From NCBI RefSeq assembly GCF_900104485.1, contig NZ_FMXQ01000004.1, positions 124,001 to 188,000 on the forward strand: a stretch of DNA of 64,000 bases, given 5' to 3'. The DNA is from Bauldia litoralis (GTDB lineage Bacteria > Pseudomonadota > Alphaproteobacteria > Rhizobiales > Kaistiaceae). This document shows, in pieces, positions 1 through 64,000 of the stretch. Under the pieces are notes generated by a model. It was not told the DNA's origin. It did no database searches and worked only from the letters and a program-made list of their open reading frames with translations. The number at the start of each line of letters is the position of its first letter. Positions within the stretch are counted from its first letter, which is position 1. The position numbers and the translations under genes are program-made.

Positions 1-484
1 GCTCCAGGAACCAGCCGCCGCCCTCCGACGGCAGGATGCCGCAGTAGAGGCTCTTCATGCCGTGGCGGGCATAGATCGCCTGCAGCGCCTCGCGGCCACC
101 GCCGGACTGCATCCAGGCCGTGAAGACGGCCGGATCGGGACCGAAGGGGAAGCCGCTGAAGATCGTCAGCGCCGGATCCTCGCGGTGGTGGTGGCCCGCC
201 GATCCCCAAACGGCGTCGATCAGGCCGGACTCGAGCGCACCGAATGTCTCCTGATCGAGCACGAGCCGGTCATGAACCTCAATGACGAAGCGGCCATCCG
301 ACAGGCGTCGCACGGTCTCGGCGAAACGTTCTCCGGCTTCGCCAAACAGTTTTGGATATAGGAGGCTGTTCATGCGCCAGTGGAGCGCGTCCTCCTGACT
401 GACGGCCGGCTTCGCTGCGAGCGAGACTGCGAATGCAAGCCCGACAAGAACAAACGGGATTCGGAAAACCCTGATCGACGTCAT
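1..484 (-). CDS. TRAP transporter solute-binding protein, DctP type (partial, C-terminus outside window)
   Basis: An ATG at 484 opens a frame that runs off the left window edge, giving about 161 residues. It starts with a positively charged n-region and a hydrophobic stretch (about residues 8-28) ending before QEDALHWRMN, which looks like a Sec signal peptide. The mature start HWRMNSL, the stretch RFAETVRRLSDGRFVIEV and the downstream SGGGREALQAIYARHGMKS and GGGWFLE segments match the pattern of DctP-type periplasmic binding proteins of TRAP carriers that take up carboxylates or similar small acids. The small and large membrane subunits would be expected beyond the edge, so substrate and operon cannot be judged. 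Confidence 0.75.
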   Translation of the reverse strand, partial: MTSIRVFRIPFVLVGLAFAVSLAAKPAVSQEDALHWRMNSLLYPKLFGEAGERFAETVRRLSDGRFVIEVHDRLVLDQETFGALESGLIDAVWGSAGHHHREDPALTIFSGFPFGPDPAVFTAWMQSGGGREALQAIYARHGMKSLYCGILPSEGGGWFLE

Positions 485-628
485 CTCAAGATCCCCGGAC
501 CGTGAGTCGAAAGGCCCCTGTTTCGACCTGCGTGCTGGTCAGCGGCTTGCGAACCGTATCGGAGATGCAAGGCACGCGAAAGCCGCGGCACATGGCACGA
601 CTGTGCGTGCCGATTTTCCGAAGGGTTT

Positions 629-1477
629 CTACCTGCGTCGAAACAGCCGCCAGCGTTTGCGTTCAGGCGGAAGGTATTCCTCGAGGAGTTCGGTCATGCG
701 CTGGTCGCGGGCGCGGCCGGTGTTGCCGCCGAGGACGACGGCGATGAGTTCGCGGCCGCCGCGGTTGGCCGAGCAGACCAGGTTGAAGCCCGAGGCCCGG
801 GTGTAGCCGGTCTTGATGCCGTCGACGCCATCGACCCGGCCGAGGAGTTTGTTGTGGTTGGTGTAGGTCTTGCCGTCATAGCGGAAGGACTTGGTGTCGA
901 AATATTTGAAGCTGCGCGGGAAATCGTCCTGCAGGGCCTTGCCGAGGATGGCCATGTCGCGCGCCGTCGTCACCTGGGCGGGATCGGGCAGGCCGGAGGC
1001 GTTGCGGAAGACGGTGCGGGTCATGCCGAGCTGTCGCGCCTTCGCGGTCATCGCCTGGGCGAAGGCGCTTTCGGTGCCGCTGATATGCTCGCCGACGGCG
1101 CAAGCGACGTCGTTGGCCGACTTGGTGACGAGGGCGAGGATGGCGTCGCGCGCCCGGATCGTCTGGCCGGGCTTGAGGCCGAGCTTGGTCGGCGGCTGCG
1201 CGGCGCAATGCGGCGACATGGCGATCTGGGTCCTGGAACTCATCCGGCCGCTGTTGATCGATGTGAACAGCATGTAGAGCGTCATCATCTTGGTCAGCGA
1301 CGCCGGATGACGGCTGGCATCCGCCTGGTCCGAATAGAGGATCTTGCCAGTTTCGGCATCGACGACGATCGCCGCCTTCGGCGCGGCGACGGCCGCGCTG
1401 CCGGCCTGACCCGCCAGCCCCAGCGCCAGCGCGACAATCGCCAGCGTCCGTCCCCGATGTCTCAGCCCTCGAAACAT
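629..1477 (-). CDS. D-alanyl-D-alanine carboxypeptidase, peptidase S11 family
   Basis: A 282-residue exported penicillin-binding protein that trims the terminal D-Ala from peptidoglycan pentapeptides in the periplasm. A signal peptide covers about residues 1-31. The three catalytic motifs are intact: S60-L-T-K63 (SxxK with the acylated serine), S120-A-N122 (SxN) and K222-T-G224 (KTG). The protein ends soon after the KTG domain with a basic tail (RKRWRLFRRR) and lacks the beta-rich C-terminal domain and amphipathic anchor of classical PBP5, so it belongs to the short DacF-like group common in Rhizobiales. It stands alone between a TRAP gene and an oppositely oriented hydrolase. The assignment is secure at family level; the paralogue name is not. 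Confidence 0.9.
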   Translation of the reverse strand: MFRGLRHRGRTLAIVALALGLAGQAGSAAVAAPKAAIVVDAETGKILYSDQADASRHPASLTKMMTLYMLFTSINSGRMSSRTQIAMSPHCAAQPPTKLGLKPGQTIRARDAILALVTKSANDVACAVGEHISGTESAFAQAMTAKARQLGMTRTVFRNASGLPDPAQVTTARDMAILGKALQDDFPRSFKYFDTKSFRYDGKTYTNHNKLLGRVDGVDGIKTGYTRASGFNLVCSANRGGRELIAVVLGGNTGRARDQRMTELLEEYLPPERKRWRLFRRR

Positions 1478-1672
1478 GACTGGTCAGATAACACAGGCGA
1501 CCGTCGCCCGACCACCGCTGGGGGGACGCGAATTTGATCGGGATGCCCGCGGGCCAGGCGGCGGTCAGGAAGTGTTAGGGACCGCCTGACATTTGCGGTG
1601 GCCCGTGACGCGGACCCGGCCTATTGCTGGGCGGGAGAGATCGCAGGCCGACAAGGATCGGGGGAGATGACG

Positions 1673-2845
1673 ATGCGCGCTGTCAGAATGGGATGTGTTG
1701 GCGTGGTGGTGGCCGGGCTGTCGTCAGGCGCGATTGCCGAGGAGGGCATGGCCGATCTCGGCGACATGCTCGAGCCGATCCAGCAGGAGTTTGCGCTTCC
1801 AGCGCTGTTCGCCGCGGTCGCCAAGGACGGCGAGATCGTCGCCGCCGGCGCGGTCGGCGAACGGGCGCTGGGCAGCGGCGTTGCGGTGACCATCGACGAC
1901 CGCATCCACATCGGCTCCGACGGCAAGGCGATGACCGCGACGATCGCCGGAATGCTGGTCGAGAGCGGTGACCTGCGCTGGGATTCGACCATCGGCGAAG
2001 TGCTTGGCGACGCGGTGCCCGGGATGAATCCCGGCCTTGCCGCGGTGACCCTCGACCAGCTCCTGTCCCATAGCAGCGGCATCCCGACCGATACGGAAGA
2101 GATGATCGACATCTATTTCAATGCCAACGCCTTCGACAACAGCCCGACGGCGCTCCGCCTGATGGCGCTCGACGCGTGGAAGCACAATGCGCCGGTTGTG
2201 CCAGAAGGGTCGGCTTTCCAGTATGCCAATTTCGGCTACATGACCGCCGGCGCGATGATCGAGGCGGTGACCGGGCAGCCGTGGGAAGCGCTGATCCGCG
2301 GACGGATCTACAATCCGCTCGGACTGAAAAGCGCCGGCCTCGGCCCGACGGCGACGACGGGGCTGATCGATGCGGCGGTCGGGCACCTGAAGCTTGAAGA
2401 CGGCACGATCGAACCGCGCCTGTGGGGCTCATGGGCGGACGTGCCGCCGCTCCTTGCGCCGGTCGGGACGAACCACATGTCGATCCTCGACTTTGCCCAC
2501 TGGGCCGCCTGGAATGCCGGCAAGGGGATGCGCGGACCGCAGCTGGTCCAGCCGCCGACGCTGGCGCATATCCATGCCGAAAAGCTCCGCACGCCGGAGC
2601 GGCCGAATCCGCCGCCGGGGACTCCGAAGCAGGGCGGCTACGCCTACGGCTGGAGCATCGAGAAGTTCGACTGGGCGGAGGAAGAACTCCTCACCCACAA
2701 CGGCTCCAACAACTTCAACCTGGCGAAGATCCTCATCGACCAGGACCGCGACCTGGCGATCGTGGTGGTGACCAATGTCGGTGGCCGCGACTCCGACCTC
2801 GGCGCCGGCAAGGCGATGGGCGAACTCTACCAGCGCTACAAGTAA
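1673..2845 (+). CDS. Exported serine hydrolase, beta-lactamase (class C) / peptidase S12 family
   Basis: A 390-residue secreted protein of the class C beta-lactamase and D-aminopeptidase fold. The start at 1673 is preferred because the GGGGGAG ribosome binding site then sits six bases upstream; at the ATG six bases earlier the spacing would be zero. A signal peptide covers residues 1-22 (cleavage near AIA-EEG). Catalytic motifs: S82-D-G-K85 (SxxK), Y184-A-N186 (YxN) and H342-N-G344 replacing the KTG motif, which is typical of esterase or peptidase members rather than true beta-lactamases. The substrate cannot be predicted. It is monocistronic and followed by a strong hairpin. Confidence 0.85.
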   Translation: MRAVRMGCVGVVVAGLSSGAIAEEGMADLGDMLEPIQQEFALPALFAAVAKDGEIVAAGAVGERALGSGVAVTIDDRIHIGSDGKAMTATIAGMLVESGDLRWDSTIGEVLGDAVPGMNPGLAAVTLDQLLSHSSGIPTDTEEMIDIYFNANAFDNSPTALRLMALDAWKHNAPVVPEGSAFQYANFGYMTAGAMIEAVTGQPWEALIRGRIYNPLGLKSAGLGPTATTGLIDAAVGHLKLEDGTIEPRLWGSWADVPPLLAPVGTNHMSILDFAHWAAWNAGKGMRGPQLVQPPTLAHIHAEKLRTPERPNPPPGTPKQGGYAYGWSIEKFDWAEEELLTHNGSNNFNLAKILIDQDRDLAIVVVTNVGGRDSDLGAGKAMGELYQRYK

Positions 2846-2902
2846 GGGCAGCGAAGCCGGGGCGGCATCCGGGCGCCCCTCATCATCGTCTGGGCGACGG
2901 TC

Positions 2903-2928
2903 CTCCTCCCCCGCGAACGGGGGAGGAG
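2903..2928. repeat. Palindromic repeat unit with perfect 11-bp stem, between convergent genes
   Basis: The arms at 2903-2913 and 2918-2928 are perfect reverse complements (CTCCTCCCCCG and CGGGGGAGGAG) around a CGAA loop. A T-rich patch follows only about 8 bases later on the plus strand, so it is not a canonical terminator, although it lies between two convergent genes and could end both. The same hairpin core recurs twice near 12168-12264, so this is a dispersed repeat family. Confidence 0.75.
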
Positions 2929-2950
2929 CGCATTGGCTCTTTTCTGCCGG

Positions 2951-3163
2951 TCAGCAGTAGTAGACGCCCGCGGCGCAGCGGCGGACGGTGCGGCGGCCGA
3001 CGCCGGCGACGCTGACCGGGGTCAGCGGGCGGCCGACCCGGGCGCTGGCCTCGTTGACGACGCCGTGGACGCCGGGGACGGACAGGCCCTGGCCGAGTTC
3101 AAGGCCGGTGATGGCGACGGCGACGGCGAAGAGGCCGACGGCGATGCGTTTGGTCAGGTTCAT
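2951..3163 (-). CDS. Small secreted protein, hypothetical
   Basis: Seventy residues with a signal peptide (MNLTKRIAVGLFAVAVAITG) and a mature part rich in Val, Gly and Arg that ends in RRCAAGVYYC, so it carries two cysteines near the C-terminus. The ATG overlaps the TAA of the DUF2092 gene by one base, implying translational coupling. I do not recognise a characterised family; the pairing with a DUF2092 gene is what argues that it is real. It may be an exported partner of that protein. Confidence 0.65.
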   Translation of the reverse strand: MNLTKRIAVGLFAVAVAITGLELGQGLSVPGVHGVVNEASARVGRPLTPVSVAGVGRRTVRRCAAGVYYC

Positions 3164-3966
3164 TATTTTGCGTCTCCGGTCAGGGTGAAGTTGTCGGGCA
3201 GCTTGTCGGCGATGGCGTTGGCGTCGACCTTGGTCGCGCCGTCCGGGATGACGGCGGTGAAGTCGCTGCCGACGGCGTCGGCGCCGGCCTTCCAGTCGCT
3301 GACCACCATCGTGTATTGCGGCGAGCCGCCGACCGTCTTGCTGCTGATGGTATAGCGGCAGGGGTGGGGAGCGTCGCCGACGGCGATCCAGATCTGCCAG
3401 TCGACGTCATCGGTGCGGAAGGCGAAGTGGTTGCATTCGATGCCGCCGACGACGCCGCTGCCGAGGTCCTTGACGTCGGTGACCAGCGGCATGAGCTGGG
3501 CGTTGACATCGGCCATCAGCAGGTCCGCTGCGGGCAGAGGGCGCTTGTACGTGTCGCGCAGGGTGTCGATCAGGTTGTCGATGTCGCCGGGGACGTCGAT
3601 CTCGCCATAGGCGTTGGCCGACTTGGCGACGAAGGTCATCGTCTTGCCGTCGAAGACCATCTCGACATCGGCGAAGCCGCCGGTGCGGGTCGCCGCCATC
3701 TTGTCGGGCCGGGCGACCGAGACGGTGCCGGAACTGGCCAGCGTCAGGGTCTGCTCCTCGGGGGTGACGAGGTCGAGCGTCGCGTCATAGGTGAAGGAGA
3801 AGGCGGTCTGCGCCGCCATGTAATCCGACATTTCCTGAAAGATGCGGCGGGCATCCTGTTCGTCGGCCGAGGCCGTCGTGGCGAAGAGCCCGGCGACGAC
3901 GGCAAGCGCTGTCATCGACGGCAAGGCGACAGAAGTCTTCAGGCTGCGACCGTATCTCATGGGCAT
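3163..3966 (-). CDS. Exported DUF2092 family protein
   Basis: A 267-residue protein with a long basic n-region and a hydrophobic signal segment (about residues 12-34, ending in ASA). The mature part consists of beta-strand-like repeats with FQEMSDYM, FSFTYDATLDL, FDGKTMTFV and CRYTISSKTVGGSPQYTM, which fits the LolA/LolB-like fold predicted for DUF2092 proteins of alphaproteobacteria. A role in envelope or lipid handling is an inference from the fold only. The start at 3966 follows GGAAGGAAAG at good spacing; a second in-frame ATG lies two codons on. It is first in a two-gene unit with the 70-residue secreted protein. Confidence 0.8.
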   Translation of the reverse strand: MPMRYGRSLKTSVALPSMTALAVVAGLFATTASADEQDARRIFQEMSDYMAAQTAFSFTYDATLDLVTPEEQTLTLASSGTVSVARPDKMAATRTGGFADVEMVFDGKTMTFVAKSANAYGEIDVPGDIDNLIDTLRDTYKRPLPAADLLMADVNAQLMPLVTDVKDLGSGVVGGIECNHFAFRTDDVDWQIWIAVGDAPHPCRYTISSKTVGGSPQYTMVVSDWKAGADAVGSDFTAVIPDGATKVDANAIADKLPDNFTLTGDAK

Positions 3967-4362
3967 GACTTTCCTTCCCTGGGGGCGGTTATGACGTTTC
4001 GACGCTTCGCCTGATGGCCCGCGACGGCAGGCCTGTCGAGGCAGGTATTCTGCGGCTCGGATTCTGGACCAAGGTCCTTAACAATCGGCGCGTGCGGGAC
4101 AGGCGGATTGTAGCAAATGCGATCATCGTTAAGAAGACGGTTCGCCTGGTCGTGCCGACCGGGAAGGGCAGCGGTCCTGGCGGCGGCGCCCGTGAATTGC
4201 GCGCGCCATGCTGCCGGACGGCGCGGGGGCGCAAAACTATTTTCCGTTTGTCCGGTTGCCGGAGTGGCCGTTTCCTCGTCGTCGGGGGGCGGGTTACCTA
4301 GCTATGAGTCCAGTTTTCCGCATGCCCTGACGATACGCATCCAGCGTCATCGCCTGGCAACC
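3967..4362. other. 395-bp intergenic region between divergent genes
   Basis: This stretch separates the DUF2092 gene (minus) from the rhodanese gene (plus). An open frame extends upstream of the rhodanese start from 4117, but its translation is Arg/Ser-rich low-complexity sequence preceding an obvious signal peptide, so I treat it as non-coding. I see no clear sigma-70 promoter, palindromic operator or RNA gene. Isolated TTAA tetramers at about 4078 and 4129 are not at CtrA spacing. Confidence 0.5.
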
Positions 4363-5295
4363 ATGAAAAGGACCGCACCCGTGACCCGTCTCCCCATCGC
4401 CATCGCGGCGCTTGCCGCGTTCGCTTCCCCCGCCCTGGCGCTCGACGGCGCCGGCCCGCTTGTCGACGCCGCCTGGGTTGTCGAGCATGCCGGCCAGGAG
4501 AATGTCGTCATCGTCGACGTCCGCGGCGATGTCGAGAACACCGATCTCGGCGACAAGCCGTACATCGCCCATGCCGTGTCGGCCCCCTACGGCACCGCCG
4601 GCTGGCGGACGGAGATCGACGGCGTGCCGGGCAAGATCCCGCCGGTCGCCGACATCACCGGCCTGATCGAGAGCCTCGGCATCGACAATGACGACCACGT
4701 GGTGATCGTGCCCTGGGGCACCGATTCCACCGAGTTTGGTTCGGCGACCCGCATCTACTGGACGTTCCGCTATCTCGGCCATGACGCGGTTTCGATCCTC
4801 GACGGCGGCTGGCGCCAGTATGACGCCATCGGCGGCGAGCGCGTCGCCGAGCCGGTGACGCCGGAGACATCGTCCTTCGAGGTGACGATCAACGACACGC
4901 TGCTCGCCACGACCGAGGACGTGCTGGCGGCGCTGGAGAACAAGACGCCGCTGGTCGACGGCCGCCCGGTCGAGCAGTTCCGTGGCGAATCCAAGAGCCC
5001 GGTCGTCGCCGTCGCCGGCACCATCCCCGGTTCGGTCAACCTGCCGCATTCGGAGCTCTACAGCGGCGAATACGCCCAGTTCGCCCAGCCGGAGACGGTG
5101 GCGGCCCTGGCGAGCGCCGTCGGCGTTGGCGCGGACGACGCCAACATCACCTTCTGCAACACCGGCCACTGGGCCTCGGTGGCGTGGTTCGGCCTGAGCG
5201 AGGTGCTCGGCAACGACAAGACCGCCATGTATGATGGCTCGATGGCCGAATGGACGCAGGATCCGTCCCGTCCGATGGATCCCGCCCGCCAGTAG
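4363..5295 (+). CDS. Periplasmic sulfurtransferase (tandem rhodanese domains)
   Basis: The protein is 310 residues from the ATG at 4363, chosen because a clean signal peptide follows at once (MKRTAPVTRLPIAIAALAAF, cleavage near ALA-LDG). Two rhodanese domains follow: residues about 33-155 (VIVDVRG, degenerate, no cysteine) and 185-305 (PLVDGRP, active loop C265-N-T-G-H-W). The catalytic Cys accepts sulfane sulfur from thiosulfate or a related donor. The loop lacks the CRxG(V/T)T form of classical thiosulfate sulfurtransferases, so the acceptor is uncertain. It is followed by a YeeE/YedE transporter gene 90 bases on, which supports a role in periplasmic thiosulfate or sulfane-sulfur handling. 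Confidence 0.85.
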   Translation: MKRTAPVTRLPIAIAALAAFASPALALDGAGPLVDAAWVVEHAGQENVVIVDVRGDVENTDLGDKPYIAHAVSAPYGTAGWRTEIDGVPGKIPPVADITGLIESLGIDNDDHVVIVPWGTDSTEFGSATRIYWTFRYLGHDAVSILDGGWRQYDAIGGERVAEPVTPETSSFEVTINDTLLATTEDVLAALENKTPLVDGRPVEQFRGESKSPVVAVAGTIPGSVNLPHSELYSGEYAQFAQPETVAALASAVGVGADDANITFCNTGHWASVAWFGLSEVLGNDKTAMYDGSMAEWTQDPSRPMDPARQ

Positions 5296-5385
5296 CAGGG
5301 CCCCCTGGCAACCGGGCGGCGCGTGGCCGACGTCGCGCGCCGCCCGCTGCCGTCAATCGTCGTTCCAGACCGGATTGCCCCGACC

Positions 5386-6615
5386 ATGAGCCTTTCCGCT
5401 TCGGCCCCGACCGCTTCAGGCGGTTTCCTGCCCGAGCTTGCCGTCGACCGCAGCCCGGCGACGGTGGCGGCCGCCTTCCTGCTCGCCGGATTCGCCGCGA
5501 TCTGGTGGCTGGTCGATCTCCGCCAGGCGACCCTGCTGCTGATCGGCGGCGGGTTTGGCGTCGCGCTCTATCACGGCTCCTTCGGCTTCACCGGGGCGTG
5601 GCGGCGCATGGTGGTGGAACGGCGCGGGCGCGGGATGCGCGCCCAGATGCTGATGGTCGGCGTCGCGGCGATCGCCATGATGCCGCTGATCGCCGCCGGC
5701 AGCCTCGGCAGCCAGCCGCTGGTCGGCGCCATCGCGCCGGTCGGTGTCTCGGTGCTGGTCGGCGCGGCGATCTTCGGTCTCGGCATGCAACTCGGCGGCG
5801 GTTGCGGCTCCGGCACGCTGTTCACCGTCGGCGGCGGCTCGACCCGCATGCTGGTGACGCTGGCCTTCTTCATCGTCGGCGCGGTGATCGGCACGGCGCA
5901 TCTGCCGTGGTGGCTCGAACAGCCGTCGCTGCCGCCGATCGGGCTCGGCACGGAGCTCGGCCTGCCGCTCGCCATCGCCGTGACGGTGGCCGGGCTGGCG
6001 GCGGTCGCGCTGATCACCGCCGTCATCGAAAAGCGCCCCCATGGCGGCCTCGAGAGCGAACCCGCGCCGCGCCGGCCGGGATGGCGCTGGCTGCTGGTCG
6101 GCCCGTGGCCGCTGGTCGGGGCAGGGCTGGCGCTGGCGCTCCTCAACATCGCGACGCTGCTGGTCGCCGGTCACCCCTGGTCGATCACCTATGGATTCGG
6201 CCTGTGGGGCGCCAAGATCGCCGCGGCGGTTGGCGTACCGGTCGAAACCTGGACATTCTGGACCTGGCCGGCCCAGGCCGAGGCCCTGTCGAATTCGGTG
6301 CTTGCCGACACGGTGTCGGTGATGGATTTCGGGCTCATCCTCGGTGCGGCGCTGGCAGCCTCGCTCGCCGGCAAGTTCGCGCCGAAGGCGGCGCTGCCGC
6401 TGGCGTCGCTGGTCGCGGCGGCGGCGGGCGGCCTGCTGATGGGCTATGGCGCCCGGCTCAGCTTCGGCTGCAACATCGGTGCGCTTTTCTCCGGTATTGC
6501 CTCCGGCAGCCTGCATGGCTGGTTGTGGTTCGCATCGGCCTTTGTCGGGTCGCTGGTCGGCGTTGCCGCGCGGCCGCTGTTCGGGCTGGATGGCTTCAAG
6601 CGGAGGCAGGCATGA
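5386..6615 (+). CDS. YeeE/YedE family sulfur (thiosulfate-type) transporter
   Basis: A 409-residue inner-membrane protein with about ten hydrophobic segments arranged as two pseudo-symmetric halves. Family hallmarks are the cysteine-containing re-entrant loops: GGGCGSGTL in the first half and FGCNIGALFSGIASGSL in the second, which in the TsuA/YeeE family line the path for thiosulfate. The start at 5386 is preferred over in-frame codons at 5323. The gene overlaps the following gene by four bases (ATGA) and lies just downstream of a periplasmic rhodanese, so the pair probably captures and imports sulfane sulfur. Substrate is inferred from family and neighbour. Confidence 0.85.
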   Translation: MSLSASAPTASGGFLPELAVDRSPATVAAAFLLAGFAAIWWLVDLRQATLLLIGGGFGVALYHGSFGFTGAWRRMVVERRGRGMRAQMLMVGVAAIAMMPLIAAGSLGSQPLVGAIAPVGVSVLVGAAIFGLGMQLGGGCGSGTLFTVGGGSTRMLVTLAFFIVGAVIGTAHLPWWLEQPSLPPIGLGTELGLPLAIAVTVAGLAAVALITAVIEKRPHGGLESEPAPRRPGWRWLLVGPWPLVGAGLALALLNIATLLVAGHPWSITYGFGLWGAKIAAAVGVPVETWTFWTWPAQAEALSNSVLADTVSVMDFGLILGAALAASLAGKFAPKAALPLASLVAAAAGGLLMGYGARLSFGCNIGALFSGIASGSLHGWLWFASAFVGSLVGVAARPLFGLDGFKRRQA

Positions 6616-6989
6616 GCGAGGGTCGCAACACCGCGCTGTTCGCCGCCGCCCTTGCCCTGACGACGGCTGCGGTGACCTACGATCACGTCGCCTGGGGCGT
6701 GCCCGAGCCGGCGCCGGCCGCGTCCTCCGCGCCGGTGGCGCGCGGTGCCTCGCCCTGTTCGGCCGGGACGCCGGTGCAATCGCCCTGCGCCGCCGGGGCG
6801 CCGCTCAAGGCGGCCCCGCCGCCGCCCGCGCCGATGCCGCAGGCAAAGGAGGGCAAGCTGCCGCCACCGCCGCCCCCCGCGCCGAAGCCGACGGCCGAAG
6901 CCCCCCGCGCCGCGCCGCCGCCGCCGCCGGCCAGGCTGCCGGAGGGCGCATCCGAAGCGCCCGATCTGGTGCCGGACCGCGACCCGTGA
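6612..6989 (+). CDS. Membrane-anchored proline-rich protein, unknown function
   Basis: A 125-residue protein starting in the ATGA overlap with the transporter gene and ending in a GTGA overlap with the next gene, so it is clearly part of the operon. A single hydrophobic segment (about residues 7-25) is followed by a spacer with two cysteines in the near-repeats SPCSAG and SPCAAG, then a Pro/Ala/Lys tract (about residues 65-115) with runs of five to six prolines. The layout suggests an anchored, extended periplasmic arm, as in TonB-like spacers. The Cys pair could carry sulfur from the rhodanese; this is speculation. No named family recognised. Confidence 0.75.
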   Translation: MSEGRNTALFAAALALTTAAVTYDHVAWGVPEPAPAASSAPVARGASPCSAGTPVQSPCAAGAPLKAAPPPPAPMPQAKEGKLPPPPPPAPKPTAEAPRAAPPPPPARLPEGASEAPDLVPDRDP

Positions 6990-7582
6990 GCGACGCGGCC
7001 CGCACGACTGCCCGCCAGGAGATCGCCTTCTGCGCGCAGGTGCTGGCCAAGGGCGGCGCGACGGTGCTGACCGAAACGCTGCGCGGGGTCGAGCAGCCCG
7101 ACACCTGGACCGCCTATCCGGTCGGCGAGGTCTTCGATCCGCAAAGCGGCGCGCAGTGGTTCTACCACTGCCACGATCCGTCGCCGGGGGCGGCCGAGCA
7201 CGGCCATTTTCACTGCTTCATCCGGCCGGAGGGCAAGGACGGGCCGATCCATCACCTGTGCGCCGTTGGCGTCGACGCCCACGGCCGCCTGCTGCGGCTG
7301 TTCACCGTCAACCAGTGGGTGGTCGGCGACGACTGGCTGGAGGCGGAAGCGACGATCGCGCTGCTGCCGCGCTTCGACGTTCACATGCCGCAGCCGAATT
7401 ACCTGGTGAACCGCTGGCTGACCGCCGTGCTGACCGCCCATGAGCCGGAGATTGCCGCCCTGATCCGCGCCCGCGACACCGCGATTGCCGGCCATCGGCC
7501 GCAAGACGGTGGCGCGGCGCGCGACAGCCATGCACTGGAGGTGACGGCCGAGCACCGGCTCGACGGCCCTGACCCGGCTTGA
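6986..7582 (+). CDS. Conserved cytosolic protein, DUF6969-like
   Basis: A 198-residue protein beginning at a GTG that overlaps the preceding stop (GTGA). It has no signal peptide. Conserved-looking blocks are EIAFCAQVLAKGGATVLTE, WFYHCHDP, EHGHFHCFIRPEG and HLCAVGVDAHGRLLRLFTVN; the dense His/Cys pattern (HCHDP, HGHFHCF, HHLCAV) suggests metal or cofactor binding. It resembles a family I recall as DUF6969, but I could not verify this. It is the last gene of the sulfur module, which suggests a function linked to that pathway. The start is set by the overlap; longer in-frame starts upstream would lie inside neighbouring genes. Confidence 0.7.
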   Translation: MSDAARTTARQEIAFCAQVLAKGGATVLTETLRGVEQPDTWTAYPVGEVFDPQSGAQWFYHCHDPSPGAAEHGHFHCFIRPEGKDGPIHHLCAVGVDAHGRLLRLFTVNQWVVGDDWLEAEATIALLPRFDVHMPQPNYLVNRWLTAVLTAHEPEIAALIRARDTAIAGHRPQDGGAARDSHALEVTAEHRLDGPDPA

Positions 7583-7652
7583 CCCCTAGGCCTGCACCTT
7601 TATAGCTTCCCGCGCCGTTTGCCGGCCGATCTTCGCGGGACCCATCCGACCC

Positions 7653-8597
7653 ATGACCGACGCCTTGCCGACCCATATGCGCCCGGACCGCTCGTTTCAG
7701 GGGCTGATCCTCGCGCTGCAGCGCTACTGGGCGGACTATGGCTGCGCCGTCCTCCAGCCCTACGATTCCGAGATGGGGGCGGGGACCTTTCACCCGGCGA
7801 CCACCTTGCGGGCGCTGGGACCGCGGCCGTGGAAGGCGGCCTATGTGCAGCCGTCGCGGCGACCGACCGACGGGCGCTATGGTGACAACCCCAACCGGCT
7901 GCAGCACTATTACCAGTTCCAGGTGATCATCAAGCCGTCGCCGCCGGACCTCCAGGACCTCTACCTCAAGTCGCTCGGCGCGATCGGCCTCGACATGGGG
8001 CTCCACGACGTGCGCTTCGTCGAGGACGACTGGGAGAGCCCGACGCTGGGTGCCTGGGGGCTGGGCTGGGAATGCTGGTGCGACGGCATGGAGGTGTCGC
8101 AATTCACCTATTTCCAGCAGGTCGCGGGCTTCGCCTGCGAGCCGGTGGCCGGCGAGCTGACCTACGGGCTGGAGCGGCTGGCGATGTATGTGCAGGGCGT
8201 CGACAACGTCTACGACCTCAACTTCAACGGCCGCGAGGGCGCCGACAAGGTGACCTATGGCGACGTCTTCCTCCAGGCCGAGCGGGAATACTCGCGGCAC
8301 AATTTCGAGCATGCCGACACCGAGATGCTGAAGCGCCATTTCGAGGATGCCGAGCGCGAGTGCCGGGCGCTGCTCGATGCCGGGGCACCCGGCGAGGCCG
8401 GCGCGGCGCATCAACTGGCGCTGCCGGCCTATGACCAGTGCATCAAGGCGAGCCATGCCTTCAACCTGCTCGATGCGCGCGGCGTCATCGCGGTGACCGA
8501 GCGGCAGAGCTATATCCTGCGGGTGCGCGAACTGGCCAAGGCCTGTGGCGCGGCGTGGCTGGCGACCGAGGGGGGAGGGCTGTCCGATGCGGCTTGA
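7653..8597 (+). CDS. glyQ: Glycyl-tRNA synthetase alpha subunit
   Basis: The 314-residue catalytic subunit of the bacterial alpha2-beta2 class IIc glycyl-tRNA synthetase, which forms glycyl-AMP and charges tRNA-Gly. Family blocks are unmistakable: [83 protein letters not shown] and [13 protein letters not shown]. Length is normal for the family. The 3' end overlaps the next gene by 11 bases. The beta subunit gene lies 750 bp downstream, separated by two VOC genes in the same transcription unit. Confidence 0.98.
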
Positions 8598-8952
8598 CCA
8601 CGTCAATATCCGCGCCAACGACCAGGAGGCGATGCGCGACTTCCTGGTGACGGTGCTGGGGCTGAGGGTCGGCGAGCGGCCGCCCTTCGACTTCCCCGGC
8701 TACTGGCTCTATCTCGGCGACACCGCGATCGTCCACATGCAGGGCACCGACCGCGACCCGAAGGAGGCCGGCTGGATCGACCACCTCGCCTTCGGGCCGT
8801 TCGACTTCGACGCCAAGCGGGCCGAGCTCGACGCGGCCGGCATCGCCTATCGCGCCACGCAGGTGCCGGACCGGCCGCTTCGCCAGATCTTCGTCATCGG
8901 GCCGGAGGGCGTGAAGCTCGAACTGCAATGCCCGGACGGGGTGAAGCCATGA
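8587..8952 (+). CDS. VOC family (glyoxalase/dioxygenase-fold) protein
   Basis: A 121-residue single-module vicinal-oxygen-chelate protein starting at an ATG inside the 3' end of glyQ. The module pattern is [12 protein letters not shown] (first metal ligand His in LDHVNI), the central [14 protein letters not shown] and WIDHLAFG (second His), and the terminal [10 protein letters not shown] (Glu ligand), so a metal site is likely intact. Substrate is unknown. It is coupled at both ends (11-base overlap with glyQ, ATGA overlap with the next VOC gene), so it is co-translated with glycyl-tRNA synthetase. It might detoxify a glyoxal-like by-product of glycine metabolism, but nothing in the sequence proves it. 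Confidence 0.85.
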
Positions 8953-9341
8953 GCCAGGCCAAGATCATCGCCCATGCGCCGATCCTGATGGTGCGGAACG
9001 TCCCGGCGAGCGTCGCCTACTGGGTCGACAAGGTCGGCTTCACGGTCGGCGGCATGTGGGGCGAGCCGCCGGACTTCGCCATCCTCAAGCGCGACAGCGC
9101 CCACCTGATGCTGAGCCAGGTCCGCGCCGAGGACACCATCGTTCCCCACTGGCGGATGCGCGACCAGATGTGGAACGCCTATTTCTGGGTCGACGATGCG
9201 CGCGCCATGTATGACGAGATGAAGAGCCGCGGCGCGACCATCGATTACGAACTCGGTGAGAAGCCGTACGGCGTGCTCGAATTCGGCATCCAGGACCTCG
9301 ACGACCAGGACATCGCCTTCGGCCAGGACCTGGGAAAGTAG
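8949..9341 (+). CDS. VOC family protein, glyoxalase/bleomycin-resistance-like
   Basis: A 130-residue protein with its ATG in the stop of the preceding VOC gene. The order of elements is AHAPILMVRNVPASVAYWVDKVGF, GGMWGEPPDFAILKRDSAHLML, WNAYFWVDDARAMYDEMKSRG and YGVLEFGIQDLDDQDIAFGQD. The N-terminal His of active glyoxalases is replaced (PILMVRNV) while a Glu remains in GVLEFGIQD, so it may bind a ligand rather than catalyse. Such proteins often act as drug- or metabolite-sequestering dimers. It precedes glyS by 11 bases. Function unassigned. Confidence 0.85.
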   Translation: MSQAKIIAHAPILMVRNVPASVAYWVDKVGFTVGGMWGEPPDFAILKRDSAHLMLSQVRAEDTIVPHWRMRDQMWNAYFWVDDARAMYDEMKSRGATIDYELGEKPYGVLEFGIQDLDDQDIAFGQDLGK

Positions 9342-9352
9342 AATAACCGACC

Positions 9353-11728
9353 ATGCCTGATCTTTTGTTCGAACTGTTTTCGGAAGAGATTCCCGCTCGC
9401 ATGCAGCGCAAGGCGGCGGACGACCTGCGCAAGCTGGTCACCGACGCGCTGGTCGAGGCGGGGCTGGTCTATGAGGGCGCCCGGGCTTTCGCCACGCCGC
9501 GCCGGCTGGCGCTGACCGTCCACGGGCTGCCGGCGCGCTCGCCGGACACCCGCGAGGAGCGAAAAGGGCCGCGCGTCGGCGCGCCCGACAAGGCGATCGA
9601 GGGGTTCCTGCGCGGCGCCGGGTTGTCGTCGATCGAGCAGGCGACGATCCAGGAGACCAAGAAGGGCGACGTCTATGTCGCCGTCATCGAGAAGGCCGGG
9701 CGGACGGCGGAAGAGGTGATCGCCGAGATCGTGCCGGCCGTGGTGCGCGGCTTCCCGTGGCCGAAGGCGATGCGCTGGGGCGCGGCCTCGGCCAGGCCGG
9801 GCAGCCTGACCTGGGTGCGGCCGCTGCATTCGGTGCTTTGCGTCTTCGGGCCGGAGACCGAGGACACCGAGGTGGTGCCCTTCGAGATCGACGGCATCGT
9901 CTCCGGCGACACGACCCACGGCCACCGCTTCATGGCGCCGGACGCGATCCGGGTGAAGCGCTTCGACGACTACGGGCCGAAGCTGGAAAAGGCCAGGGTG
10001 GTGCTCGACGCCGACCGGCGGAAGGAGATGATCCTCGCCGATGCCCGCGACCGGGCGCTGGCGCTCGGCCTCGAACTTGTCGAGGACGAGGGGCTGCTGG
10101 AAGAAGTCGCCGGGCTGGTCGAATGGCCGGTGGTGCTGGTCGGCTCCTTCGACGCGGACTTCCTGGAGATCCCGCCGGAGGTCATCCGCGCCACCATCCG
10201 CGCCAACCAGAAGTGCTTTGTGCTCCAAGAGGCGGGGAGCGCGGAACGCGCGACAGGGAAAGAAAATCCTTCCGGTGCCGCGTCCTTCGAGGCTCCGCTG
10301 CGCGGAGCACCTCAGGATGGCGAGGGGAGAGGAAGTGTTGAGGGTGCGGATGTGGCAGGCAAATCGCCTGGCCATCCTGAGGCGCCGGCAGCGGCAGAGG
10401 AGCAGGGCGCCCCGCTTCGCCATCCTGAGGTGCGAGCGGAGCGAGCCTCGAAGGACGCACAGGCGCGCCTCGCCAACCGCTTCGTCCTGGTTGCCAACAT
10501 CGAGGCGCCGGATGGCGGCAAGGCGATCGTCGCCGGCAACGAGCGGGTCATCCGGGCGCGCCTCGCCGACGCGCGGCATTTCTGGCGGACCGACCTCGCG
10601 CCGCTGGCCGGCTATCGCGAATCGAGCGACAAGCCGCTCGACCAGCGGCTGGCCAAGCTCAGAGCGCAGAACATCGTCTTCCACGAGAAGCTGGGGACGC
10701 AAGGCGAACGGGTCGAACGCATCGCGCGGCTGGCCCGCGAGATCGCGCCGCTGGTCGGCGCCGATGCCGGCAAGGCGGAGCGGGCGGCCAATCTCGCCAA
10801 GGCCGATCTTGTCTCGGAGATGGTCGGCGAGTTTCCGGAACTGCAGGGGCTGATGGGCCGCTACTACGCCGCGGCGCAGGGCGAGGACCCGTCGGTCGCG
10901 GCGGCGATCGAGGATCACTACAAGCCGGTGGGCCCGTCCGACAGCGTGCCGACCGACCCGGTGGCGATTGCCGTGGCGCTGGCCGAGAAACTCGACATGC
11001 TGGTCGGCTTCTGGTTCGAAGAAGAGAAGCCGACGGGCTCAAAGGATCCGTATGCGCTGCGGAGGGCGGCTCTTGGGGCTCTCCGTGTGATCCTTTCGAA
11101 CGAGGCTCGGCTTCACCTTGAAGAAATAATCGGTTTCGCCTGGCGTGCCCACGCGGCGAGGAACACTGGCATAACGACAGCGGCACGCCGCGAGATCTTG
11201 ACGCCTGATCTCCTCGCCTTCTTTGCCGATCGCCTCAAGGTCCAGCTTCGCGAGCAGGGCGCGCGGCACGATCTTGTCGATGCGGTGATCGCGCTCGAGG
11301 GGCAGGACGACCTCCTCCTCATCGTCCGCCGCGTCGAGGCGCTCGGGCGTTTTCTCGAGACCGAGGACGGAAAAAACCTGCTGGCCGGGACCAAGCGGGC
11401 TGCCAACATTCTCCGCGAGGAGGAAAAGAAAGCCGGCGAATCCTTCGACGGTGCCGTCGATGCCGGTCGGCTGGTCGCGCCGGAGGAAAAGGCGCTCTAC
11501 GAGGCGATCGGCGCGGCGACCGGCGAAGTCGAGGCCGCCGTCGCGGTCGAGGATTTCGACGACGCGATGCGGGCGCTGGCGCGGCTGCGCGCGCCGGTCG
11601 ATGCGTTTTTCGAGGCGGTGCGCGTCAATGACGACGACCCAGAAATCCGGGCCAACCGGCTCCGTCTCCTCAACCTGATCCGCGAGGCGACGCGCGCCGT
11701 GGCGGACTTCTCCAGGATCGAAGGCTAG
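9353..11728 (+). CDS. glyS: Glycyl-tRNA synthetase beta subunit with in-frame repeat-derived insertion
   Basis: The 791-residue beta subunit, needed for tRNA recognition. Family landmarks: [18 protein letters not shown] at the start, [101 protein letters not shown] and the C-terminal DALR-like region with [17 protein letters not shown]. Between CFVLQ (to residue 292) and RLANRF (from residue about 372) lie some 79 residues where homologues have a short linker such as RDPKTGK. The insert is Gly/Ala/Glu-rich and is encoded by inverted repeats at 10281-10320 and 10419-10457. The frame stays open, so a functional subunit with a surface loop is expected. Confidence 0.95.
10281..10457. repeat. Palindromic mosaic element inside glyS (inverted copies with hairpin cores)
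   Basis: The 40-mer at 10281-10320 and the 39-mer at 10419-10457 are inverted copies of one repeat with few mismatches; each is itself palindromic (for example CTCCGC-TGC-GCGGAG at 10293-10307). A shorter third fragment in the orientation of the right copy sits at 10370-10384 (GCCATCCTGAGG core). The whole foreign stretch spans about 10229-10466. Units of this type, starting CCTTCGAGGCTC and ending CCTCAGGATGG, are the sort of intergenic mosaic element seen widely in Rhizobiales; here it is read through as protein. Confidence 0.85.
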
Positions 11729-11732
11729 CCCC

Positions 11733-12122
11733 ATGTCGACCACCCAACCGGCCTCGGCCGTCGGACCCTATGCCCGCGGCGCCGGCCGCTTCGCGATGAT
11801 CGTCGGCTTCATCATCGTCCTGTGGTGGGCGTGGCTGCTGGTCACCGACGACGTGCCGGACCTTTACACCCGGCCGGTCGCCATGTGGTTCCACATCGCC
11901 GGCGAAATCACCACGGCGGCGATCCTCATCGTCGCCGGCTACGGCATGCTGGCGGCGACGGCCTGGGCGCGAAAGCTCTACCTGGTGGCGACCGGCATGC
12001 TGCTCCTGGTCGTCATCCACGCGGTCGCCTGGTACGGCAGCCACGGCGACTTCCCGATGGTCGTCGCCTTCTGCATCCTCGCCGTCCTCAGCGTCTTCTT
12101 CGCGCTCCGCGCGGAGGAGTAG
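11733..12122 (+). CDS. Small integral membrane protein, hypothetical
   Basis: A 129-residue protein starting four bases after the glyS stop. Four hydrophobic segments are visible (about residues 20-40, 50-70, 75-97 and 103-122), with short polar loops and a C-terminal ARAEE-like tail. Charged and aromatic residues in the first loop (TDDVPDLYTRPVAMWFHIAGE) could be conserved. It resembles small DoxX-like or four-helix membrane proteins only in general shape; I do not assign a family. It is probably the last gene of the glyQ-glyS transcription unit, because the repeat element follows directly. Confidence 0.75.
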   Translation: MSTTQPASAVGPYARGAGRFAMIVGFIIVLWWAWLLVTDDVPDLYTRPVAMWFHIAGEITTAAILIVAGYGMLAATAWARKLYLVATGMLLLVVIHAVAWYGSHGDFPMVVAFCILAVLSVFFALRAEE

Positions 12123-12136
12123 ACTCGGCTCACAGG

Positions 12137-12295
12137 GCGCCCCCTCCACCACCCTGCGGGTGGTCCCCCTCCCCCGTGGACCGGGGAGGAGCGCGGGGGC
12201 GATGTCGGGCCTGAATTCCGAACGGAAGCGACAGGGCAAGTCCTCCCCCGCAAGGCGGGGGAGGGGGACCATGCGTCAGCATGGTGGAGGGGGCG
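12137..12295. repeat. Intergenic palindromic mosaic element with 40-bp terminal inverted repeats
   Basis: The segments 12137-12176 and 12256-12295 are inverted copies with mismatches only in the small central loop region: outer part GCGCCCCCTCCACC, inner part GGTCCCCCTCCCCCG. Nested within are two hairpins of the same core found at 2903-2928: CCTCCCCCG-TGGA-CCGGGGAGG around 12168-12189 and a perfect 10-bp stem at 12242-12251/12255-12264. It fills the space between the convergent genes ending at 12122 and 12315 and holds no open frame of interest. Confidence 0.85.
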
Positions 12296-12314
12296 CGTCC
12301 CTACAAGACCGAGA

Positions 12315-12716
12315 TCAGATCCAGTAGGGCGGGACGCCCCAGTAGGAGTAGATCAGCGGGTCGCGGTTGGGGTCGCGGTCGCTCCACCAGTCGTCTTCGC
12401 GGCTGTATTTGGGGGCGCCGGCGAGTTGTTCGTCGCTGACATTGACCTCGTAGCCGCCGAGTTCGGTGTTGTAGGTCAGCACCGACCACGGCAACGGATA
12501 GGAGTCCTCGCCGATGCCGAGGAAGCCGCCGAAATTCATCACCGCATAGGCGGCCTTGCCGGATTGCTTGTCGAGCATGACGCGCTCGATATGGCCGATC
12601 TTGTCGCCGCTCGAACGGTAGACGTCGGTGCCTTCGACCTTGTCGCTGGCGATCAGGTCGCGGGCCGGGATGTCGCCGGATTCGTTGGCGGCGCGTGGGG
12701 TCTCGTGAGTGTTCAT
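12315..12716 (-). CDS. PRC-barrel domain protein
   Basis: A 133-residue cytosolic protein from the ATG at 12716, which follows a GGAGA motif; upstream in-frame codons give an Arg/Pro-rich extension without family features. The PRC barrel occupies about residues 22-100: DLIASDKVEGTDVYRSSGD, KIGHIERVMLDKQSGKAAY, AVMNFGGFLGIGEDSYPLPW and LTYNTELGGYEVNVSDEQL. The C-terminal tail ends with a Tyr/Trp/Pro-rich YSYWGVPPYWI. Such free-standing PRC-barrel proteins are abundant in Rhizobiales and often stress-induced; the exact role is unknown. It is divergent from the DUF3096 gene. Confidence 0.88.
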   Translation of the reverse strand: MNTHETPRAANESGDIPARDLIASDKVEGTDVYRSSGDKIGHIERVMLDKQSGKAAYAVMNFGGFLGIGEDSYPLPWSVLTYNTELGGYEVNVSDEQLAGAPKYSREDDWWSDRDPNRDPLIYSYWGVPPYWI

Positions 12717-12876
12717 GGCTCTGGTCTCCTGCGTTGTTTCCCGTCGTTGAGAGAACGGGCGAGCGGGAGACTTGGTTCCGGCGACGGCGTTCGTCGGCAG
12801 CGCTTTTTGACGCCGGTTGCGGCAGACTCGCGGCCGTGATTCGCCGGGGGGCGGATCGAACCGAGGAGCCAACATC

Positions 12877-13032
12877 ATGGAACTCAACTTCGTGACGATC
12901 CAGCCGATCGTGGCGCTGATCGCCGGCATCCTGATCCTGGTAATGCCGCGGATCCTGAACTTCGTCGTGGCGCTCTACCTGATCTTCATCGGCGTCATCG
13001 GCCTCTGGCCGAACGTCCTGAACGGCGGCTGA
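12877..13032 (+). CDS. DUF3096 small membrane protein
   Basis: A 51-residue protein that is almost entirely two hydrophobic helices: PIVALIAGILILVMPRILNFVV and the following ALYLIFIGVIGLWP. This PIVALIAGILIL-MPR-LN pattern is that of DUF3096. The start at 12877 follows GAGGAG at seven bases. It is divergent from the PRC-barrel gene, a neighbour pair that may share a stress-type promoter. Molecular role unknown. Confidence 0.85.
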   Translation: MELNFVTIQPIVALIAGILILVMPRILNFVVALYLIFIGVIGLWPNVLNGG

Positions 13033-13111
13033 GGCAGGCGCGCCAGCGCCACGGGCCGGCCGCCCTTCGCGGGGCGGCGGGCCGTCGCGCGGGCGTCAGG
13101 CGTGCCGGCCG

Positions 13112-14104
13112 TCAGTCGATCTCGACGACCAGCCGGCCGCGCACCTTGCCGGCCAGGATGTCATGGGCGGCGTTGACCAACCCGCTGAAGGGCAGGGTGG
13201 TGGTGATCGCCGCGAGCTTGTCGCGGTCGAGATCGCGCGCCAGCCGCGACCACGCCTCGATGCGGCGCGGCTTCGGCTGGTAGACGGAATCGATGCCGAT
13301 CAGCGACACGCCGCGCAGGATGAAGGGCGCGACGGACGTCGGCAGGTCCATGCCGCCGGCATTGCCGCAGGCGGCGACTGCGCCGCCGCGCCGGGTCATC
13401 GCCAGTACGTTGGCCAGCGTGTTGCCGCCAACCGCATCGATGGCGCCGGCCCAGCGCTCCTTGCCGAGCAGTTTCGGCGGCGCGGAGAGTTCGGCGCGGT
13501 CGAGAATGTCGCTTGCCCCGAGACCGCGCAGGTAATCGTGCTCATGCTCGCGGCCGGTGACGGCGATCACCTCATGGCCAAGGCGCGACAGCAGCGACAC
13601 GGCGACCGAGCCGACGCCACCGGCGGCGCCCGTCACCACGATGGGACCGGAGCCGGCGGCGACGCCCTGGCGCTCCAGCGCCATGACGGCGAGCATCGCG
13701 GTATAGCCGGCGGTGCCGATCGCCATGGCCTCCGCGCCGGTGAAGCCGTCGGGGAGCGGGATCAGCCAGTCGCCGCTGACCCGCGCCATCTGGCTATAGG
13801 CGCCAAGGTGGGTTTCGCCGACGCCCCAGCCGTTCAGCACCACCTTGTCGCCGGCCTTGAAGTCGGCATGGGTCGAGGCCTCGACGGTGCCGGCGAAATC
13901 GATCCCCGGGATCATCGGGAAGCGGCGGACCACCGGCAGCTTGCCGGTGATGGCGAGGCCGTCCTTGTAGTTGACGGTCGAATAGTCGACGCGAATGTCG
14001 ACATCGCCCTCCATCAGGTCGGCGGGCGTCAGGGTCGTCTCGGCGACCGACTGTTCCTTGGTCTCTTCGTCGCGGCTGACGACCAGGGCCTTGAAGCTGT
14101 CCAT
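13112..14104 (-). CDS. acuI: Acryloyl-CoA reductase AcuI/YhdH-type quinone oxidoreductase family
   Basis: A 330-residue zinc-independent medium-chain dehydrogenase/reductase. Features: N-terminal catalytic fold with STVNYKDGLAITG and PMIPGIDFAGTVEAS, WGVGETHLGAYSQMARV, then a Rossmann domain with the NADP-binding motif VTGAAGGVGSVAV (about residues 156-168) and the TGREHEHDYLRGLGASDIL stretch. It ends in GKVRGRLVVEID. This matches YhdH/AcuI, which reduces acryloyl-CoA to propionyl-CoA with NADPH and so protects against acrylate. Zinc-binding cysteines are absent as expected. Close homologues with other enoyl substrates exist, so the substrate is a family-based call. Confidence 0.85.
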   Translation of the reverse strand: MDSFKALVVSRDEETKEQSVAETTLTPADLMEGDVDIRVDYSTVNYKDGLAITGKLPVVRRFPMIPGIDFAGTVEASTHADFKAGDKVVLNGWGVGETHLGAYSQMARVSGDWLIPLPDGFTGAEAMAIGTAGYTAMLAVMALERQGVAAGSGPIVVTGAAGGVGSVAVSLLSRLGHEVIAVTGREHEHDYLRGLGASDILDRAELSAPPKLLGKERWAGAIDAVGGNTLANVLAMTRRGGAVAACGNAGGMDLPTSVAPFILRGVSLIGIDSVYQPKPRRIEAWSRLARDLDRDKLAAITTTLPFSGLVNAAHDILAGKVRGRLVVEID

Positions 14105-14143
14105 GCGAAGGGTCCTTTGTGACTGCGGGCGAGCCGAACCGGC

Positions 14144-14611
14144 CTACGTGTCCTTGTAGCCGGCGAGCTTGCCGTCGATGACGTAGAGCAGGATGGCGAC
14201 GACCTGGTCCGGCGTCTCGGCGACGGCAAGGGCCGCGGCGTCGACTTCCTTCAGCGCGTGCTGGTGTTCGGGCTGGTGGAGGACGACGATCGCCTTACCG
14301 AGGGCCGCGGCGTAACCGGCGTCGAAGGCGGCGTTCCACTGCTTGTACTTGTCGCCGAAGCGGACGACGACGATATCGGCCTCCTCGATCAGCGTGCGGG
14401 TGCGGATGGCGTTGAGCCGGGCGCCTTTGGCGTCGTGCCAGAACTTGTCCCCTTCGGCGCCGAGGATGGCGACGCCGCAATCGTCGGAGGCGGCGTGGTC
14501 GGTGACCGGCGCGCTGAAGCGCACGTCGAGGTCGGCGGCCCTGGCCCCGGCGGCGATCGTCTCGCGCCAGTCGGTATGGATCTCGCCGGAAAGGTAGACG
14601 CTCCAGGTCAC
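14144..14611 (-). CDS. ytoQ: YtoQ family protein
   Basis: A 155-residue protein. I choose the GTG at 14611, which has AAGGAG nine bases upstream and makes the protein begin at the family's usual N-terminus (TWSVYLSGEIHTDWRE); an ATG 12 codons upstream is possible. Conserved blocks are YLSGEIHTDWRETI, APVTDHAASDDCG, NAIRTRTLIEEADIVVVRFGDKYKQWNAAFDAGYAA and GKAIVVLHQPEHQHALKEVDAAA. The fold looks like the nucleoside-deoxyribosyltransferase-like Rossmann group, but YtoQ proteins have no established activity. It ends 40 bases before the acuI start and may be co-transcribed with it. Confidence 0.85.
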   Translation of the reverse strand: MTWSVYLSGEIHTDWRETIAAGARAADLDVRFSAPVTDHAASDDCGVAILGAEGDKFWHDAKGARLNAIRTRTLIEEADIVVVRFGDKYKQWNAAFDAGYAAALGKAIVVLHQPEHQHALKEVDAAALAVAETPDQVVAILLYVIDGKLAGYKDT

Positions 14612-14691
14612 GGGTCGGGCTCCTTCAGGATGGGTGTTCAGGCCCACCGCCTAGCATGGCCGGGAGGGACGGGCCAACCGCCGGCGGGGAC

Positions 14692-15927
14692 TCAGGCCGG
14701 GAGCGGCCGTTCGACGTGGCGCTCGACGATCGGCAGGTGGACCAGCGCGGCAAGCACCCCAAGCCCGGCGGAGAGCCACCAGACGATGTCGTAGCTGCCG
14801 GTCGCGTCGTAGAGGACGCCTCCGAGCCAGACGCCGAAGAACGACCCGACCTGGTGCGAGAAGAAGACGAAGCCGAACAGCGTCGCGACGTAGCGGGTGC
14901 CGAACATCACGACGACGAGCTGCTGGGTCGGCGGCACGGTCGACAGCCACAGGAAGCCCATCGCCGCCGAGAAGATCAGCACCGAGGGAATGCTCGGCGG
15001 CACCAGCAGGAAGACGACGATGACGACCGAGCGGGCGAGGTAGATGCCCGCGAGCAGGATCCGCTTGCGCATGCGCCCGGTCAGCACGCCGGAACTGATC
15101 GATCCCATGATGTTGAAGAAGCCGATCAGGGCGATGGCATAGCCGCCATAGAGCGCCGGAATGCCGATGTCCGAGAGGTAGGGCGGCAGGTGGACGGTAA
15201 TGAAGGCGATCTGGAAGCCGCAGACGAAGAAGCCGGTGACGAGGAGGCGATAGGAGGGATGCCGGAAGGCCTCGCGCAGCGCTTCCGGGATCGACTGGTC
15301 CTTTTCGCCGATCCGCGCCGGCACGGCCGCCGGCTTTCCCCGGATGAAGAAGGACAGGACCGGGATCGCCAGGACGATCGCGGCCATGATGAGGAGGGCG
15401 GTCTGCCAGCCATAGGCCTGGATGAAGCCCTGGCCGAGCGGGGCGAAGACGAACTGGCCGACCGAGCCGGCCGCCGTGCCGAAGCCGTAGCCGATGGATC
15501 TCAGGTGCTCGGGCAGCAGCCGGGCGAAGGCGGCCAGGACCAGCAGGAAGGCCGAGCCGGCGATGCCGAGGCCGATCAGGACGCCGGCGGTCAATTGCAG
15601 TGTCCCCGCGTCGCTGGTCTGCGACATCAGGGCGAGGCCGAGGGCATAGAACAGCGCGCCGATGGAGAGCACCCGCGCGGTGCCAAAGCGATCGGCCAGC
15701 ATGCCGACGAAGGGCTGGCCGATGCCCCAGACGAGGTTCTGGATGGCGATGGCCAGCGCGAAGGCCTCGCGGCTCCAGCCGTATTCGGTTGTCATCGGCG
15801 TCAGGAAGAAGCCCATCGTCGCGCGCGGGCCGAAATTGATCGCGGCGATGATGCAGCCGGCGACGAGGATCACCGGGATGGCGCGGGCGACGGAGTGCGA
15901 TGGGCTGGGCACAGACGGGTTGCTCAT
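14692..15927 (-). CDS. MFS transporter
   Basis: A 411-residue carrier with 12 hydrophobic segments in two halves and a charged central loop (about residues 195-215, KPAAVPARIGEKDQSIPEAL). The family motif between helices 2 and 3 is GMLADRFGTARVL. The helix 1 segment AAINFGPRATMGFFLTPMTTEYGWSRE is characteristic of the monocarboxylate/oxalate-formate antiporter-like group of MFS proteins, suggesting organic anion transport. The nearby genes do not reveal a substrate. It faces away from nadA across a 270-bp promoter region. Confidence 0.88.
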   Translation of the reverse strand: MSNPSVPSPSHSVARAIPVILVAGCIIAAINFGPRATMGFFLTPMTTEYGWSREAFALAIAIQNLVWGIGQPFVGMLADRFGTARVLSIGALFYALGLALMSQTSDAGTLQLTAGVLIGLGIAGSAFLLVLAAFARLLPEHLRSIGYGFGTAAGSVGQFVFAPLGQGFIQAYGWQTALLIMAAIVLAIPVLSFFIRGKPAAVPARIGEKDQSIPEALREAFRHPSYRLLVTGFFVCGFQIAFITVHLPPYLSDIGIPALYGGYAIALIGFFNIMGSISSGVLTGRMRKRILLAGIYLARSVVIVVFLLVPPSIPSVLIFSAAMGFLWLSTVPPTQQLVVVMFGTRYVATLFGFVFFSHQVGSFFGVWLGGVLYDATGSYDIVWWLSAGLGVLAALVHLPIVERHVERPLPA

Positions 15928-16157
15928 AGCGACTTTCCGGGCTCATGCGCGGCCTGGCCAATGCCAGCGCCTGCGGCGCTTCTCGGGATCACATTACCTG
16001 ATGTCGGACACCCCGTTCATCAAAGTTCATGATGCGAGCCATGCGGAATCGGCATGAGTGGCGGCAACTTCCGATTGGACTTTTGCTCGGATCGTGCTTA
16101 TATCGCTTTCGTGACAGTGACTTTGACCGGCTTCGGCCGGTAATTTAAGGCCCTATT

Positions 16158-16180
16158 TATGCTCAATATGAGTATATAAT
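16158..16180 (+). promoter_or_regulatory. NadQ-type operator overlapping the -10 of the nad operon
   Basis: The 19-mer TATGCTCAATATGAGTATA at 16158-16176 is a near-perfect palindrome, TATRCTCA-N3-TGAGYATA, and runs directly into a consensus -10 box TATAAT at 16175-16180, 20 bases before the nadA ATG. A repressor bound here would block RNA polymerase. The position and symmetry match the operator type described for NadQ control of nadABC in alphaproteobacteria, and a nadQ gene is present at 24617-25612. The -35 box is weak. Confidence 0.75.
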
Positions 16181-16199
16181 AGCGGAAGGGAGAACGGCG

Positions 16200-17276
16200 A
16201 TGACCCAGGTTCAGTCCACCAGCAGCAAGGAGCGGCGCGACGCCGTTCGGCTTGCGGACAAGTTCGCGCCGGTCCCCATGCCCTCGCTCGAATATACCGA
16301 CGAAGTCGCAGCCGAGACCGCCCACCTCTACGAGAAGGTCAAGGACGTGATCCCGGCGATCGAGTGGCCGGTGATGGCGCCCTATGTGAAGGCGATCAAC
16401 GACCTCAAGAAGCAGCGCAACGCGGTGATCCTGGCCCACAACTACCAGACGCCGGAGATCTTCCATTGCGTCGCCGATATCGTCGGCGACTCGCTGCAGC
16501 TTGCCCAGGAAGCGGTGAAGGCGGATGCCGACATCATCGTCCAGTGCGGCGTCCACTTCATGGCCGAGACCTCGAAGCTGCTCAATCCGGACAAGCTGGT
16601 GCTGATCCCCGACATGCGGGCCGGCTGCTCGCTCGCCGCCTCGATCACCGGCGCCGATGTGCGACTCCTGCGCGAGCGCTATCCCGGCGTACCGATCGTC
16701 ACCTATGTCAACACCTCGGCCGACGTGAAGGCGGAGAGCGACATCTGCTGCACGTCGTCGAACGCCGTCGAGGTGGTCGAGAGCTTCGGCAAGGATACGG
16801 TGCTGTGCATCCCGGACGAGTACCTGGCCAAGTATGTGCAGACCAAGACCGATGTGAAGATCCTCGCCTGGAAGGGCCATTGCGAGGTCCATGAGCGGTT
16901 CACCGCCGAGGAACTCCTGGCCTATCGGGAAGCCAATCCCGGCCTCGAGATCATCGCCCATCCGGAATGTCCGCCCGAGGTGATCAAGGTCGCCGACTTC
17001 ACCGGCTCGACCTCCGGCATGATCGGCTATGTGCGGGAGAACAAGCCGCGCAAGGCGCTGCTCGTCACCGAATGCTCGATGGCCTCCAACATCGCCGCCG
17101 ACCTGCCGGGCGTCGAGTTCATCCGCCCCTGCAACCTCTGCCCGCACATGAAGCGGATCACGCTGCCGAAGATCCTCGAAAGCCTGGTCGAGCTGAAGGA
17201 CGAGGTGACGGTCGATCCGCTGGTCGCCGATCGCGCGCGCCAGGCGGTCGAGCGGATGGTCAACCTGAAGAGCTGA
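16200..17276 (+). CDS. nadA: Quinolinate synthase
   Basis: A 358-residue enzyme that condenses iminoaspartate with dihydroxyacetone phosphate to quinolinate, using a [4Fe-4S] cluster as Lewis acid. Cluster-ligand regions are visible: C116 in QCGVHFMAE, the CTSSNA cysteine (residue 184) and the C-terminal CNLCPHM pair (311/314). Other blocks: [45 protein letters not shown] and STSGMIGYV. Length is that of the long form typical of proteobacteria. RBS GGAAGGGAG precedes the ATG. It opens the nadA-nadB-VOC-nadC operon under the NadQ-type operator. Confidence 0.98.
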
Positions 17277-17396
17277 CGCTCTTCGCCGGCCCCGCGGCCA
17301 GTTCGGGGGACGTCAATGGCGACCGGGCCTCGCAGGCCCGGTCGAACCCTGCCGCGATACAAGAACGAACTGGCCTGAGGCCCGGGGAGGGCGATC

Positions 17397-18992
17397 ATGA
17401 ACTTCCAGTCCCGCGACGATGCTGCGCAGATCAACGACGACGTCATCATCGTCGGCGGCGGACTGGCCGGCCTGTTCTGTGCCCTGCGGCTGGCGCCGCG
17501 CCCGGTCACGATTCTCGCTGCCGCGCCGATCGGCCAGGGGGCGTCCTCGGCCTGGGCGCAGGGCGGCATTGCCGCCGCCATCTCGCCGGGCGACTCGATC
17601 GAGAGCCACCTTGCCGACACGCTCGCCGCCGGCGCCGGCACGGTCGACGAGAAGATTGCCCGGCTGATGGTCGCCGACGCGGCCGATCGTATCCACGACC
17701 TGCTCGAATATGGCGTGCCCTTCGATCGCGACCTCGCCGGTGAGTTGGTGATGTCCCGCGAGGCCGCCCACAGCGAACGCCGGGTCGTCCACGTCAAGGG
17801 CGACATGGCCGGCGCCGCGATCATGGCTGCGCTGGTCGCGGCCGTTCACGAAACGCCGTCGATCCGGCTGATCGAGGGCTATGTCGGCGAGAGCATCACC
17901 GCCGAGGACGGCCACGCCACCGGCATCGTCGCGCGACCGCGCGGCGGCGGCGCGCCGGTGCTCTTCCCGGCCCGCGCCATCGTTCTGGCCACTGGCGGCA
18001 TCGGCCACCTCTATGCCGTGACCACCAACCCGCCGGAATCGGAAGGCGCCGGAGTCGGCATCGCGGCGCGCGTCGGGGCGGTGATCGCCGATCCCGAATT
18101 CGTCCAGTTCCACCCGACGGCGATCGCCGTCGGCCGCGACCCGGCGCCGCTGGCCACCGAGGCGCTGCGCGGCGAGGGCGCGACGCTGATCAACGCGGCC
18201 GGCGAGCGCTTCATGCTGGCGATCGATCCGCTGGCCGAACTGGCGCCCCGCGATATCGTCGCCCGCGCCATCCACAACGAACTGGCCGCCGGGCGCGGCG
18301 CCTTTCTCGACTGCAGGGAGGCGATCGGCGCGGAATTTCCGGAGAAATTCCCGACCGTCTATCAATATTGCCGCGACGCCGGGATCGATCCGGTCACCGA
18401 GCCGATCCCGATCGCGCCGGCCGAGCACTTCCACATGGGCGGCGTGCTGACCGACGCCTCCGGGCGCTCGACGCTCGACGGCCTCTGGGCCTGTGGCGAG
18501 ACCACCTCGACCGGCGCCCATGGCGCCAATCGTCTCGCCTCCAACTCGTTGCTCGAGGCGGTGGTGTTTTCGGCCCGGGCTGCCGACGACATCAAGGAAC
18601 ACATCCCCGACGGCGCGGTCATGCAGCCGGTCCCGACCGGCGAGGCGGCGGCCGGCGGCGAGCCCGATCCGGCGGCGGTGACGCGCCTGCGGGAGACGAT
18701 GACCCGCGACGTCGGCGTGGTCCGCGACCGCGCCGGGCTGATCCGCGCGCTGGAGATCATCGCCGAACTCGAACGCGATTGCCTGTCGACGCGGTTCCGC
18801 AACATGCTGACCACCGCGCGGCTGATCACGGCCGCGGCGCTCGCCCGCACCGAAAGCCGTGGCGGACACGAGCGCAGTGACTTCCCCGGCAGCGCCGAGA
18901 TCTGGCATCGCCGCACCTTCATCACGCTGGAGGAGGCCGACGCGATCGCCGCCGAGGCGCTGTCGCCGACGGTGGAAAGCGTCTTTGGCTGA
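17397..18992 (+). CDS. nadB: L-aspartate oxidase
   Basis: A 531-residue flavoprotein that oxidises L-aspartate to iminoaspartate for NadA. The FAD motif is [12 protein letters not shown] (about residues 18-29); [61 protein letters not shown] and the C-terminal [21 protein letters not shown] followed by [16 protein letters not shown] are the flavin and substrate regions of the succinate dehydrogenase/fumarate reductase flavoprotein family. A helical tail contains [25 protein letters not shown] is seven bases from the ATG. The 120-bp gap after nadA contains no separate promoter I can recognise. Confidence 0.97.
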
Positions 18993-19440
18993 GGCGGGCG
19001 GCGCGCCGCCGCGAACCGGCTGGGCGCCGCTCAAGCCGGAACTGCTGGTCAGCGATCTCAAGGCGAGCCTCGGCTTCTGGCGTGACCTGCTTGGCTTTCG
19101 CGTTGCCTATTGGCGCGACGGCTTTGTCTATCTCGAACGCTCCGAAGGGGCGCAGATCATGCTCTTCGAGCGCGACGGCAGCTTCGAGACCGGGGCGATG
19201 GAGCCACCATTTGGACGCGGTGCGATGTTCCAGGTCTATGTCGGGGATGTCGCGGCGACCGAAGCGGCGCTGGCCGGGGCCGGCTGGCCGCTGCATGGCG
19301 CATTGCGCGAGGTCTGGCGGCGGTGGGGCGATCGCGAGGGGGGCCAGCGTGAACTGTTCGTCCAGGACCCGGACGGGTATCTGGTCATGGTCGCCGAGGT
19401 GATCGGCGAACGCCCGTTAACGGCCGGAGAGACGCCATGA
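18985..19440 (+). CDS. VOC family protein embedded in the nad operon
   Basis: A 151-residue glyoxalase/bleomycin-resistance-type protein. The most likely start is a TTG at 18985 overlapping the last codons of nadB; no ATG lies at a sensible place and upstream frame is an Arg-rich shadow. Elements: [71 protein letters not shown] and [24 protein letters not shown]. The terminal [12 protein letters not shown] keeps the Glu metal ligand, whereas the N-terminal His is replaced by Glu or Ser. The stop overlaps the nadC ATG, so it is translationally coupled at both ends. No NAD-pathway step is known for it. Confidence 0.85.
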
Positions 19441-20294
19441 GTAACCTGCCAGAATTGCCCCGCCTTCTCGTCGCCGACGCGGTCCAGGCCGCGCTGAAGG
19501 AGGACCTCGGGCGGGCCGGGGACATGACGTCGGATGCGACGATACCGGCGGATATGCCCGCCCGGGCGGTGATCGCGACCCGCAAGCCCGGCGTGCTGGC
19601 CGGGCTGGCGTTGGCCGAAGCGGCCTTTCGGGAGATCGATCCTTCTGTGCGCTTCGCCGCGTCGCGACGGGATGGCGACAAGCTGGAGCGGGGCGATATC
19701 GTGGCGGAGATCGAGGGACCGGCGCGGTCGATTCTTGCCGGCGAGCGCGTGGCGCTGAACTTCCTCTGCCACCTGTCAGGCGTCGCGACAGCGACCCGCG
19801 AGATGGTCGACAAGGTGGCGCATACGAAGGCGCGGATCTGCGACACGCGCAAGACCCTGCCGGGGTTGCGCGCCTTCGAGAAATACGCGGTGCGGTGTGG
19901 GGGCGGCGCCAACCATCGCTTCGGCCTCGACGACGCGATCCTGATCAAGGACAACCACATCGCCGTTGCCGGTGGCGTGGTGGCGGCGATCGAGGCGGCA
20001 CGGTCCTTTGCCGGACATTTGGTCAGGATCGAGATCGAGGTCGACACGCTCGACCAGTTGCGTGAGGCGATGGACGCGCGGCCGGACGCCGTGCTGCTCG
20101 ACAACATGACGCCGGACCAGCTTCGCGAGGCGGTCGGGATCATCGCAGGCCGGGCGGTGGCGGAAGCGTCGGGAAATGTGACTGCGGCGACCGTTGCCGC
20201 GATTGCCGAAGCGGGGGTCGACCGAATCTCGTCGGGGTGGATCACCCACTCCGCGCCGTCGCTCGATCTCGGGCTCGACATCGTCGTCGGCTGA
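19437..20294 (+). CDS. nadC: Nicotinate-nucleotide pyrophosphorylase (carboxylating), quinolinate phosphoribosyltransferase
   Basis: A 285-residue type II phosphoribosyltransferase that makes nicotinate mononucleotide from quinolinate and PRPP. Signature blocks: [105 protein letters not shown] and [11 protein letters not shown], ending in [20 protein letters not shown]. Catalytic Arg, Lys, Glu and Asp positions appear intact. The ATG overlaps the stop of the VOC gene. It closes the operon; a 7-bp hairpin spans the stop codon. Confidence 0.98.
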
Positions 20295-20305
20295 CGCCGC
20301 CGACG
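20285..20305. terminator. Hairpin at the end of nadC, possible weak terminator
   Basis: CGTCGGC at 20285-20291 and GCCGACG at 20299-20305 form a perfect 7-bp stem with a 7-base loop that includes the nadC stop codon. No T-run follows on either strand, so it is not a canonical intrinsic terminator. Its place between convergent genes is the only support for a terminator role. Confidence 0.3.
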
Positions 20306-20312
20306 GCGCCGA

Positions 20313-20510
20313 TCAGGCGAAAAAGATTAGGTAGAGAATTCCGAAGAGCACCACGACGGCGCCGGTGCTGATCCACAGGACGTAACGGACGTTCTGCTGG
20401 TCGACGCCCTGACGGGCATTGGTGGTCGGCTCGTCGACTTCCTTACCGTGGTGCTCGACGGGCTCGTATTCCGGGGCTCTGGCGGCTCTGGCGGGGTTGT
20501 CTGTCGTCAC
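20313..20510 (-). CDS. Small single-pass membrane protein, hypothetical
   Basis: A 65-residue protein from a GTG at 20510 preceded by GGAGA at suitable spacing. The N-terminal 40 residues are hydrophilic (PEYEPVEHHGKEVDEPTT), followed by one transmembrane helix (YVLWISTGAVVVLFGILYLIFF) and an immediate C-terminus: a tail-anchored topology with the N-terminus probably in the cytosol. No family recognised. It is convergent with nadC and upstream of the SleB-like gene on the same strand. Confidence 0.65.
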   Translation of the reverse strand: MTTDNPARAARAPEYEPVEHHGKEVDEPTTNARQGVDQQNVRYVLWISTGAVVVLFGILYLIFFA

Positions 20511-20594
20511 GAAAGGTCTCCAGTTCAGTCTGGTTCCCTATCGCAACGACCCCCGCGTCGAATTGGTTCCCTGCGCCCTCAAGGGGCAGGGCGG

Positions 20595-21635
20595 TCAGCT
20601 CCAGCCGCCGTAGCGGGTGTTGTAGAAGATGTGACGGCCGATCTTGTCGGTCTGTGTCATGCGGCGGGCCCAGCGCGGGCGGACATAGGTCGCATGATAG
20701 TGCGTGGCAGAGCCGACGTCCTCGAGGAAGGTGTCGGCCTGCTGTTCGACGGTCCGCTTCGCCAGTTCCTGCGCCGTCTTCCAAGACCCCATGTCGGTGA
20801 TCCGCTCCGGGCGGCCGTCGCAGGCGAAGGAGAACTGGCAGCGATTGCGCTTGGTCTGGTTCTGGAAGACCACGCCGCAGATCGTATTCGGGTAGGTCGG
20901 GTTCTTGAGGCGGTTGAGCACCACCTGGGCGACGGCGATCTGGCCGTCTTCCGGCTCGCCGCGCGCCTCGAAATAGATGGCGGTGGCCAGGCACTTGAGC
21001 TCGCTGGCCGAGTCGGCGCTGGCCGGCAGCGGCTTGTTGACCCAGGCATGGGTCGCCGGCGCGTTCGGGATCATGATGCTCTGGTTGAGCGAACCGGTGG
21101 CGATGACCGCGTCGAAGGGCGCCTTGGTGATCGGCTCGGAAGCAGCGGCATAGGCGACGATGACGCCGCCATTGGTCTTGTCGCCGACCTTGCCGACCGG
21201 CCCGGTCTCGTGGCCTGGCGGCCGCGTTTTCGGCACGATGCCGGAGGCATCGACCGGGGCGGCGGAGGCGACGGCGACCGCGCCAACCGCCGGCGTGTCG
21301 AGCCGGACGAAGGCGACGCGCGGCAGGTTCGGCTCGGCCTCGATCGGCGCGAAGATATCGACGGACTTCAGGTAGCCGGCGCTGATGTCTTCCGGCCGCA
21401 GGATTCGAAGGTTGCCCTTGCCGCGACGGTCGATGGCGTGGACCGATGCGGCGGTGCGGATCGCGCCGGTTCGCATCGGATCGACCATGGAGGCGGAAAG
21501 GAATCCGTCGGCATTGTTGGCAGGCATGAGGTTCGCGACATCGGTTGTCGAGAAGGCCAATGCCAGACCGGCAATGCAGCACCGGATCGTCATCGTCGGC
21601 TTTGACGGTCTCGGCCGCCTCATCGATTGCACCAT
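20595..21635 (-). CDS. Cell wall hydrolase, SleB/CwlJ-type (Hydrolase_2 domain)
   Basis: About 346 residues from the first ATG at 21635; alternative ATGs at 21623 and 21593 are also compatible and the exact start is undecided. A hydrophobic segment (IRCCIAGLALAFS) suggests export. After a long low-complexity Pro/Ala region, the C-terminal 120 residues form the lytic domain: CLATAIYFEARGEPEDGQIAV (catalytic Glu candidate), QVVLNRLKNPTYPNTIC, CQFSFACDGRPERI, AQELAKRTVEQ and ATHYHATYVRPRWARRM ending HIFYNTRYGGW. In Gram-negatives without spores these proteins remodel peptidoglycan during growth. It is monocistronic, reading toward the small membrane protein gene. Confidence 0.88.
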   Translation of the reverse strand: MVQSMRRPRPSKPTMTIRCCIAGLALAFSTTDVANLMPANNADGFLSASMVDPMRTGAIRTAASVHAIDRRGKGNLRILRPEDISAGYLKSVDIFAPIEAEPNLPRVAFVRLDTPAVGAVAVASAAPVDASGIVPKTRPPGHETGPVGKVGDKTNGGVIVAYAAASEPITKAPFDAVIATGSLNQSIMIPNAPATHAWVNKPLPASADSASELKCLATAIYFEARGEPEDGQIAVAQVVLNRLKNPTYPNTICGVVFQNQTKRNRCQFSFACDGRPERITDMGSWKTAQELAKRTVEQQADTFLEDVGSATHYHATYVRPRWARRMTQTDKIGRHIFYNTRYGGWS

Positions 21636-21821
21636 TGCCGCAACTACTCCACCCACGCTACCGGCGCCGCGTTACTGCGATGACCCGCTGGCCAACACGA
21701 CGACGCACCCCAACACGGCGATAGTTATGAGGGGTTAACCTTGAAGAGCGGTTAACGCGGATGATTTGATTCAATTGCAACCTGATACGTCGGGTAATGG
21801 CGGGGCGACACGCAGCGAATA

Positions 21822-24509
21822 CTATGCGTTCGCCGCGTCGTCGCTTCGGGCGCCCTCGCGAAGCGCGGCCTGGGCGGCGGCGAGGCGGGCGATGGGGACC
21901 CGGAAGGGCGAGCACGAGACATAGTCGAGACCGACCTCCTCGCAGAAGGCGATCGTCGCCGGGTCGCCGCCATGCTCACCGCAGATGCCGAGCTTGATGG
22001 CGGGGCGGGTCTCGCGGCCGCGGTCGGCGGCGATCTGGATCAACTCGCCGACGCCGTCACGGTCGAGCGTGACGAACGGGTCGTTCGGCAGGATGCCGGT
22101 GGTGGTGTAGGTGCCGAGCAGCGTCGAGGTGTCGTCGCGCGACAGGCCGAAGGTGGTCTGGGTCAGGTCGTTGGTGCCGAAGGAGAAGAACTCCGCCGCA
22201 TGGGCGATGGCATCGGCCTGGAGGGCTGCGCGCGGCAGCTCGATCATCGTGCCGACCGTGTAGACCGGACGCTTGCCGCGCTCCTCGGCGACGGCGTCGG
22301 CTGCCCGCTCGATCATCTCGCGGACCCGGACCAGTTCGGTCGCCATCGCCACCAGCGGCACCATGATCTCGGGCTCCACCGTTTCGCCGGAGGCCGCCTC
22401 GACATCGGCGGCGGCCTCGAAGATCGCCCGCGCCTGGGTCTCGGCGATCTCCGGATAGGAGATGGCGAGGCGGCAGCCACGATGGCCGAGCATCGGGTTG
22501 AACTCGTGCAGGGCAAGAGCGCGCTCGCGAAGCTTCTCCGGCTCGACCTCCATCGCCTTGGCGACCTCGGCGAGTTCCTCGTCGGTATGCGGCAGGAATT
22601 CGTGCAGCGGCGGGTCGAGCAGCCGGATGGTCACCGGCAGCCCCTTCATGATCTCGAACAGGCCGACGAAATCGGCGCGCTGCATCGGCAGCAGCTTGGC
22701 CAGCGCCGCGCGCCGCCCGGCCTCGTCGCCGGCGAGGATCATCTCGCGCACCGCGACGATGCGGTCCTCCTGGAAGAACATGTGCTCTGTGCGGCAGAGG
22801 CCGATGCCCTCGGCGCCGAAGGAGCGGGCGGTTTCCGCATCGATCGACGTCTCGGCATTGGCGCGCACCCGCATGCGCCGCGCCTGGTCGGCCCATTCCA
22901 TCAGCTTGCCGAAATCGCCGGACATCTCCGGCTGGCGCATGGCGATCGAGCCGGCAAGGATCTGCCCGGTGCCGCCGTCGACGGTGATGACGTCGCCCTT
23001 CTTGAGGACGCGGTCGCTCGCCGTCAGGGTCTGGTTCTGGTAGTCGACGCGGACGCCGCCAGCGCCGGAGACGCAGGGCTTGCCCATGCCGCGGGCGACG
23101 ACGGCCGCGTGGCTGGTCATGCCGCCGCGCGTCGTCAGGATGGCCTGGGCGGCGTTCATGCCATGGATATCCTCCGGGCTGGTCTCGACCCGGACGAGGA
23201 TCACCTTCTTGCCCTGGTTGCTGGCGGTCTCGGCGTCTTCCGACGAGAAGACGATCTCGCCGGACGCCGCGCCGGGCGAGGCCGGCAGGCCGGTGGCGAC
23301 GAGGTCGCGCTTGGCCTCGGGATCGATGGTCGGGTGGAGAAGCTGGTCGAGCGACATCGGATCGACCATCAGCACCGCCTCGTCGGCGGTGATCATGCTC
23401 TCCTCGGCAAGTTCGACCGCGATCTTGAGCGCCGCCCGCCCGGTTCGCTTGCCGGAACGGGTCTGCAGGATCCACAGCTTGCCGCGCTCGACGGTGAACT
23501 CGACATCCTGCATGTCGCGATAGTGACGCTCGAGGGTGTCGCAGATCGAGCGGAAGCCCCAGAAAGCATCGGGCATCGCCGATTCCAGCGACGGCTGGTC
23601 GGAGCCGGAGGCGATGCGCGCCGCCTCGGTGAGGTCGCGCGGCGTGCGGATACCGGCGACGACGTCCTCGCCCTGGGCGTTGATCAGATACTCGCCATAG
23701 AGTTCCTTCTCGCCGGTCGAGGGATTGCGGGTGAAGGCGACGCCGGTGGCCGAGGTATCGCCCATGTTGCCGAAGACCATGGCCTGAACGGTGACGCCGG
23801 TGCCCCAGTCCTCGGGGATGGCGTGCAGGCGGCGATAGGTGATCGCCCGCGGCGTCATCCAGGATTCGAACACGGCGCCGATCGCACCCCAGAGCTGGTC
23901 GTGCGGATCCTGCGGGAAAGGCGCGCCGTGGTCGCGTTCGACGATGACCTTGTAGTCATGGACGAGTTCCGCCCAGTCGTCGCCGGTCAGTTCGGTGTCG
24001 AGCGTGTAGCCGCGCTCGTCCTTGAAGTCCTCGATCCGCTCCTCGAAGTTATGGACGTCGATGCCGAGCACGACGTCGGAATACATCTGGATGAAGCGGC
24101 GGTAGGAATCGTAGGCGAAGCGCTTGTCGGCGGAGGCGGCGAGCGCCTCGACGGTGCGGTCGTTGAGACCGAGGTTGAGGACGGTGTCCATCATGCCCGG
24201 CATCGAGGCGCGGGCGCCGGAGCGCACCGACACCAGGAGCGGCATCTTCTCGTCGCCGAAAGTGCGGCCCGTCTTTTCCTCGGTCGCGGCCAGCGCCTCG
24301 TTGACCTGACCGACGAGGTCATCGGGATAGCTGCGGTCGTTGCCGTAGAAGTGGGTGCAGACTTCGGTGGTCAGGGTGAAACCGGGTGGCACCGGCAGGC
24401 CGAGGCTGGCCATTTCGGCGAGGTTCGCGCCCTTGCCACCGAGGAGCTCGCGCATCTCCGCGCTGCCCTCGGCGCCGCCGTCGCCGAAACTGTAAACCCA
24501 CTTTGTCAT
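21822..24509 (-). CDS. ppdK: Pyruvate, phosphate dikinase
   Basis: An 895-residue enzyme that interconverts pyruvate, ATP and Pi with phosphoenolpyruvate, AMP and PPi, as gluconeogenic or glycolytic switch. Domains in order: ATP-grasp nucleotide-binding region (about 1-340, starting TKWVYSFGDG and LLGGKGANLAEMASLGLPVPPGF), swivelling phosphohistidine domain with the catalytic His467 in GGMTSHAAVVARGMGKP, and the C-terminal PEP/pyruvate barrel (about 520-880) with GIGLCRTEHMFF, GHRGCRLAI, SFGTNDLTQTTFGLSRDD and the catalytic Cys in LGICGEHGGDP. Length is typical. It is likely expressed alone; the 107-bp upstream gap is short, so read-through from nadQ is possible. Confidence 0.98.
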   Translation of the reverse strand: MTKWVYSFGDGGAEGSAEMRELLGGKGANLAEMASLGLPVPPGFTLTTEVCTHFYGNDRSYPDDLVGQVNEALAATEEKTGRTFGDEKMPLLVSVRSGARASMPGMMDTVLNLGLNDRTVEALAASADKRFAYDSYRRFIQMYSDVVLGIDVHNFEERIEDFKDERGYTLDTELTGDDWAELVHDYKVIVERDHGAPFPQDPHDQLWGAIGAVFESWMTPRAITYRRLHAIPEDWGTGVTVQAMVFGNMGDTSATGVAFTRNPSTGEKELYGEYLINAQGEDVVAGIRTPRDLTEAARIASGSDQPSLESAMPDAFWGFRSICDTLERHYRDMQDVEFTVERGKLWILQTRSGKRTGRAALKIAVELAEESMITADEAVLMVDPMSLDQLLHPTIDPEAKRDLVATGLPASPGAASGEIVFSSEDAETASNQGKKVILVRVETSPEDIHGMNAAQAILTTRGGMTSHAAVVARGMGKPCVSGAGGVRVDYQNQTLTASDRVLKKGDVITVDGGTGQILAGSIAMRQPEMSGDFGKLMEWADQARRMRVRANAETSIDAETARSFGAEGIGLCRTEHMFFQEDRIVAVREMILAGDEAGRRAALAKLLPMQRADFVGLFEIMKGLPVTIRLLDPPLHEFLPHTDEELAEVAKAMEVEPEKLRERALALHEFNPMLGHRGCRLAISYPEIAETQARAIFEAAADVEAASGETVEPEIMVPLVAMATELVRVREMIERAADAVAEERGKRPVYTVGTMIELPRAALQADAIAHAAEFFSFGTNDLTQTTFGLSRDDTSTLLGTYTTTGILPNDPFVTLDRDGVGELIQIAADRGRETRPAIKLGICGEHGGDPATIAFCEEVGLDYVSCSPFRVPIARLAAAQAALREGARSDDAANA

Positions 24510-24616
24510 CGGTCACTCCAGCGCCTGCGCGATGGCCCTGCCTAGCGGTGCGAGGGAGGCAGTGCAATGGGGTTGCTTGCCGCAGCGGGAGCCGGCGTCG
24601 GGGCGGTTGTCCATCA

Positions 24617-25612
24617 TCAGGAACGCGAGCCGACGCGCAGGCCGGGAGCCGGGCGTTCCTGCACGACTTCGCGGCGGAAGCGGAAGAGAGCGGCGGGGCG
24701 GCCGCGCTTCGGGCGGGTCGATTCGCCGGTCGGCTCGACAAGGGTCGCGGCCTCGACCAAGCGACGGAAGTTCTGCTTGTGGAGGCGGCGGCCGGAGATC
24801 GCCTCGACCGCAAGTTGAAGATCGGTCAGCGTGAAGTCCGGCGGCATCAGTTCGAAGATCACCGGCCGGTACTTGAGCTTCGCCCTGAGGCGCGAAATCG
24901 CGGTGGCGAGCACCCGGCGATGGTCGAACCGCATCGGCGTTCCGGTAATCGCCGTCGGCAAGGGGGTATCGTCGAGCGGTACGCGGCCGTCGCGGATCGC
25001 CTCGGGAACGAGCCCGGCCTCGTAGAACAGCTCATAGCGATCGAGCACCCGCTCCTCGTCCCAGCGCTCGCCGCCGGCGCCGAAGGCGAGGCCGATGCGG
25101 CTCCGCCGGCTGAGGCCGCGACGGGCCGGGTCGTCGCCGGCCGGTGCGCGCTCCCAACGCCGCAGGGCGGGCAGCAACGCCTCGTCGAGGATCGCCGGCC
25201 GACCCTCGCGCCAGTCTTCCCAGGGAAAGAAGCCGTACCACCGATCCCATCGCGCGCCGGTCAGCGCCAACGCTTCGGAGTGGGCGGCGTCGGGGCCGGT
25301 CAGCGCCAGATAGCCGACCGAGACCAGGTGCGGGCCGCGATCGCCGGGATGGGCGTGACGGCCGCGATCGCCGAAGGTGTAGAGCTGCTCGACATAGCCG
25401 AGACGCAGCGCCGTCTGTTCCTCGACCCACGCCCTCAGGCCCATTTCGAGGGTGCGGTGGGCGATCGGATCGAACGGCCCGAAGGGCAGGCCATCCGCCT
25501 CGCCGGGGCCGTTCGGTGGCGAAACCACGAGGATGAGGGGCTGCTGGTCCTCGACGGCAACGATCGCCGCGTTGAGGCCGATTTCGAGGGGCGGTCTCGC
25601 GGCGCGCGCCAT
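24617..25612 (-). CDS. nadQ: NadQ-type transcriptional regulator of NAD biosynthesis (Nudix-like sensor plus winged helix)
   Basis: A 331-residue protein. Residues about 10-150 form a Nudix-like fold (NAAIVAVEDQQPLILVVSPP, LPFGPFDPIAHRTLEMGLRA, LYTFGDRGR); its Nudix box is degenerate (RAWVEE in place of REUxEE), as in NrtR-type sensors that bind rather than hydrolyse nucleotides. The C-terminal part (about 225-315) is a winged-helix region: FELMPPDFTLTDLQLAVEAI and SGRRLHKQNFRRLVE, then a basic GRPAALFRFRRE wing. This layout matches the alphaproteobacterial NadQ repressor of nadABC. A matching palindrome lies before nadA 8 kb away. It is last in a minus-strand run after ygfZ, HD and phosphatase genes. 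Confidence 0.8.
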   Translation of the reverse strand: MARAARPPLEIGLNAAIVAVEDQQPLILVVSPPNGPGEADGLPFGPFDPIAHRTLEMGLRAWVEEQTALRLGYVEQLYTFGDRGRHAHPGDRGPHLVSVGYLALTGPDAAHSEALALTGARWDRWYGFFPWEDWREGRPAILDEALLPALRRWERAPAGDDPARRGLSRRSRIGLAFGAGGERWDEERVLDRYELFYEAGLVPEAIRDGRVPLDDTPLPTAITGTPMRFDHRRVLATAISRLRAKLKYRPVIFELMPPDFTLTDLQLAVEAISGRRLHKQNFRRLVEAATLVEPTGESTRPKRGRPAALFRFRREVVQERPAPGLRVGSRS

Positions 25613-25629
25613 GGACCGCTACCCGGCCG

Positions 25630-26145
25630 CTAGTCCTGAAGCGGTACGGCGAAGGGCGAATTCTCGAAGGCGAGTTCGCCGCGGCCGATGGCGTTGACCG
25701 CCTCGATCATCCGCCCGTTTCGCCCCAGGAGTTCATCGCCATGGGCGACGATCAGCGGGTTCGGGTAAGCCCAGGGCGACGCTTCGCGAAGCCGCTGCGC
25801 CAGTTCGCGCTCGTCCCGCTCCGGCCGCGCCGTGCACAGCGCGACGAAGGCCGCCGCCGTCGACCGGCTGATCCCGGCATAGCAATGGACGACCATCGGC
25901 CGCTCGCCATCCCAGCGCCGGACGAATTCGATCAGTTCACGAACGTGGTCCTCGCCCGGCGTTATCAGTCCGTCCGTGTCTTCGATGATGTCGTTGATGC
26001 CGATGAAAAGGTGGTTCTCGCGGGCAATGGTCGACGGACGGACAACCGGGGTGTCGTCGTTGATGACGCTGACGAGATGGCTGGCCCCGGACGCGGCGAC
26101 AGTCGCCGGCACCTGGGAGAGGGGACACACGTGAACCTGAGGCAT
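25630..26145 (-). CDS. Tyrosine/dual-specificity phosphatase-like protein
   Basis: A 171-residue cytosolic protein from the ATG at 26145 with AGGA seven bases upstream. The P-loop is MVVHCYAGISRSTAAAF, a complete C-x5-R-S signature, and the general-acid region may be INDIIEDTDGLITPGEDH. The fold resembles short cysteine-dependent phosphatases annotated as protein-tyrosine-phosphatase-like in alphaproteobacteria. Substrate unknown. It is 17 bases from nadQ and 34 from the HD gene, so it sits inside a putative operon. Confidence 0.8.
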   Translation of the reverse strand: MPQVHVCPLSQVPATVAASGASHLVSVINDDTPVVRPSTIARENHLFIGINDIIEDTDGLITPGEDHVRELIEFVRRWDGERPMVVHCYAGISRSTAAAFVALCTARPERDERELAQRLREASPWAYPNPLIVAHGDELLGRNGRMIEAVNAIGRGELAFENSPFAVPLQD

Positions 26146-26179
26146 TGAAATTCCTGTTATCGGTTTCTTAACCGGCATC

Positions 26180-26809
26180 TTAGTGCGATCCGGCCGGCCG
26201 GTCACCTGCTTCTGCCTCCAGGCCGGCGAAGCGCTTGAGGAAGCGTTTTTCAGCGATCGCCGCCGGCCACGGCGTCAGGTCGAGCCCGGTCGGGTCGACA
26301 TCGCGCGGCTGGCCGAAGAACTTTGCCGCCTCTGTCTCGCCGAAGCCGGCCAGCGTCGTCGCTTCGTAATAGGCGGCGGCGCGGTCGCCTGCCTTGATCC
26401 GGGCCTTGAGCCTGGCCGTGACCGGGTAGCGGACCCCGAAACGGCGATGGATTGCCGCCAGCAGGCGAGCCTCGATCTCGTGGTATTCGTTGCCAAGCAG
26501 GACCTTGAACGGCGAGATCATGTCGCCGATGACGTATTCCGGCGCGTCGTGCAGCATCACCGCCATATGGCCATCGGCCGTGAGGTCGGGCGTCGTGAGG
26601 CGAAGGATGTCGTCGACGAGCAGGGTGTGCTGGGCGACCGAAAAGGCGTTGGCGCCGACGGTCTGGCCGTTCCAGCGCGCCACTCGCGCCAGGCCGTGGG
26701 CGATGTCGGAAATCTCGATATCGAGGGGCGAGGGATCGATCAGGTCGAGCCGACGCCCTGACAGCATCCGCTGCCAGGCGCGGGGTGGGGCTTTGGGATG
26801 ATCGGGCAT
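26180..26809 (-). CDS. HD-domain phosphohydrolase, YfbR-like
   Basis: A 209-residue protein with HD-superfamily metal residues: the first His in FSVAQHTLLVDDIL, the central H-D pair in VMLHDAPEYVIGDM, and a distal Asp probably in AGDRAAAYYEA. The N-terminus contains WQRMLSGRRLDLIDPSPLDIEISDIAHGLARVARWNGQ in two pieces, typical of the 5'-deoxynucleotidase YfbR-like clade found in Rhizobiales. It probably dephosphorylates nucleotides, but specificity is not evident. It lies between ygfZ (60-base gap) and the phosphatase gene in the same direction. Confidence 0.85.
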   Translation of the reverse strand: MPDHPKAPPRAWQRMLSGRRLDLIDPSPLDIEISDIAHGLARVARWNGQTVGANAFSVAQHTLLVDDILRLTTPDLTADGHMAVMLHDAPEYVIGDMISPFKVLLGNEYHEIEARLLAAIHRRFGVRYPVTARLKARIKAGDRAAAYYEATTLAGFGETEAAKFFGQPRDVDPTGLDLTPWPAAIAEKRFLKRFAGLEAEAGDRPAGSH

Positions 26810-26869
26810 CGGGGACGGGTCGCGGTTGGTCGGCTGGCGGCCAGTGTCGCCGATTCGCAGGCGCTTCGG

Positions 26870-27742
26870 CTATTCCGGATCGTCGGTCGCCGGCCAGTCG
26901 AAGGTGGCCCAGTCCGGGATGGCCAGGGCGAGGGGGGCCTCGCCGGCAAGAATCGCCTCGCCGGCATCCATCGCCGCCCTGGCGCGGTCGAGGCGGACCA
27001 GGGCAAGGCCGGTGCCCTCCGCCGACGAGCCGAGCGCGCCGATCGGCTTGCCGCCGGCGGTGACCGGCGTGCCGGGCGGCGGCAGGTCGCCGCCCCGGCC
27101 GATGACGACGCGACGGCGCGCCGTGCCGCGATGCTTCATGCGGGAGACGACCTCCTGGCCGACGAAGCAGCCCTTGGCGAAGTCGACACCGGCAAGCTGG
27201 TCCATGTCCGCGTCATGGGGGAAGGCATCGCCGAAGGCGAAGTCGATACCGCCCTCGGGGACGCCGAGCCCGATGCGATGGGCGTCATAGGCGGCTTCGG
27301 TCGATTCGGTGAAATCGGCCGCCATGTCGGCGCCGGGCGGGACGATGCCGCGATAGCCGAGCGCCACAAGGCGCGGATCGGGGGCGACGACGCCATCGAG
27401 CAGGGGGGCGCTGGCGCCACCCCATGCGGCGGCGACGATCCGCTCCTCCGACAGGTCGGCGAAGTCGACCTTCGAGCGCAGCCGGAACAGGCCGAGCCGC
27501 TTGAGGAAGGCCGGGATCTCGCTCCGCGCCATGTCGAGCAGATAGCGCTCGCCGTCGTGGAAGGCGATGAAGTCGAACAGCAGCTTGCCCTGCGGCGACA
27601 GCAGGCCGGCGAATACCGCCCGGCCGGCGCCGGCCTCCCCGACATTGGACGTCATCAGGTTGTCGAGGAAGGCGTGGGCGTCCTCGCCCGACACGGCGAC
27701 GACGCCCCGTCGCGGCAGTTCGGCAATCCGGCCGTTGGTCAT
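26870..27742 (-). CDS. ygfZ: Folate-binding protein YgfZ, Fe-S cluster assembly/repair
   Basis: A 290-residue protein from the ATG at 27742; upstream codons run into the divergent gene. The folate-binding GcvT-like fold is indicated by LPRRGVVAVSGEDAHAFLDN, LSPQGKLLFDFIAF and SKVDFADLSEE, and the diagnostic motif KGCFVGQE is at residues 190-197, whose Cys is needed in YgfZ for maintenance of Fe-S enzymes with tetrahydrofolate. The C-terminal GcvT-like barrel ends GDDP-type acidic tail. It is divergent from dihydroorotase over a 72-bp promoter region and begins the run towards nadQ. Confidence 0.92.
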   Translation of the reverse strand: MTNGRIAELPRRGVVAVSGEDAHAFLDNLMTSNVGEAGAGRAVFAGLLSPQGKLLFDFIAFHDGERYLLDMARSEIPAFLKRLGLFRLRSKVDFADLSEERIVAAAWGGASAPLLDGVVAPDPRLVALGYRGIVPPGADMAADFTESTEAAYDAHRIGLGVPEGGIDFAFGDAFPHDADMDQLAGVDFAKGCFVGQEVVSRMKHRGTARRRVVIGRGGDLPPPGTPVTAGGKPIGALGSSAEGTGLALVRLDRARAAMDAGEAILAGEAPLALAIPDWATFDWPATDDPE

Positions 27743-27814
27743 CGCGCTGTTCCCGCCCTTGCAAGAGATCGGTGGGTTACGTAAGCGGAGGAGGGCTCCG
27801 GGACAAGGATCGAC

Positions 27815-29155
27815 ATGAGCGCAGAAACCTTCGACGTCATCTATGCGGGCGCCACCGTGGTCAACCAGGACGGCGCCGGCATCCGCGACATCGGTATCCG
27901 GGACGGCCTGATCGCCGCCGTCGGCGAGATCGACGGGGCGTCTGCCGGTGAGACCATCGACTGCGCCGGGCTCCACATCCTGCCCGGCGTCATCGACACC
28001 CAGGTGCATTTCCGCGAGCCCGGGGCCGAGCACAAGGAAGACCTCCAGTCGGGTTCGCTGGCCGCCGTGATGGGCGGTGTCACGGCTGTCTTCGAGATGC
28101 CCAACACCAACCCGCTGACGACCACCGCCGATTCACTGGCCGACAAGGTGCGTCGCGGCACCGACCGGATGCATTGCGACTTCGCCTTCTTCGTCGGCGG
28201 CACCCATGGCAACATCGAGAATATCCAGGAACTGGAAAGACTTCCGGGCGCTGCCGGAATCAAGATCTTCATGGGATCCTCGACCGGCGACCTGCTGGTT
28301 GCCGACGACAAGGGACTCGCCGAAATCCTCGGCCGGACCCGGCGGCGGGTGTCGATCCATGCCGAGGACGAGCCGCGGCTGATCGACCGCAGCGGCCACC
28401 GGGCCGACAACGATCCGGCGTCCCATCCGGTGTGGCGCGACGAGACCGCGGCGCTGCGCGCCACCGAGCGGCTGGTGCGGATCGCCCGCGAGACCGGGGC
28501 GCGGGTCCACCTGCTCCACGTCTCGACCGCCGAGGAAATGGACTTCATCGGCCCCTACAAGGACAACATCACCGTCGAGGTGACACCGCAGCACCTGACC
28601 TTCCATGCCGAGCACTATGGCGACCTCGGGACGCGCCTGCAGATGAATCCGCCGATCCGCGGGCTGCGGCATCAGGAGCGCATCTGGTGGGGCCTGCGGC
28701 AGGGCATCGCCGACGTGCTGGGGTCGGACCATGCACCCCATACGCTCGAAGAGAAGGCCAAGCCCTATCCGGCGTCGCCCTCGGGCATGCCGGGCGTCCA
28801 GACGCTGGTGCCGGTGATGCTCGACCATGTCGCCGCCGGCCGCCTGTCGCTGGCCCGCTTCGTCGACCTCTCCTCGGCCGGTCCGGCGCGGATCTTCGGC
28901 ATCGCCCGAAAAGGGCGGATCGCGCTTGGTTACGACGCCGACCTGACCATCGTCGACCTCAAGCGCCGCGAGACCATCACCGACGCCTGGAGCGCCTCGA
29001 AGAGCGGCTGGACGCCCTATGCCGGCAAGACGGTGACCGGCTGGCCGGCTGGCACCGTGGTGCGCGGCCGCCGCGTCATGTGGGACGGCGACCTCGTCAC
29101 GCCGTCGACGGGTCAGGCGGTGCGCTTCGTCGAGACGCTGGCGCCGACCCCATAG
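27815..29155 (+). CDS. pyrC: Dihydroorotase (amidohydrolase family)
   Basis: A 446-residue enzyme of the cyclic amidohydrolase superfamily. Metal and catalytic motifs: DTQVHFREPG (two His), GIKIFMGSSTGDLL with the lysine that is carbamylated, SIHAEDEP, HLLHVSTAEEM, EVTPQHLTF and the catalytic Asp in LGSDHAPHTLEEK. The C-terminal beta-sandwich includes GYDADLTIVDLKRR and PYAGKTVTGWPAGTVVRGR. It converts carbamoyl-aspartate to dihydroorotate in pyrimidine synthesis. The class I-like sequence is also close to allantoinase and hydantoinase, so some doubt remains, but the DTQVHFREPG and PSGMPGVQT context favours dihydroorotase. Confidence 0.88.
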   Translation: MSAETFDVIYAGATVVNQDGAGIRDIGIRDGLIAAVGEIDGASAGETIDCAGLHILPGVIDTQVHFREPGAEHKEDLQSGSLAAVMGGVTAVFEMPNTNPLTTTADSLADKVRRGTDRMHCDFAFFVGGTHGNIENIQELERLPGAAGIKIFMGSSTGDLLVADDKGLAEILGRTRRRVSIHAEDEPRLIDRSGHRADNDPASHPVWRDETAALRATERLVRIARETGARVHLLHVSTAEEMDFIGPYKDNITVEVTPQHLTFHAEHYGDLGTRLQMNPPIRGLRHQERIWWGLRQGIADVLGSDHAPHTLEEKAKPYPASPSGMPGVQTLVPVMLDHVAAGRLSLARFVDLSSAGPARIFGIARKGRIALGYDADLTIVDLKRRETITDAWSASKSGWTPYAGKTVTGWPAGTVVRGRRVMWDGDLVTPSTGQAVRFVETLAPTP

Positions 29156-29246
29156 CCGCTGGCAAGCGGTCGGTAAAACCGCGAGGCTGGCTCCGCGTCT
29201 GTGGATGATGTACCGACGCCCGACGCCACGCGGATAAACGGTCGCC

Positions 29247-30251
29247 ATGCCGCCTCAGCCTTTCACCCCACCTGACGGACCCGCGTATCAAAGCGACGCG
29301 ACCGGCGAGCCCGTGGCCGATGCGGTCGCCGTGGTTGCCGAGCAGGGCACCGGGGACGCGGCGTCGGGAAATTCCGGGCTGTTGCTCGGTTTCGTTGCCA
29401 TGCTGGGGGCGGCGCTGGCGATGAGCATCTCGCCGATCCTCGTCCGCTTCGCCGATGTCGGGCCGTTTTCCAGCGCCTTCTGGCGGGTCTGTCTGGCTTT
29501 GCCGATCCTGTGGCTGTGGATGCGGAACGAGGAGGGTGGCGCGGGCAAGGTCCGCGTGGCGCGCTTTCCGCTGGCGACGGTGCTGGCCGGCCTGGCGTTT
29601 GCCGGCGACCTGCTCTTCTGGCACCTCGCCATCGTCAAGACGACCGTCGCCAACGCCACCTTTTTCGCCACCATGGCGCCGGTCTGGGTGGTGGTCTTCG
29701 GCTGGCTGATCCTCAAGCGTCGGCCGCGACCGGCAGTGCTGGCGGGACTGGCGATCTGCCTGCTCGGCGGCACGGCGCTGGTCGAGCGCAGCCTGTCGAT
29801 CGATCCAGCGCTCCTCCTCGGCGACGCCTTCGGGGTCATTACCGGGGTGTTCTTCGGCCTCTATTTCCTCAGCGTCGGCGCGGCCCGGGAAAAGAGCGGT
29901 GCGGCGCGGGTCACCTTCGAACTCACCCTGATCACCACGGTGATCCTGTTCGTCGTCGCCATTGCCGTCGAGGGGAGCCCGCTACCGGGCTCGGCCTATG
30001 GCTGGGGCGTCCTGCTGGTGCTGGCCATCGTCAGCCATGCCGGCGGGCAGGGGCTGCTGTCGGTGGCGCTCGGGCGCCTGTCCGCCGCCTTCTCGTCGCT
30101 GGTGCTGTTCATCGAGGCGATCGCCGCAGCCGGCTTCGCCTGGCTGCTGCTCGACGAGCCGGTGTCGCCGCTCCAGGCGGTCGGCGGGCTGGTCATCATC
30201 TTCGGCATCTGGGTGGCGCGGCCCCGGGGCGGCGACGGCGCGGCGCGGTAG
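29247..30251 (+). CDS. DMT family transporter (EamA domains)
   Basis: A 334-residue protein with a hydrophilic N-terminal tail of about 45 residues followed by ten hydrophobic helices forming two EamA repeats (about 46-180 and 195-325). Motifs: MSISPILVRFADVGPFSSAFWRV at helix 1 to 2, DLLFWHLAIVKTTVANATFF in the first repeat, and HAGGQGLLSVALGRLSAAFSS with LLLDEPVSPLQAVGGLVII in the second. Substrates of this group are diverse metabolites, often amino acids. The gene follows pyrC by 91 bases but need not be related. The RBS is poor. Confidence 0.88.
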   Translation: MPPQPFTPPDGPAYQSDATGEPVADAVAVVAEQGTGDAASGNSGLLLGFVAMLGAALAMSISPILVRFADVGPFSSAFWRVCLALPILWLWMRNEEGGAGKVRVARFPLATVLAGLAFAGDLLFWHLAIVKTTVANATFFATMAPVWVVVFGWLILKRRPRPAVLAGLAICLLGGTALVERSLSIDPALLLGDAFGVITGVFFGLYFLSVGAAREKSGAARVTFELTLITTVILFVVAIAVEGSPLPGSAYGWGVLLVLAIVSHAGGQGLLSVALGRLSAAFSSLVLFIEAIAAAGFAWLLLDEPVSPLQAVGGLVIIFGIWVARPRGGDGAAR

Positions 30252-30373
30252 CGCCGACCGGAAGACGATTCCTCCGCGCCAGTGTCGATTCGCCGATGTG
30301 CCGACCGTCGTATCGATGCCGGCCGACACTTGAGGTCCGCCGCCGGGTCATGTGAACCGTGAGGAGAACCGCC

Positions 30374-30721
30374 ATGCCGTATATTGAAGGCTACATTGCC
30401 GCCGTACCGACCGCGAACAAGGACCAATACGTCAAGCTTGCCAGGGAAGCGGCCGTCCAGTTCAAGAAGCTCGGCGCGACGCGCCTGGTCGAGTGCTGGG
30501 GCGACGACGTGCCCAAGGGCGCCGTGACCGATTTCTACAAGGCGACCCAGGCCAAGGATGACGAGACGCCGATCTTCAGCTGGGTCGTCTATCCCGACAA
30601 GGCGACGCGGGATGCGGCCAACAAGGCGATGATGGACAATCCCGACATGGGGAAAATGGAGATGCCGTTCGACGGCAAGCGCATGTTCTGGGGCGGATTC
30701 GAGCTGGTGGTCGACGAATGA
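30374..30721 (+). CDS. DUF1428 family protein
   Basis: A 115-residue protein from the ATG at 30374, which has GAGGAGA at eight bases; an ATG-like codon five residues earlier lies within the RBS region. Family blocks: YIEGYIAAVPTANKDQYVKL, GATRLVECWGDDVPKG, DFYKATQAKDDETPIFSWV and FDGKRMFWGGFELVV. DUF1428 proteins have a ferredoxin-like dimeric alpha/beta barrel fold and no known function. It stands between EamA and a convergent secreted protein gene. Confidence 0.88.
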   Translation: MPYIEGYIAAVPTANKDQYVKLAREAAVQFKKLGATRLVECWGDDVPKGAVTDFYKATQAKDDETPIFSWVVYPDKATRDAANKAMMDNPDMGKMEMPFDGKRMFWGGFELVVDE

Positions 30722-30737
30722 CCGGCCCCGACCGGCC

Positions 30738-31421
30738 TCACTCCCCGACGAGGAAGTAGCGCCAGGTTCCGTCCGGCGCCAGGCCGACGCGGTAGGAGAG
30801 GTAGGTGCCGAAGGTCTTCATGTCCTCGTAGTCGCCGGGATAGACGATCTTCAGCAGTTCGACGATCTGCGGGCCGGTAAGCAACTCGACAGGGTAGTGG
30901 GCGAAATACGGCCAGACATACATCTCGTCGGGCGTGCCCTCGCCGTAATGGACGTAGCCGGTCTCGAGCATCTCGCTGAGGACGGCGAGGATCTCGCGCC
31001 CTTCCGGATCGGTCGACAGCGACCGCAGGTATTCGATCGGATCGTCGCCGATGTCGTTGTAGCTGAAGGCCGGCGGTTCGCCGTTTGCCTCGATGATCGG
31101 CCGTATCCGCTCGATATCGCCGCTGGCCGCCGCCTCGAGAATCTGTTCCCGCAGCCGCCGGACCGGCGTCGGCAGGGAGGCGGGATCGTAAACGACGGTG
31201 GGCGCGACGGCGGGGACGGAGAAGGGTCGCCTCGTTTCGGTGTTTCCCGGGAACAAGGGGCCATCGGCGGGAATGCCCGGCATCACGCGCTCGCCGGCTT
31301 CGCCCGCCGCGTCATCGGCCTCGACCGTGTCCGGGCCGCTGCCGGGCGCCGCGGCGGCGAAACCAAGCACGCTCACGATCGCCCCGCAGGCAATCAGGAA
31401 GCGGATCAATGTTCCGAGCAT
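30738..31421 (-). CDS. Secreted conserved hypothetical protein
   Basis: A 227-residue protein with a signal peptide (about residues 1-25, LIRFLIACGAIVSVLGFAAAA), a Pro/Asp-rich linker and a folded domain from residue about 85 containing REQILEAAASGDIERIRPII, AFSYNDIGDDPIEYLRSLS, LAVLSEMLETGYVHY, MYVWPYFAHYPVELL and TFGTYLSYRVGLAPDGTWRYF. It looks like a periplasmic protein conserved in Rhizobiales; the function is not known to me. The C-terminal GLAPDGTWRYFLVGE is strikingly aromatic. It is convergent with the DUF1428 gene. Confidence 0.7.
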   Translation of the reverse strand: MLGTLIRFLIACGAIVSVLGFAAAAPGSGPDTVEADDAAGEAGERVMPGIPADGPLFPGNTETRRPFSVPAVAPTVVYDPASLPTPVRRLREQILEAAASGDIERIRPIIEANGEPPAFSYNDIGDDPIEYLRSLSTDPEGREILAVLSEMLETGYVHYGEGTPDEMYVWPYFAHYPVELLTGPQIVELLKIVYPGDYEDMKTFGTYLSYRVGLAPDGTWRYFLVGE

Positions 31422-31515
31422 GGCCGCCCCTCCCGCCGGCGCCGCTTATGCAACCGGTGGCTTTCGTGCCGTCACTTTAGCCGAACGGCCCAGCGTCGCA
31501 ACGCGACTTCGACGG

Positions 31516-31788
31516 CTACTGCACGATCCGGTGTGGCGAGAATTCGAACGCCCGTATGCGCTCCGGCAACGTGTGGACGAGGCCGGCGACGGCTTCCTCG
31601 CCATAGGTCTCGATCAGGTTCGAGAAGGCCCGGAACATAGCGACATGGGCAAGGATTTCCGAATCAACCCCGGCCGAGGCAGCCTCTTCCCAGGCTTCCG
31701 ACAGGTACGTCAGTGCGAGCCGCTTTTTCTCAGCGATTCCATTGTCTTCCGGATTCGATGCAGGGGCCTGCGCAGTCGTCGTCGCCAT
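31516..31788 (-). CDS. Small conserved cytosolic protein, putative CtrA target
   Basis: A 90-residue helical protein: after a Thr/Ala/Pro tail the sequence KKRLALTYLSEAWEEAASAG, SEILAHVAMFRAFSNLIETY and GEEAVAGLVHTLPERI predicts three amphipathic helices. No known family recognised, though it looks like a Rhizobiales-specific protein. The 137-bp upstream region carries a full CtrA-type box at 31881-31895, suggesting cell-cycle control. Low Cys and Trp content and lack of signal suggest a soluble regulator or adaptor; this is an inference. Confidence 0.7.
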   Translation of the reverse strand: MATTTAQAPASNPEDNGIAEKKRLALTYLSEAWEEAASAGVDSEILAHVAMFRAFSNLIETYGEEAVAGLVHTLPERIRAFEFSPHRIVQ

Positions 31789-31880
31789 CTAATCCACCCG
31801 TTCCCCGTCAGAGGCAAAGTTAACGAGCGTGAAAGCTAACACGTCAAATTGTCTGCATCAGCCGCATCATGAAGAAAGGG

Positions 31881-31895
31881 TTAACGCGACCTTAA
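31881..31895 (-). promoter_or_regulatory. CtrA-type binding site TTAA-N7-TTAA
   Basis: TTAA at 31881-31884 and TTAA at 31892-31895 are separated by exactly seven bases, which is the full CtrA consensus. It lies 93 bases upstream of the 90-residue protein gene on the minus strand. In GC-rich DNA this spacing is rare by chance. A further TTAA tetramer at about 31914 lacks a partner. Confidence 0.5.
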
Positions 31896-31925
31896 GGATT
31901 CCGAAGGGTTCCGTTAACGGTCTGT

Positions 31926-32354
31926 TTACTCTTGCCGACCGTAGCGGGCGACCACATCGCGGGCAAGGCGGGCCCCTTCGTCCATATACCGATCAATCGC
32001 CGCGGTCGCCGCCGGGGTACAGGTGCGGTAAACGGCCTTGAAGCCGTCATACCCGCGGTTGAAGCGATCGACGAAGCGCAGGCGGCGGGCGGGATCTGCC
32101 TGATCCGCATCGATCAGCGCCTGCATCTGGTCGCGCCACAGGCCGCCTTCGTCGCCGCCGCAAAGCTGGCGCATGTAGTGAATGGCGCCGAGGATTTCCG
32201 AGAGTCGAAGCAGGCTCTCGTCGTAAGGCGTGACGATCGGCTCCGGCGCCGCCGGCTCTTCTTCTTCCTGGGCAAGCGCCGACCCGGCAAGTCCGACGGC
32301 GACCAGCGCCACCAGTCCGAGGGCTGATTTTCTCGTGCGATTCTTCACTGTCAC
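31926..32354 (-). CDS. Secreted TIGR02301 family protein
   Basis: A 142-residue exported protein from a GTG at 32354, with a signal peptide (about residues 1-28, ALGLVALVAVGLAGSALA). The mature part starts with an acidic EEEEPAAPEP and holds PYDESLLRLSEILGAIHYMR, LCGGDEGGLWRDQM, RLRFVDRFNRGYDGFKAVY and CTPAATAAIDRYMDEGARLARD, the pattern of TIGR02301. Two cysteines (in LCGG and RTCTP) may form a disulfide. Role unknown; the family is confined to alphaproteobacteria, mainly Rhizobiales. Confidence 0.85.
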   Translation of the reverse strand: MTVKNRTRKSALGLVALVAVGLAGSALAQEEEEPAAPEPIVTPYDESLLRLSEILGAIHYMRQLCGGDEGGLWRDQMQALIDADQADPARRLRFVDRFNRGYDGFKAVYRTCTPAATAAIDRYMDEGARLARDVVARYGRQE

Positions 32355-32396
32355 TGTCAGGCGTCCCGCTGTGTCCTGCCCCGCTCGGCGAATGGT

Positions 32397-32816
32397 CTAC
32401 CGCATCCCGAGGTCGGCGAGGATGCGGTTCGTGTCCCGTGTCATCTCCAGCGATCGCAGATCGGCGGCGGAGAACCACCGGGCGTCGGCCGCATCGTCGC
32501 CGGCGGCGAGGTCTCCGCCGGTCGGCCGTGCCGCGAAGACGACCAGGACATAGTGGCCGCCAACACCGGCCGATTCGTGGCCGGGGAGGATTTCAGCGTG
32601 GTCGATGACGGCGCCGATATCCACCGTCAGGCCGGTTTCCTCGCGGACTTCCCGCGCCGCCGCCACGGCAAGGGCCTCGCCATATTCGACGCCGCCGCCC
32701 GGAAAGGCCCATAGTCCGAGATAAGGCGGTTTGCCCCGCTGGACGAGCAGGACCATTTCGTCCCGGCGGATAACGACGCTGACGCCGAGGCGTGGACGGG
32801 GGGAGGGCGATGACAT
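32397..32816 (-). CDS. NUDIX hydrolase
   Basis: A 139-residue protein from the ATG at 32816. The Nudix box is complete: GGGVEYGEALAVAAAREVREETGL (shown as two parts, G-x5-E and REVREETG). Flanking blocks are GVSVVIRRDEMVLLVQRGKPPYLGLWAFP and VVFAARPTGGDLAAGDDAADARWF. The GLWAFPGGGVEYGE context is typical of ADP-ribose or MutT-like hydrolases. Substrate cannot be told. It is divergent from the SRAP gene over about 97 bp. Confidence 0.9.
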   Translation of the reverse strand: MSSPSPRPRLGVSVVIRRDEMVLLVQRGKPPYLGLWAFPGGGVEYGEALAVAAAREVREETGLTVDIGAVIDHAEILPGHESAGVGGHYVLVVFAARPTGGDLAAGDDAADARWFSAADLRSLEMTRDTNRILADLGMR

Positions 32817-32913
32817 GGCGGCGATGCTATCCTCCGCGCCGGACCGCCGCAAAGCCCCGACGCGCCGCGGGTGGCGGCGAATCGATTGCGGCGGATGAAG
32901 GGAGCCGGAGACC

Positions 32914-33594
32914 ATGTGCGGACGCTATATCCTGACAGCCACGCCCGAGGAGCTTGCGGCGCTGTTTGGCTATATCGACGGCGAGTGGTTTCCGCCGCGC
33001 CACAACATCGCGCCGACCCAGCCGATCGCCATCGTCCGCCAGGTCGAGGGCGCACGGCGCTTCGCGCTGGTTCGCTGGGGGCTGGTGCCGGGCTGGGTCG
33101 AGGATCCCCGCAAATTCTCGCTGCTGATCAACGCCCGGGCCGAGGGCGTCGCGACCAAGCCGTCCTTCAAGTCCGCCTACAAGTATCGCCGCTGCCTGAT
33201 CCCGGCATCGGGCTTCTACGAATGGCGACGGGCGGCCGGCAGCGCCAAGCAGCCCTATCTCATTCGCCGGCCGGACCATGCGCCGTTCGCCTTTGCCGGG
33301 CTCTGGGAAAGCTGGATGGGGAAGGATGGCAGCGAAATCGACAGCGCCTGCATCATCACCACCGACGCCAACCGGCTGCTGGCGCCGATCCATGACCGGA
33401 TGCCGGTGATTCTCGATCCGCAGGACTACGCCGCCTGGCTCGACGCGCGCGACAATCCGCCGGGCGCGGTGGAGCCGCTGTTACGGCCGGCCGCGGACGA
33501 CCTGCTGGAGGCCATCCCGGTCAGTACGCGCGTCAACAAGGCCGAAAACGACGATCCGGGCCTGCTGGAGCCGCTCGAACAGACGCTGCTCTGA
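32914..33594 (+). CDS. SOS response-associated peptidase (SRAP/YedK family)
   Basis: A 226-residue protein beginning MCGRYILT, so the catalytic Cys2 is exposed after Met removal. Other SRAP landmarks: RHNIAPTQPIAIV, LVRWGLVPGWVEDP, NARAEGVATKPSFKSAYKYRRCLIPASGFYEW (catalytic Glu in FYEW), FAGLWESW, CIIT-T-ANRLLAPIHDRMPVIL (catalytic His). SRAP proteins form a thiazolidine cross-link with abasic sites in single-stranded DNA and protect forks. The RBS GGAGCCGGAG is well placed. I saw no LexA box (GTTC-N7-GTTC) in the promoter. Confidence 0.93.
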   Translation: MCGRYILTATPEELAALFGYIDGEWFPPRHNIAPTQPIAIVRQVEGARRFALVRWGLVPGWVEDPRKFSLLINARAEGVATKPSFKSAYKYRRCLIPASGFYEWRRAAGSAKQPYLIRRPDHAPFAFAGLWESWMGKDGSEIDSACIITTDANRLLAPIHDRMPVILDPQDYAAWLDARDNPPGAVEPLLRPAADDLLEAIPVSTRVNKAENDDPGLLEPLEQTLL

Positions 33595-33624
33595 GCGGCG
33601 CCGGCAGGACCGTCGGGTCCGTCG

Positions 33625-33789
33625 TCAGGCCGGCTTGGCCACCGCCGATTCCCGGCGGGCCTGGCTGAGCGCGGCGACCACTTCGGGAATGGCAACGCTG
33701 CGATACTGGCTTTCGAGCGCTTCTTCGCTCTTGCGATCGGCCTGGGACCGGAACGGTCGGCGGTCGATCTGACTCTTCGATGCAATCAC
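33625..33789 (-). CDS. Small protein of 54 residues, hypothetical
   Basis: A GTG at 33789 opens a frame of 54 codons ending with TGA at 33625-33627, reading VIASKSQIDRRPFRSQADRK, then SEEALESQYRSVAIPEVVAA and a short Lys/Ala tail. The composition is that of a folded helical or partly disordered protein rather than the Arg/Pro/Ser-rich noise of shadow frames. An AAGAG lies about eight bases upstream. It is too short for the usual cut-off. The motif RRPFRSQADRKSEEAL looks conserved to me in Rhizobiales, but that was not verified. Function unknown. Confidence 0.5.
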   Translation of the reverse strand: MIASKSQIDRRPFRSQADRKSEEALESQYRSVAIPEVVAALSQARRESAVAKPA

Positions 33790-34011
33790 GGGTCTACTCT
33801 TGTCTGGTCTGGGCGGCGAAGGCTTCGCCGCAGCTCCAGCCTCATCAATCCAGTTTGAGGCGGAATCGTGAAGACATGGTCAATGAAGCGTCTCGGGTCC
33901 GTGGAAAAGGGAAAGCGCGGTCGAGTGTGCCAAAAATGACCCTGTGCTTGCGCCGCTCGCACCAAGCCGGTAGCTGACATTCGTTGTCTTCCTCTGGGAT
34001 TCGAGCCGCGA

Positions 34012-34791
34012 ATGTCATCCCGACTGCGTGAGCGCCGCTCTTCGCTGGCGACCTGGAGTTCACGGCTGGCGCTCGTCTCGATCCCGATCCTGGTGATCGT
34101 CGCGATCGGCCACCGCAGCGGATTGATGAGCGCGACCCAGGCCTATGCCTCCATGGCACTCGGCTTCGGGCTGGCCGGGCTCGCGGTGCTGGCGGCCCTC
34201 GGGGCGCTGGAAGGGATCTGGCGTGACGGCCGCAAGGGCCTCGGATCCGCCATCGCCGGGCTGCTGGTCGGGCTTGCGGTGCTGGTCCTGCCGCTGGCCG
34301 GTGCGTGGCATCTGATGTCCTATCCGCAGCTCATCGACATCTCGACCGACCTCGAGGACCCGCCGGCCTTCCTGCTTGCCGCCGCCGACCGCCCGGCCGA
34401 TGCCCGGCCGGTGACCGATCCGAGCGAGGACGACGCCGATGTCCAGCGCGAGGCCTATCCCGACATCGTGCCGCGGCACTATCCCGTCGGCACGGCGCGG
34501 GTCTTCGAGGACGCCAAGGTGATTGTCGATCGCCGGGGCTGGCGGCTCCTCGGCGCCCGGCCGCCGACCGAAACGGCGGAGGCGGGGTGGATCGAGGCGG
34601 TGGCGGCGACGCCGGTCTTCGGCTTCCGGCAGGACGTGGCGATCCGCATCCTGCCGGACGGCGAGGGGGCGCTTGTCGACGTGCGCTCCGCCGCCCGCAA
34701 CGGCGCCCATGACCTCGGCGCCAACGCCGAGCGTATCCGCGCCTTCTTCCGCGACCTCGACGCCTCGCTGCAGGGGATCAGCGAGGAATAG
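34012..34791 (+). CDS. DUF1499 family membrane protein
   Basis: A 259-residue protein with three hydrophobic helices in the first 105 residues (about 20-38, 45-68 and 80-105) followed by a soluble domain with ISTDLEDPPAFL, YPDIVPRHYPVGTARVFEDAK, RRGWRLLGARPP, IEAVAATPVFGFRQDVAIRI and DVRSAARNGAHDLGANAERI. The EAVAATPVFGF-DVAIRI and VDVRS-R-G-DLG-NA-RI patterns define DUF1499. Function unknown. A 220-bp upstream gap separates it from the 54-residue gene. Confidence 0.88.
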   Translation: MSSRLRERRSSLATWSSRLALVSIPILVIVAIGHRSGLMSATQAYASMALGFGLAGLAVLAALGALEGIWRDGRKGLGSAIAGLLVGLAVLVLPLAGAWHLMSYPQLIDISTDLEDPPAFLLAAADRPADARPVTDPSEDDADVQREAYPDIVPRHYPVGTARVFEDAKVIVDRRGWRLLGARPPTETAEAGWIEAVAATPVFGFRQDVAIRILPDGEGALVDVRSAARNGAHDLGANAERIRAFFRDLDASLQGISEE

Positions 34792-35050
34792 GGACGCGGG
34801 AGCCGAGGCAAAGGCTCCTTCAGCCGCGACCGTGACACGCCCGGTGACATGGCTGCCACGGCGCTGAAAACGCCTTGGCGAGTTCGTCGGGCCGCGGATG
34901 AAAAACGATCACAATAAATCGGTGGTGCGACAGATCGCAGGTGGCCTCGCCGACCGACAAGGATCACGCTGGAGCAAACCGCAGCGATGAACGAAGATGC
35001 GGCGACCGGGCCGGCAGCGACGGCCTCAAGAAGACGTTGGGGGGAACGAC

Positions 35051-36247
35051 ATGAAGATCGTGGGCCTGGAGACGATACGGGCTGAGGAACTGGAGAACCT
35101 GCTCTGGCTGCAGGTCGAGACCGACGAGGGGATCATCGGCCTCGGCGAGACCTACCTGATGCCGAAGACCGTCGAAGCCTATGTCCATGAGGTCATCGCG
35201 CCAAAACTGCTCGGCCGCGATCCGCTGGCCATCGACCGGATCGCGAAAGACCTCAACGGTTATCTCGGCTTTCGCTCCTCGGGCGCCGAGGTGCGCGGCA
35301 ACTCCGCCCTCGACATCGCGCTCTGGGACATCTTCGGCAAGGTCACCGGCCAGTCGATCACGCAACTCCTCGGCGGCCCGTCGCGTGAGCGGGTCCGCAC
35401 CTACAACACCTGTGGCGGTCCGAATTACATGCGGACCGCCAAGGGCGTGAACCCCGGCAACTGGGGGATGGCCGAGACCGAGCGCTACGACGACCTCAAC
35501 GGCTTCATGACCCGCGCCGGCGAACTGGCCGAGGACCTTCTGTCCGAGGGCATCACGGCGATGAAGATCTGGCCCTTCGACCCGGCGGCGCAGAAGACCG
35601 ACGGGCAATACATCTCGAACGAGGACCTCAAGGCGGCGCTCGAACCCTTCGAGAAGATCCGCAAGGCGGTCGGCGACAAGATGGACATCATGGTCGAGTT
35701 CCACTCGATGTGGCAGCTCGTCCCTGCGATGACCATCGCCAAGGCGCTGGAGCCCTACAACACCTTCTGGCACGAGGACCCGATCAAGATGGACAGCCTC
35801 GCCAGCCTCAAGCGCTACGCGGCGGTGTCGCCGGCGCCGATCTGCGCCTCGGAGACGATCGGCACCCGCTGGGCCTTCCGCGACCTGCTGGAGACCGACG
35901 CCGCAGGCGTCATCATGCTCGACCTGTCATGGTGCGGCGGTCTGTCGGAAGCCCGCAAGATCGCCGCGATGGTCGAAGCCTGGCACCTCAGCATCGCGCC
36001 GCATGACTGCACCGGGCCGGTGGTGCTGACCGCCTCGACCCACCTGTCGCTCAACGCGCCCAACGGGCTGATCCAGGAGAGTGTCCGCGCCTATTACCGG
36101 ACCTGGTACCAGGACCTCGTCACCGCGTTGCCGGAGGTCCGGGACGGCTATATCACCGCACCGCCCGGACCCGGGCTTGGGCTGGAGCTCGCTCCCGATC
36201 TCGACAGCAAGTTCACCGTCGCCCGACAGGTATCGCGGCTGCAATAG
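35051..36247 (+). CDS. Mandelate racemase/muconate lactonizing enzyme family protein
   Basis: A 398-residue enolase-superfamily enzyme from the ATG at 35051 (RBS GGGGGGAA). The N-terminal capping domain runs to about residue 130, with MKIVGLETIRAEEL and SALDIALWDIFGKVTGQSI. Barrel motifs are AMKIWPFDPAAQ (Lys on strand 2), the metal ligand strands MDIMVEFHSMW and TFWHEDPIKM, the third ligand Glu in CASETIGTRW, and an acid/base His in IAPHDCTGPV. This suggests dehydration or epimerisation of a sugar acid or related hydroxyacid; specificity is not readable. It is co-transcribed with a RidA-like protein gene 34 bases on. Confidence 0.88.
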   Translation: MKIVGLETIRAEELENLLWLQVETDEGIIGLGETYLMPKTVEAYVHEVIAPKLLGRDPLAIDRIAKDLNGYLGFRSSGAEVRGNSALDIALWDIFGKVTGQSITQLLGGPSRERVRTYNTCGGPNYMRTAKGVNPGNWGMAETERYDDLNGFMTRAGELAEDLLSEGITAMKIWPFDPAAQKTDGQYISNEDLKAALEPFEKIRKAVGDKMDIMVEFHSMWQLVPAMTIAKALEPYNTFWHEDPIKMDSLASLKRYAAVSPAPICASETIGTRWAFRDLLETDAAGVIMLDLSWCGGLSEARKIAAMVEAWHLSIAPHDCTGPVVLTASTHLSLNAPNGLIQESVRAYYRTWYQDLVTALPEVRDGYITAPPGPGLGLELAPDLDSKFTVARQVSRLQ

Positions 36248-36281
36248 TCGCCGCTCGTCGCCGATCAACGAAGGAAGAAAC

Positions 36282-37025
36282 GTGGACATCAGGACTTTCG
36301 CTCCAGGCAACTACCGCTTCATCGAGGGCGTTTCGCAATATTCGGCAGGGGTCGCGGCCCTCGACGGTCACGAGATCGTCCGCGTCCGGTTTCGCCGACC
36401 GGTTCCGCTGGCCGAGGGCTTTCGTCGGGTCGAAACGTGGCTCGGCGACGCCGGGCGTCCGCTGACCGCTTTCTGCGCCTGCGAATTGCGCTCGCCGGAG
36501 CCATTCAGCGAAGAGGGCTTTCGCACCTTCAACCAGCGATACACCGAGACGCTCGACCGCTGGGGCATCCTTCACGATGGCTGGAATCCCGTGGCGCGCA
36601 GCAACGTCTGCCCGGAGATCGGCGCCCCGGCCGAGCCCGGCTTCCACGCCTTTTGCTACACACGCCCGGCAAAGGCGGCGGCGCCGAGCTTCATCATTGC
36701 CGGCAGCGGCGAAACGGTTGAGGGGCAAGCCAACTACCGCGACCACATCGTGCGCCTCGGCGACATCGGCGCGGGGGCGATTCGCGAGAAGGCAGAGTTC
36801 GTCCTCGCTGCCATGGAGGCGCGGCTGGCGGCGCTGGGATTCGGCTGGTCCGATACCACCGCAGCCCAGGTTTACACCGTCCACGACTTCCATCCGGTCG
36901 TCGCCGACATGGTCGGCCGTGGCGTGGCCGATGGTGGAATGACCTGGCACTTTGCCCGGCCGCCCGTGGTCGACATCGAATTCGAGATGGACTGCCGCGG
37001 CGTGGCAGTCGAGCAGATGGCGTAA
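36282..37025 (+). CDS. RidA-like two-module protein, possibly a deaminase
   Basis: A 247-residue protein from a GTG at 36282 with AAGGAAG eight bases upstream. The C-terminal half ends GFGWSDTTAAQVYTVHDFHP, GMTWHFARPPVVDIEFEMDC, which resembles a RidA (YjgF) module, and the N-terminal half carries a second, looser repeat (FNQRYTETLDRWGIL, NPVARSNVCPEIG). RidA-fold proteins deaminate enamines or imines. The nearest named family that comes to mind is the 2-amino-5-chloromuconate deaminase CnbZ, but that is unverified. Pairing with an enolase-superfamily enzyme implies that both act on the same degradation route. Confidence 0.6.
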   Translation: MDIRTFAPGNYRFIEGVSQYSAGVAALDGHEIVRVRFRRPVPLAEGFRRVETWLGDAGRPLTAFCACELRSPEPFSEEGFRTFNQRYTETLDRWGILHDGWNPVARSNVCPEIGAPAEPGFHAFCYTRPAKAAAPSFIIAGSGETVEGQANYRDHIVRLGDIGAGAIREKAEFVLAAMEARLAALGFGWSDTTAAQVYTVHDFHPVVADMVGRGVADGGMTWHFARPPVVDIEFEMDCRGVAVEQMA

Positions 37026-37106
37026 ATCGGCCGGGTTTCGGGCGACTGAAGACGTAACATGGACTGATCGAAAGGCGGTCTCGGGAGGACCGCGGCGCCA
37101 GGAAAT

Positions 37107-37183
37107 TGGTCGGAGTGGCAAGATTCGAACTTGCGACCCCCTCGTCCCGAACGAGGTGCGCTACCAGGCTGCGCTACACTCCG
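37107..37183 (-). tRNA. tRNA-Pro (anticodon CGG)
   Basis: Read on the minus strand, the 77-mer has a perfect 7-bp acceptor stem (CGGAGTG with CACTCCG), D-loop GCGCAGCCTGGTAGCGC, anticodon stem CCTCG/CGAGG with loop TTCGGGA, so the anticodon is CGG, and T-loop GTTCGAATC. Discriminator A and an encoded CCA follow at 37107-37110. A promoter is visible upstream. Confidence 0.97.
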
Positions 37184-37199
37184 GCCGCTGGCGAGGCGC

Positions 37200-37228
37200 T
37201 TTATAGCCTCGCATCCGGACGCAAACAA
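37200..37228 (-). promoter_or_regulatory. Promoter of tRNA-Pro
   Basis: On the minus strand a -35 TTGTTT (37223-37228) and a -10 TATAAA (37200-37205) are separated by 17 bases, 16 bases before the mature tRNA 5' end. The -10 also lies in the loop of a perfect 7-bp inverted repeat (37191-37197 with 37206-37212). Confidence 0.55.
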
Positions 37229-37265
37229 GGGCGCTTTATCGACGCCGTGAAGAGGGGCGTATCCG

Positions 37266-37294
37266 TTGCGGAGGGCGGCGCAAGCCTATATACG
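37266..37294 (+). promoter_or_regulatory. Candidate promoter of tRNA-Gln
   Basis: TTGCGG (37266-37271) and TATACG (37289-37294) are 17 bases apart, about 40 bases before the mature tRNA. The -10 match is moderate, so this is only a candidate. Confidence 0.35.
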
Positions 37295-37332
37295 GGCGCG
37301 GGCCGCAGCGCGCTGGAATCCCGGTGCTCCGG

Positions 37333-37407
37333 TGGGGCGTCGCCAAGTGGTAAGGCAACGGGTTTTGATCCCGTCATTCGCAGGTTCGAATCCTGCCGCC
37401 CCAGCCA
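37333..37407 (+). tRNA. tRNA-Gln (anticodon TTG)
   Basis: The plus-strand 75-mer has acceptor stem TGGGGCG/CGCCCCA, D arm GCCAAGTGGTAAGGC, anticodon stem ACGGG/CCCGT with loop TTTTGAT (anticodon TTG), T-loop GTTCGAATC, discriminator G and encoded CCA. It lies 150 bp from the divergent tRNA-Pro. Confidence 0.97.
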
Positions 37408-37445
37408 GTCAATCGGCCAGAAATCTGCCCCAGCGCGGCGGACCT

Positions 37446-37748
37446 TCAGTCAGCCACTGCCGCGGACTCCGCGATTCCGGTCAGGACATAGCCGAAGGCA
37501 CGCTGGAGGCAGGTGGCGCCGGGGTCGTCGGACCGGTTGAGCGCGCCCATCAGGTTCGTCCACTCATCCGACGATGCGTTGTCGGCATAGGTGCGAACGG
37601 TCCAGGCGGCATAGGCGCCGAGCGACACGCCGTTATCTTCGGCCTGTTTTCGCATGTCGGCGAGAAGCCCGAGGTCGCCGAGGTCGACAATCGTCTGGGT
37701 TGCGGTGGTCTCGTCGGTCAGACGCGCAATGATATCGCCAAGCAGCAA
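37446..37748 (-). CDS. Hypothetical protein at the end of the nar operon
   Basis: A 100-residue protein, probably from a TTG at 37748 that has AGAGGA at suitable distance; no ATG occurs nearby. The sequence (LLGDIIARLTDETTATQTIV, DLGLLADMRKQAEDNGVSLG, AYAAWTVRTYADNASSDEW, TNLMGALNRSDDPG, TCLQRAFGYVLTGI) is helical, soluble and without a signal peptide. It follows the PPIase gene by 12 bases on the same strand, so it is the last gene of the nitrate reductase operon. It may assist assembly or be an unrelated adaptor; no family recognised. Confidence 0.7.
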   Translation of the reverse strand: MLLGDIIARLTDETTATQTIVDLGDLGLLADMRKQAEDNGVSLGAYAAWTVRTYADNASSDEWTNLMGALNRSDDPGATCLQRAFGYVLTGIAESAAVAD

Positions 37749-37760
37749 GGCTCGATCCTC

Positions 37761-38594
37761 TCAGTTGACCCGATGCGCTTCGGCGCCGGCGATCTCGATG
37801 CCGGTGATCTCGGCGCGCGAGACGAGCCGGGCGAGATACTGGGCCGTCGCGGTCCGCCGGGTCCGCTCGCGCAGGTATTCGCCGATCCGCGCCGCAACGG
37901 TCTCGAACGGCAGCGCGTCGCCGGCGATCCTTCGATCTAGCCGGATGATGTGAAGACCGTATCGTGTCTCGACCGGCGCGGCGGTCGTCTCGCCTTCGGC
38001 CAGATCAGCGACGGCGGCGGCAAATTCCGGCGTCGTCTCTTCAGGTGTCAACTGCCCGAGGCGGCCGCCTTCGCCGGACGACCCGCAATCCGAGTGGGCA
38101 CGTGCCAGGTCGTCGAACGCGTCCGGGTTGGCGGCAAGTTCGGCGGCGAGCGACACTGCCTTCTCGCGGGCCGCCGCAAACGCGTCGGCGTCGCTTGCCC
38201 TCGCGGCGACGAGAATGTGCCGCGCCTCGAGTATCTCGGAGGGCTGGAACCTGGCGCGATTGGCGTCGTAGTAGCGGCGAAGTTCGGTGTCGTTGGGCTC
38301 CGGGACCTTCACCTCTTGCTCGATCAGGGCGCGAATGCGGGCTTCGTCGTCGGTCTCGCGTCGTTCCTTGTCGTCGACCTGCGGCGTGGCGACGATCGCC
38401 AGCCGGCCGGCCTCCTGCAGCAGCAGTTCGCGCAGGACCAGTGCTTCGGCGGCCTTCTGCCATGAAGCCGAAGGTGACGGCGCGGGATGGTGCTGGATCT
38501 CGCCGGTGATTGCGGCGCGGGGGATGATGGTTCCGTTCACCGCGATAAGCGGGGGCGGTGCTGCGGCTGGCCTCGTGCCGATGACCTGCGTCAT
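37761..38594 (-). CDS. Parvulin-type peptidyl-prolyl isomerase in the nar operon
   Basis: A 277-residue protein whose ATG overlaps the narI stop (ATGA). There is no signal peptide, so it should act in the cytosol. The N-terminal region (about 1-120) is a SurA/NifM-like helical part with PLIAVNGTIIPRAAITGEI and ALVLRELLLQEAGRL; the PpiC domain is about 125-225: EARHILVAARASDADAFAAA, PDAFDDLARAHSDCGSSGEG, GRLGQLTPEETTPEFAAAV and TRYGLHIIRLDRR. Cytosolic NifM-like PPIases aid maturation of metalloenzymes, so a role in folding NarG or NarH is reasonable but inferred from position. Confidence 0.88.
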   Translation of the reverse strand: MTQVIGTRPAAAPPPLIAVNGTIIPRAAITGEIQHHPAPSPSASWQKAAEALVLRELLLQEAGRLAIVATPQVDDKERRETDDEARIRALIEQEVKVPEPNDTELRRYYDANRARFQPSEILEARHILVAARASDADAFAAAREKAVSLAAELAANPDAFDDLARAHSDCGSSGEGGRLGQLTPEETTPEFAAAVADLAEGETTAAPVETRYGLHIIRLDRRIAGDALPFETVAARIGEYLRERTRRTATAQYLARLVSRAEITGIEIAGAEAHRVN

Positions 38595-39370
38595 GTCCGT
38601 CGCTCCTTTGGCCAGACGGCCTTGGCGTCCACCCGGGCGGTGCCGCCGGGCAGAGACGACCGCGACAGCGACGAATCCTCAGCCGGGCGCGCGCTGCGCA
38701 CGATCTGATAACCGCGGCGACCGAGATACCAGATCGGCGCGCTCCAGATGTGAACCAGGCGGGTGAAGGGAAAGATGAGGAAGATCGTCATGCCGAGGAA
38801 GATGTGGAGCTTGAAGATCGGGCTGACATCGGCGATCGCGGCAGAGACGCCGGGCTGTAGCGTCAGGATCCCTTGCGCCCAGGTCATGAACTTCACCATC
38901 TCGTGGCCGTCGAGATGATTGAGGGATACGGGAATGGTCGCAAGCCCGAGCAGCAGCTGAGCGAAGAGAATGAGCAGGACCGCGTTGTCACCGAAGGACG
39001 AGTTGCGGCGGATGCGCGGGTCGAGCAGCCGGCGGTGAGTCAGGAGGGCGATACCGACCAGGCAGATCAGCCCGGCAACACCGCCGACGACGATCGCCAG
39101 CATCTGCTTGAAGCCATGCGAAATGCCCAGCATGTCGAAGATCCAGATCGGCGTCAGCAGGCCGACCAGATGGCCGGCAAAGATGATCAGGATGCCGACA
39201 TGGAAGAGGTTCGAGCCCCACATCAACTGGCGGCGGCGCAGCAACTGGCTCGAGCCGCTGCGCCAGGTGTATTGCTCCCGGTCGAAGCGGATGAGGCTGC
39301 CGACGAGGAACACCGTCAGGCAGAGATAGGGATACCAGCCGAAGACTGCGTGGTTCAGGTAGTCGACCAT
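38591..39370 (-). CDS. narI: Respiratory nitrate reductase gamma subunit (cytochrome b)
   Basis: A 259-residue membrane subunit from the ATG at 39370 (AAGGAG upstream; a longer in-frame extension lies within narJ and is rejected). Five helices are visible. Haem-ligand His candidates are in NLFHVGILIIFAGHLVGLLT (two His) and in KLHIFLGMTIFLIFPFTRLVHIWS, read in two parts. It takes electrons from quinol and passes them to NarH. The C-terminal tail is unusually long and basic with SLSRSSLPGG. It is followed by the PPIase gene with a four-base overlap. Confidence 0.97.
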   Translation of the reverse strand: MVDYLNHAVFGWYPYLCLTVFLVGSLIRFDREQYTWRSGSSQLLRRRQLMWGSNLFHVGILIIFAGHLVGLLTPIWIFDMLGISHGFKQMLAIVVGGVAGLICLVGIALLTHRRLLDPRIRRNSSFGDNAVLLILFAQLLLGLATIPVSLNHLDGHEMVKFMTWAQGILTLQPGVSAAIADVSPIFKLHIFLGMTIFLIFPFTRLVHIWSAPIWYLGRRGYQIVRSARPAEDSSLSRSSLPGGTARVDAKAVWPKERRT

Positions 39371-39380
39371 GGCTCGCTCC

Positions 39381-40073
39381 TTATGCCGGCCGTGCCGCGG
39401 GACGCTTCGCCGCCCGGATCCGCGCGACCAGATCGTCCTTGCAGTTGCTTGCCGCTTCCGGGCCGAAGGTGACGGGCGTGTCCTCCCAGGCGGCGTCGAG
39501 CGCGGCGAGATCGTCCGGATCGAATTCCGGTTCGTCAGGGAAATCGTCAATCGTCGTCCTTGCCGGATCGGCGACCGCGAGGTCGGTCAGGGCAGCGAAG
39601 ATCGCGGCGTAGGACGACTCGCGCTTCACCAGTCGCGCGTGCAGCGCGATGGCGATGTGGGCCGTCTGGTCGAGCAGGTCGCGGGCTTCGGCGATCGGCC
39701 GAGTCGAGAGGAATTCGAGGAACAACGGCAGGAAGTCGGGCAACTCCGTCGCATCGATCGCCAGGCCGTTCCGTTCGTAGAGGTCCTTCAGGTCGATCAT
39801 CGCCTGACCCCGGTCGCGGCTCTCGCCATGAACATGCTCGAACAGGTGAAGCGAGAGCGACCGCGTCCGGTCGAACAGGACGACGTAGCGCTCCTCGAGA
39901 TCGAACAGGTCGCCCTCGCCGATCTCGCCGATCAAACGCTCGAGGTCGGCCAGCACGGCGGGGGAGACAATCGCTTCGCCGCGAAGCGCGCTTCGCATCT
40001 CGCCGGCCGCCTTCTGGAGATCGCTGGTCGGATAGGAGAGCAGCGCCGACAGCACCTTGAACGTCCGCACCAT
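39381..40073 (-). CDS. narJ: Nitrate reductase molybdenum cofactor assembly chaperone
   Basis: A 230-residue TorD/NarJ-family chaperone that holds apo-NarGH until cofactor insertion. The start lies in the overlap with the narH stop; ATG at 40073 or GTG at 40076 are both possible and give the same protein bar one residue. Landmarks: TFKVLSALLSYPTSDLQKA, LFDLEERYVVLFDRTRSLSLH, LFEHVHGESRDRGQAMIDL and LPDFLPLFLEFLS. The ESRDRGQAM and LPDxLPLxLEFL motifs are diagnostic. Gap to narI is ten bases. Confidence 0.95.
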   Translation of the reverse strand: MVRTFKVLSALLSYPTSDLQKAAGEMRSALRGEAIVSPAVLADLERLIGEIGEGDLFDLEERYVVLFDRTRSLSLHLFEHVHGESRDRGQAMIDLKDLYERNGLAIDATELPDFLPLFLEFLSTRPIAEARDLLDQTAHIAIALHARLVKRESSYAAIFAALTDLAVADPARTTIDDFPDEPEFDPDDLAALDAAWEDTPVTFGPEAASNCKDDLVARIRAAKRPAARPA

Positions 40074-41593
40074 CACATGACCTCCATCGGGTTCTTCGCA
40101 GCCTTCGGCGATCCGAACAGGTTGGGCTCGGTCTCGCCGCCGGAGCAGCCGTTGCCGAAGGAGAAGCCGCAGGAGCCGCGCAGGTCGAAGGCGTCCTCGC
40201 CGAGTTCGCGATGCGCCGTCGGGATGACGAAGCGATCCTCGTAATTGGCGATCGCCATGATCTGGTACATCTCGTCGATCTGGTCCGGCCGCAGGCCGAC
40301 ACGACGGGCGATGCCCTCGTCGATGACCCCGTCGACCGTCCTGGCGCGCATGTAGCCGCGCATCGCGAGCATGCGTTCAAGGGCGAGCGCCACCGGTTCT
40401 TCCTTGCCGGCGGTCAGGAGGTTGGCGAGGTATTTCAGCGGGATGCGCAGCGAGCGCACGTCCGGCATCTCGCCGTCGACGCCGATGCTGCCGGCGGCGG
40501 CCGCCGACTGGATCGGCGAGAGCGGCGGCACGTACCAGACCATGGGCAGGGTGCGGTATTCGGGGTGGAGCGGGAAGGCGACCTTCCACTCCATCGCCAT
40601 CTTCCAGATCGGCGAGCGGATGGCGCCCTCGATCCAGTTCCCCGGAATTCCCTGGGCGCGGGCTTCGGCGATCACCTCGGGATCGTTCGGATCGAGGAAG
40701 ACGTCGAGCTGCGCCTGGTAGAGGTCCTGTTCGTCGGCAACGCTCGCCGCCGCCTCGATGCGATCCGCGTCATAGAGGATCACGCCGAGATAGCGGATGC
40801 GCCCGACACAGGTCTCCGAACAGACCGTCGGCTGGCCGGCCTCGATGCGCGGGAAGCAGAAGATGCACTTCTCGGATTTGCCGCTCGACCAGTTGTAATA
40901 GATCTTCTTGTAGGGACAGCCGGAGACGCACATCCGCCAGCCACGGCACTTGTCCTGATCGATCAGGACGATGCCGTCCTCCTCGCGCTTGTAGATCGCG
41001 CCGGAGGGGCAGGCGGCGACGCAGGCCGGGTTGAGGCAATGCTCGCAAAGCCGCGGCAGGTACATCATGAAGGTGTTTTCGAACTGGCCGTAGATCTCCT
41101 TCTGGACGCCCTCGAAGTTGACATCGGCCGAACGCTTGGCGAATTCGCCGCCAAGGATTTCCTCCCAGTTCGGGCCCCATTCGACCTTCTCCATCCGCTC
41201 GCCGCTGACCAGTGAGCGTGGCCGTGCCGTCGGCACGGTGTTCATCTCCGGCGCCTTCTGCAGATGCCCGTAATCGAAGGTGAAGGGCTCGTAGTAGTCG
41301 TCGATCTCCGGCAGGTCGGGATTGGCGAAGATGTTGGCGAGCACCCGCCACTTCGACCCGATGCGCGGCTCGATCTTGCCGTTGCGCTTGCGCCGCCAGC
41401 CGCCTTTCCAGCGCTTCTGGTTTTCCCAGTCCTTCGGGTAGCCGATGCCCGGCTTGGTCTCGACGTTGTTGAACCACGCGTATTCCATGCCCTCGCGGCT
41501 GGTCCACACGTTCTTGCAGGTGACCGAACAGGTGTGACAGCCGATGCATTTGTCTAGGTTCAGCACCATCGCGATCTGCGCACGGATCTTCAT
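40073..41593 (-). CDS. narH: Respiratory nitrate reductase beta subunit (Fe-S)
   Basis: A 506-residue electron-transfer subunit with four cysteine groups: CIGCHTCSVTCKNVW near residue 16, CEHCLNPACVAACPSGAIYK, CRGWRMCVSGCPYKKIYYNW and CIFCFPRIEAG with TVCSETCVGRIRY. The Trp in CRGWRMC replaces a Cys, giving the 3Fe-4S centre typical of NarH. Length matches the family. It is separated from narG by three bases. Confidence 0.98.
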   Translation of the reverse strand: MKIRAQIAMVLNLDKCIGCHTCSVTCKNVWTSREGMEYAWFNNVETKPGIGYPKDWENQKRWKGGWRRKRNGKIEPRIGSKWRVLANIFANPDLPEIDDYYEPFTFDYGHLQKAPEMNTVPTARPRSLVSGERMEKVEWGPNWEEILGGEFAKRSADVNFEGVQKEIYGQFENTFMMYLPRLCEHCLNPACVAACPSGAIYKREEDGIVLIDQDKCRGWRMCVSGCPYKKIYYNWSSGKSEKCIFCFPRIEAGQPTVCSETCVGRIRYLGVILYDADRIEAAASVADEQDLYQAQLDVFLDPNDPEVIAEARAQGIPGNWIEGAIRSPIWKMAMEWKVAFPLHPEYRTLPMVWYVPPLSPIQSAAAAGSIGVDGEMPDVRSLRIPLKYLANLLTAGKEEPVALALERMLAMRGYMRARTVDGVIDEGIARRVGLRPDQIDEMYQIMAIANYEDRFVIPTAHRELGEDAFDLRGSCGFSFGNGCSGGETEPNLFGSPKAAKNPMEVM

Positions 41594-41596
41594 GTC

Positions 41597-44500
41597 TCAG
41601 GCCTCCACGGGCGCGGGTTGATCGGCGGACGGTTTGTCGAGCCAGTCGACCTTCGCCATCTTGCGGACGATGACGAACTCGTCGCGGTTCGAACCGACGG
41701 TGCCGTAGTAGTTGAAGCCCCAGGATTGCTGGGCGTAGCCGCCGATCATGTGGGTCGGCTTGAGGACCGTGCGCGTCACCGAGTTATGGATGCCGCCGCG
41801 CATGCCGGTCTGCTCGGAGCCCGGCACGTTCACGATCTTTTCCTGGGCGTGATACATCATGCACATGCCCGCCTTGACGCGCTGCGAGACCACGGCGCGG
41901 GCGACCAGCGCTCCGTTCGAGTTGAACGCCTCGATCCAGTCGTTGTCGACGATCCCGACCGACTTGGCGTCCGTCTCGTTGATCCAGACGCACGGACCGC
42001 CGCGCGACAGGGTCAGCATCAGCAGGTTGTCGGTATAGGTCGAGTGGATGCCCCATTTCTGATGGGGCGTGATGAAGTTGAGGACGATCGGCGCGTTGCC
42101 GTTCGGCTTGCGGTCGATGACCGGGTTGACGCTCTTGGTATCGATCGGCGGGCGATAGACGCAGAAGCCTTCGCCGAAGGCCCGCATCCACAGGTGATCC
42201 TGGTAGAGCTGCTGGCGGCCGGTGAGCGTCCGCCACGGGATCAGTTCGTGGACATTGGTGTAGCCGGCGTTGTAGCAGACCTTCTCCGACTCCAGACCGG
42301 ACCAGATCGGCGAGGAGATGATCTTGCGCGGCTGCGCGACGATATCGCGGAAGCGGATCTTCTCGTCCTCCTTGTGGATCGCCAGATGGGTGTGTTCGCG
42401 GCCGGTGAAGCCGCCGAGCGACGCCCAGGCCTTGACCGCGACCTCGCCATTGGTTTCCGGCGCCAGCGAGAGGATGACCTCGCAGGCATCGATGTCGGTC
42501 TCGATCCGGGCCAGGCCCTTGCTGACGCCTTCGTCGAGCACCTCGCCGTTGAGCGACTTGAGGAAATCGACCTCATGCTCGGTGTTCCAGCTCATCCCCT
42601 TGCCGCCGTTGCCGAGCTTCTGCATCAGGGGCCCGAGCGAGGTGAAGCGCTTGTAGAGGTTGGGATAGTCGCGCTCGACCACGGTGACGGCCGGCATCGT
42701 CTTGCCGGGGATCGGGTCGATCTCACCGGTCTTCCAGTCCTTGACGTCGAAGGGCTGGGCGATCTCGCCGGCGGTGTCGTGCATGATCGGCGTGAGGACG
42801 ACGTCCTTTTCGACGCCGAGAACCTCCGCCGAGACGCGCGAGAAAGCCTCGGCGATGCCCTTGTAGATATCCCAGTCGCTGCGCGACCCCCATGCCGGCT
42901 CCACCGCGCTGGTCAGCGGATGGATGAAGGGGTGCATGTCGGAGGTGTTGAGGTCGTTCTTCTCGTACCAGGTCGCCGTCGGCAGGACGATGTCGGAATA
43001 CATGCAGGTCGTCGACATGCGGAAATCGAGCGTCACCAGCAGGTCGAGTTTTCCCTCGGGCGCTTCCTCGTGCCAGACGACCTCGGACGGCTTGGTCTTG
43101 CCGTCCTCGCCGAGGTTCTTGCCCATGACACCGTGACTGGTGCCGAGCAGGTGCTTGAGGAAATACTCGTGGCCCTTACCGGAGGCGCCGAGCAGGTTGG
43201 AGCGCCAGATGAACATGTTGCGCGGCCAGTTCTTCGGATTGTCCGGATCGTCGCAAGAGAGCTTGAGGTCGCCGGATTTCAGGCCCTTGGCGACGAAATC
43301 CTTCGCCTCCATGCCCGCCGCTGCGGCTTGTTTGGAGACCTCCAGCGGGTTGGTCTCGAGCTGTGGCGCCGACGGCAGCCAGCCCATGCGCTCGGCCCGC
43401 ACATTGTAGTCGATCAGCGCGCCTTCCCACGGGCCGGACGGTGCCGTCGGGGAGAGAATCTCAGACACGTCGAGCGTCTCGTAGCGCCACTGGTCGCTGT
43501 GCGCGTAGAAGGCGGAGGTCGAGTTCATCTGGCGTGGCGGGCGGCCCCAGTCGAGACCGAAGGCGAGCGGCAGCCAGCCGGTCTGCGGCCGCAATTTCTC
43601 CTGCCCAACGTAATGTGACCAGCCACCCCCGGACTGGCCGACGCAGCCGCACATCACCAGCATGTTGATGATGCCGCGGTAGTTCATGTCCATGTGGTAC
43701 CAGTGGTTCAGGCCGGCCCCGAGGATCACCATCGAGCGCCCGTTGGTCTTCTCGGCGTTGCGCGCGAATTCCCGCGCCGTGGTGATGATCTGGTCGCGGG
43801 GCACGCCGCTGATCGTCTCCGCCCAGGCCGGCGTATAGGGCGCGACCTCGTCGTAATCCGCCGCCAGGTGCTCGCCGCCAAGGCTGCGGTCGACGCCGTA
43901 ATTGGCGAGAAAGAGATCGAACACCGACGCCACGACGGCTTCGCCCTCGGCAAGCTGCAGTCGCTTCACCGGGACATTGCGGAGCAGCACGTCGGGATGG
44001 TCGGTGCCGAGGAAGTGGTCGTGTTCGCGATTGCCGAAATAGGGGAAGCCGGCCGGCAGGGCATCGTCCTGCACATCCGCCAGCGACAGTCGCAATTTCG
44101 TGTCGCTGCCGTCGCCGGCCTTCTCCTCGAGGTTCCACTTGCCTTTTTCGCCCCAGCGGAAGCCGACCGAGCCCTGCGGCACGACGATGGTGTCGGTCGT
44201 CTCGTCGATCGCCAGCGTCTTCCATTCGGGGTTGTTGGTCTCCTTGCAGTCGGCGAGGTCGGAGGCGCGCAGGAAGCGCTCCGGCACATAGTGCTCGCCC
44301 TGCTTCACCAGGCGCACGAGCATCGGCATGTCGGTGTATTGCCGCGCGTAATCCTGGAAGTAGGGGACCTGCCGGTCGACATGGAACTCGCGCAGGATGA
44401 CATGGCCCATGGCCATGCCGAGTGCCGCGTCCGTGCCCTGCTTCGGCGACATCCACAAGTCGGCGAATTTCGATGCCTCGGAATAGTCCGGGCAGATCAC

Positions 44501-45334
44501 CACGCTCTTGGCGCCCTTGTAGCGGGCCTCGGTATAGAAATGGGCGTCCGGAGTCCGGGTCTGCGGGACGTTTGACCCCCACAGGATCAGGAAGCTTGAA
44601 TTGTACCAGTCGGCCGATTCCGGAACGTCGGTCTGCTCGCCCCAGGTCTGGGGGGAGGCCGGCGGCAGGTCGCAATACCAGTCGTAGAACGACATGCAGA
44701 CGCCGCCGAGCAGCGACAGGTAGCGGGAGCCCGCCGCATAGCTGACCATCGACATCGCCGGGATCGGAGAGAAGCCGAAGACCCGGTCGGGCCCATGGGT
44801 CTTGACCGTGTAGGCGTTCGACGCGGCGATGATCTCGTTGACCTCGTCCCAGTCGGCGCGGACGAAGCCGCCAAGCCCGCGCTTCTCGACATAGGAGGCG
44901 CGCTTCGCCGGGGTCTCGACGATCGACTTCCACGCCGCCACCGGCGTCATCGACACCCGCGCCTCGCGCCAAAGCCGGAGCAGGCGGGAACGAACCAGCG
45001 GATACTTCACCCGGTTGGCGGAGTAGAGATACCAGCTGTAGCTGGCGCCCCGGGCGCAGCCGCGCGGCTCGTGGTTGGGCAGGTCCGGGCGGGTGCGCGG
45101 GTAGTCCGTCTGCTGGGTTTCCCAGGTGACGATGCCGCCCTTGACGTAGATCTTCCACGAGCATGACCCGGTGCAGTTCACGCCATGGGTCGAGCGGACG
45201 ATCTTGTCGTGCTGCCAGCGCTTGCGGTAGCCGTCCTCCCAGCGACGGTCTTCGTGGGTGACGATGCCGTGGCCGTCGGCGAAATCTTCGGTGACCCGGT
45301 TGAAAAAGGTCAGGCGGTCGAGAAAGTGGCTCAT
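41597..45334 (-). CDS. narG: Respiratory nitrate reductase alpha subunit (molybdopterin catalytic subunit)
   Basis: A 1245-residue Mo-bisMGD enzyme that reduces nitrate to nitrite on the cytosolic face. The start at 45334 (RBS GAGGAG) gives the usual NarG N-terminus MSHFLDRLTFF; an earlier in-frame codon adds only a low-complexity tail. The FS0 cluster ligands are in STHGVNCTGSCSWKIYVKGG and RGCARGASYSWYLY (one His, three Cys). The Mo-ligand Asp region is PESADWYNSS. C-terminal blocks HSTYTDNLLMLTLSRGGP and NDWIEAFNSNGALVARAVVS are typical. It is the second gene of the operon. Confidence 0.98.
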   Translation of the reverse strand: MSHFLDRLTFFNRVTEDFADGHGIVTHEDRRWEDGYRKRWQHDKIVRSTHGVNCTGSCSWKIYVKGGIVTWETQQTDYPRTRPDLPNHEPRGCARGASYSWYLYSANRVKYPLVRSRLLRLWREARVSMTPVAAWKSIVETPAKRASYVEKRGLGGFVRADWDEVNEIIAASNAYTVKTHGPDRVFGFSPIPAMSMVSYAAGSRYLSLLGGVCMSFYDWYCDLPPASPQTWGEQTDVPESADWYNSSFLILWGSNVPQTRTPDAHFYTEARYKGAKSVVICPDYSEASKFADLWMSPKQGTDAALGMAMGHVILREFHVDRQVPYFQDYARQYTDMPMLVRLVKQGEHYVPERFLRASDLADCKETNNPEWKTLAIDETTDTIVVPQGSVGFRWGEKGKWNLEEKAGDGSDTKLRLSLADVQDDALPAGFPYFGNREHDHFLGTDHPDVLLRNVPVKRLQLAEGEAVVASVFDLFLANYGVDRSLGGEHLAADYDEVAPYTPAWAETISGVPRDQIITTAREFARNAEKTNGRSMVILGAGLNHWYHMDMNYRGIINMLVMCGCVGQSGGGWSHYVGQEKLRPQTGWLPLAFGLDWGRPPRQMNSTSAFYAHSDQWRYETLDVSEILSPTAPSGPWEGALIDYNVRAERMGWLPSAPQLETNPLEVSKQAAAAGMEAKDFVAKGLKSGDLKLSCDDPDNPKNWPRNMFIWRSNLLGASGKGHEYFLKHLLGTSHGVMGKNLGEDGKTKPSEVVWHEEAPEGKLDLLVTLDFRMSTTCMYSDIVLPTATWYEKNDLNTSDMHPFIHPLTSAVEPAWGSRSDWDIYKGIAEAFSRVSAEVLGVEKDVVLTPIMHDTAGEIAQPFDVKDWKTGEIDPIPGKTMPAVTVVERDYPNLYKRFTSLGPLMQKLGNGGKGMSWNTEHEVDFLKSLNGEVLDEGVSKGLARIETDIDACEVILSLAPETNGEVAVKAWASLGGFTGREHTHLAIHKEDEKIRFRDIVAQPRKIISSPIWSGLESEKVCYNAGYTNVHELIPWRTLTGRQQLYQDHLWMRAFGEGFCVYRPPIDTKSVNPVIDRKPNGNAPIVLNFITPHQKWGIHSTYTDNLLMLTLSRGGPCVWINETDAKSVGIVDNDWIEAFNSNGALVARAVVSQRVKAGMCMMYHAQEKIVNVPGSEQTGMRGGIHNSVTRTVLKPTHMIGGYAQQSWGFNYYGTVGSNRDEFVIVRKMAKVDWLDKPSADQPAPVEA

Positions 45335-45344
45335 CGGGGTCTCC

Positions 45345-48074
45345 TCAGGCCGCTGCTTTGATGCTGGTGGGTGTGGCGCCGCCGCCGCCGTGCTCGACGT
45401 CATGCAGCAGACCGCCGCGCCGGGTGTAGAACCACCAGGTCGCCAGCACGCAGGTGACGTAGAAGATCATGAAGCCCCACAGCGCCATCTCGGGACCGCC
45501 GGTCGACGCGATCGACGAGCCGTAGGCCTTGGGAATGAAGAAGGCGCCGTAGGCGGCGACCGCCGAGGTGAAGCCGATGATCGCCGCCGACTCCTTGTCG
45601 CCCTGGCGAACTTGGTCCTGTGCCGGCGCGCTCGGCATCAGGCGGACGGTTTCCTTGCGCATGATTGCCGGGATCATCTGGAAGGTCGACGCGTTGCCGA
45701 CGCCCGTCGCGAAGAACAGGATCATGAACATCGCGAAGAAGCCCCAGAAGGCGCCCGGCTGGTCCTTGATGCCGAGGAAGTAGAGGACGCCGGCCACGGC
45801 CGCGATCATCAGGATGAAGACCCACAGCGTCACCCGGCCACCACCCCAGCGGTCGGAAATCCAGCCGGTCGCCGCCCGCGACAGCGCGCCGACCAGCGGT
45901 CCGAGGAAGACGAATTTCAGTGAATCGACGTCCGGGAACTGGGTCTTGGCGAGCAGCGGGAAGCCTGCCGAGTAGCCGATGAAGGAGCCGAAGGTGCCGG
46001 TATAGAGCCAGCACATGATCCAGTTGTGCTTGCGCTGGAAGATCACCGCCTGCTCGGCAAAGGAAGCCTTGACCGAGGCGATGTCGTTCATCCCGAGCCA
46101 GGCGGCGATGGTCGACAGGATCAGGAACGGCACCCAGACGAAGCCGGCATTCTGGACCCAGAGCATCGAGCCGTCCGACAGCGTCTGCCCCTCGCCACCG
46201 ACCACGCCGAAGACGCCGCCGGTGATCACCAGCGGGACGACGAACTGGACGACGCTGACGCCGGTATTGCCAAGGCCGGCATTCAGCGCCAGCGCGTTGC
46301 CCTTCTCGCGCTTCGGAAAGAAGAAGGAGATGTTGGCCATCGACGAGGCGAAGTTGCCGCCGCCGAGTCCGCAAAGCAGCGCCAGCACCAGGAAGATCAG
46401 GTAGGGCGTTTCCGGATTCTGCACGGCGTAGCCGATGCCGAAGGCCGGGACCAGAAGCGAAGCGGTGGTCACGGTCGTCCACAGCCGGCCGCCGAAGATC
46501 GGCACCATGAAGGAATAGAAGATGCGCAGCGTCGCCCCGGACAGGCCCGGCAGCGCCGCCAGCCAGAAAAGCTGGTCGGTCGAGTAGGTGAAGCCGATCG
46601 CCGGAAGCTTGGCGACGACGACGCTCCACACCATCCAGACGGCGAAGGCGAGCAGCAGCGCCGGGATCGAGATCCACAGGTTGCGGCGGGCGGTCCGCCG
46701 GCCCTTCTCCTGCCAGAAGGCATCGTCCTCCGGGCGCCAGTCGTCGATCAGCGCGCTGCTCGCGTGATGCTCCTCAGGCTTGTGGACATGCTCCAGCTCG
46801 GCCAGCGGCGGCAGCTTGGCCAGCGCCTCGCCGGCGACCCGCTGCTCCATCGAGCGGATGGCGAAATGCATCCAGGCCAGCGACACGGCGACCACCAGGA
46901 AAAGCAGCATGAAGCAGCTCGTCCAGATGTTGGTGAGATCGGCCATGACGCCGAAGGCGATCGGCATGACGAAGCCGCCCAGACCGCCGATCATGCCGAC
47001 CAGCCCGCCGACCGAGCCGACATTGCCGGGGTAGTAGACCGGGATGTGCTTGTAGACCGCCGCCTTGCCCAGCGACATGAAGAAGCCGAGGACGAAGATG
47101 GTGATGACGAAGGGGATCAGGTCCATCTGCGTCGAGAAGGCGATCGGCCCGTCGATGCCGTGGATGACGTAATCGGTCTGCGGATAGGACAGCATGAACA
47201 GGCAGATCAGCGAGACGAAGAACGTCCAGTACATGATCGTCCGGGCGCCGTAGCGGTCGGACAGATGCCCGCCATAAGCGCGGAACAGGCTGGCCGGGAT
47301 TGAGTAGAGCGCGGCAAGCATGCCGGCCGATTCAATACCGAGGCCGTAGACGTCGATGAGATAGTGCGGGAGCCACAGCGCCAGCGCGACGAAGCCGCCG
47401 AAGACGAAGAAGTAGTAGAGCGCGAAGCGCCAGACCTGCTGATGGCGGAGCGGCTCGAGCTGCATCAACGCCGAGCGCGCCTTCTCGCCGCGGGCACGCC
47501 GCGCCACCAGCTCGGGGTCGTCCTGGCTGGTGAAGAAGAAGACGATGGCAGTGACGGCCAGGACCGAGGCCCAGACGACCGCGACCATCTGCCATCCGAA
47601 GGCGACCAGCACGAAAGGGGCGAAGAACTTGGTCACCGCCGCGCCGACATTGCCGACACCGAAGATGCCGAGCGCGGTGCCCTGCTTCTCGGGCGGATAC
47701 CACTTCGAGACATAGGCGATGCCGACCGCAAACGAACCGCCGGCAAGCCCGACGCCGAGGGCGGCAAGCAGCATCAGCGGATAGGTCGACGCGAAGGAGA
47801 GGAGGTAGGTGGCAGCCGCGGCCGCCAGCATGGTCAGGGTGAAGACGACCCGGCCGCCATACTGATCGGCCCAGATGCCAAGGAAGATGCGGGAGAGGGA
47901 CCCGGTCAGGATCGGCAGGCCGACGAGAAGCCCGAACTGCGTCTCGCTCAGCCCGAGGTCCTGCTTGATCCGCACGCCGATGATCGCGAAGATCGTCCAG
48001 ACCGCGAAGCAGACGGTGAAAGCGACCGTCGAGAGTCCAAGTGCGCGCTTTTGTCCGCTCTCCGTCGCTGGCAT
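45345..48074 (-). CDS. narK: Fused nitrate/nitrite transporter NarK1-NarK2
   Basis: A 909-residue inner-membrane protein made of two MFS carriers: residues about 1-430 (NarK1, proton-nitrate symport type) and about 485-890 (NarK2, nitrate/nitrite exchange type), joined by a hydrophilic linker (LPPLAELEHVHKPEEHHASS and DDWRPEDDAFWQEKGRRTAR). Each half has its own nitrate signature (GVGNVGAAVTKFFAPFVL and GLGNTGVSVVQFVVPLVI). The start at 48074 follows AAGGGGGG. This fused form is known from denitrifying Paracoccus. Transcription should start at the FNR-type promoter upstream and continue into narGHJI, which starts 11 bases after its stop. Confidence 0.95.
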   Translation of the reverse strand: MPATESGQKRALGLSTVAFTVCFAVWTIFAIIGVRIKQDLGLSETQFGLLVGLPILTGSLSRIFLGIWADQYGGRVVFTLTMLAAAAATYLLSFASTYPLMLLAALGVGLAGGSFAVGIAYVSKWYPPEKQGTALGIFGVGNVGAAVTKFFAPFVLVAFGWQMVAVVWASVLAVTAIVFFFTSQDDPELVARRARGEKARSALMQLEPLRHQQVWRFALYYFFVFGGFVALALWLPHYLIDVYGLGIESAGMLAALYSIPASLFRAYGGHLSDRYGARTIMYWTFFVSLICLFMLSYPQTDYVIHGIDGPIAFSTQMDLIPFVITIFVLGFFMSLGKAAVYKHIPVYYPGNVGSVGGLVGMIGGLGGFVMPIAFGVMADLTNIWTSCFMLLFLVVAVSLAWMHFAIRSMEQRVAGEALAKLPPLAELEHVHKPEEHHASSALIDDWRPEDDAFWQEKGRRTARRNLWISIPALLLAFAVWMVWSVVVAKLPAIGFTYSTDQLFWLAALPGLSGATLRIFYSFMVPIFGGRLWTTVTTASLLVPAFGIGYAVQNPETPYLIFLVLALLCGLGGGNFASSMANISFFFPKREKGNALALNAGLGNTGVSVVQFVVPLVITGGVFGVVGGEGQTLSDGSMLWVQNAGFVWVPFLILSTIAAWLGMNDIASVKASFAEQAVIFQRKHNWIMCWLYTGTFGSFIGYSAGFPLLAKTQFPDVDSLKFVFLGPLVGALSRAATGWISDRWGGGRVTLWVFILMIAAVAGVLYFLGIKDQPGAFWGFFAMFMILFFATGVGNASTFQMIPAIMRKETVRLMPSAPAQDQVRQGDKESAAIIGFTSAVAAYGAFFIPKAYGSSIASTGGPEMALWGFMIFYVTCVLATWWFYTRRGGLLHDVEHGGGGATPTSIKAAA

Positions 48075-48145
48075 GTTGCCCCCCTTATCCTGATCCAAGG
48101 ATTCAACGTCGGGGCAAGCGATTGCACACACACGGGCGATGGTTA

Positions 48146-48159
48146 TTGACGTGAATCAA
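48146..48159 (-). promoter_or_regulatory. FNR/NarR-type box upstream of narK
   Basis: TTGACGTGAATCAA matches TTGAT-N4-ATCAA at nine of ten fixed positions. Its centre is about 79 bases from the narK ATG; a TGCAAT hexamer lies at 48121-48126 on the minus strand, about 29 bases from the box centre, as expected for a class II activated promoter. Confidence 0.7.
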
Positions 48160-48258
48160 GACGAACTCGTAAGGCGTCTGGATTATTCTTATTTTGACTG
48201 ACGTTATGAAAGTAAATTACATTTTTCTCGTTGGTTTAGACATTTTTCTGCTTATCGA

Positions 48259-48272
48259 TTGATATTTATCAA
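48259..48272. promoter_or_regulatory. Perfect FNR-type box TTGAT-N4-ATCAA upstream of narR
   Basis: TTGATATTTATCAA is a full match. Its centre is only about 40 bases before the narR ATG at 48306, so it may serve as an autorepression site, or as a -41.5 activator site if the transcript is nearly leaderless. It lies 114 bases from the other box. Confidence 0.7.
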
Positions 48273-48305
48273 AAATGTTTGTGGCCCGCCGTGGGAAAGG
48301 CATTC

Positions 48306-49004
48306 ATGCGCCAGACAGACATCGAGCAGGTTCGATCCATTCATCTGTTCAGGGACATGGCCGAGTCGCATTTCGCCGATCTCACCATGGCCGCCTATCT
48401 TCAGCGGTTCCCGGCCCAGATGGCGCTGATCGAGGAAAACGAGAAGCCCGACTTCCTGCATGTCGTCTTCGAAGGCGGAGTCGAGCTCTATGCGCGACAC
48501 GGCCGACGCGAGACGACGCTCGCGGTGTGCCGGCCGTTCACGACGTTCATTCTTGCCGCGGTGGTGCAGGACCGACCCTATCTCGCGTCCGGCCGGACGA
48601 TCGAGCCGTCGAAGATCCTGATGCTGCCGGCCGAGGCTGTGCGGTTGGCCTTCGACCGGGACGGGGCCTTCGCCCGCGCCATTGTCCGCGAACTTTCGGC
48701 CTCTTTCCGTGGCGTGATGAAGGAACTGAAGAGCCACAAGCTGCGGGCCAGCGCCGAAAGGCTGGCAAACTGGATCCTGGCGGAAGACCACGCAAACGGC
48801 GGCGACGGCAGCTTCAAGCTCCCCTACGACAAGCGGACGCTGGCGGCGCGGCTGGGCATGACGCCGGAAAACCTGTCGCGTAATCTCGCGCAACTCGCCG
48901 CCTGTGGCGTCACCATCAACAACCGCGATGTCACGATCGTCGATGCCGGCGCGCTGACCGCCTTCGCTGACCCGACGCCGTCGATCGACGACCCCGACTA
49001 CTGA
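48306..49004 (+). CDS. narR: Crp/Fnr family regulator, NarR/Dnr-like
   Basis: A 232-residue regulator from the ATG at 48306 (GGGAAAGG upstream). The N-terminal sensor barrel (about 10-125) lacks the Cys cluster of oxygen-sensing FNR, placing it with NarR/Dnr/NnrR proteins that respond to nitrate, nitrite or NO. The HTH is RTLAARLGMTPENLSRNLAQ with E188-xx-S191-R192, the FNR recognition triad for TTGAT half-sites, both of which occur upstream. Divergent orientation from narK matches the narR-narK layout of Paracoccus. NarR is favoured by location; Dnr type is not excluded. Confidence 0.75.
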   Translation: MRQTDIEQVRSIHLFRDMAESHFADLTMAAYLQRFPAQMALIEENEKPDFLHVVFEGGVELYARHGRRETTLAVCRPFTTFILAAVVQDRPYLASGRTIEPSKILMLPAEAVRLAFDRDGAFARAIVRELSASFRGVMKELKSHKLRASAERLANWILAEDHANGGDGSFKLPYDKRTLAARLGMTPENLSRNLAQLAACGVTINNRDVTIVDAGALTAFADPTPSIDDPDY

Positions 49005-49031
49005 CGCGCCCGGATAGCCGACCGTCGGCGC

Positions 49032-49370
49032 TCAGTCCCCCTCGCCGGGCTCCGGCGAGAAGTATCGTTCCAGCTTTTCCGGCACGCCGTCGAATTCGTC
49101 GGCGTCGGCCGGCGGATCGCGGCGGTTGGTGATGTTGGGCCAGACCGCCGCAAACTCGGCGTTGAGCTTCAACCAGCTCTCGAGGCCAGGGGCCGTGTCC
49201 GGCAGGATCGCTTCCGCTGGACATTCCGGTTCGCAGACGCCGCAGTCGATACACTCGTCGGGATGGATGACGAGCATGTTCTCGCCCTCATAGAAGCAGT
49301 CGACCGGGCAGACCTCGACGCAGTCCATGTACTTGCACTTGATGCAATTGTCGGTGACGACGAAGGTCAT
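49032..49370 (-). CDS. fdxA: 7Fe-type ferredoxin FdxA
   Basis: A 112-residue ferredoxin starting [20 protein letters not shown] and continuing [20 protein letters not shown] and [14 protein letters not shown], with the Cys pattern for one 3Fe-4S and one 4Fe-4S cluster, followed by the usual C-terminal [22 protein letters not shown]. FdxA proteins donate electrons in many pathways. Its start overlaps the haemoglobin gene by four bases, so it is probably part of an NsrR-controlled unit and might reduce the haemoglobin. That role is inferred. Confidence 0.95.
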
Positions 49371-49810
49371 GACGCCCTCGGTGGCCAGACCCGGTCAGGT
49401 CGATAGAACAGGCCGAGCTTGAAGCTCTCGGCAATGCGCGTCGCCTTGTCGACAAAGGCGGCGGCCAGATCGCGGGTGAAGAGCTCGTCGCAGGTTCCGG
49501 CGAAAAGGACGAGCCAGCGATCGAACAGGTGGGGCTCCATGCCTTCAATGCGCCGATGAACCGCCAGCGGGTTGCCCTTGTAGCGACCACTGGCCAGCGT
49601 CAGCGACGACCAAAAGTCGCGCATGGTCGCCAGGTGCGGCCCCCAGTCGCCGGGGATGGCGCGGGCGAAGATCGGCCCGAGCTCGGGGTCGGAGCGAATC
49701 CGGGCATAGAACAGATCGACAAGATCGCGAATCCCGTCCTCGGTCACCGCGTCCCGCAGCGCCGGCCTCGTCGCCGTGGCATCGACTGGCGTCTGGTCGC
49801 GTATGGTCAT
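49367..49810 (-). CDS. Group III truncated haemoglobin
   Basis: A 147-residue globin. Features of group [63 protein letters not shown] and [17 protein letters not shown], with the proximal His in the PHLFDRW or AVHRRI region and Trp in the FDRWL helix. Such proteins often protect against NO or carry oxygen in microaerobic growth. The divergent nsrR gene and the nar operon next to it favour NO protection. The start at 49810 is 106 bases from nsrR. Confidence 0.88.
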
Positions 49811-49826
49811 CGCCCGCCTCCTTCAT

Positions 49827-49885
49827 AACCAGTATTTTCGATACATCTAATCGGCGACTTGCGGCAAAGCAATATTGCAAATATT
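49827..49885. promoter_or_regulatory. Candidate NsrR operator and adjacent palindrome in the trHb-nsrR intergenic region
   Basis: On the minus strand, TTAGATGTATC and AAATACTGGTT (49827-49850) resemble the two halves of the NsrR consensus AAGATGYATTT-AAATRCATCTT, the first closely and the second partly. A separate perfect palindrome, AATATT-GCA-AATATT, lies at 49871-49885 between it and the nsrR start. Both would be placed to control the divergent pair. The assignment to NsrR is tentative. Confidence 0.4.
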
Positions 49886-49915
49886 TCTTTGATGTCGATC
49901 CCGAGGGAGACTCCC

Positions 49916-50359
49916 GTGCGGCTGACCATCTACACCGACTACGCGCTGCGCCTCCTGATGTATCTCGCGGTCAACGACGACGGGGAGAAGGGCCTGGCGA
50001 CGATCGGCGACGTCGCGGCCAGCTACGGGATCTCGCGGAACCACCTGATGAAGGTCGCCTATCAGCTCGGTGCCGCCGGCTATATCGAGACGGTGCGCGG
50101 ACGCGGCGGCGGCCTGCGGCTGGCCATGGCGGCAAGCGAGATACGGCTCGGCGACGTTGTTCGCGAGACGGAGCCGGACATGGCCCTGGTGCCCTGTTTC
50201 AACCCCGTCGACGCGCCCTGCGCGATCCGCTCCTGCTGTGTCCTGCGGAAGGCGCTGCAGAATGCCGGGGATGCCTTTCTTGCCGCGCTCGACGGCTACT
50301 CGCTCGGCGACCTCGCCAGACCGAGGACCCCGTTGCGCAAGCTCCTTGCGATCGCCTGA
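49916..50359 (+). CDS. nsrR: Rrf2-family nitric-oxide-sensing repressor NsrR
   Basis: A 147-residue Rrf2 regulator. The GTG at 49916 (RBS GAGGGAGA) is chosen because it gives the canonical RLTIYTDYALRLLMYLAVN start; a longer frame starts at 49859. The Fe-S ligands C94, C102 and C107 (or 108) lie in VPCFNPVDAPCAIRSCC, and D8 in YTDY is the fourth-ligand position known for NsrR. The winged helix is at about 25-70 (IGDVAASYGISRNHLMKVAYQ). NsrR loses its cluster on NO contact and derepresses defence genes, here most likely the divergent haemoglobin and fdxA. Confidence 0.9.
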   Translation: MRLTIYTDYALRLLMYLAVNDDGEKGLATIGDVAASYGISRNHLMKVAYQLGAAGYIETVRGRGGGLRLAMAASEIRLGDVVRETEPDMALVPCFNPVDAPCAIRSCCVLRKALQNAGDAFLAALDGYSLGDLARPRTPLRKLLAIA

Positions 50360-50404
50360 GCGCAGGTGACGTCTGGGCGCGTTGCTCGCGTTTTCCGAGC
50401 AGGA

Positions 50405-51403
50405 TCAGTCCGCGGTCTGGCGCACCAGCACCAGTCGGCCGTCCTCGAGGCCCATGACGAAGACCGGGCCATCATCGTCGAGAACGCCGATGTCGGTAAC
50501 GATCGCGCCATCCAGCGGCACATCCACGATGACCCGGAGGCTGCCGCCGGCTGCCGTCACGATCTTCAGTGAGCGCCTGTCCTCGCCGGGCAGAACGAGA
50601 TCGTGGATGCGGTCGGAATTCACTGTCGTACTCGCGGACAGGCTCGCTTCGCGCGAGCCGAAGACGTGGTTGGAGAAGCCCTTCAGCGGCCGGCCAACGG
50701 GACGGAGCTGTCGCCTGTCGAAGGACAGCAACTCGAGCACGCCGCCGATATGAGGCGTCTTGACGAGGGCGATGTCTGGCCGGCCGTTGCCGGAATAGTC
50801 GGCGATCCCGGCGATGCTCAGCCAACGGTTGGGCCGTCCGATGGGCGCGGTCGCGGCGGACTCGTACAACGTGCCGGCGGCAAGCCGATAGACCACGATC
50901 TGCGCGCCAGCCCTGACCGACGAACGGATCACCAGCACGTCGTTCTGGCCATCGCCGTCGAAGTCCGCGATCCGTGGCGCGAGGTCCTCGAACACGCTGT
51001 CCGCGGGTAACCGCAAGGTCGTGTTGCGCCCTTGCACGTCCTCGACGACCAGCGCCCCGGCATTTTCCGGCCGGCCGAAGACGCCGTGCGGATAGCGGTC
51101 GGTCGGTTCGGCGTACCAGGCGCGGCGTGCCCCACCGCCATCGTCGGCGGTTGCCACGGTCCAGCCCGGCAGGCCATCGGGGGCCGGCTCTGGCTCGAAG
51201 GGTTCGCCCGCGTTCGCGCAGACGCCCGCATCGCAGACCACCAGACGCTGCCATTCGCCGTTTCGCACAAAGACCTCGTCGCCGTCCTGGCGGAGTTCGA
51301 CGACTGGCCCGACCAGGTCGACCACTTGCTCGACCCACGCGGCACCGGCGGCGGCGGGCAGGAGCATGATGGCGAGCGAAAGGGAGAGGACTGGCGTCAA
51401 CAT
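50405..51403 (-). CDS. Exported FG-GAP/VCBS-type repeat protein, hypothetical
   Basis: A 332-residue protein from the ATG at 51403, which gives a signal peptide (LTPVLSLSLAIMLLPAAAGA); a TTG 12 codons upstream is less likely. The mature protein has beta-propeller-like repeats, including the calcium-binding motif ADFDGDGQNDVLVI and related SGNGRPDIALVKT and GVLDDDGPVFVMGL. It should be periplasmic or outer-surface. FG-GAP proteins have many roles and I do not assign one. It is convergent with nsrR and divergent from the GntR gene. Confidence 0.75.
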   Translation of the reverse strand: MLTPVLSLSLAIMLLPAAAGAAWVEQVVDLVGPVVELRQDGDEVFVRNGEWQRLVVCDAGVCANAGEPFEPEPAPDGLPGWTVATADDGGGARRAWYAEPTDRYPHGVFGRPENAGALVVEDVQGRNTTLRLPADSVFEDLAPRIADFDGDGQNDVLVIRSSVRAGAQIVVYRLAAGTLYESAATAPIGRPNRWLSIAGIADYSGNGRPDIALVKTPHIGGVLELLSFDRRQLRPVGRPLKGFSNHVFGSREASLSASTTVNSDRIHDLVLPGEDRRSLKIVTAAGGSLRVIVDVPLDGAIVTDIGVLDDDGPVFVMGLEDGRLVLVRQTAD

Positions 51404-51463
51404 TTGATTCTCAGGGTGTGGGGCTCCGATCCCAGTCAATGACTGGCTGGAGCCGCGAGGTTC

Positions 51464-51492
51464 TTGTTCAGACGATTATACTAGCATAGTAA
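51464..51492 (+). promoter_or_regulatory. Promoter and operator (site A) of the GntR/UTRA gene
   Basis: TTGTTC (51464-51469) and TAGTAA (51487-51492) are 17 bases apart. Between and over the -10 lies TATACTAGCATAGTA (51477-51491), with arms TACTA-GCA-TAGTA. The same 15-mer pattern occurs at two further promoters (sites B and C), so it is the likely operator of the regulator. Confidence 0.65.
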
Positions 51493-51536
51493 GCCGGTAT
51501 CCGCCGTCACCGCGACCGGGCAAGCAATCCTGATCG

Positions 51537-52307
51537 ATGAGCAAGAGAACCGTCAGCCTCGAAAGTCTGCCCGCGCGCCAGTTGTCGCGCTCCAACGGGC
51601 CGCTTTATCGGCAACTCGGCGAAATACTGAGGGCGCCGATCGCCGACGGCAAGTTCCCCGTCGGCGCCAGCCTGCCGAAGGAAGCCGAGATTGCGGAGTG
51701 GTTCGGGATCAGCCTGATCACAGTGCGCCAGGCATTGCGCGAACTCGCTGCCGAGGGATTGATCCGCAAGCGCTCCGCCAAGCCGGCTGTTGTCGCCGCG
51801 CAGGCGCCGCCGATGCGCCATGCCTGGAATCTCAGGAGCTTCGGCGACATCGCCGCGGCGACCGAGAATGCCGAACTGGTCATCAGGAGCTACCGGCGGG
51901 AGAAGTCGCCGGAGGCGGCCGAGATTTTCGGCCTGGCGGCCAGTGAGCGCTGCTACTGCCTCCGCGCGGTGCTGATCGCCCGCGGTCGCGCCGACACCCA
52001 GGTGACCACCTACTTCCCGCCCGAGATCGGCATGCGCCTGACCAAGGGCAATTTCGACGACGTCCTGATCTTCCGTTCGGTGCAGAAGCACCTGGGCCTG
52101 CGACTGGCGGCCGCCGCCATCACGGTCAAGGCCGAAGTCGCCGATGCCGATCTTGCCGCCGATCTCGATTGTTCCGAGGGGGAAGCCGTGTTGACGGTCG
52201 AGATGCTCTATCGCTCGGTCGACCAGCAGCCGATCGAGTTCACGATCGCGCGGCATCGCGCCGACGTTTACACGCTGACCTACGACGCTCCCAACGACAT
52301 CCCCTGA
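51537..52307 (+). CDS. GntR family regulator with UTRA ligand domain
   Basis: A 256-residue regulator. Winged helix about residues 20-88: GPLYRQLGEILRAPIADGKF, GASLPKEAEIAEWFGISLIT and VRQALRELAAEGLIRKRSAK. The UTRA sensor domain is about 100-250 with VTTYFPPEIGMRL, LGLRLAAAAITVKAEVADA and LTVEMLYRSVDQQPIEFTIA. HutC/FarR-type GntR proteins with UTRA bind small sugars or sugar acids. It precedes the sugar ABC operon it probably represses, and shares operators with it and with the convergent ABC unit. The promoter carries site A. Confidence 0.9.
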   Translation: MSKRTVSLESLPARQLSRSNGPLYRQLGEILRAPIADGKFPVGASLPKEAEIAEWFGISLITVRQALRELAAEGLIRKRSAKPAVVAAQAPPMRHAWNLRSFGDIAAATENAELVIRSYRREKSPEAAEIFGLAASERCYCLRAVLIARGRADTQVTTYFPPEIGMRLTKGNFDDVLIFRSVQKHLGLRLAAAAITVKAEVADADLAADLDCSEGEAVLTVEMLYRSVDQQPIEFTIARHRADVYTLTYDAPNDIP

Positions 52308-52379
52308 TCGTCGCGGTTGCCGGCCCGGCCGACATGTCTTTCCGGATGAAACGCCGAAGGGAGGAATCGGCCAGCCAGA

Positions 52380-52418
52380 TTGGCGTGGACGATCTCCAAA
52401 AATTATAATAGCATTATA
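52380..52418 (+). promoter_or_regulatory. Promoter and operator (site B) of the sugar ABC operon
   Basis: TTGGCG (52380-52385), 18 bases, then TATAAT (52404-52409). The operator TATAATAGCATTATA (52404-52418) has perfect 6-bp arms TATAAT/ATTATA around AGC and covers the -10. A second small palindrome, CCCGGG at 52433-52438 and 52447-52452, follows in the leader. Confidence 0.75.
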
Positions 52419-52589
52419 CCATCGTTACGAAGCCCGGGGAGAGGAACCCGGGTTGGACAGCCGGTATCGACGCGGGCTCCTGCCGGAGCAAGGGCGCGAT
52501 CGGCAGGTCCAGGGGAGGGCGCCGAACAAATCGACGGCGTCGAGGAAACCAGAAACAGGCCGGAGTGCCTGCAACAGGGAGGAAAGCTG

Positions 52590-53660
52590 GTGAAACGATA
52601 CGTTGGGTTGCTCGCGTCGGCGGTCTGCGCGACCGCGATGCTGGCCGGAAGCCTCGGCTCGCAGGCCGTGGCGGAAGACAAGAAATACACGATCTATCTC
52701 TCCAACAACTTTATCGGCAACGACTGGCGCCAGCAGATGGAGCGCGTCGCCGAGGTGTCGGTGAACAAGGGGCCGCTGGCCGGACGCGTCGATCTGAAGA
52801 TCGAGAATGTCGAGAACACCGTCCAGGCCCAGATCAACTCGCTCAACAACATCATCCGCGCCAAGCCCGATGCGATCGTCATCGACGCCGGTTCGGCCGA
52901 GGCGCTGAATCCGACCATCAAGAAGGCCTGTGACGCCGGCATTATCGTCATCAGCTTCGACCAGGTGGTCACCGAGCCTTGCGCCTATGCGCTGGAGTCC
53001 GACTGGACACGGATCCCGGCGGTGCTGGCCGAATGGATGGCGGCCCAGTTGGGCGGCAAGGGCAAGGTCTTCGTCGACCGCGGCCTCGCCGGCGCGCCGA
53101 TCTCGGGCCAGCTCGAGAACGGCTATCTCGAGGTGCTGAAGAAGTATCCGGACATCGAGGTGATCGGCAATTACAACGGCGAATACGCACTCGGTCCGGA
53201 ACAGGCCGGCGTCGCCAGCCTGCTCGCCGCGCATCCCGAGGTCGACGGCATCCTGACCCAGGGCTACGGCAGCGGCGCGATCAAGGCGCTCCAGGACGCC
53301 GGACGCCCGATCGTTCCGGTGACCGCCTTCTCCTACAATGTCGCAGCGGTAACCTGCGCCGAGACGGAGAATGCGGCCTGCATCCTCGGCTCCAACCCGG
53401 CCTTCCTGTCCTCCGAGGCGATCCGCATGGCGGTCGAGATGCTCGACGGCAAGCCCAAGCCGGCCGATCGCCACATTCTCGTCGAAGGCGATTTCCTCGC
53501 CACAGACGGCGGCATGTGGAAGTCGGAATTGTATCCGGATGCGACTATCCAGAAGATCGAGATTGGCGAGAATGCCTGGCCGGATCGTCCCCCGGGACTG
53601 ACCCTGCCGATTTCGCCGGACTGGGTCGAGATCACGGCGGCCGAAGCCGCGGGCTCGTAA
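52590..53660 (+). CDS. Sugar ABC transporter substrate-binding protein (periplasmic, RbsB-like)
   Basis: A 356-residue protein from a GTG at 52590 with AGGGAGGAAAG upstream; the long frame before it has no family features. The signal peptide is about residues 1-29 (KRYVGLLASAVCATAMLAGS). The type 1 periplasmic binding fold is shown by YTIYLSNNFIGNDWRQQMER, INSLNNIIRAKPDAIVIDAG, CDAGIIVISFDQVV, VFVDRGLAGAPISGQLENGY and GILTQGYGSGAIKALQDAG. It should feed a pentose- or hexose-type sugar to the transporter encoded downstream. It is separated from the ATPase gene by a hairpin with a T-run. Confidence 0.9.
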   Translation: MKRYVGLLASAVCATAMLAGSLGSQAVAEDKKYTIYLSNNFIGNDWRQQMERVAEVSVNKGPLAGRVDLKIENVENTVQAQINSLNNIIRAKPDAIVIDAGSAEALNPTIKKACDAGIIVISFDQVVTEPCAYALESDWTRIPAVLAEWMAAQLGGKGKVFVDRGLAGAPISGQLENGYLEVLKKYPDIEVIGNYNGEYALGPEQAGVASLLAAHPEVDGILTQGYGSGAIKALQDAGRPIVPVTAFSYNVAAVTCAETENAACILGSNPAFLSSEAIRMAVEMLDGKPKPADRHILVEGDFLATDGGMWKSELYPDATIQKIEIGENAWPDRPPGLTLPISPDWVEITAAEAAGS

Positions 53661-53673
53661 GCCTTCCTCCCTG

Positions 53674-53716
53674 CGGCGTCCCTGCGGCCGTCTCGGCCAA
53701 GGGGGCGCCGTTTTTT
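53674..53716 (+). terminator. Intrinsic-terminator-like hairpin between binding protein and ATPase genes
   Basis: The arms at 53674-53682 and 53702-53710 form a 9-bp stem (one G-U pair) containing a nested GGCC/GGCC hairpin, followed directly by six T at 53711-53716. This is a complete intrinsic terminator shape inside an operon, so partial termination would raise binding-protein levels over those of the membrane complex. Confidence 0.7.
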
Positions 53717-53734
53717 CATCGGGCGGATTTGAAA

Positions 53735-55239
<1,505 letters not shown>

Positions 55240-55240
<1 letters not shown>

Positions 55241-56235
55241 TGACCGACCAAACGCTTCCGCCCGCCACCCGGAAACCCGCCGAATGGCGCGCGACGCTGG
55301 TTGACCGCGGGCCGTTTCTCGTCGCCTGCGTCATGCTGGTCGTGCTGGTCGCCGTCTACGGGTCGCTGCGCGAGGGGGTTTTCACCCTCGAGGAACTGAA
55401 CATCGATACCGCCGCTGCCATGACGCTGTTGCTCGCCGCGACCGGCCAGACCATCGTCCTCTTACGCGGCGGCATCGACCTGTCGATCGGCGGCATGATC
55501 TCCTTCGGCACGGTGATCGCCGCGACCCAGTTCGGCGACAGCTGGGTGACGGCCACGGCCTGGGGCTTCGGCATCCTGCTCATCGGCTTCGCGGTCGGCG
55601 CGATCAACGGCCTGCTTATCTCGATCCTGCGTCTCCAGCCCTTCCTGGTAACGCTGGCCACCTGGTCGATCCTCTCCGGCGCGTCGCTGCTGATCCTGCC
55701 GACCGATGGCGGCCGGTTGCCGGGCGGCTGGATGACCTTCGGCAACGGCAGCTTCCTCGGCCTCTCGACCTCGGTCTGGATCCTGATTGTCCTGTTTGTC
55801 TTCTGGGTCTGGTTCCGCAAGACCCGGCTTGGCATCGCCATTCGCGCCACCGGCTCGAACGAGAAATCCGCCTTCCTGTCGGGCGTCTCGCTGACCCGCA
55901 TCAACGTCATCACCTACGGCTTGTCCGGCGTTTTCGCCGCCATTGCCGCGCTCTACCTGACGACTCAGACCGGCACCGGCTCGCCGACCATCGGCAAGGA
56001 CTACATCCTGCCGTCGGTCGCCGCCGCGGTGATCGGCGGCATCAGCCTGTTTGGCGGTCGCGGCGACCTGTCGGGGACGATCATCGGCGCCTTCATCCTG
56101 ACGATCATCGGCAACCTTGTCTTCGTCCTGTCGGTGTCGAGCTACTGGCAGCCGATCGTTTCCGGCATCATCCTGCTGATCGCGGTCCTGGCCAGTTCGC
56201 TTGCCGAGCGCTCCGCCCGCAGGAGCCTGGCATGA
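55240..56235 (+). CDS. Sugar ABC transporter permease (first)
   Basis: A 331-residue inner-membrane protein with about ten hydrophobic segments. Family landmarks of the RbsC group: LAATGQTIVLLRGGIDLSIGG, ISILRLQPFLVTLATWSILSG, RKTRLGIAIRATGSNEKSAF, and IGKDYILPSVAAAVIGGISL followed by FGGRGDLSGTIIGA. Its start overlaps the ATPase stop and its stop overlaps the second permease (ATGA). The complex is therefore heterodimeric with the next gene. Confidence 0.93.
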
Positions 56236-57239
56236 GCATGCTCACCCGCCACCGCGCGATCTTCCTCGCCTATCTCGGAATGATCGTGCTTTTGCTGCTG
56301 ACCAGCTTCTTCTCGCCCGGCTTTCTCTCCGGGTCGCACTTGCGCTCGATGTCGGTGCTTGCCGCGTTCATCGGCATCGTCGCGCTCGGCCAGACCTTCG
56401 TCATCATCGGCGCCGGCATCGACCTGTCGATTCCCTGGGTGCTGAACTGCGCCGCCATCCTGATGTCGCTGATCGCCGGGGGAGAGAACGGCCCCCTTAT
56501 CTGGGCGATCCCGCTGGTTCTGGTCGCCGGCATGGCGGTCGGCGCGATCAACGGCATCGGCGTCGCCTTCTTCGGCGTTCCGCCGATCATCATGACGCTG
56601 GCGGTCAACGTCATCCTGCAGGGGAGTATCCTCGTCTATACGGGCGGAGCGCCGCCGACCACTGCGCCGGCCTTCATCCAGTATCTCGCCGTCGGACGGA
56701 TCGGCTTCTTTCCCGTCGTCGTGATCATCTGGGCGGTGCTTGCGATCGCCGCCTCGATCCTCCTGTCGAAGACCGCTTTCGGCCGTCAGCTCTACGCGGT
56801 TGGCGCCAACGCCACCGTCGCCGAATTCTCCGGCGTCCCGATCATGCGGACCACCATTGCCACCTACATGATCTCGGGCTTCACGGCGGCGCTCGCCGGG
56901 ATGCTGCTTACCGGCTACACCGGCCAGGCCTATCTCGGCATGGGCGACTCCTATCTCTTCACCTCGATCGCCGCGGTGGCGATCGGCGGGGCCTCGATCC
57001 TCGGCGGCAGCGGCCATTACATCGGCACGATCGCGGGCGCCTTCGTTCTCACCATTCTGACCGGCCTCCTGCCGGCGCTGAATCTCTCCAACGGTGCGCT
57101 GTTGATCGTCTATGGCGCCGTCATCCTCGTTACGGTCTCGCTGGCCAGCGATGCGCTGTCGGAGGTCGCTCAGGCGATCCGCTCGGCGCTCGGGCGGCGC
57201 GACCCATCGCCTGAGCCCAGGGAGGCCGATACCCCATGA
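56232..57239 (+). CDS. Sugar ABC transporter permease (second)
   Basis: A 335-residue paralogue of the first permease, with MSVLAAFIGIVALGQTFVII, GAGIDLSIPWVLNCAAILMS, AINGIGVAFFGVPPIIMTLA, KTAFGRQLYAVGANATVAEF and SIAAVAIGGASILGGSGHYI. About ten helices. The C-terminal tail is short and hydrophilic (RRDPSPEPREADTP). Its stop overlaps the start of the lactonase gene, so the enzyme and carrier are co-translated. Confidence 0.93.
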   Translation: MSMLTRHRAIFLAYLGMIVLLLLTSFFSPGFLSGSHLRSMSVLAAFIGIVALGQTFVIIGAGIDLSIPWVLNCAAILMSLIAGGENGPLIWAIPLVLVAGMAVGAINGIGVAFFGVPPIIMTLAVNVILQGSILVYTGGAPPTTAPAFIQYLAVGRIGFFPVVVIIWAVLAIAASILLSKTAFGRQLYAVGANATVAEFSGVPIMRTTIATYMISGFTAALAGMLLTGYTGQAYLGMGDSYLFTSIAAVAIGGASILGGSGHYIGTIAGAFVLTILTGLLPALNLSNGALLIVYGAVILVTVSLASDALSEVAQAIRSALGRRDPSPEPREADTP

Positions 57240-58120
57240 CCGCGATCACCTGCGTCGTCGACTCGAAGAGCCTGCTCGGCGAGAGCACCTACTGGGATGT
57301 GAAGCACCAGGTCCTGTGGTGGATCGACATCTACGGGCCGACGATCCATCGCTTCGATCCGAGGAAAGGACGGGACGAGAGCTGGCAGGCGCCGGAATAT
57401 CTCGGCTGCCTCGCCGTCAGGGAGAAGGGCGGCCTGATCGTCTCGATGGCCAGCGGCTTCTATTTCTTCGATCACAAGACCGGGGCGTTTGACGCAATCG
57501 GCGACCCGGAGGCGGACATCCCCGACACCCGCTTCAACGATGGCAAGACCGACCGCCAGGGCCGCTTCTGGTCCGGCTCGATGTTCGAGGCCGAGGGCAA
57601 GCCGGCGGAGAAGATCGGCTCGCTCTATCGCATGGACGCCGACCTTGGCATTCATCGCGTCCTCGAGGGGATCGGCTGCTCCAATGGCCTGGCCTGGAGT
57701 CCGGACGGTCGCGTCCTGTATTTCACCGACAGCCACACGCCGTTCGTCTGGGCCTACGACTTCGATCCGGCCAGCGGCGGGGTTTCGAACAAGCGCCTCT
57801 ATCTCGACCTGTCGTCGGAAGGATTCATCGTCGATGGCGCGACGGTCGACAGCGCCGGCAACTACTGGCTGACGGTGCCCTTCAAGGGCAAGGTTCTTGC
57901 CCACGACCCCTCAGGGCGGCGGATCGCGACCGTCGATCTGCCCTTCGACCTGCCGACCTGTTGCGAGTTCGGTGGGCCCGATCTCGATATCCTCTACGTG
58001 ACCTCGGCCACCTTGCGCCGGGAGGAGGCGGCCCTTCGCGGCCAGACCAAGCCGGGCGGCCTGTTCGCCATCACGGGACTTGGCGCCACTGGCCTGCCGC
58101 TGGTGCCCTTCGCCGGCTGA
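57236..58120 (+). CDS. SMP-30/gluconolactonase family protein (sugar lactonase)
   Basis: A 294-residue six-bladed beta-propeller. Metal and substrate positions: LGESTYWDVKHQVLWWIDI (Glu ligand), RFNDGKTDRQGRFWSGSM (Asn/Asp region), GCSNGLAWSPDGRVLYFTDS (Asn and Asp ligand), and IVDGATVDSAGNYWLTVPFKG. These proteins hydrolyse gluconolactone, galactonolactone, arabinolactone or xylonolactone. Coupling to a sugar importer suggests oxidative sugar use by dehydrogenase, lactonase and dehydratase; the needed sugar dehydrogenase is not in this operon. The gene ends four bases before the stop of the convergent permease gene. Confidence 0.9.
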   Translation: MTAITCVVDSKSLLGESTYWDVKHQVLWWIDIYGPTIHRFDPRKGRDESWQAPEYLGCLAVREKGGLIVSMASGFYFFDHKTGAFDAIGDPEADIPDTRFNDGKTDRQGRFWSGSMFEAEGKPAEKIGSLYRMDADLGIHRVLEGIGCSNGLAWSPDGRVLYFTDSHTPFVWAYDFDPASGGVSNKRLYLDLSSEGFIVDGATVDSAGNYWLTVPFKGKVLAHDPSGRRIATVDLPFDLPTCCEFGGPDLDILYVTSATLRREEAALRGQTKPGGLFAITGLGATGLPLVPFAG

Positions 58121-58124
58121 GCCG

Positions 58125-58841
58125 TCAGTCGGGCCCCGCGACGGCGGCGGCCGGCGAGGCCGCGGCGCCTTTGCCGAGCGGCCCGCCACGCACTTTCTGC
58201 ACGAGCAACCGGCGTTCGAGGGAGGCGCCGAGCAGCGACAGCGGCCAGCACAGGGCGAAATAGATCAGCGCCACCGTGCCGAAGACCAGCGCCGGCTCGA
58301 ACGTCACCGTGTTGATGACCGTCGCCGTGCGCGCCAGTTCGGTCAGGCCGATCAGCGAAGCTACGGACGTGCCCTTGACGATCTGGACCGTGAAGCCGAC
58401 CGTTGGCGGCAGCATCAGCCGGAACGCCTGCGGCAGGATGATGAGGCGCAGCGTCGGCACGAAGCGAAAGCCGAGCGCCCGCGAAATCTCCCATTGTCCA
58501 CGCGGGATCGACTCGATCGAACCGTAGAAAATCTCGCCGAAGAAGGCCGCGGAGTTGACGATGAAGGTAATCGCCGCCGCCGTCCACGGATCCGGGCTGA
58601 GGCCGATGAAGGCGGTGCCGTAGAAGACCATGAACAACTGGATCAGCAGCGGCGTGCCCTGGAAAAACTGGATATAGGCCATCGCAGCGCGGCGCAGGAC
58701 TGCATAGGGGCTGACCCGCATGCCGGCAATCACCAGGCCGAGCAGGCCGCCGCCGACGAAGGCGATAACCGCCAGCAGGATCGTCCAGCGGGTTGCCAGC
58801 AGCAGGAAATAGACCTCGTTGAAGGTGAAATCGCGGAGCAT
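58125..58841 (-). CDS. Polar amino acid-type ABC transporter permease (second)
   Basis: A 238-residue permease from the ATG at 58841; the upstream extension is Ser/Arg noise. Five helices; the BPD family loop is IESIPRGQWEISRALGFRFV with LRLIILPQAFRLMLPPTVGF, of the HisM/GlnP type. MRVSPYAVLRRAAMAYIQFF and QGTPLLIQLFMVFYGTAF confirm the family. It is four bases from the first permease stop and ends the unit. An unusual C-terminal Ala/Pro tail follows. Confidence 0.9.
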   Translation of the reverse strand: MLRDFTFNEVYFLLLATRWTILLAVIAFVGGGLLGLVIAGMRVSPYAVLRRAAMAYIQFFQGTPLLIQLFMVFYGTAFIGLSPDPWTAAAITFIVNSAAFFGEIFYGSIESIPRGQWEISRALGFRFVPTLRLIILPQAFRLMLPPTVGFTVQIVKGTSVASLIGLTELARTATVINTVTFEPALVFGTVALIYFALCWPLSLLGASLERRLLVQKVRGGPLGKGAAASPAAAVAGPD

Positions 58842-58845
58842 TCGG

Positions 58846-59511
58846 TCACACCTTCCAGCGGAAAAGCAGCCGCCCGCCGAGGCGGAACAGCATGATGAAG
58901 GCCTGGACGACGACGAAATACATGACCGCGACGACGATATAGATCTCGAAGTTGCGGAAGGTCTGCATGACAAGGTTGTTGGCGATGGCCGTCAGCTCTT
59001 CGGCGGCGATCGCGGAGACGATGCTCGATCCGAGGAGCTGCAGAATGAACTGGCCGCCGAGCGCCGGATAAACCGCGCGGATCGCCGGCACGATGACGAT
59101 GTGGCGAATGATCTGCCTTCCGGAGAGGCCGAGCGCCTTGCCCGCCTCGATCTGGCCGGCGGGGATCGATTCGATCCCGGCGCGAACAATCTCGGTCGCG
59201 TAGGCGCCAAGGTGGATCGACAGCGCGACGATGGCCGCCGTGTCGCTGGACAGCCTCAGCCCGATGAAGGGCAGGGTAAAGAAGATGAAATAGAGTTGGA
59301 TGAGCAGCGGCGTGTTGCGGATCAGCTCGACATAGGCGCTGGCGAGCGCCGCGACTGGACGCGGCCCGAACGACTTCGCCACCGCCCCGAGGATGCCGAT
59401 CGCCAGGCCGAAGACCATCGACACCAGCGACAGTTCAAGGGTGCGCGACAGGCCCCACAGAAGAAGCGGCCAGCGGTCCAGGATCGGACCGAAATGAAAG
59501 ACGTAGTCCAT
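58846..59511 (-). CDS. Polar amino acid-type ABC transporter permease (first)
   Basis: A 221-residue permease with five hydrophobic segments and the HisM-type cytosolic loop ESIPAGQIEAGKALGLSGRQ followed by IIRHIVIVPAIRAVYPALGG. N-terminal LWGLSRTLELSLVSMVFGLA and IRNTPLLIQLYFIFFTLPFI are typical. It pairs with the next permease; between this gene and the binding-protein gene lies a strong hairpin. There is no ATP-binding protein gene in the unit. Confidence 0.92.
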   Translation of the reverse strand: MDYVFHFGPILDRWPLLLWGLSRTLELSLVSMVFGLAIGILGAVAKSFGPRPVAALASAYVELIRNTPLLIQLYFIFFTLPFIGLRLSSDTAAIVALSIHLGAYATEIVRAGIESIPAGQIEAGKALGLSGRQIIRHIVIVPAIRAVYPALGGQFILQLLGSSIVSAIAAEELTAIANNLVMQTFRNFEIYIVVAVMYFVVVQAFIMLFRLGGRLLFRWKV

Positions 59512-59546
59512 CCGCCGGCGTCACTCCCCCTCGCGCGGTCGAAACC

Positions 59547-59571
59547 GGGTCCGGGCTATCGGCCCGGACCC
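59547..59571 (-). terminator. Strong hairpin after the amino-acid-type binding protein gene
   Basis: The arms 59547-59556 and 59562-59571 form a perfect 10-bp stem (GGGTCCGGGC with GCCCGGACCC) around a five-base loop, 16 bases after the binding-protein stop. On the transcribed strand only a short TTT follows. It could act as partial terminator or as 3' stabiliser of the binding-protein message. Confidence 0.6.
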
Positions 59572-59586
59572 GCAGCGTCGATACGA

Positions 59587-60399
59587 TCAGAAGACCGGCA
59601 GTTCGGGAAGCGGCGCGCCCCGGTGTTCGATCGACAGTTCGTTCAGCGTGCCGTCATTCTTGAGCGAATAGACGAGGGTGTTCAGCCACTGCAGCAGCTC
59701 CGGGCTGTCCTTGCGGACGCCGATGCCGAAGAAGAAGCTCTTGAGAATGTACTTCAGTTCGAAATCCTCTCCGTCAACGCTCTTCTGCAGGTACATGTCG
59801 CCGTAGTCGCCGCCGCCCATGGCGTCGATCTGGCCGGACAGCATCGCCTGCGAGATCGAGGCATAGTCGTCGAAGCGCAGGATCTCGATGCCGGGGAATT
59901 TCTCGGCCTGCTTGGTCAGCAGCCCGTCCTCGCCGGTGCCGCGGGTGACGCCGACCTTGAGGCCGACCAGGTCTTCCGGGCCCGCGATGTCGAGGCTCTT
60001 GGGCGCCAGCACCACCGACGACTGGCCGGCATAGGGGATCGAGAAGGCGACCTGGAGGGCGCGCTCCGGCGTGATCGAGAAGATCGAGATCACCATGTCG
60101 ACGCGATTGGTCAGCAGCGACGGAATCCGGCCGGGCGAAGTGACGGTGACGAATTCGACCGGCACGCCGAGTGCTTCGCCGACCAGCTTGGCGACGTCGA
60201 TGTCGAAGCCCGACGGCTCCATGCTGGTGTCGACCATGCCGTAAGGCGCGGTCGTCGTGTCGATGGCGATGATCACCTTGCCGCGGCTGATGATCTCGTC
60301 GGTCGTCACTGCCTGCGCCGGCGCGAGGCCGAGCGAGACCATGACGAAGAGGCCGGCGAGGAGTCCCGCAAGCAGTCGTCCTGGGCTGAGTCTGTTCAT
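59587..60399 (-). CDS. Amino acid-type ABC transporter substrate-binding protein (SBP family 3)
   Basis: A 270-residue exported binding protein. I choose the ATG at 60399 because the GGGAGG is then at six to seven bases; the ATG two codons upstream is right against the RBS. Signal peptide about 1-28 (LLAGLLAGLFVMVSLGLAPAQA). SBP_bac_3 blocks: DEIISRGKVIIAIDTTTAPY, GFDIDVAKLVGEALGVPVEF, NRVDMVISIFSITPERALQV, GLKVGVTRGTGEDGL and LKSFFFGIGVRKDSPELLQW. Families of this type bind amino acids, opines or sulfur compounds; here linkage to sugar-acid genes makes a different ligand possible. Confidence 0.9.
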   Translation of the reverse strand: MNRLSPGRLLAGLLAGLFVMVSLGLAPAQAVTTDEIISRGKVIIAIDTTTAPYGMVDTSMEPSGFDIDVAKLVGEALGVPVEFVTVTSPGRIPSLLTNRVDMVISIFSITPERALQVAFSIPYAGQSSVVLAPKSLDIAGPEDLVGLKVGVTRGTGEDGLLTKQAEKFPGIEILRFDDYASISQAMLSGQIDAMGGGDYGDMYLQKSVDGEDFELKYILKSFFFGIGVRKDSPELLQWLNTLVYSLKNDGTLNELSIEHRGAPLPELPVF

Positions 60400-60520
60400 G
60401 TGCATCCTCCCTTGGGTGTGTTTGACGCGTGTTGTTTTCGCGCTTGCGGGCATCGCGTCATGCGCCGCGGCGATCGTTCACCTTCGGTTGGCCGCCTCCC
60501 TGCGGGCCATGCGAATATGA

Positions 60521-60535
60521 ATTTATGCTATTATA
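60521..60535 (-). promoter_or_regulatory. Operator (site C) with -10 box for the amino-acid-type ABC unit
   Basis: Read on the minus strand, TATAATAGCATAAAT repeats the first 12 bases of site B's 15-mer exactly (to GCAT) and begins with a consensus -10 TATAAT (60530-60535). It is 122 bases before the binding-protein ATG. The -35 region is weak. The same regulator, the GntR/UTRA protein at 51537, is the obvious candidate. Confidence 0.6.
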
Positions 60536-60618
60536 ATAATTTGACATAGGCTATCGGCTTCTGCATCTGGGGCCTGGGCAACTCGCGGTCGTTCGATCAT
60601 CTCCGGCGATCCAGCCGG

Positions 60619-61794
60619 TTAGGCCGGAGCCTCGCCGCGTCCGGTGCCCAGCCGCTTCTCCCATCCTTCCTCGAAAATGTTCAGGTAGGACTTGGGGTCG
60701 TAGGGATGCGCGCGCGCCACCTCGACATCGAGGTCGATACCGAGGCCCGGCGCGTCGGGAAGCGACAGGTGGCCGTTCGTCGGATCGATGGTCGGATGCC
60801 AGGAGACGAGATCGCGCGTCCAGGGTTCGTTGAAGGCGTCGAAATGCTCCTGGATCAGGAAGTTTGGCACGCAGGCGGCGAGTTGCAGGCAGGCCGCGGT
60901 CGCTACCGGCCCGCCGCTCTGGTGGGGGGCGATGTAGCTGCCATGGGCAAGCGCGATATCGGCGACCGCAAGTGTGTTGGTTATCCCCCCGAGCGACATC
61001 GGTTCCGGCTGGAAGATGTTGACGCCGCCGCCGGCCGCCAGCGTGAAGAACTGGCCGACGGTGTCGTACATTTCCCCGGTCGCAACGGGGATAGGGCTGG
61101 CATTGCCCACCGGGTGGACGGTCTCCTGGCGATCGCGGGTCGTGGGTTCCTCCCACCAGTAGAGATCGAGCGGCGCCAGCCGCCTGGCGGCGCGGATCGC
61201 CTCGATTTCGGTGAAGCGGGCATGGACGTCGATCAGGATGCGGGTATCGGCGGGCAATTCGCGGCGCAGCGTCCCGAGAATGTCCTCGGCGAGCGCCAGT
61301 TCCGGTTCGCTGATGAAGCCCTGGGCGGTGCCGAAAGGATCCACCTTGAAGGCTTTAAAGCCTTTGGAAATAACGCCTTTCGCCGCCGCCAGGAAAGCCT
61401 CCGGCGTGCGCTCGGTGCGGTACCAGCCGTTAGCATAGCCGAGGACGGTTTCGCGCATCCGGCCGCCGAGAAGCTGGTGGATGGGGGCGCCGAGCGACTT
61501 GCCGAGGATGTCCCAGCAGGCGACCTCGATCGCGGCGATGGCAGTCCGGTGGATATGCCCGCCATCGAGCGACACGCTGTCCAGCATCCGCTTGGCGAGA
61601 GCCCGCACCTGCCGCGGATCCTGGCCGATGACGAGGTGTTCGAGCTCGCGGATGCCGGCTTCCGTGGTGTGGATAAAGCCGTTCAGCGTGCCCTCGCCGA
61701 TGCCGTGGAAACCGCTATCGGTGTGGACCTTGACGAACAGCCAGTTCTTCCAGCCGGCGCCGACGGCGAAGGTTTCGATCTCGGTGATACGCAT
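60619..61794 (-). CDS. Mandelate racemase/muconate lactonizing family dehydratase, galactonate/gluconate dehydratase-like
   Basis: A 391-residue enolase-superfamily enzyme. The capping domain has MRITEIETFAVGAGWKNWLF and IAAIEVACWDILGKSLGAPI. Barrel motifs: GFKAFKVDPFG (Lys region), metal ligands in ILIDVHARF, LYWWEEPTTRD and IPVATGEMYDT, and acid/base His in IAPHQSGGPV. This layout is close to D-galactonate dehydratase (DgoD), but other acid-sugar dehydratases share it. Between it and the ABC unit is site C. It lies 41 bases downstream of the hydroxyacid dehydrogenase, probably co-transcribed with it. Confidence 0.88.
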   Translation of the reverse strand: MRITEIETFAVGAGWKNWLFVKVHTDSGFHGIGEGTLNGFIHTTEAGIRELEHLVIGQDPRQVRALAKRMLDSVSLDGGHIHRTAIAAIEVACWDILGKSLGAPIHQLLGGRMRETVLGYANGWYRTERTPEAFLAAAKGVISKGFKAFKVDPFGTAQGFISEPELALAEDILGTLRRELPADTRILIDVHARFTEIEAIRAARRLAPLDLYWWEEPTTRDRQETVHPVGNASPIPVATGEMYDTVGQFFTLAAGGGVNIFQPEPMSLGGITNTLAVADIALAHGSYIAPHQSGGPVATAACLQLAACVPNFLIQEHFDAFNEPWTRDLVSWHPTIDPTNGHLSLPDAPGLGIDLDVEVARAHPYDPKSYLNIFEEGWEKRLGTGRGEAPA

Positions 61795-61835
61795 CGGACA
61801 CCCCTGAAGCGTGGTCGTGGACGGCGATGGGACGG

Positions 61836-62852
61836 CTACGGACGGGCCTTGAGATACTGCTGGTTGACGCAGTTCATCAGTGTCCCGTCCCGGAGGTAGG
61901 AAACGATGACCTCGATGGCTTTTCGCTGCATGTCCTCCAGCGCCGACGGGCTGTAGAAGGCAGCGTGAGGGGTGAGGATCAGCCGACGACGGACCCAGCG
62001 ATCGCCGGCCAGCCAGGCGGCGATCAGTGGGTGCGCCATGTCGGCCGGTTCCTGCGGCAACACGTCGAGGCCGGCGCCGGCGATGCGGCGTTCGCGCAGG
62101 GCGCTGGCCAGCGCGTCGAGATCGACGATCGGCCCGCGCGCGGTGTTGATGACGATCAGCTCCGGCTTGGCATGGGCAAGCGTCTTCTCGCCGATCAGGC
62201 CGCGGGTCTCCTCGGTGAGGGGGGTATGGACGCTGAGGATATCCGCCCGCGCCATGAACTCCTCGAGAGAACGCACCCGCTCGTAGCCGACGGCGAGCTC
62301 GGCGCCGTTCGACAGATAGGGGTCGTGGAAGATGACCTTCATGTCGAAGGCGGCGGCGCGGCGGGCGGTGGCGAGGCCGATGCGGCCGAGACCGAGCACG
62401 GCGAAGGTGGCGCCGCGCAGGCGCCGGACGAGAGGCGCTGTCTTGTAGGTCCAGCCGGGGATGAGATTGTTGCGCAGCGCCTCGTCATAGGCGCCGGTAC
62501 CGCGGGTGAGGGCCAGCGTCAGGGCGAGGGTATGGTCGGCGACCTCGGTGGTGCCATAGTCCGGGACGTTGCAGACCGGCACGCCGCGCGCGCCCCAGCC
62601 CTCGAGGTCGAGATTGTCGTAGCCGACGCCCTCCCGGACGACGATGCGGCAGCGCTCGAAGCCGTCGGGTTCGACGCCGATCGGCAAGGACGCCGCGCAG
62701 TTGATGACGGCATCCGCCAGCCGGCATGATTCGGCAACCGGTGGCGCGACCGCTTCCGCACCCGCGCGATGGATGTCGAAGGTCACATCCGGCCCGAAGG
62801 CTTGGTATAGCGGGCTGTCAGGCGCGTAGGTGTTGACCTTCAGGATACGCAT
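61836..62852 (-). CDS. D-2-hydroxyacid dehydrogenase family protein (CtBP-like)
   Basis: A 338-residue NAD-dependent dehydrogenase. Rossmann motif GATFAVLGLGRIGLATARRA (about residues 147-166), substrate Arg region ILSVHTPLTEETRGLIGEK with INTARGPIVDLDALASAL, Glu in AGAGLDVLPQEP and the catalytic His in LTPHAAFYS. The IVVREGVGYDNLDLEGWGAR and PDYGTTEVADHTLAL sequences are typical of the C-terminal-binding-protein-like subgroup. It could reduce or oxidise a 2-keto acid produced by the dehydratase. The promoter region is shared with the divergent GntR/FCD gene. Confidence 0.9.
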   Translation of the reverse strand: MRILKVNTYAPDSPLYQAFGPDVTFDIHRAGAEAVAPPVAESCRLADAVINCAASLPIGVEPDGFERCRIVVREGVGYDNLDLEGWGARGVPVCNVPDYGTTEVADHTLALTLALTRGTGAYDEALRNNLIPGWTYKTAPLVRRLRGATFAVLGLGRIGLATARRAAAFDMKVIFHDPYLSNGAELAVGYERVRSLEEFMARADILSVHTPLTEETRGLIGEKTLAHAKPELIVINTARGPIVDLDALASALRERRIAGAGLDVLPQEPADMAHPLIAAWLAGDRWVRRRLILTPHAAFYSPSALEDMQRKAIEVIVSYLRDGTLMNCVNQQYLKARP

Positions 62853-62907
62853 AGTCTCTCCCTTGGAGTACGGTCCTCGCCGATGAAAGACTTGGCGAAG
62901 GCTTTTG

Positions 62908-62920
62908 TAAATTGTAAACA
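62908..62920. promoter_or_regulatory. Candidate FCD-regulator operator in the divergent promoter
   Basis: The 13-mer TAAATTGTAAACA lies between the divergent hydroxyacid dehydrogenase and GntR/FCD genes, 7 bases before the GntR ATG. The same 13-mer recurs at 63679-63691 before the following binding-protein gene, so a shared regulator, most simply this GntR protein, is likely. Confidence 0.6.
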
Positions 62921-62926
62921 GGCTTC

Positions 62927-63637
62927 ATGATGGAAGACAACAGTATCGATCAACCCGTGCAGCCCCGGCGTCGTCGCGTCCTCATGGACGATGTCGTCGA
63001 TGCAATCCGCGAGGCGATCCTTTCGGGCAAGCTCGCCGCCGGCACGCGGCTGATCGAGGACGACCTTGCCCAGATGCTCGACGTCAGCCGCGGCCCGATC
63101 CGCCAGGCCCTGTTCAAGCTTCAGCAGGAAGGCCTTGTCGTCCACGAAACCCATCGCGGCGCCACCGTGGCGACCACCTCGCCGGACGACGTCGCCGAGA
63201 TCTACAGCCTGCGCACCGCGCTGGAAAGGCTGGCGATCGAGCAGGCCTGCAAGAAGGCGACGGCTTCGGACCTTGCGCCGCTGGAAGCAATTCTCCTGCT
63301 TTTTCAATCCACTCCGCGCGAGAACATCACCCGGAAGAAGGTCGCTGAATTCGATATCGATTTCCATGATGCGCTGTTTCGGGCGGCCCATCACCGGCGC
63401 CTCTACCGCGCCTGGGAAGGGTTGCGTTCGCAGGTCATGGTCTTTCTGCTGTTGCGCGACGCGCTGCCCGACGACTACCTCGACAGCTGGCATCGCGACC
63501 ATGCCAACCTCGTCGCGACCGTGCGCGCCGGCGATGTCGCCGCCGCGACCGCGGCGATCGAGGAGCACATCGGCGGCGCCCATGCACGCCTTCTGGTGAT
63601 GCTCGCGAAGGATAGCGGCCACTCCACCACTGACTAG
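62927..63637 (+). CDS. GntR family regulator with FCD domain
   Basis: A 236-residue FadR-type regulator. Winged helix about residues 22-88: DDVVDAIREAILSGKLAAGT, RLIEDDLAQMLDVSRGPIRQ and ALFKLQQEGLVVHETHRGAT. The FCD all-helical domain follows (95-225) with metal-ligand candidates in EFDIDFHDALF, WHRDHANLV and IEEHIGGAHARL. FCD regulators usually sense organic acids, which fits adjacent dehydrogenase and dehydratase genes. Two adjacent ATGs at 62927 and 62930 are possible starts. It is divergent from the hydroxyacid dehydrogenase. Confidence 0.92.
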   Translation: MMEDNSIDQPVQPRRRRVLMDDVVDAIREAILSGKLAAGTRLIEDDLAQMLDVSRGPIRQALFKLQQEGLVVHETHRGATVATTSPDDVAEIYSLRTALERLAIEQACKKATASDLAPLEAILLLFQSTPRENITRKKVAEFDIDFHDALFRAAHHRRLYRAWEGLRSQVMVFLLLRDALPDDYLDSWHRDHANLVATVRAGDVAAATAAIEEHIGGAHARLLVMLAKDSGHSTTD

Positions 63638-63649
63638 AACCGTCGCGGC

Positions 63650-63693
63650 TTGACAGGGTCGGCACCGCTCTCTACCGTTAAATTGTAAACAAT
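63650..63693 (+). promoter_or_regulatory. Promoter and candidate operator upstream of the Tat-exported binding protein
   Basis: TTGACA (63650-63655), 17 bases, then TACCGT (63673-63678). Directly downstream, TAAATTGTAAACA (63679-63691) extends into the near-palindrome ATTGTAAACAAT (63682-63693), covering the probable transcription start. A bound repressor would block initiation. Confidence 0.65.
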
Positions 63694-63767
63694 AAACAGT
63701 TGCCGATGCAACCCATGTCATCGCGCCAGTCGGCGAAGACACCGGGAACCGTTGAGGGAGGAATATC

Positions 63768-64000
63768 GTGACCACCAAGCCGCGTTCGTGCAGTGCCTCG
63801 CCTGCCAATTCCATCTCACTGATGAAGCCGACCCGCCGGCAGTTGCTTGCCGGAGCGACCGCGATCGGCGGGGGCGTGCTTGCCTCGACCCTGACCGGCG
63901 GCCGAAGCTTCGCCGCCGGCCGCAAGACGCTGAAGGTGATGAGCTGGGAACAGTTCCAGCCGGGCGAAAAGGACGGCTGGAACGCCGTCTTCGACAAGTT
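63768..64000 (+). CDS. Tat-exported extracellular solute-binding protein (partial)
   Basis: A GTG at 63768 with GAGGGAGGAAT upstream opens a frame that runs off the right edge after 77 residues. The start MTTKPRSCSASPANSISLMK leads to a twin-arginine motif (TRRQLLAG), a hydrophobic stretch (ATAIGGGVLASTL) and an AAGRKTLKVMSWEQFQPGEK start of the mature protein, as in SBP family 1 binding proteins for sugars, polyamines or opines. It is under the FCD-type operator, so it probably transports the substrate of the nearby dehydrogenase/dehydratase genes. Confidence 0.75.
   Translation, partial: MTTKPRSCSASPANSISLMKPTRRQLLAGATAIGGGVLASTLTGGRSFAAGRKTLKVMSWEQFQPGEKDGWNAVFDK

Follow-up and report, generated by a model that had tools for sequence, protein, structure and literature searches.

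A REP-like palindrome pair lying in frame within glyS of Bauldia litoralis, and recurrent palindromic inserts at the same GlyS loop in Hyphomicrobiales

The gene for the beta subunit of glycyl-tRNA synthetase (GlyRS) of Bauldia litoralis (genome G000) carries a long in-frame insert composed of palindromes. We consider it very probable that a REP-like palindrome dimer landed in a permissive turn of glyS, in a hydrophilic and stop-poor frame, that it is translated as a tolerated loop, and that unrelated palindromes recur at this place. In-frame REPs are already known; a single gene in which several palindrome families have landed repeatedly at the same place is, as far as the open-licence literature searched shows, new. 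The recurrent uptake of unrelated palindromes was missing from the initial annotation of the window (the whole 64-kb stretch of DNA analysed) and is more interesting than the single insert.

In the proposed course of events, a dispersed REP-like element, often present as an inverted hairpin pair, would have entered glyS where one strand turns into the next (site A). The reading frame of the gene was preserved, and the element is in the frame giving SFE..APQD and HPEV..ASKD. The glyS mRNA would be translated straight through the insert, as suggested by the protein model and by a frame that is open in every lineage seen, and on the same grounds the 74 extra residues would form a disordered hydrophilic loop tolerated by the enzyme. 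Site A and an inter-helix loop, site B, have repeatedly taken up palindromes of different families within Hyphomicrobiales, and glyS may be a recurrent acceptor because both loops tolerate extra residues.

The glyS product is identified as GlyRS beta both by Pfam (PF02092) and by NCBIfam (TIGR00211, scoring 735.8 bits where 300 is the cut-off, in two stretches with the best at 368-789). As a rule glyS is an essential gene. Its linker between CFVL and LANRF comprises 81 residues here; an ordinary linker has about 7. An insert of about 79 residues between CFVLQ and RLANRF, with the frame kept, had been proposed in the initial annotation; both points were confirmed, the excess being refined to about 74 residues within 791 open codons. 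Profile searches of the product found no separate Pfam or NCBIfam domain within the insert. In a linker-length comparison all other parsed GlyS loci had 5-10 residues here, with seven exceptions (L033, L034, L032, L102, L104, L138 and L105). Six GlyS loci fell outside this parse (L093, L098, L103, L149, L176 and L178); read separately, L103 has a longer linker, L149, L176 and L178 have short ones, the sequence of L093, at the edge of a contig, starts within the linker, and L098 yielded no result. Upstream, two glyoxalase-family genes (PF00903; window 8590-9341, plus strand) lie between glyQ (7653-8597, PF02091) and glyS.

Table 1 Positions in the window of glyS, its insert and the repeat copies
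Feature	Position	Strand	Remarks
glyS, glycyl-tRNA synthetase beta subunit	9353..11728	+	791 aa, open throughout; Pfam and NCBIfam
Site A insert in glyS	10229..10465	+	codons 293-371; about 74 aa above the usual linker; predicted disordered 304-368
Hairpin copy 1	10279..10323	+	exact core 10284-10319; reads as 15 residues
Partial third copy	10364..10385	-	half-site core 10373-10382
Hairpin copy 2, inverted	10417..10458	-	exact core 10421-10454; reads as 14 residues
Site B position	11291..11305	+	residues 647-651, ALEGQ; empty here, palindrome-filled in other lineages; placed by eye

Two inverted hairpin copies and a fragment of a third had been recognised in the insert, and this is borne out by the arm matches and by the count of a 10-mer. 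The inverted arms 10307-10323/10417-10433 (17 nt) and 10280-10295/10443-10458 (16 nt) are 100% identical, and those of the third copy (10307-10328/10364-10385, 22 nt) are 86% identical. The 10-mer CCTCAGGATG occurs three times in the 64-kb window, always inside the glyS insert, against an expectation of 0.18; in 100 shuffles a count of three was never attained. The predicted RNA fold of 10270-10470 (201 nt) has -132.7 kcal/mol (z -7.94; 0/200 shuffles as low), most of it contributed by the two hairpin copies pairing with each other. On its own, copy 1 gives a modest DNA stem (z -1.52), a compound one with a bulge, and copy 2 a weaker one (z -0.39). The sequence of copy 1 is exactly that of four other copies in the genome.

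The core CCTTCGAG-N10..34-CCTCAGGATG has 37 exact copies, grouped into 27 loci, in the 5.09-Mb genome, and its reversed control has none; the presence of the repeat elsewhere in the genome, on which the earlier proposal of a mobile palindromic element within glyS depended, is thereby established. The dispersed and in-frame parts of that proposal stand, and mobility is suggested by the dispersal. Cores are 34-43 bp long, with 16-25 nt between CCTTCGAG and CCTCAGGATG over the 37 copies, and 35 of them start with CGTC. Directly 3' of the core, at a point that may not coincide with the end of the element, 28/37 copies have GCG and none has CCA. Nine of ten close pairs of copies are inverted, the distance between their starts being 94-145 bp, and one is direct. 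The glyS pair has this standard geometry (starts 137 bp apart), so the usual dimer was probably the thing inserted. The element was found in 15 of the 28 genomes of the family Kaistiaceae, to which NCBI taxonomy assigns both Kaistia and Bauldia; one of them, G024, has 170 copies and yet an uninterrupted GlyS linker, hence copy number alone does not predict insertion into glyS.

Mobilisation by a RAYT was rejected: the tag is CGTC rather than GTAG, a profile search for the Y1 transposase (PF01797) gave no match in the own genome, and among the 28 family genomes it gave a single 40-position fragment with a stop. Insertion may be due to some activity other than a Y1 transposase. Four Rfam matches (E 0.07-0.46) to microRNA models were far below gathering thresholds and were taken as chance. 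When 72,556 plasmid records were searched by blastn with the 201-nt insert, matches came only from Methylobacterium (2) and Ancylobacter (1), with no Sinorhizobium record.

The closest known systems are the GTAG and CGTC REPs, portrayed by Di Nocera et al. (2013, PMC3733652) as small, mostly intergenic palindromes, often in oppositely oriented dimers, some of which lie inside genes, including uvrA and those of tRNA synthetases. The CGTC-type REPs are given there as lacking a dedicated transposase, with CGTC, TGTC or CCTC at one end, stems of 8-9 bp, loops mostly of 4-5 nt and an unpaired tail mostly fitting CCA. The same source mentions that recB of two Xanthomonas species carries unlike REPs at nearly identical positions, and that REPs occupy differing sites in the other genes of that category; its main text makes no mention of glyS. 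The element in glyS resembles CGTC REPs in its CGTC start, in the inverted arrangement of nine of its ten close pairs and in the lack of a PF01797 match in its genome (the search covered tyrosine transposases), but differs in the 16-25 nt between its conserved arms, as against REP stems of 8-9 bp with loops mostly of 4-5 nt. The parallel with Rickettsia palindromic elements, drawn in the initial annotation, holds in the sense of working alike. These elements are dispersed and found in frame inside conserved protein genes (Ogata et al. 2000, as cited in PMC10969869 and PMC2229807), and ours is likewise palindromic, dispersed and in frame in conserved genes, here glyS and uvrA. However, Rickettsia belongs to another order and has many genes hit, whereas here few are, one of them recurrently; moreover, the present element lies largely outside genes. 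Rhizobium-specific intergenic mosaic elements (RIME) are paired palindromes between rhizobial genes. They were reportedly described by Osteras and colleagues in 1995 (a title cited in PMC2573895). The unit in glyS was likened to a Rhizobiales intergenic mosaic element in the initial annotation and may be a RIME. Searches confined to the open-licence literature listed no report of palindromes in glyS.

Copies inside genes were sought with a codon-frame test that asks for a single frame without stops across the element, with codon usage resembling that of coding sequence in each flank. It covered 110 loci with 156 copies (27 loci in G000, 36 in G003, 29 in G002 and 18 in G007), including 17/21 non-glyS loci of G007 and 51/63 core copies of G003; the codon model was trained on just 27 frames of the window, and ten tested loci had a flank shorter than 240 nt. 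Four of the 110 loci were intragenic: glyS of G000, G002 and G003, and uvrA of G007. Alignment adds glyS of G007 as a fifth case, which the test did not pick up because the insert takes the place of the downstream flank. The element is therefore rarely inside genes in the four genomes tested. The uvrA gene of G007, a Bauldia-type genome (L300, 2-1888, minus strand, contig C32), holds the same element in the same frame as glyS, reading SFET..APQDE and HPEV..AASK. Long open frames over other copies were discarded as candidates: eight of ten had no Pfam match, and in the CoxE-like (L007) and ImuB-like (L029) frames the repeat occurs only ahead of the domain, so that it is probably upstream of the true start. 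In L029 (3-2162, minus strand) the ImuB-like frame has a palindrome pair immediately before it or in its N-terminal part, with the IMS domain at 232-357.

The frame used in glyS stands out from the others the element offers. Over 149 copies starting with CGTC, the three frames of the inverted hairpin contain a stop in 7, 10 and 149 copies, the used frame being the first. Its mean GRAVY is -1.15 with 0.13 Cys per copy, compared with -0.25 and 0.88 for the second, and it alone combines a near absence of stops with a hydrophilic reading. The frames of the forward hairpin are nearly alike in stops (25, 28 and 24 of 149), so the frame argument rests on the inverted hairpin. Hydrophobic residues make up 5-18% of all 16 linkers measured. 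In an AlphaFold2 model of GlyS (40 sequences; mean pLDDT 88.1), whose top structural matches are bacterial GlyRS entries including E. coli 7yse, residues 304-368 are the sole segment of at least three residues with pLDDT below 50, flanked by strands 289-293 and 373-381. The insert is thus predicted to sit in a disordered loop. Site B falls in the same model between helices 639-646 and 654-668. Splicing or bypassing of the insert found no support: the listed GlyS matches lack internal stops and the inserts read are in frame, which bypass would not require, although loci were read as open frames and out-of-frame inserts could thus be missed.

Alignment with related GlyS sequences, as proposed in the initial annotation, showed that insert-bearing close relatives share the same palindrome family and that the others have a short linker; no unrelated conserved domain occupies the place. 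The same element family is found at the same glyS codons in G002, G003 and G007, with different hairpin tips and spacers, and glyS has an ordinary 6-residue linker in G004 and no insert in G008 and G010; the G001 contig ends within the linker. In a GlyS tree (FastTree, insert columns left out), G002 and G004 are sisters with support 1.0, G000, G003 and G001 group together (0.953), and G007 takes a weakly supported position close to G008 and G010. The glyS copies carry the 3' end typical of their own genome, namely AGG in G002 (49/49 among the copies listed) and G007 (23/23), and GCG in G003 (43/47, by a pattern that finds RSG ends only) and G000 (28/37). Identity of G000 at glyS four-fold sites is 0.669, 0.658 and 0.542 with G003, G002 and G007, respectively. 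The exact match of the first G000 hairpin to four other copies in its own genome, despite such diverged four-fold sites, together with own-genome 3' ends, makes the glyS palindromes look younger than the species splits, or rewritten since.

A single ancestral insertion in Kaistiaceae, subsequently lost in G004, G008 and G010, with the remaining copies homogenised by gene conversion with intergenic ones, is a serious contender that we nevertheless rate as somewhat doubtful. It would account for the codon position, frame and dimer layout common to G000, G002, G003 and G007, and for core arms that are exactly shared in spite of the divergence of the surrounding gene. Frame identity was dropped as proof of common descent owing to uvrA, where the same frame is used in a different gene and hence needs no common origin. 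An ancestral insertion would moreover require a precise loss in G004, the fully supported sister of G002, and sits poorly with the own-genome 3' ends of the glyS copies. We lean towards separate gains rather than loss plus conversion, since no precise loss in G004 is then needed; the glyS copies would have been gained separately or rewritten by recombination with intergenic copies, a process suggested by the observed pattern.

An even sample of the order was also surveyed, in which 391 of 397 genomes were GlyS-positive. The sign of an insert was a GlyS match split in two at the linker; G250 and G394 were dropped on account of contig ends, and G247 on account of two gene copies, which are diverged (L195 and L207; identity with the query 70% and 50%). 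Thirteen of the 391 genomes, from seven genera (g1, g4, g42, g109, g39, g68 and g31) and four families, had a split linker (G000, G002, G003, G007, G133, G216, G221, G237, G267, G314, G347, G366 and G395), a lower bound because inserts too short to split the match escape. Genera g42, g109, g39, g68 and g31 also include congeners with one uninterrupted match. A fold z of -4 or below was obtained for eight of the 13 split linkers, those of the four Kaistiaceae and of G216, G237, G366 and G395. Among the nine genomes outside Kaistiaceae, five carry other palindromes and four, all of genus g42 (G133, G221, G314 and G347), a non-palindromic insert at site A. Additional long linkers occur in L102 (the Dino_bin37 MAG), L104 (a Bosea MAG), L105 (Bosea sp. 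Leaf344) and L138 (an uncultured Rhizobiales). The inserts of L104, L105, L138 and G267 are repeats, but their fold z is only -2.1 to -3.2 (G267, -2.6). In a Jiella locus (L103) the long linker at site A is not palindromic, but site B is.

Most of the inserts examined are dispersed in their own genomes. At E <= 1e-6, 123 matches were found for G216, 31 for G395, 13 for G267 and 33 for the site B insert of G314, and at E <= 1 there were 74 for L102, 55 for L104, 63 for L138 and 24 for L105; these searches used a joined query, and some matches come from the neighbour's piece. The insert of G366 had five matches at E <= 1e-6 and, among the matches listed, only its own place. The site A insert with GGGRVGVGFGSLTK is shared by L200, L202 and L204 (G221, G347 and G314, all of g42). 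G237 has an insert related to the GGGRVGVGFGSLTK-type one, followed by palindromes.

The two acceptor loops emerged when 151 insert rows of at least 15 residues, from 119 distinct GlyS sequences, were placed on a Kaistia reference. Rows with z <= -4 made up 9/20 at site A (289-294) and 6/12 at site B (551-559), compared with 0/25 at 337-350, 2/85 at 497-529 and 0/9 at the remaining positions. Sites A and B thus hold 15 of the 17 such rows, or 15/32 rows there versus 2/119 elsewhere (Fisher test, p = 3e-10, overstated because rows share ancestry and genomes were picked for a split linker). The contrast between sites is large despite the inflated p-value. The length-variable region 497-529 indicates that GlyS loops can grow mostly without palindromes.

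This distribution bears on what the inserts might do for the cell. A regulatory mRNA hairpin that delays ribosomes or serves as an RNase III substrate, sets the level of GlyRS beta and is selected for that, would fit the very stable fold (z -7.94). It would also fit the finding that strong palindromes keep turning up at two sites and are mostly missing from another region of variable length. We regard it as quite unlikely, as the insert is absent from most sampled relatives, two different sites serve, the element lies outside genes at nearly all loci tested, and a hydrophilic reading kept in frame suggests that selection acts on the protein. A functional domain of GlyRS beta, for example a tRNA- or partner-binding extension, could be seen in the occurrence of the segment in Bauldia and in no fewer than three species of a single genus, and in the non-palindromic GGGRVGVGFGSLTK insert that three g42 genomes share at the same place. 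It is nonetheless highly improbable: by eye no sequence is evidently common to the lineages, the segment is predicted to be disordered and has no separate Pfam or NCBIfam domain, and close relatives do without it. It is also unlikely, if a little less so than either of these, that the two loops are preferred targets, with the spreading machinery drawn there or hairpins selected to tune GlyRS-beta synthesis and thereby recruiting unrelated palindromes. The tolerated loop, filled by different palindromes on separate occasions, remains our preferred reading.

Taken as such, glyS offers a repeated natural experiment on intergenic repeats becoming protein, with one enzyme, two loops and several element families. 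The availability of empty and filled relatives makes it testable whether random hits were filtered by protein tolerance or insertion was targeted. The sites also mark positions where GlyRS beta appears able to take 40-90 extra residues. As a separate observation, the GlyS of Sphingobium psychrophilum (L116) has inserts at reference positions 375, 614 and 618 (z -2.8, -2.4 and -3.5), which might belong to a further REP type occupying different positions in glyS.
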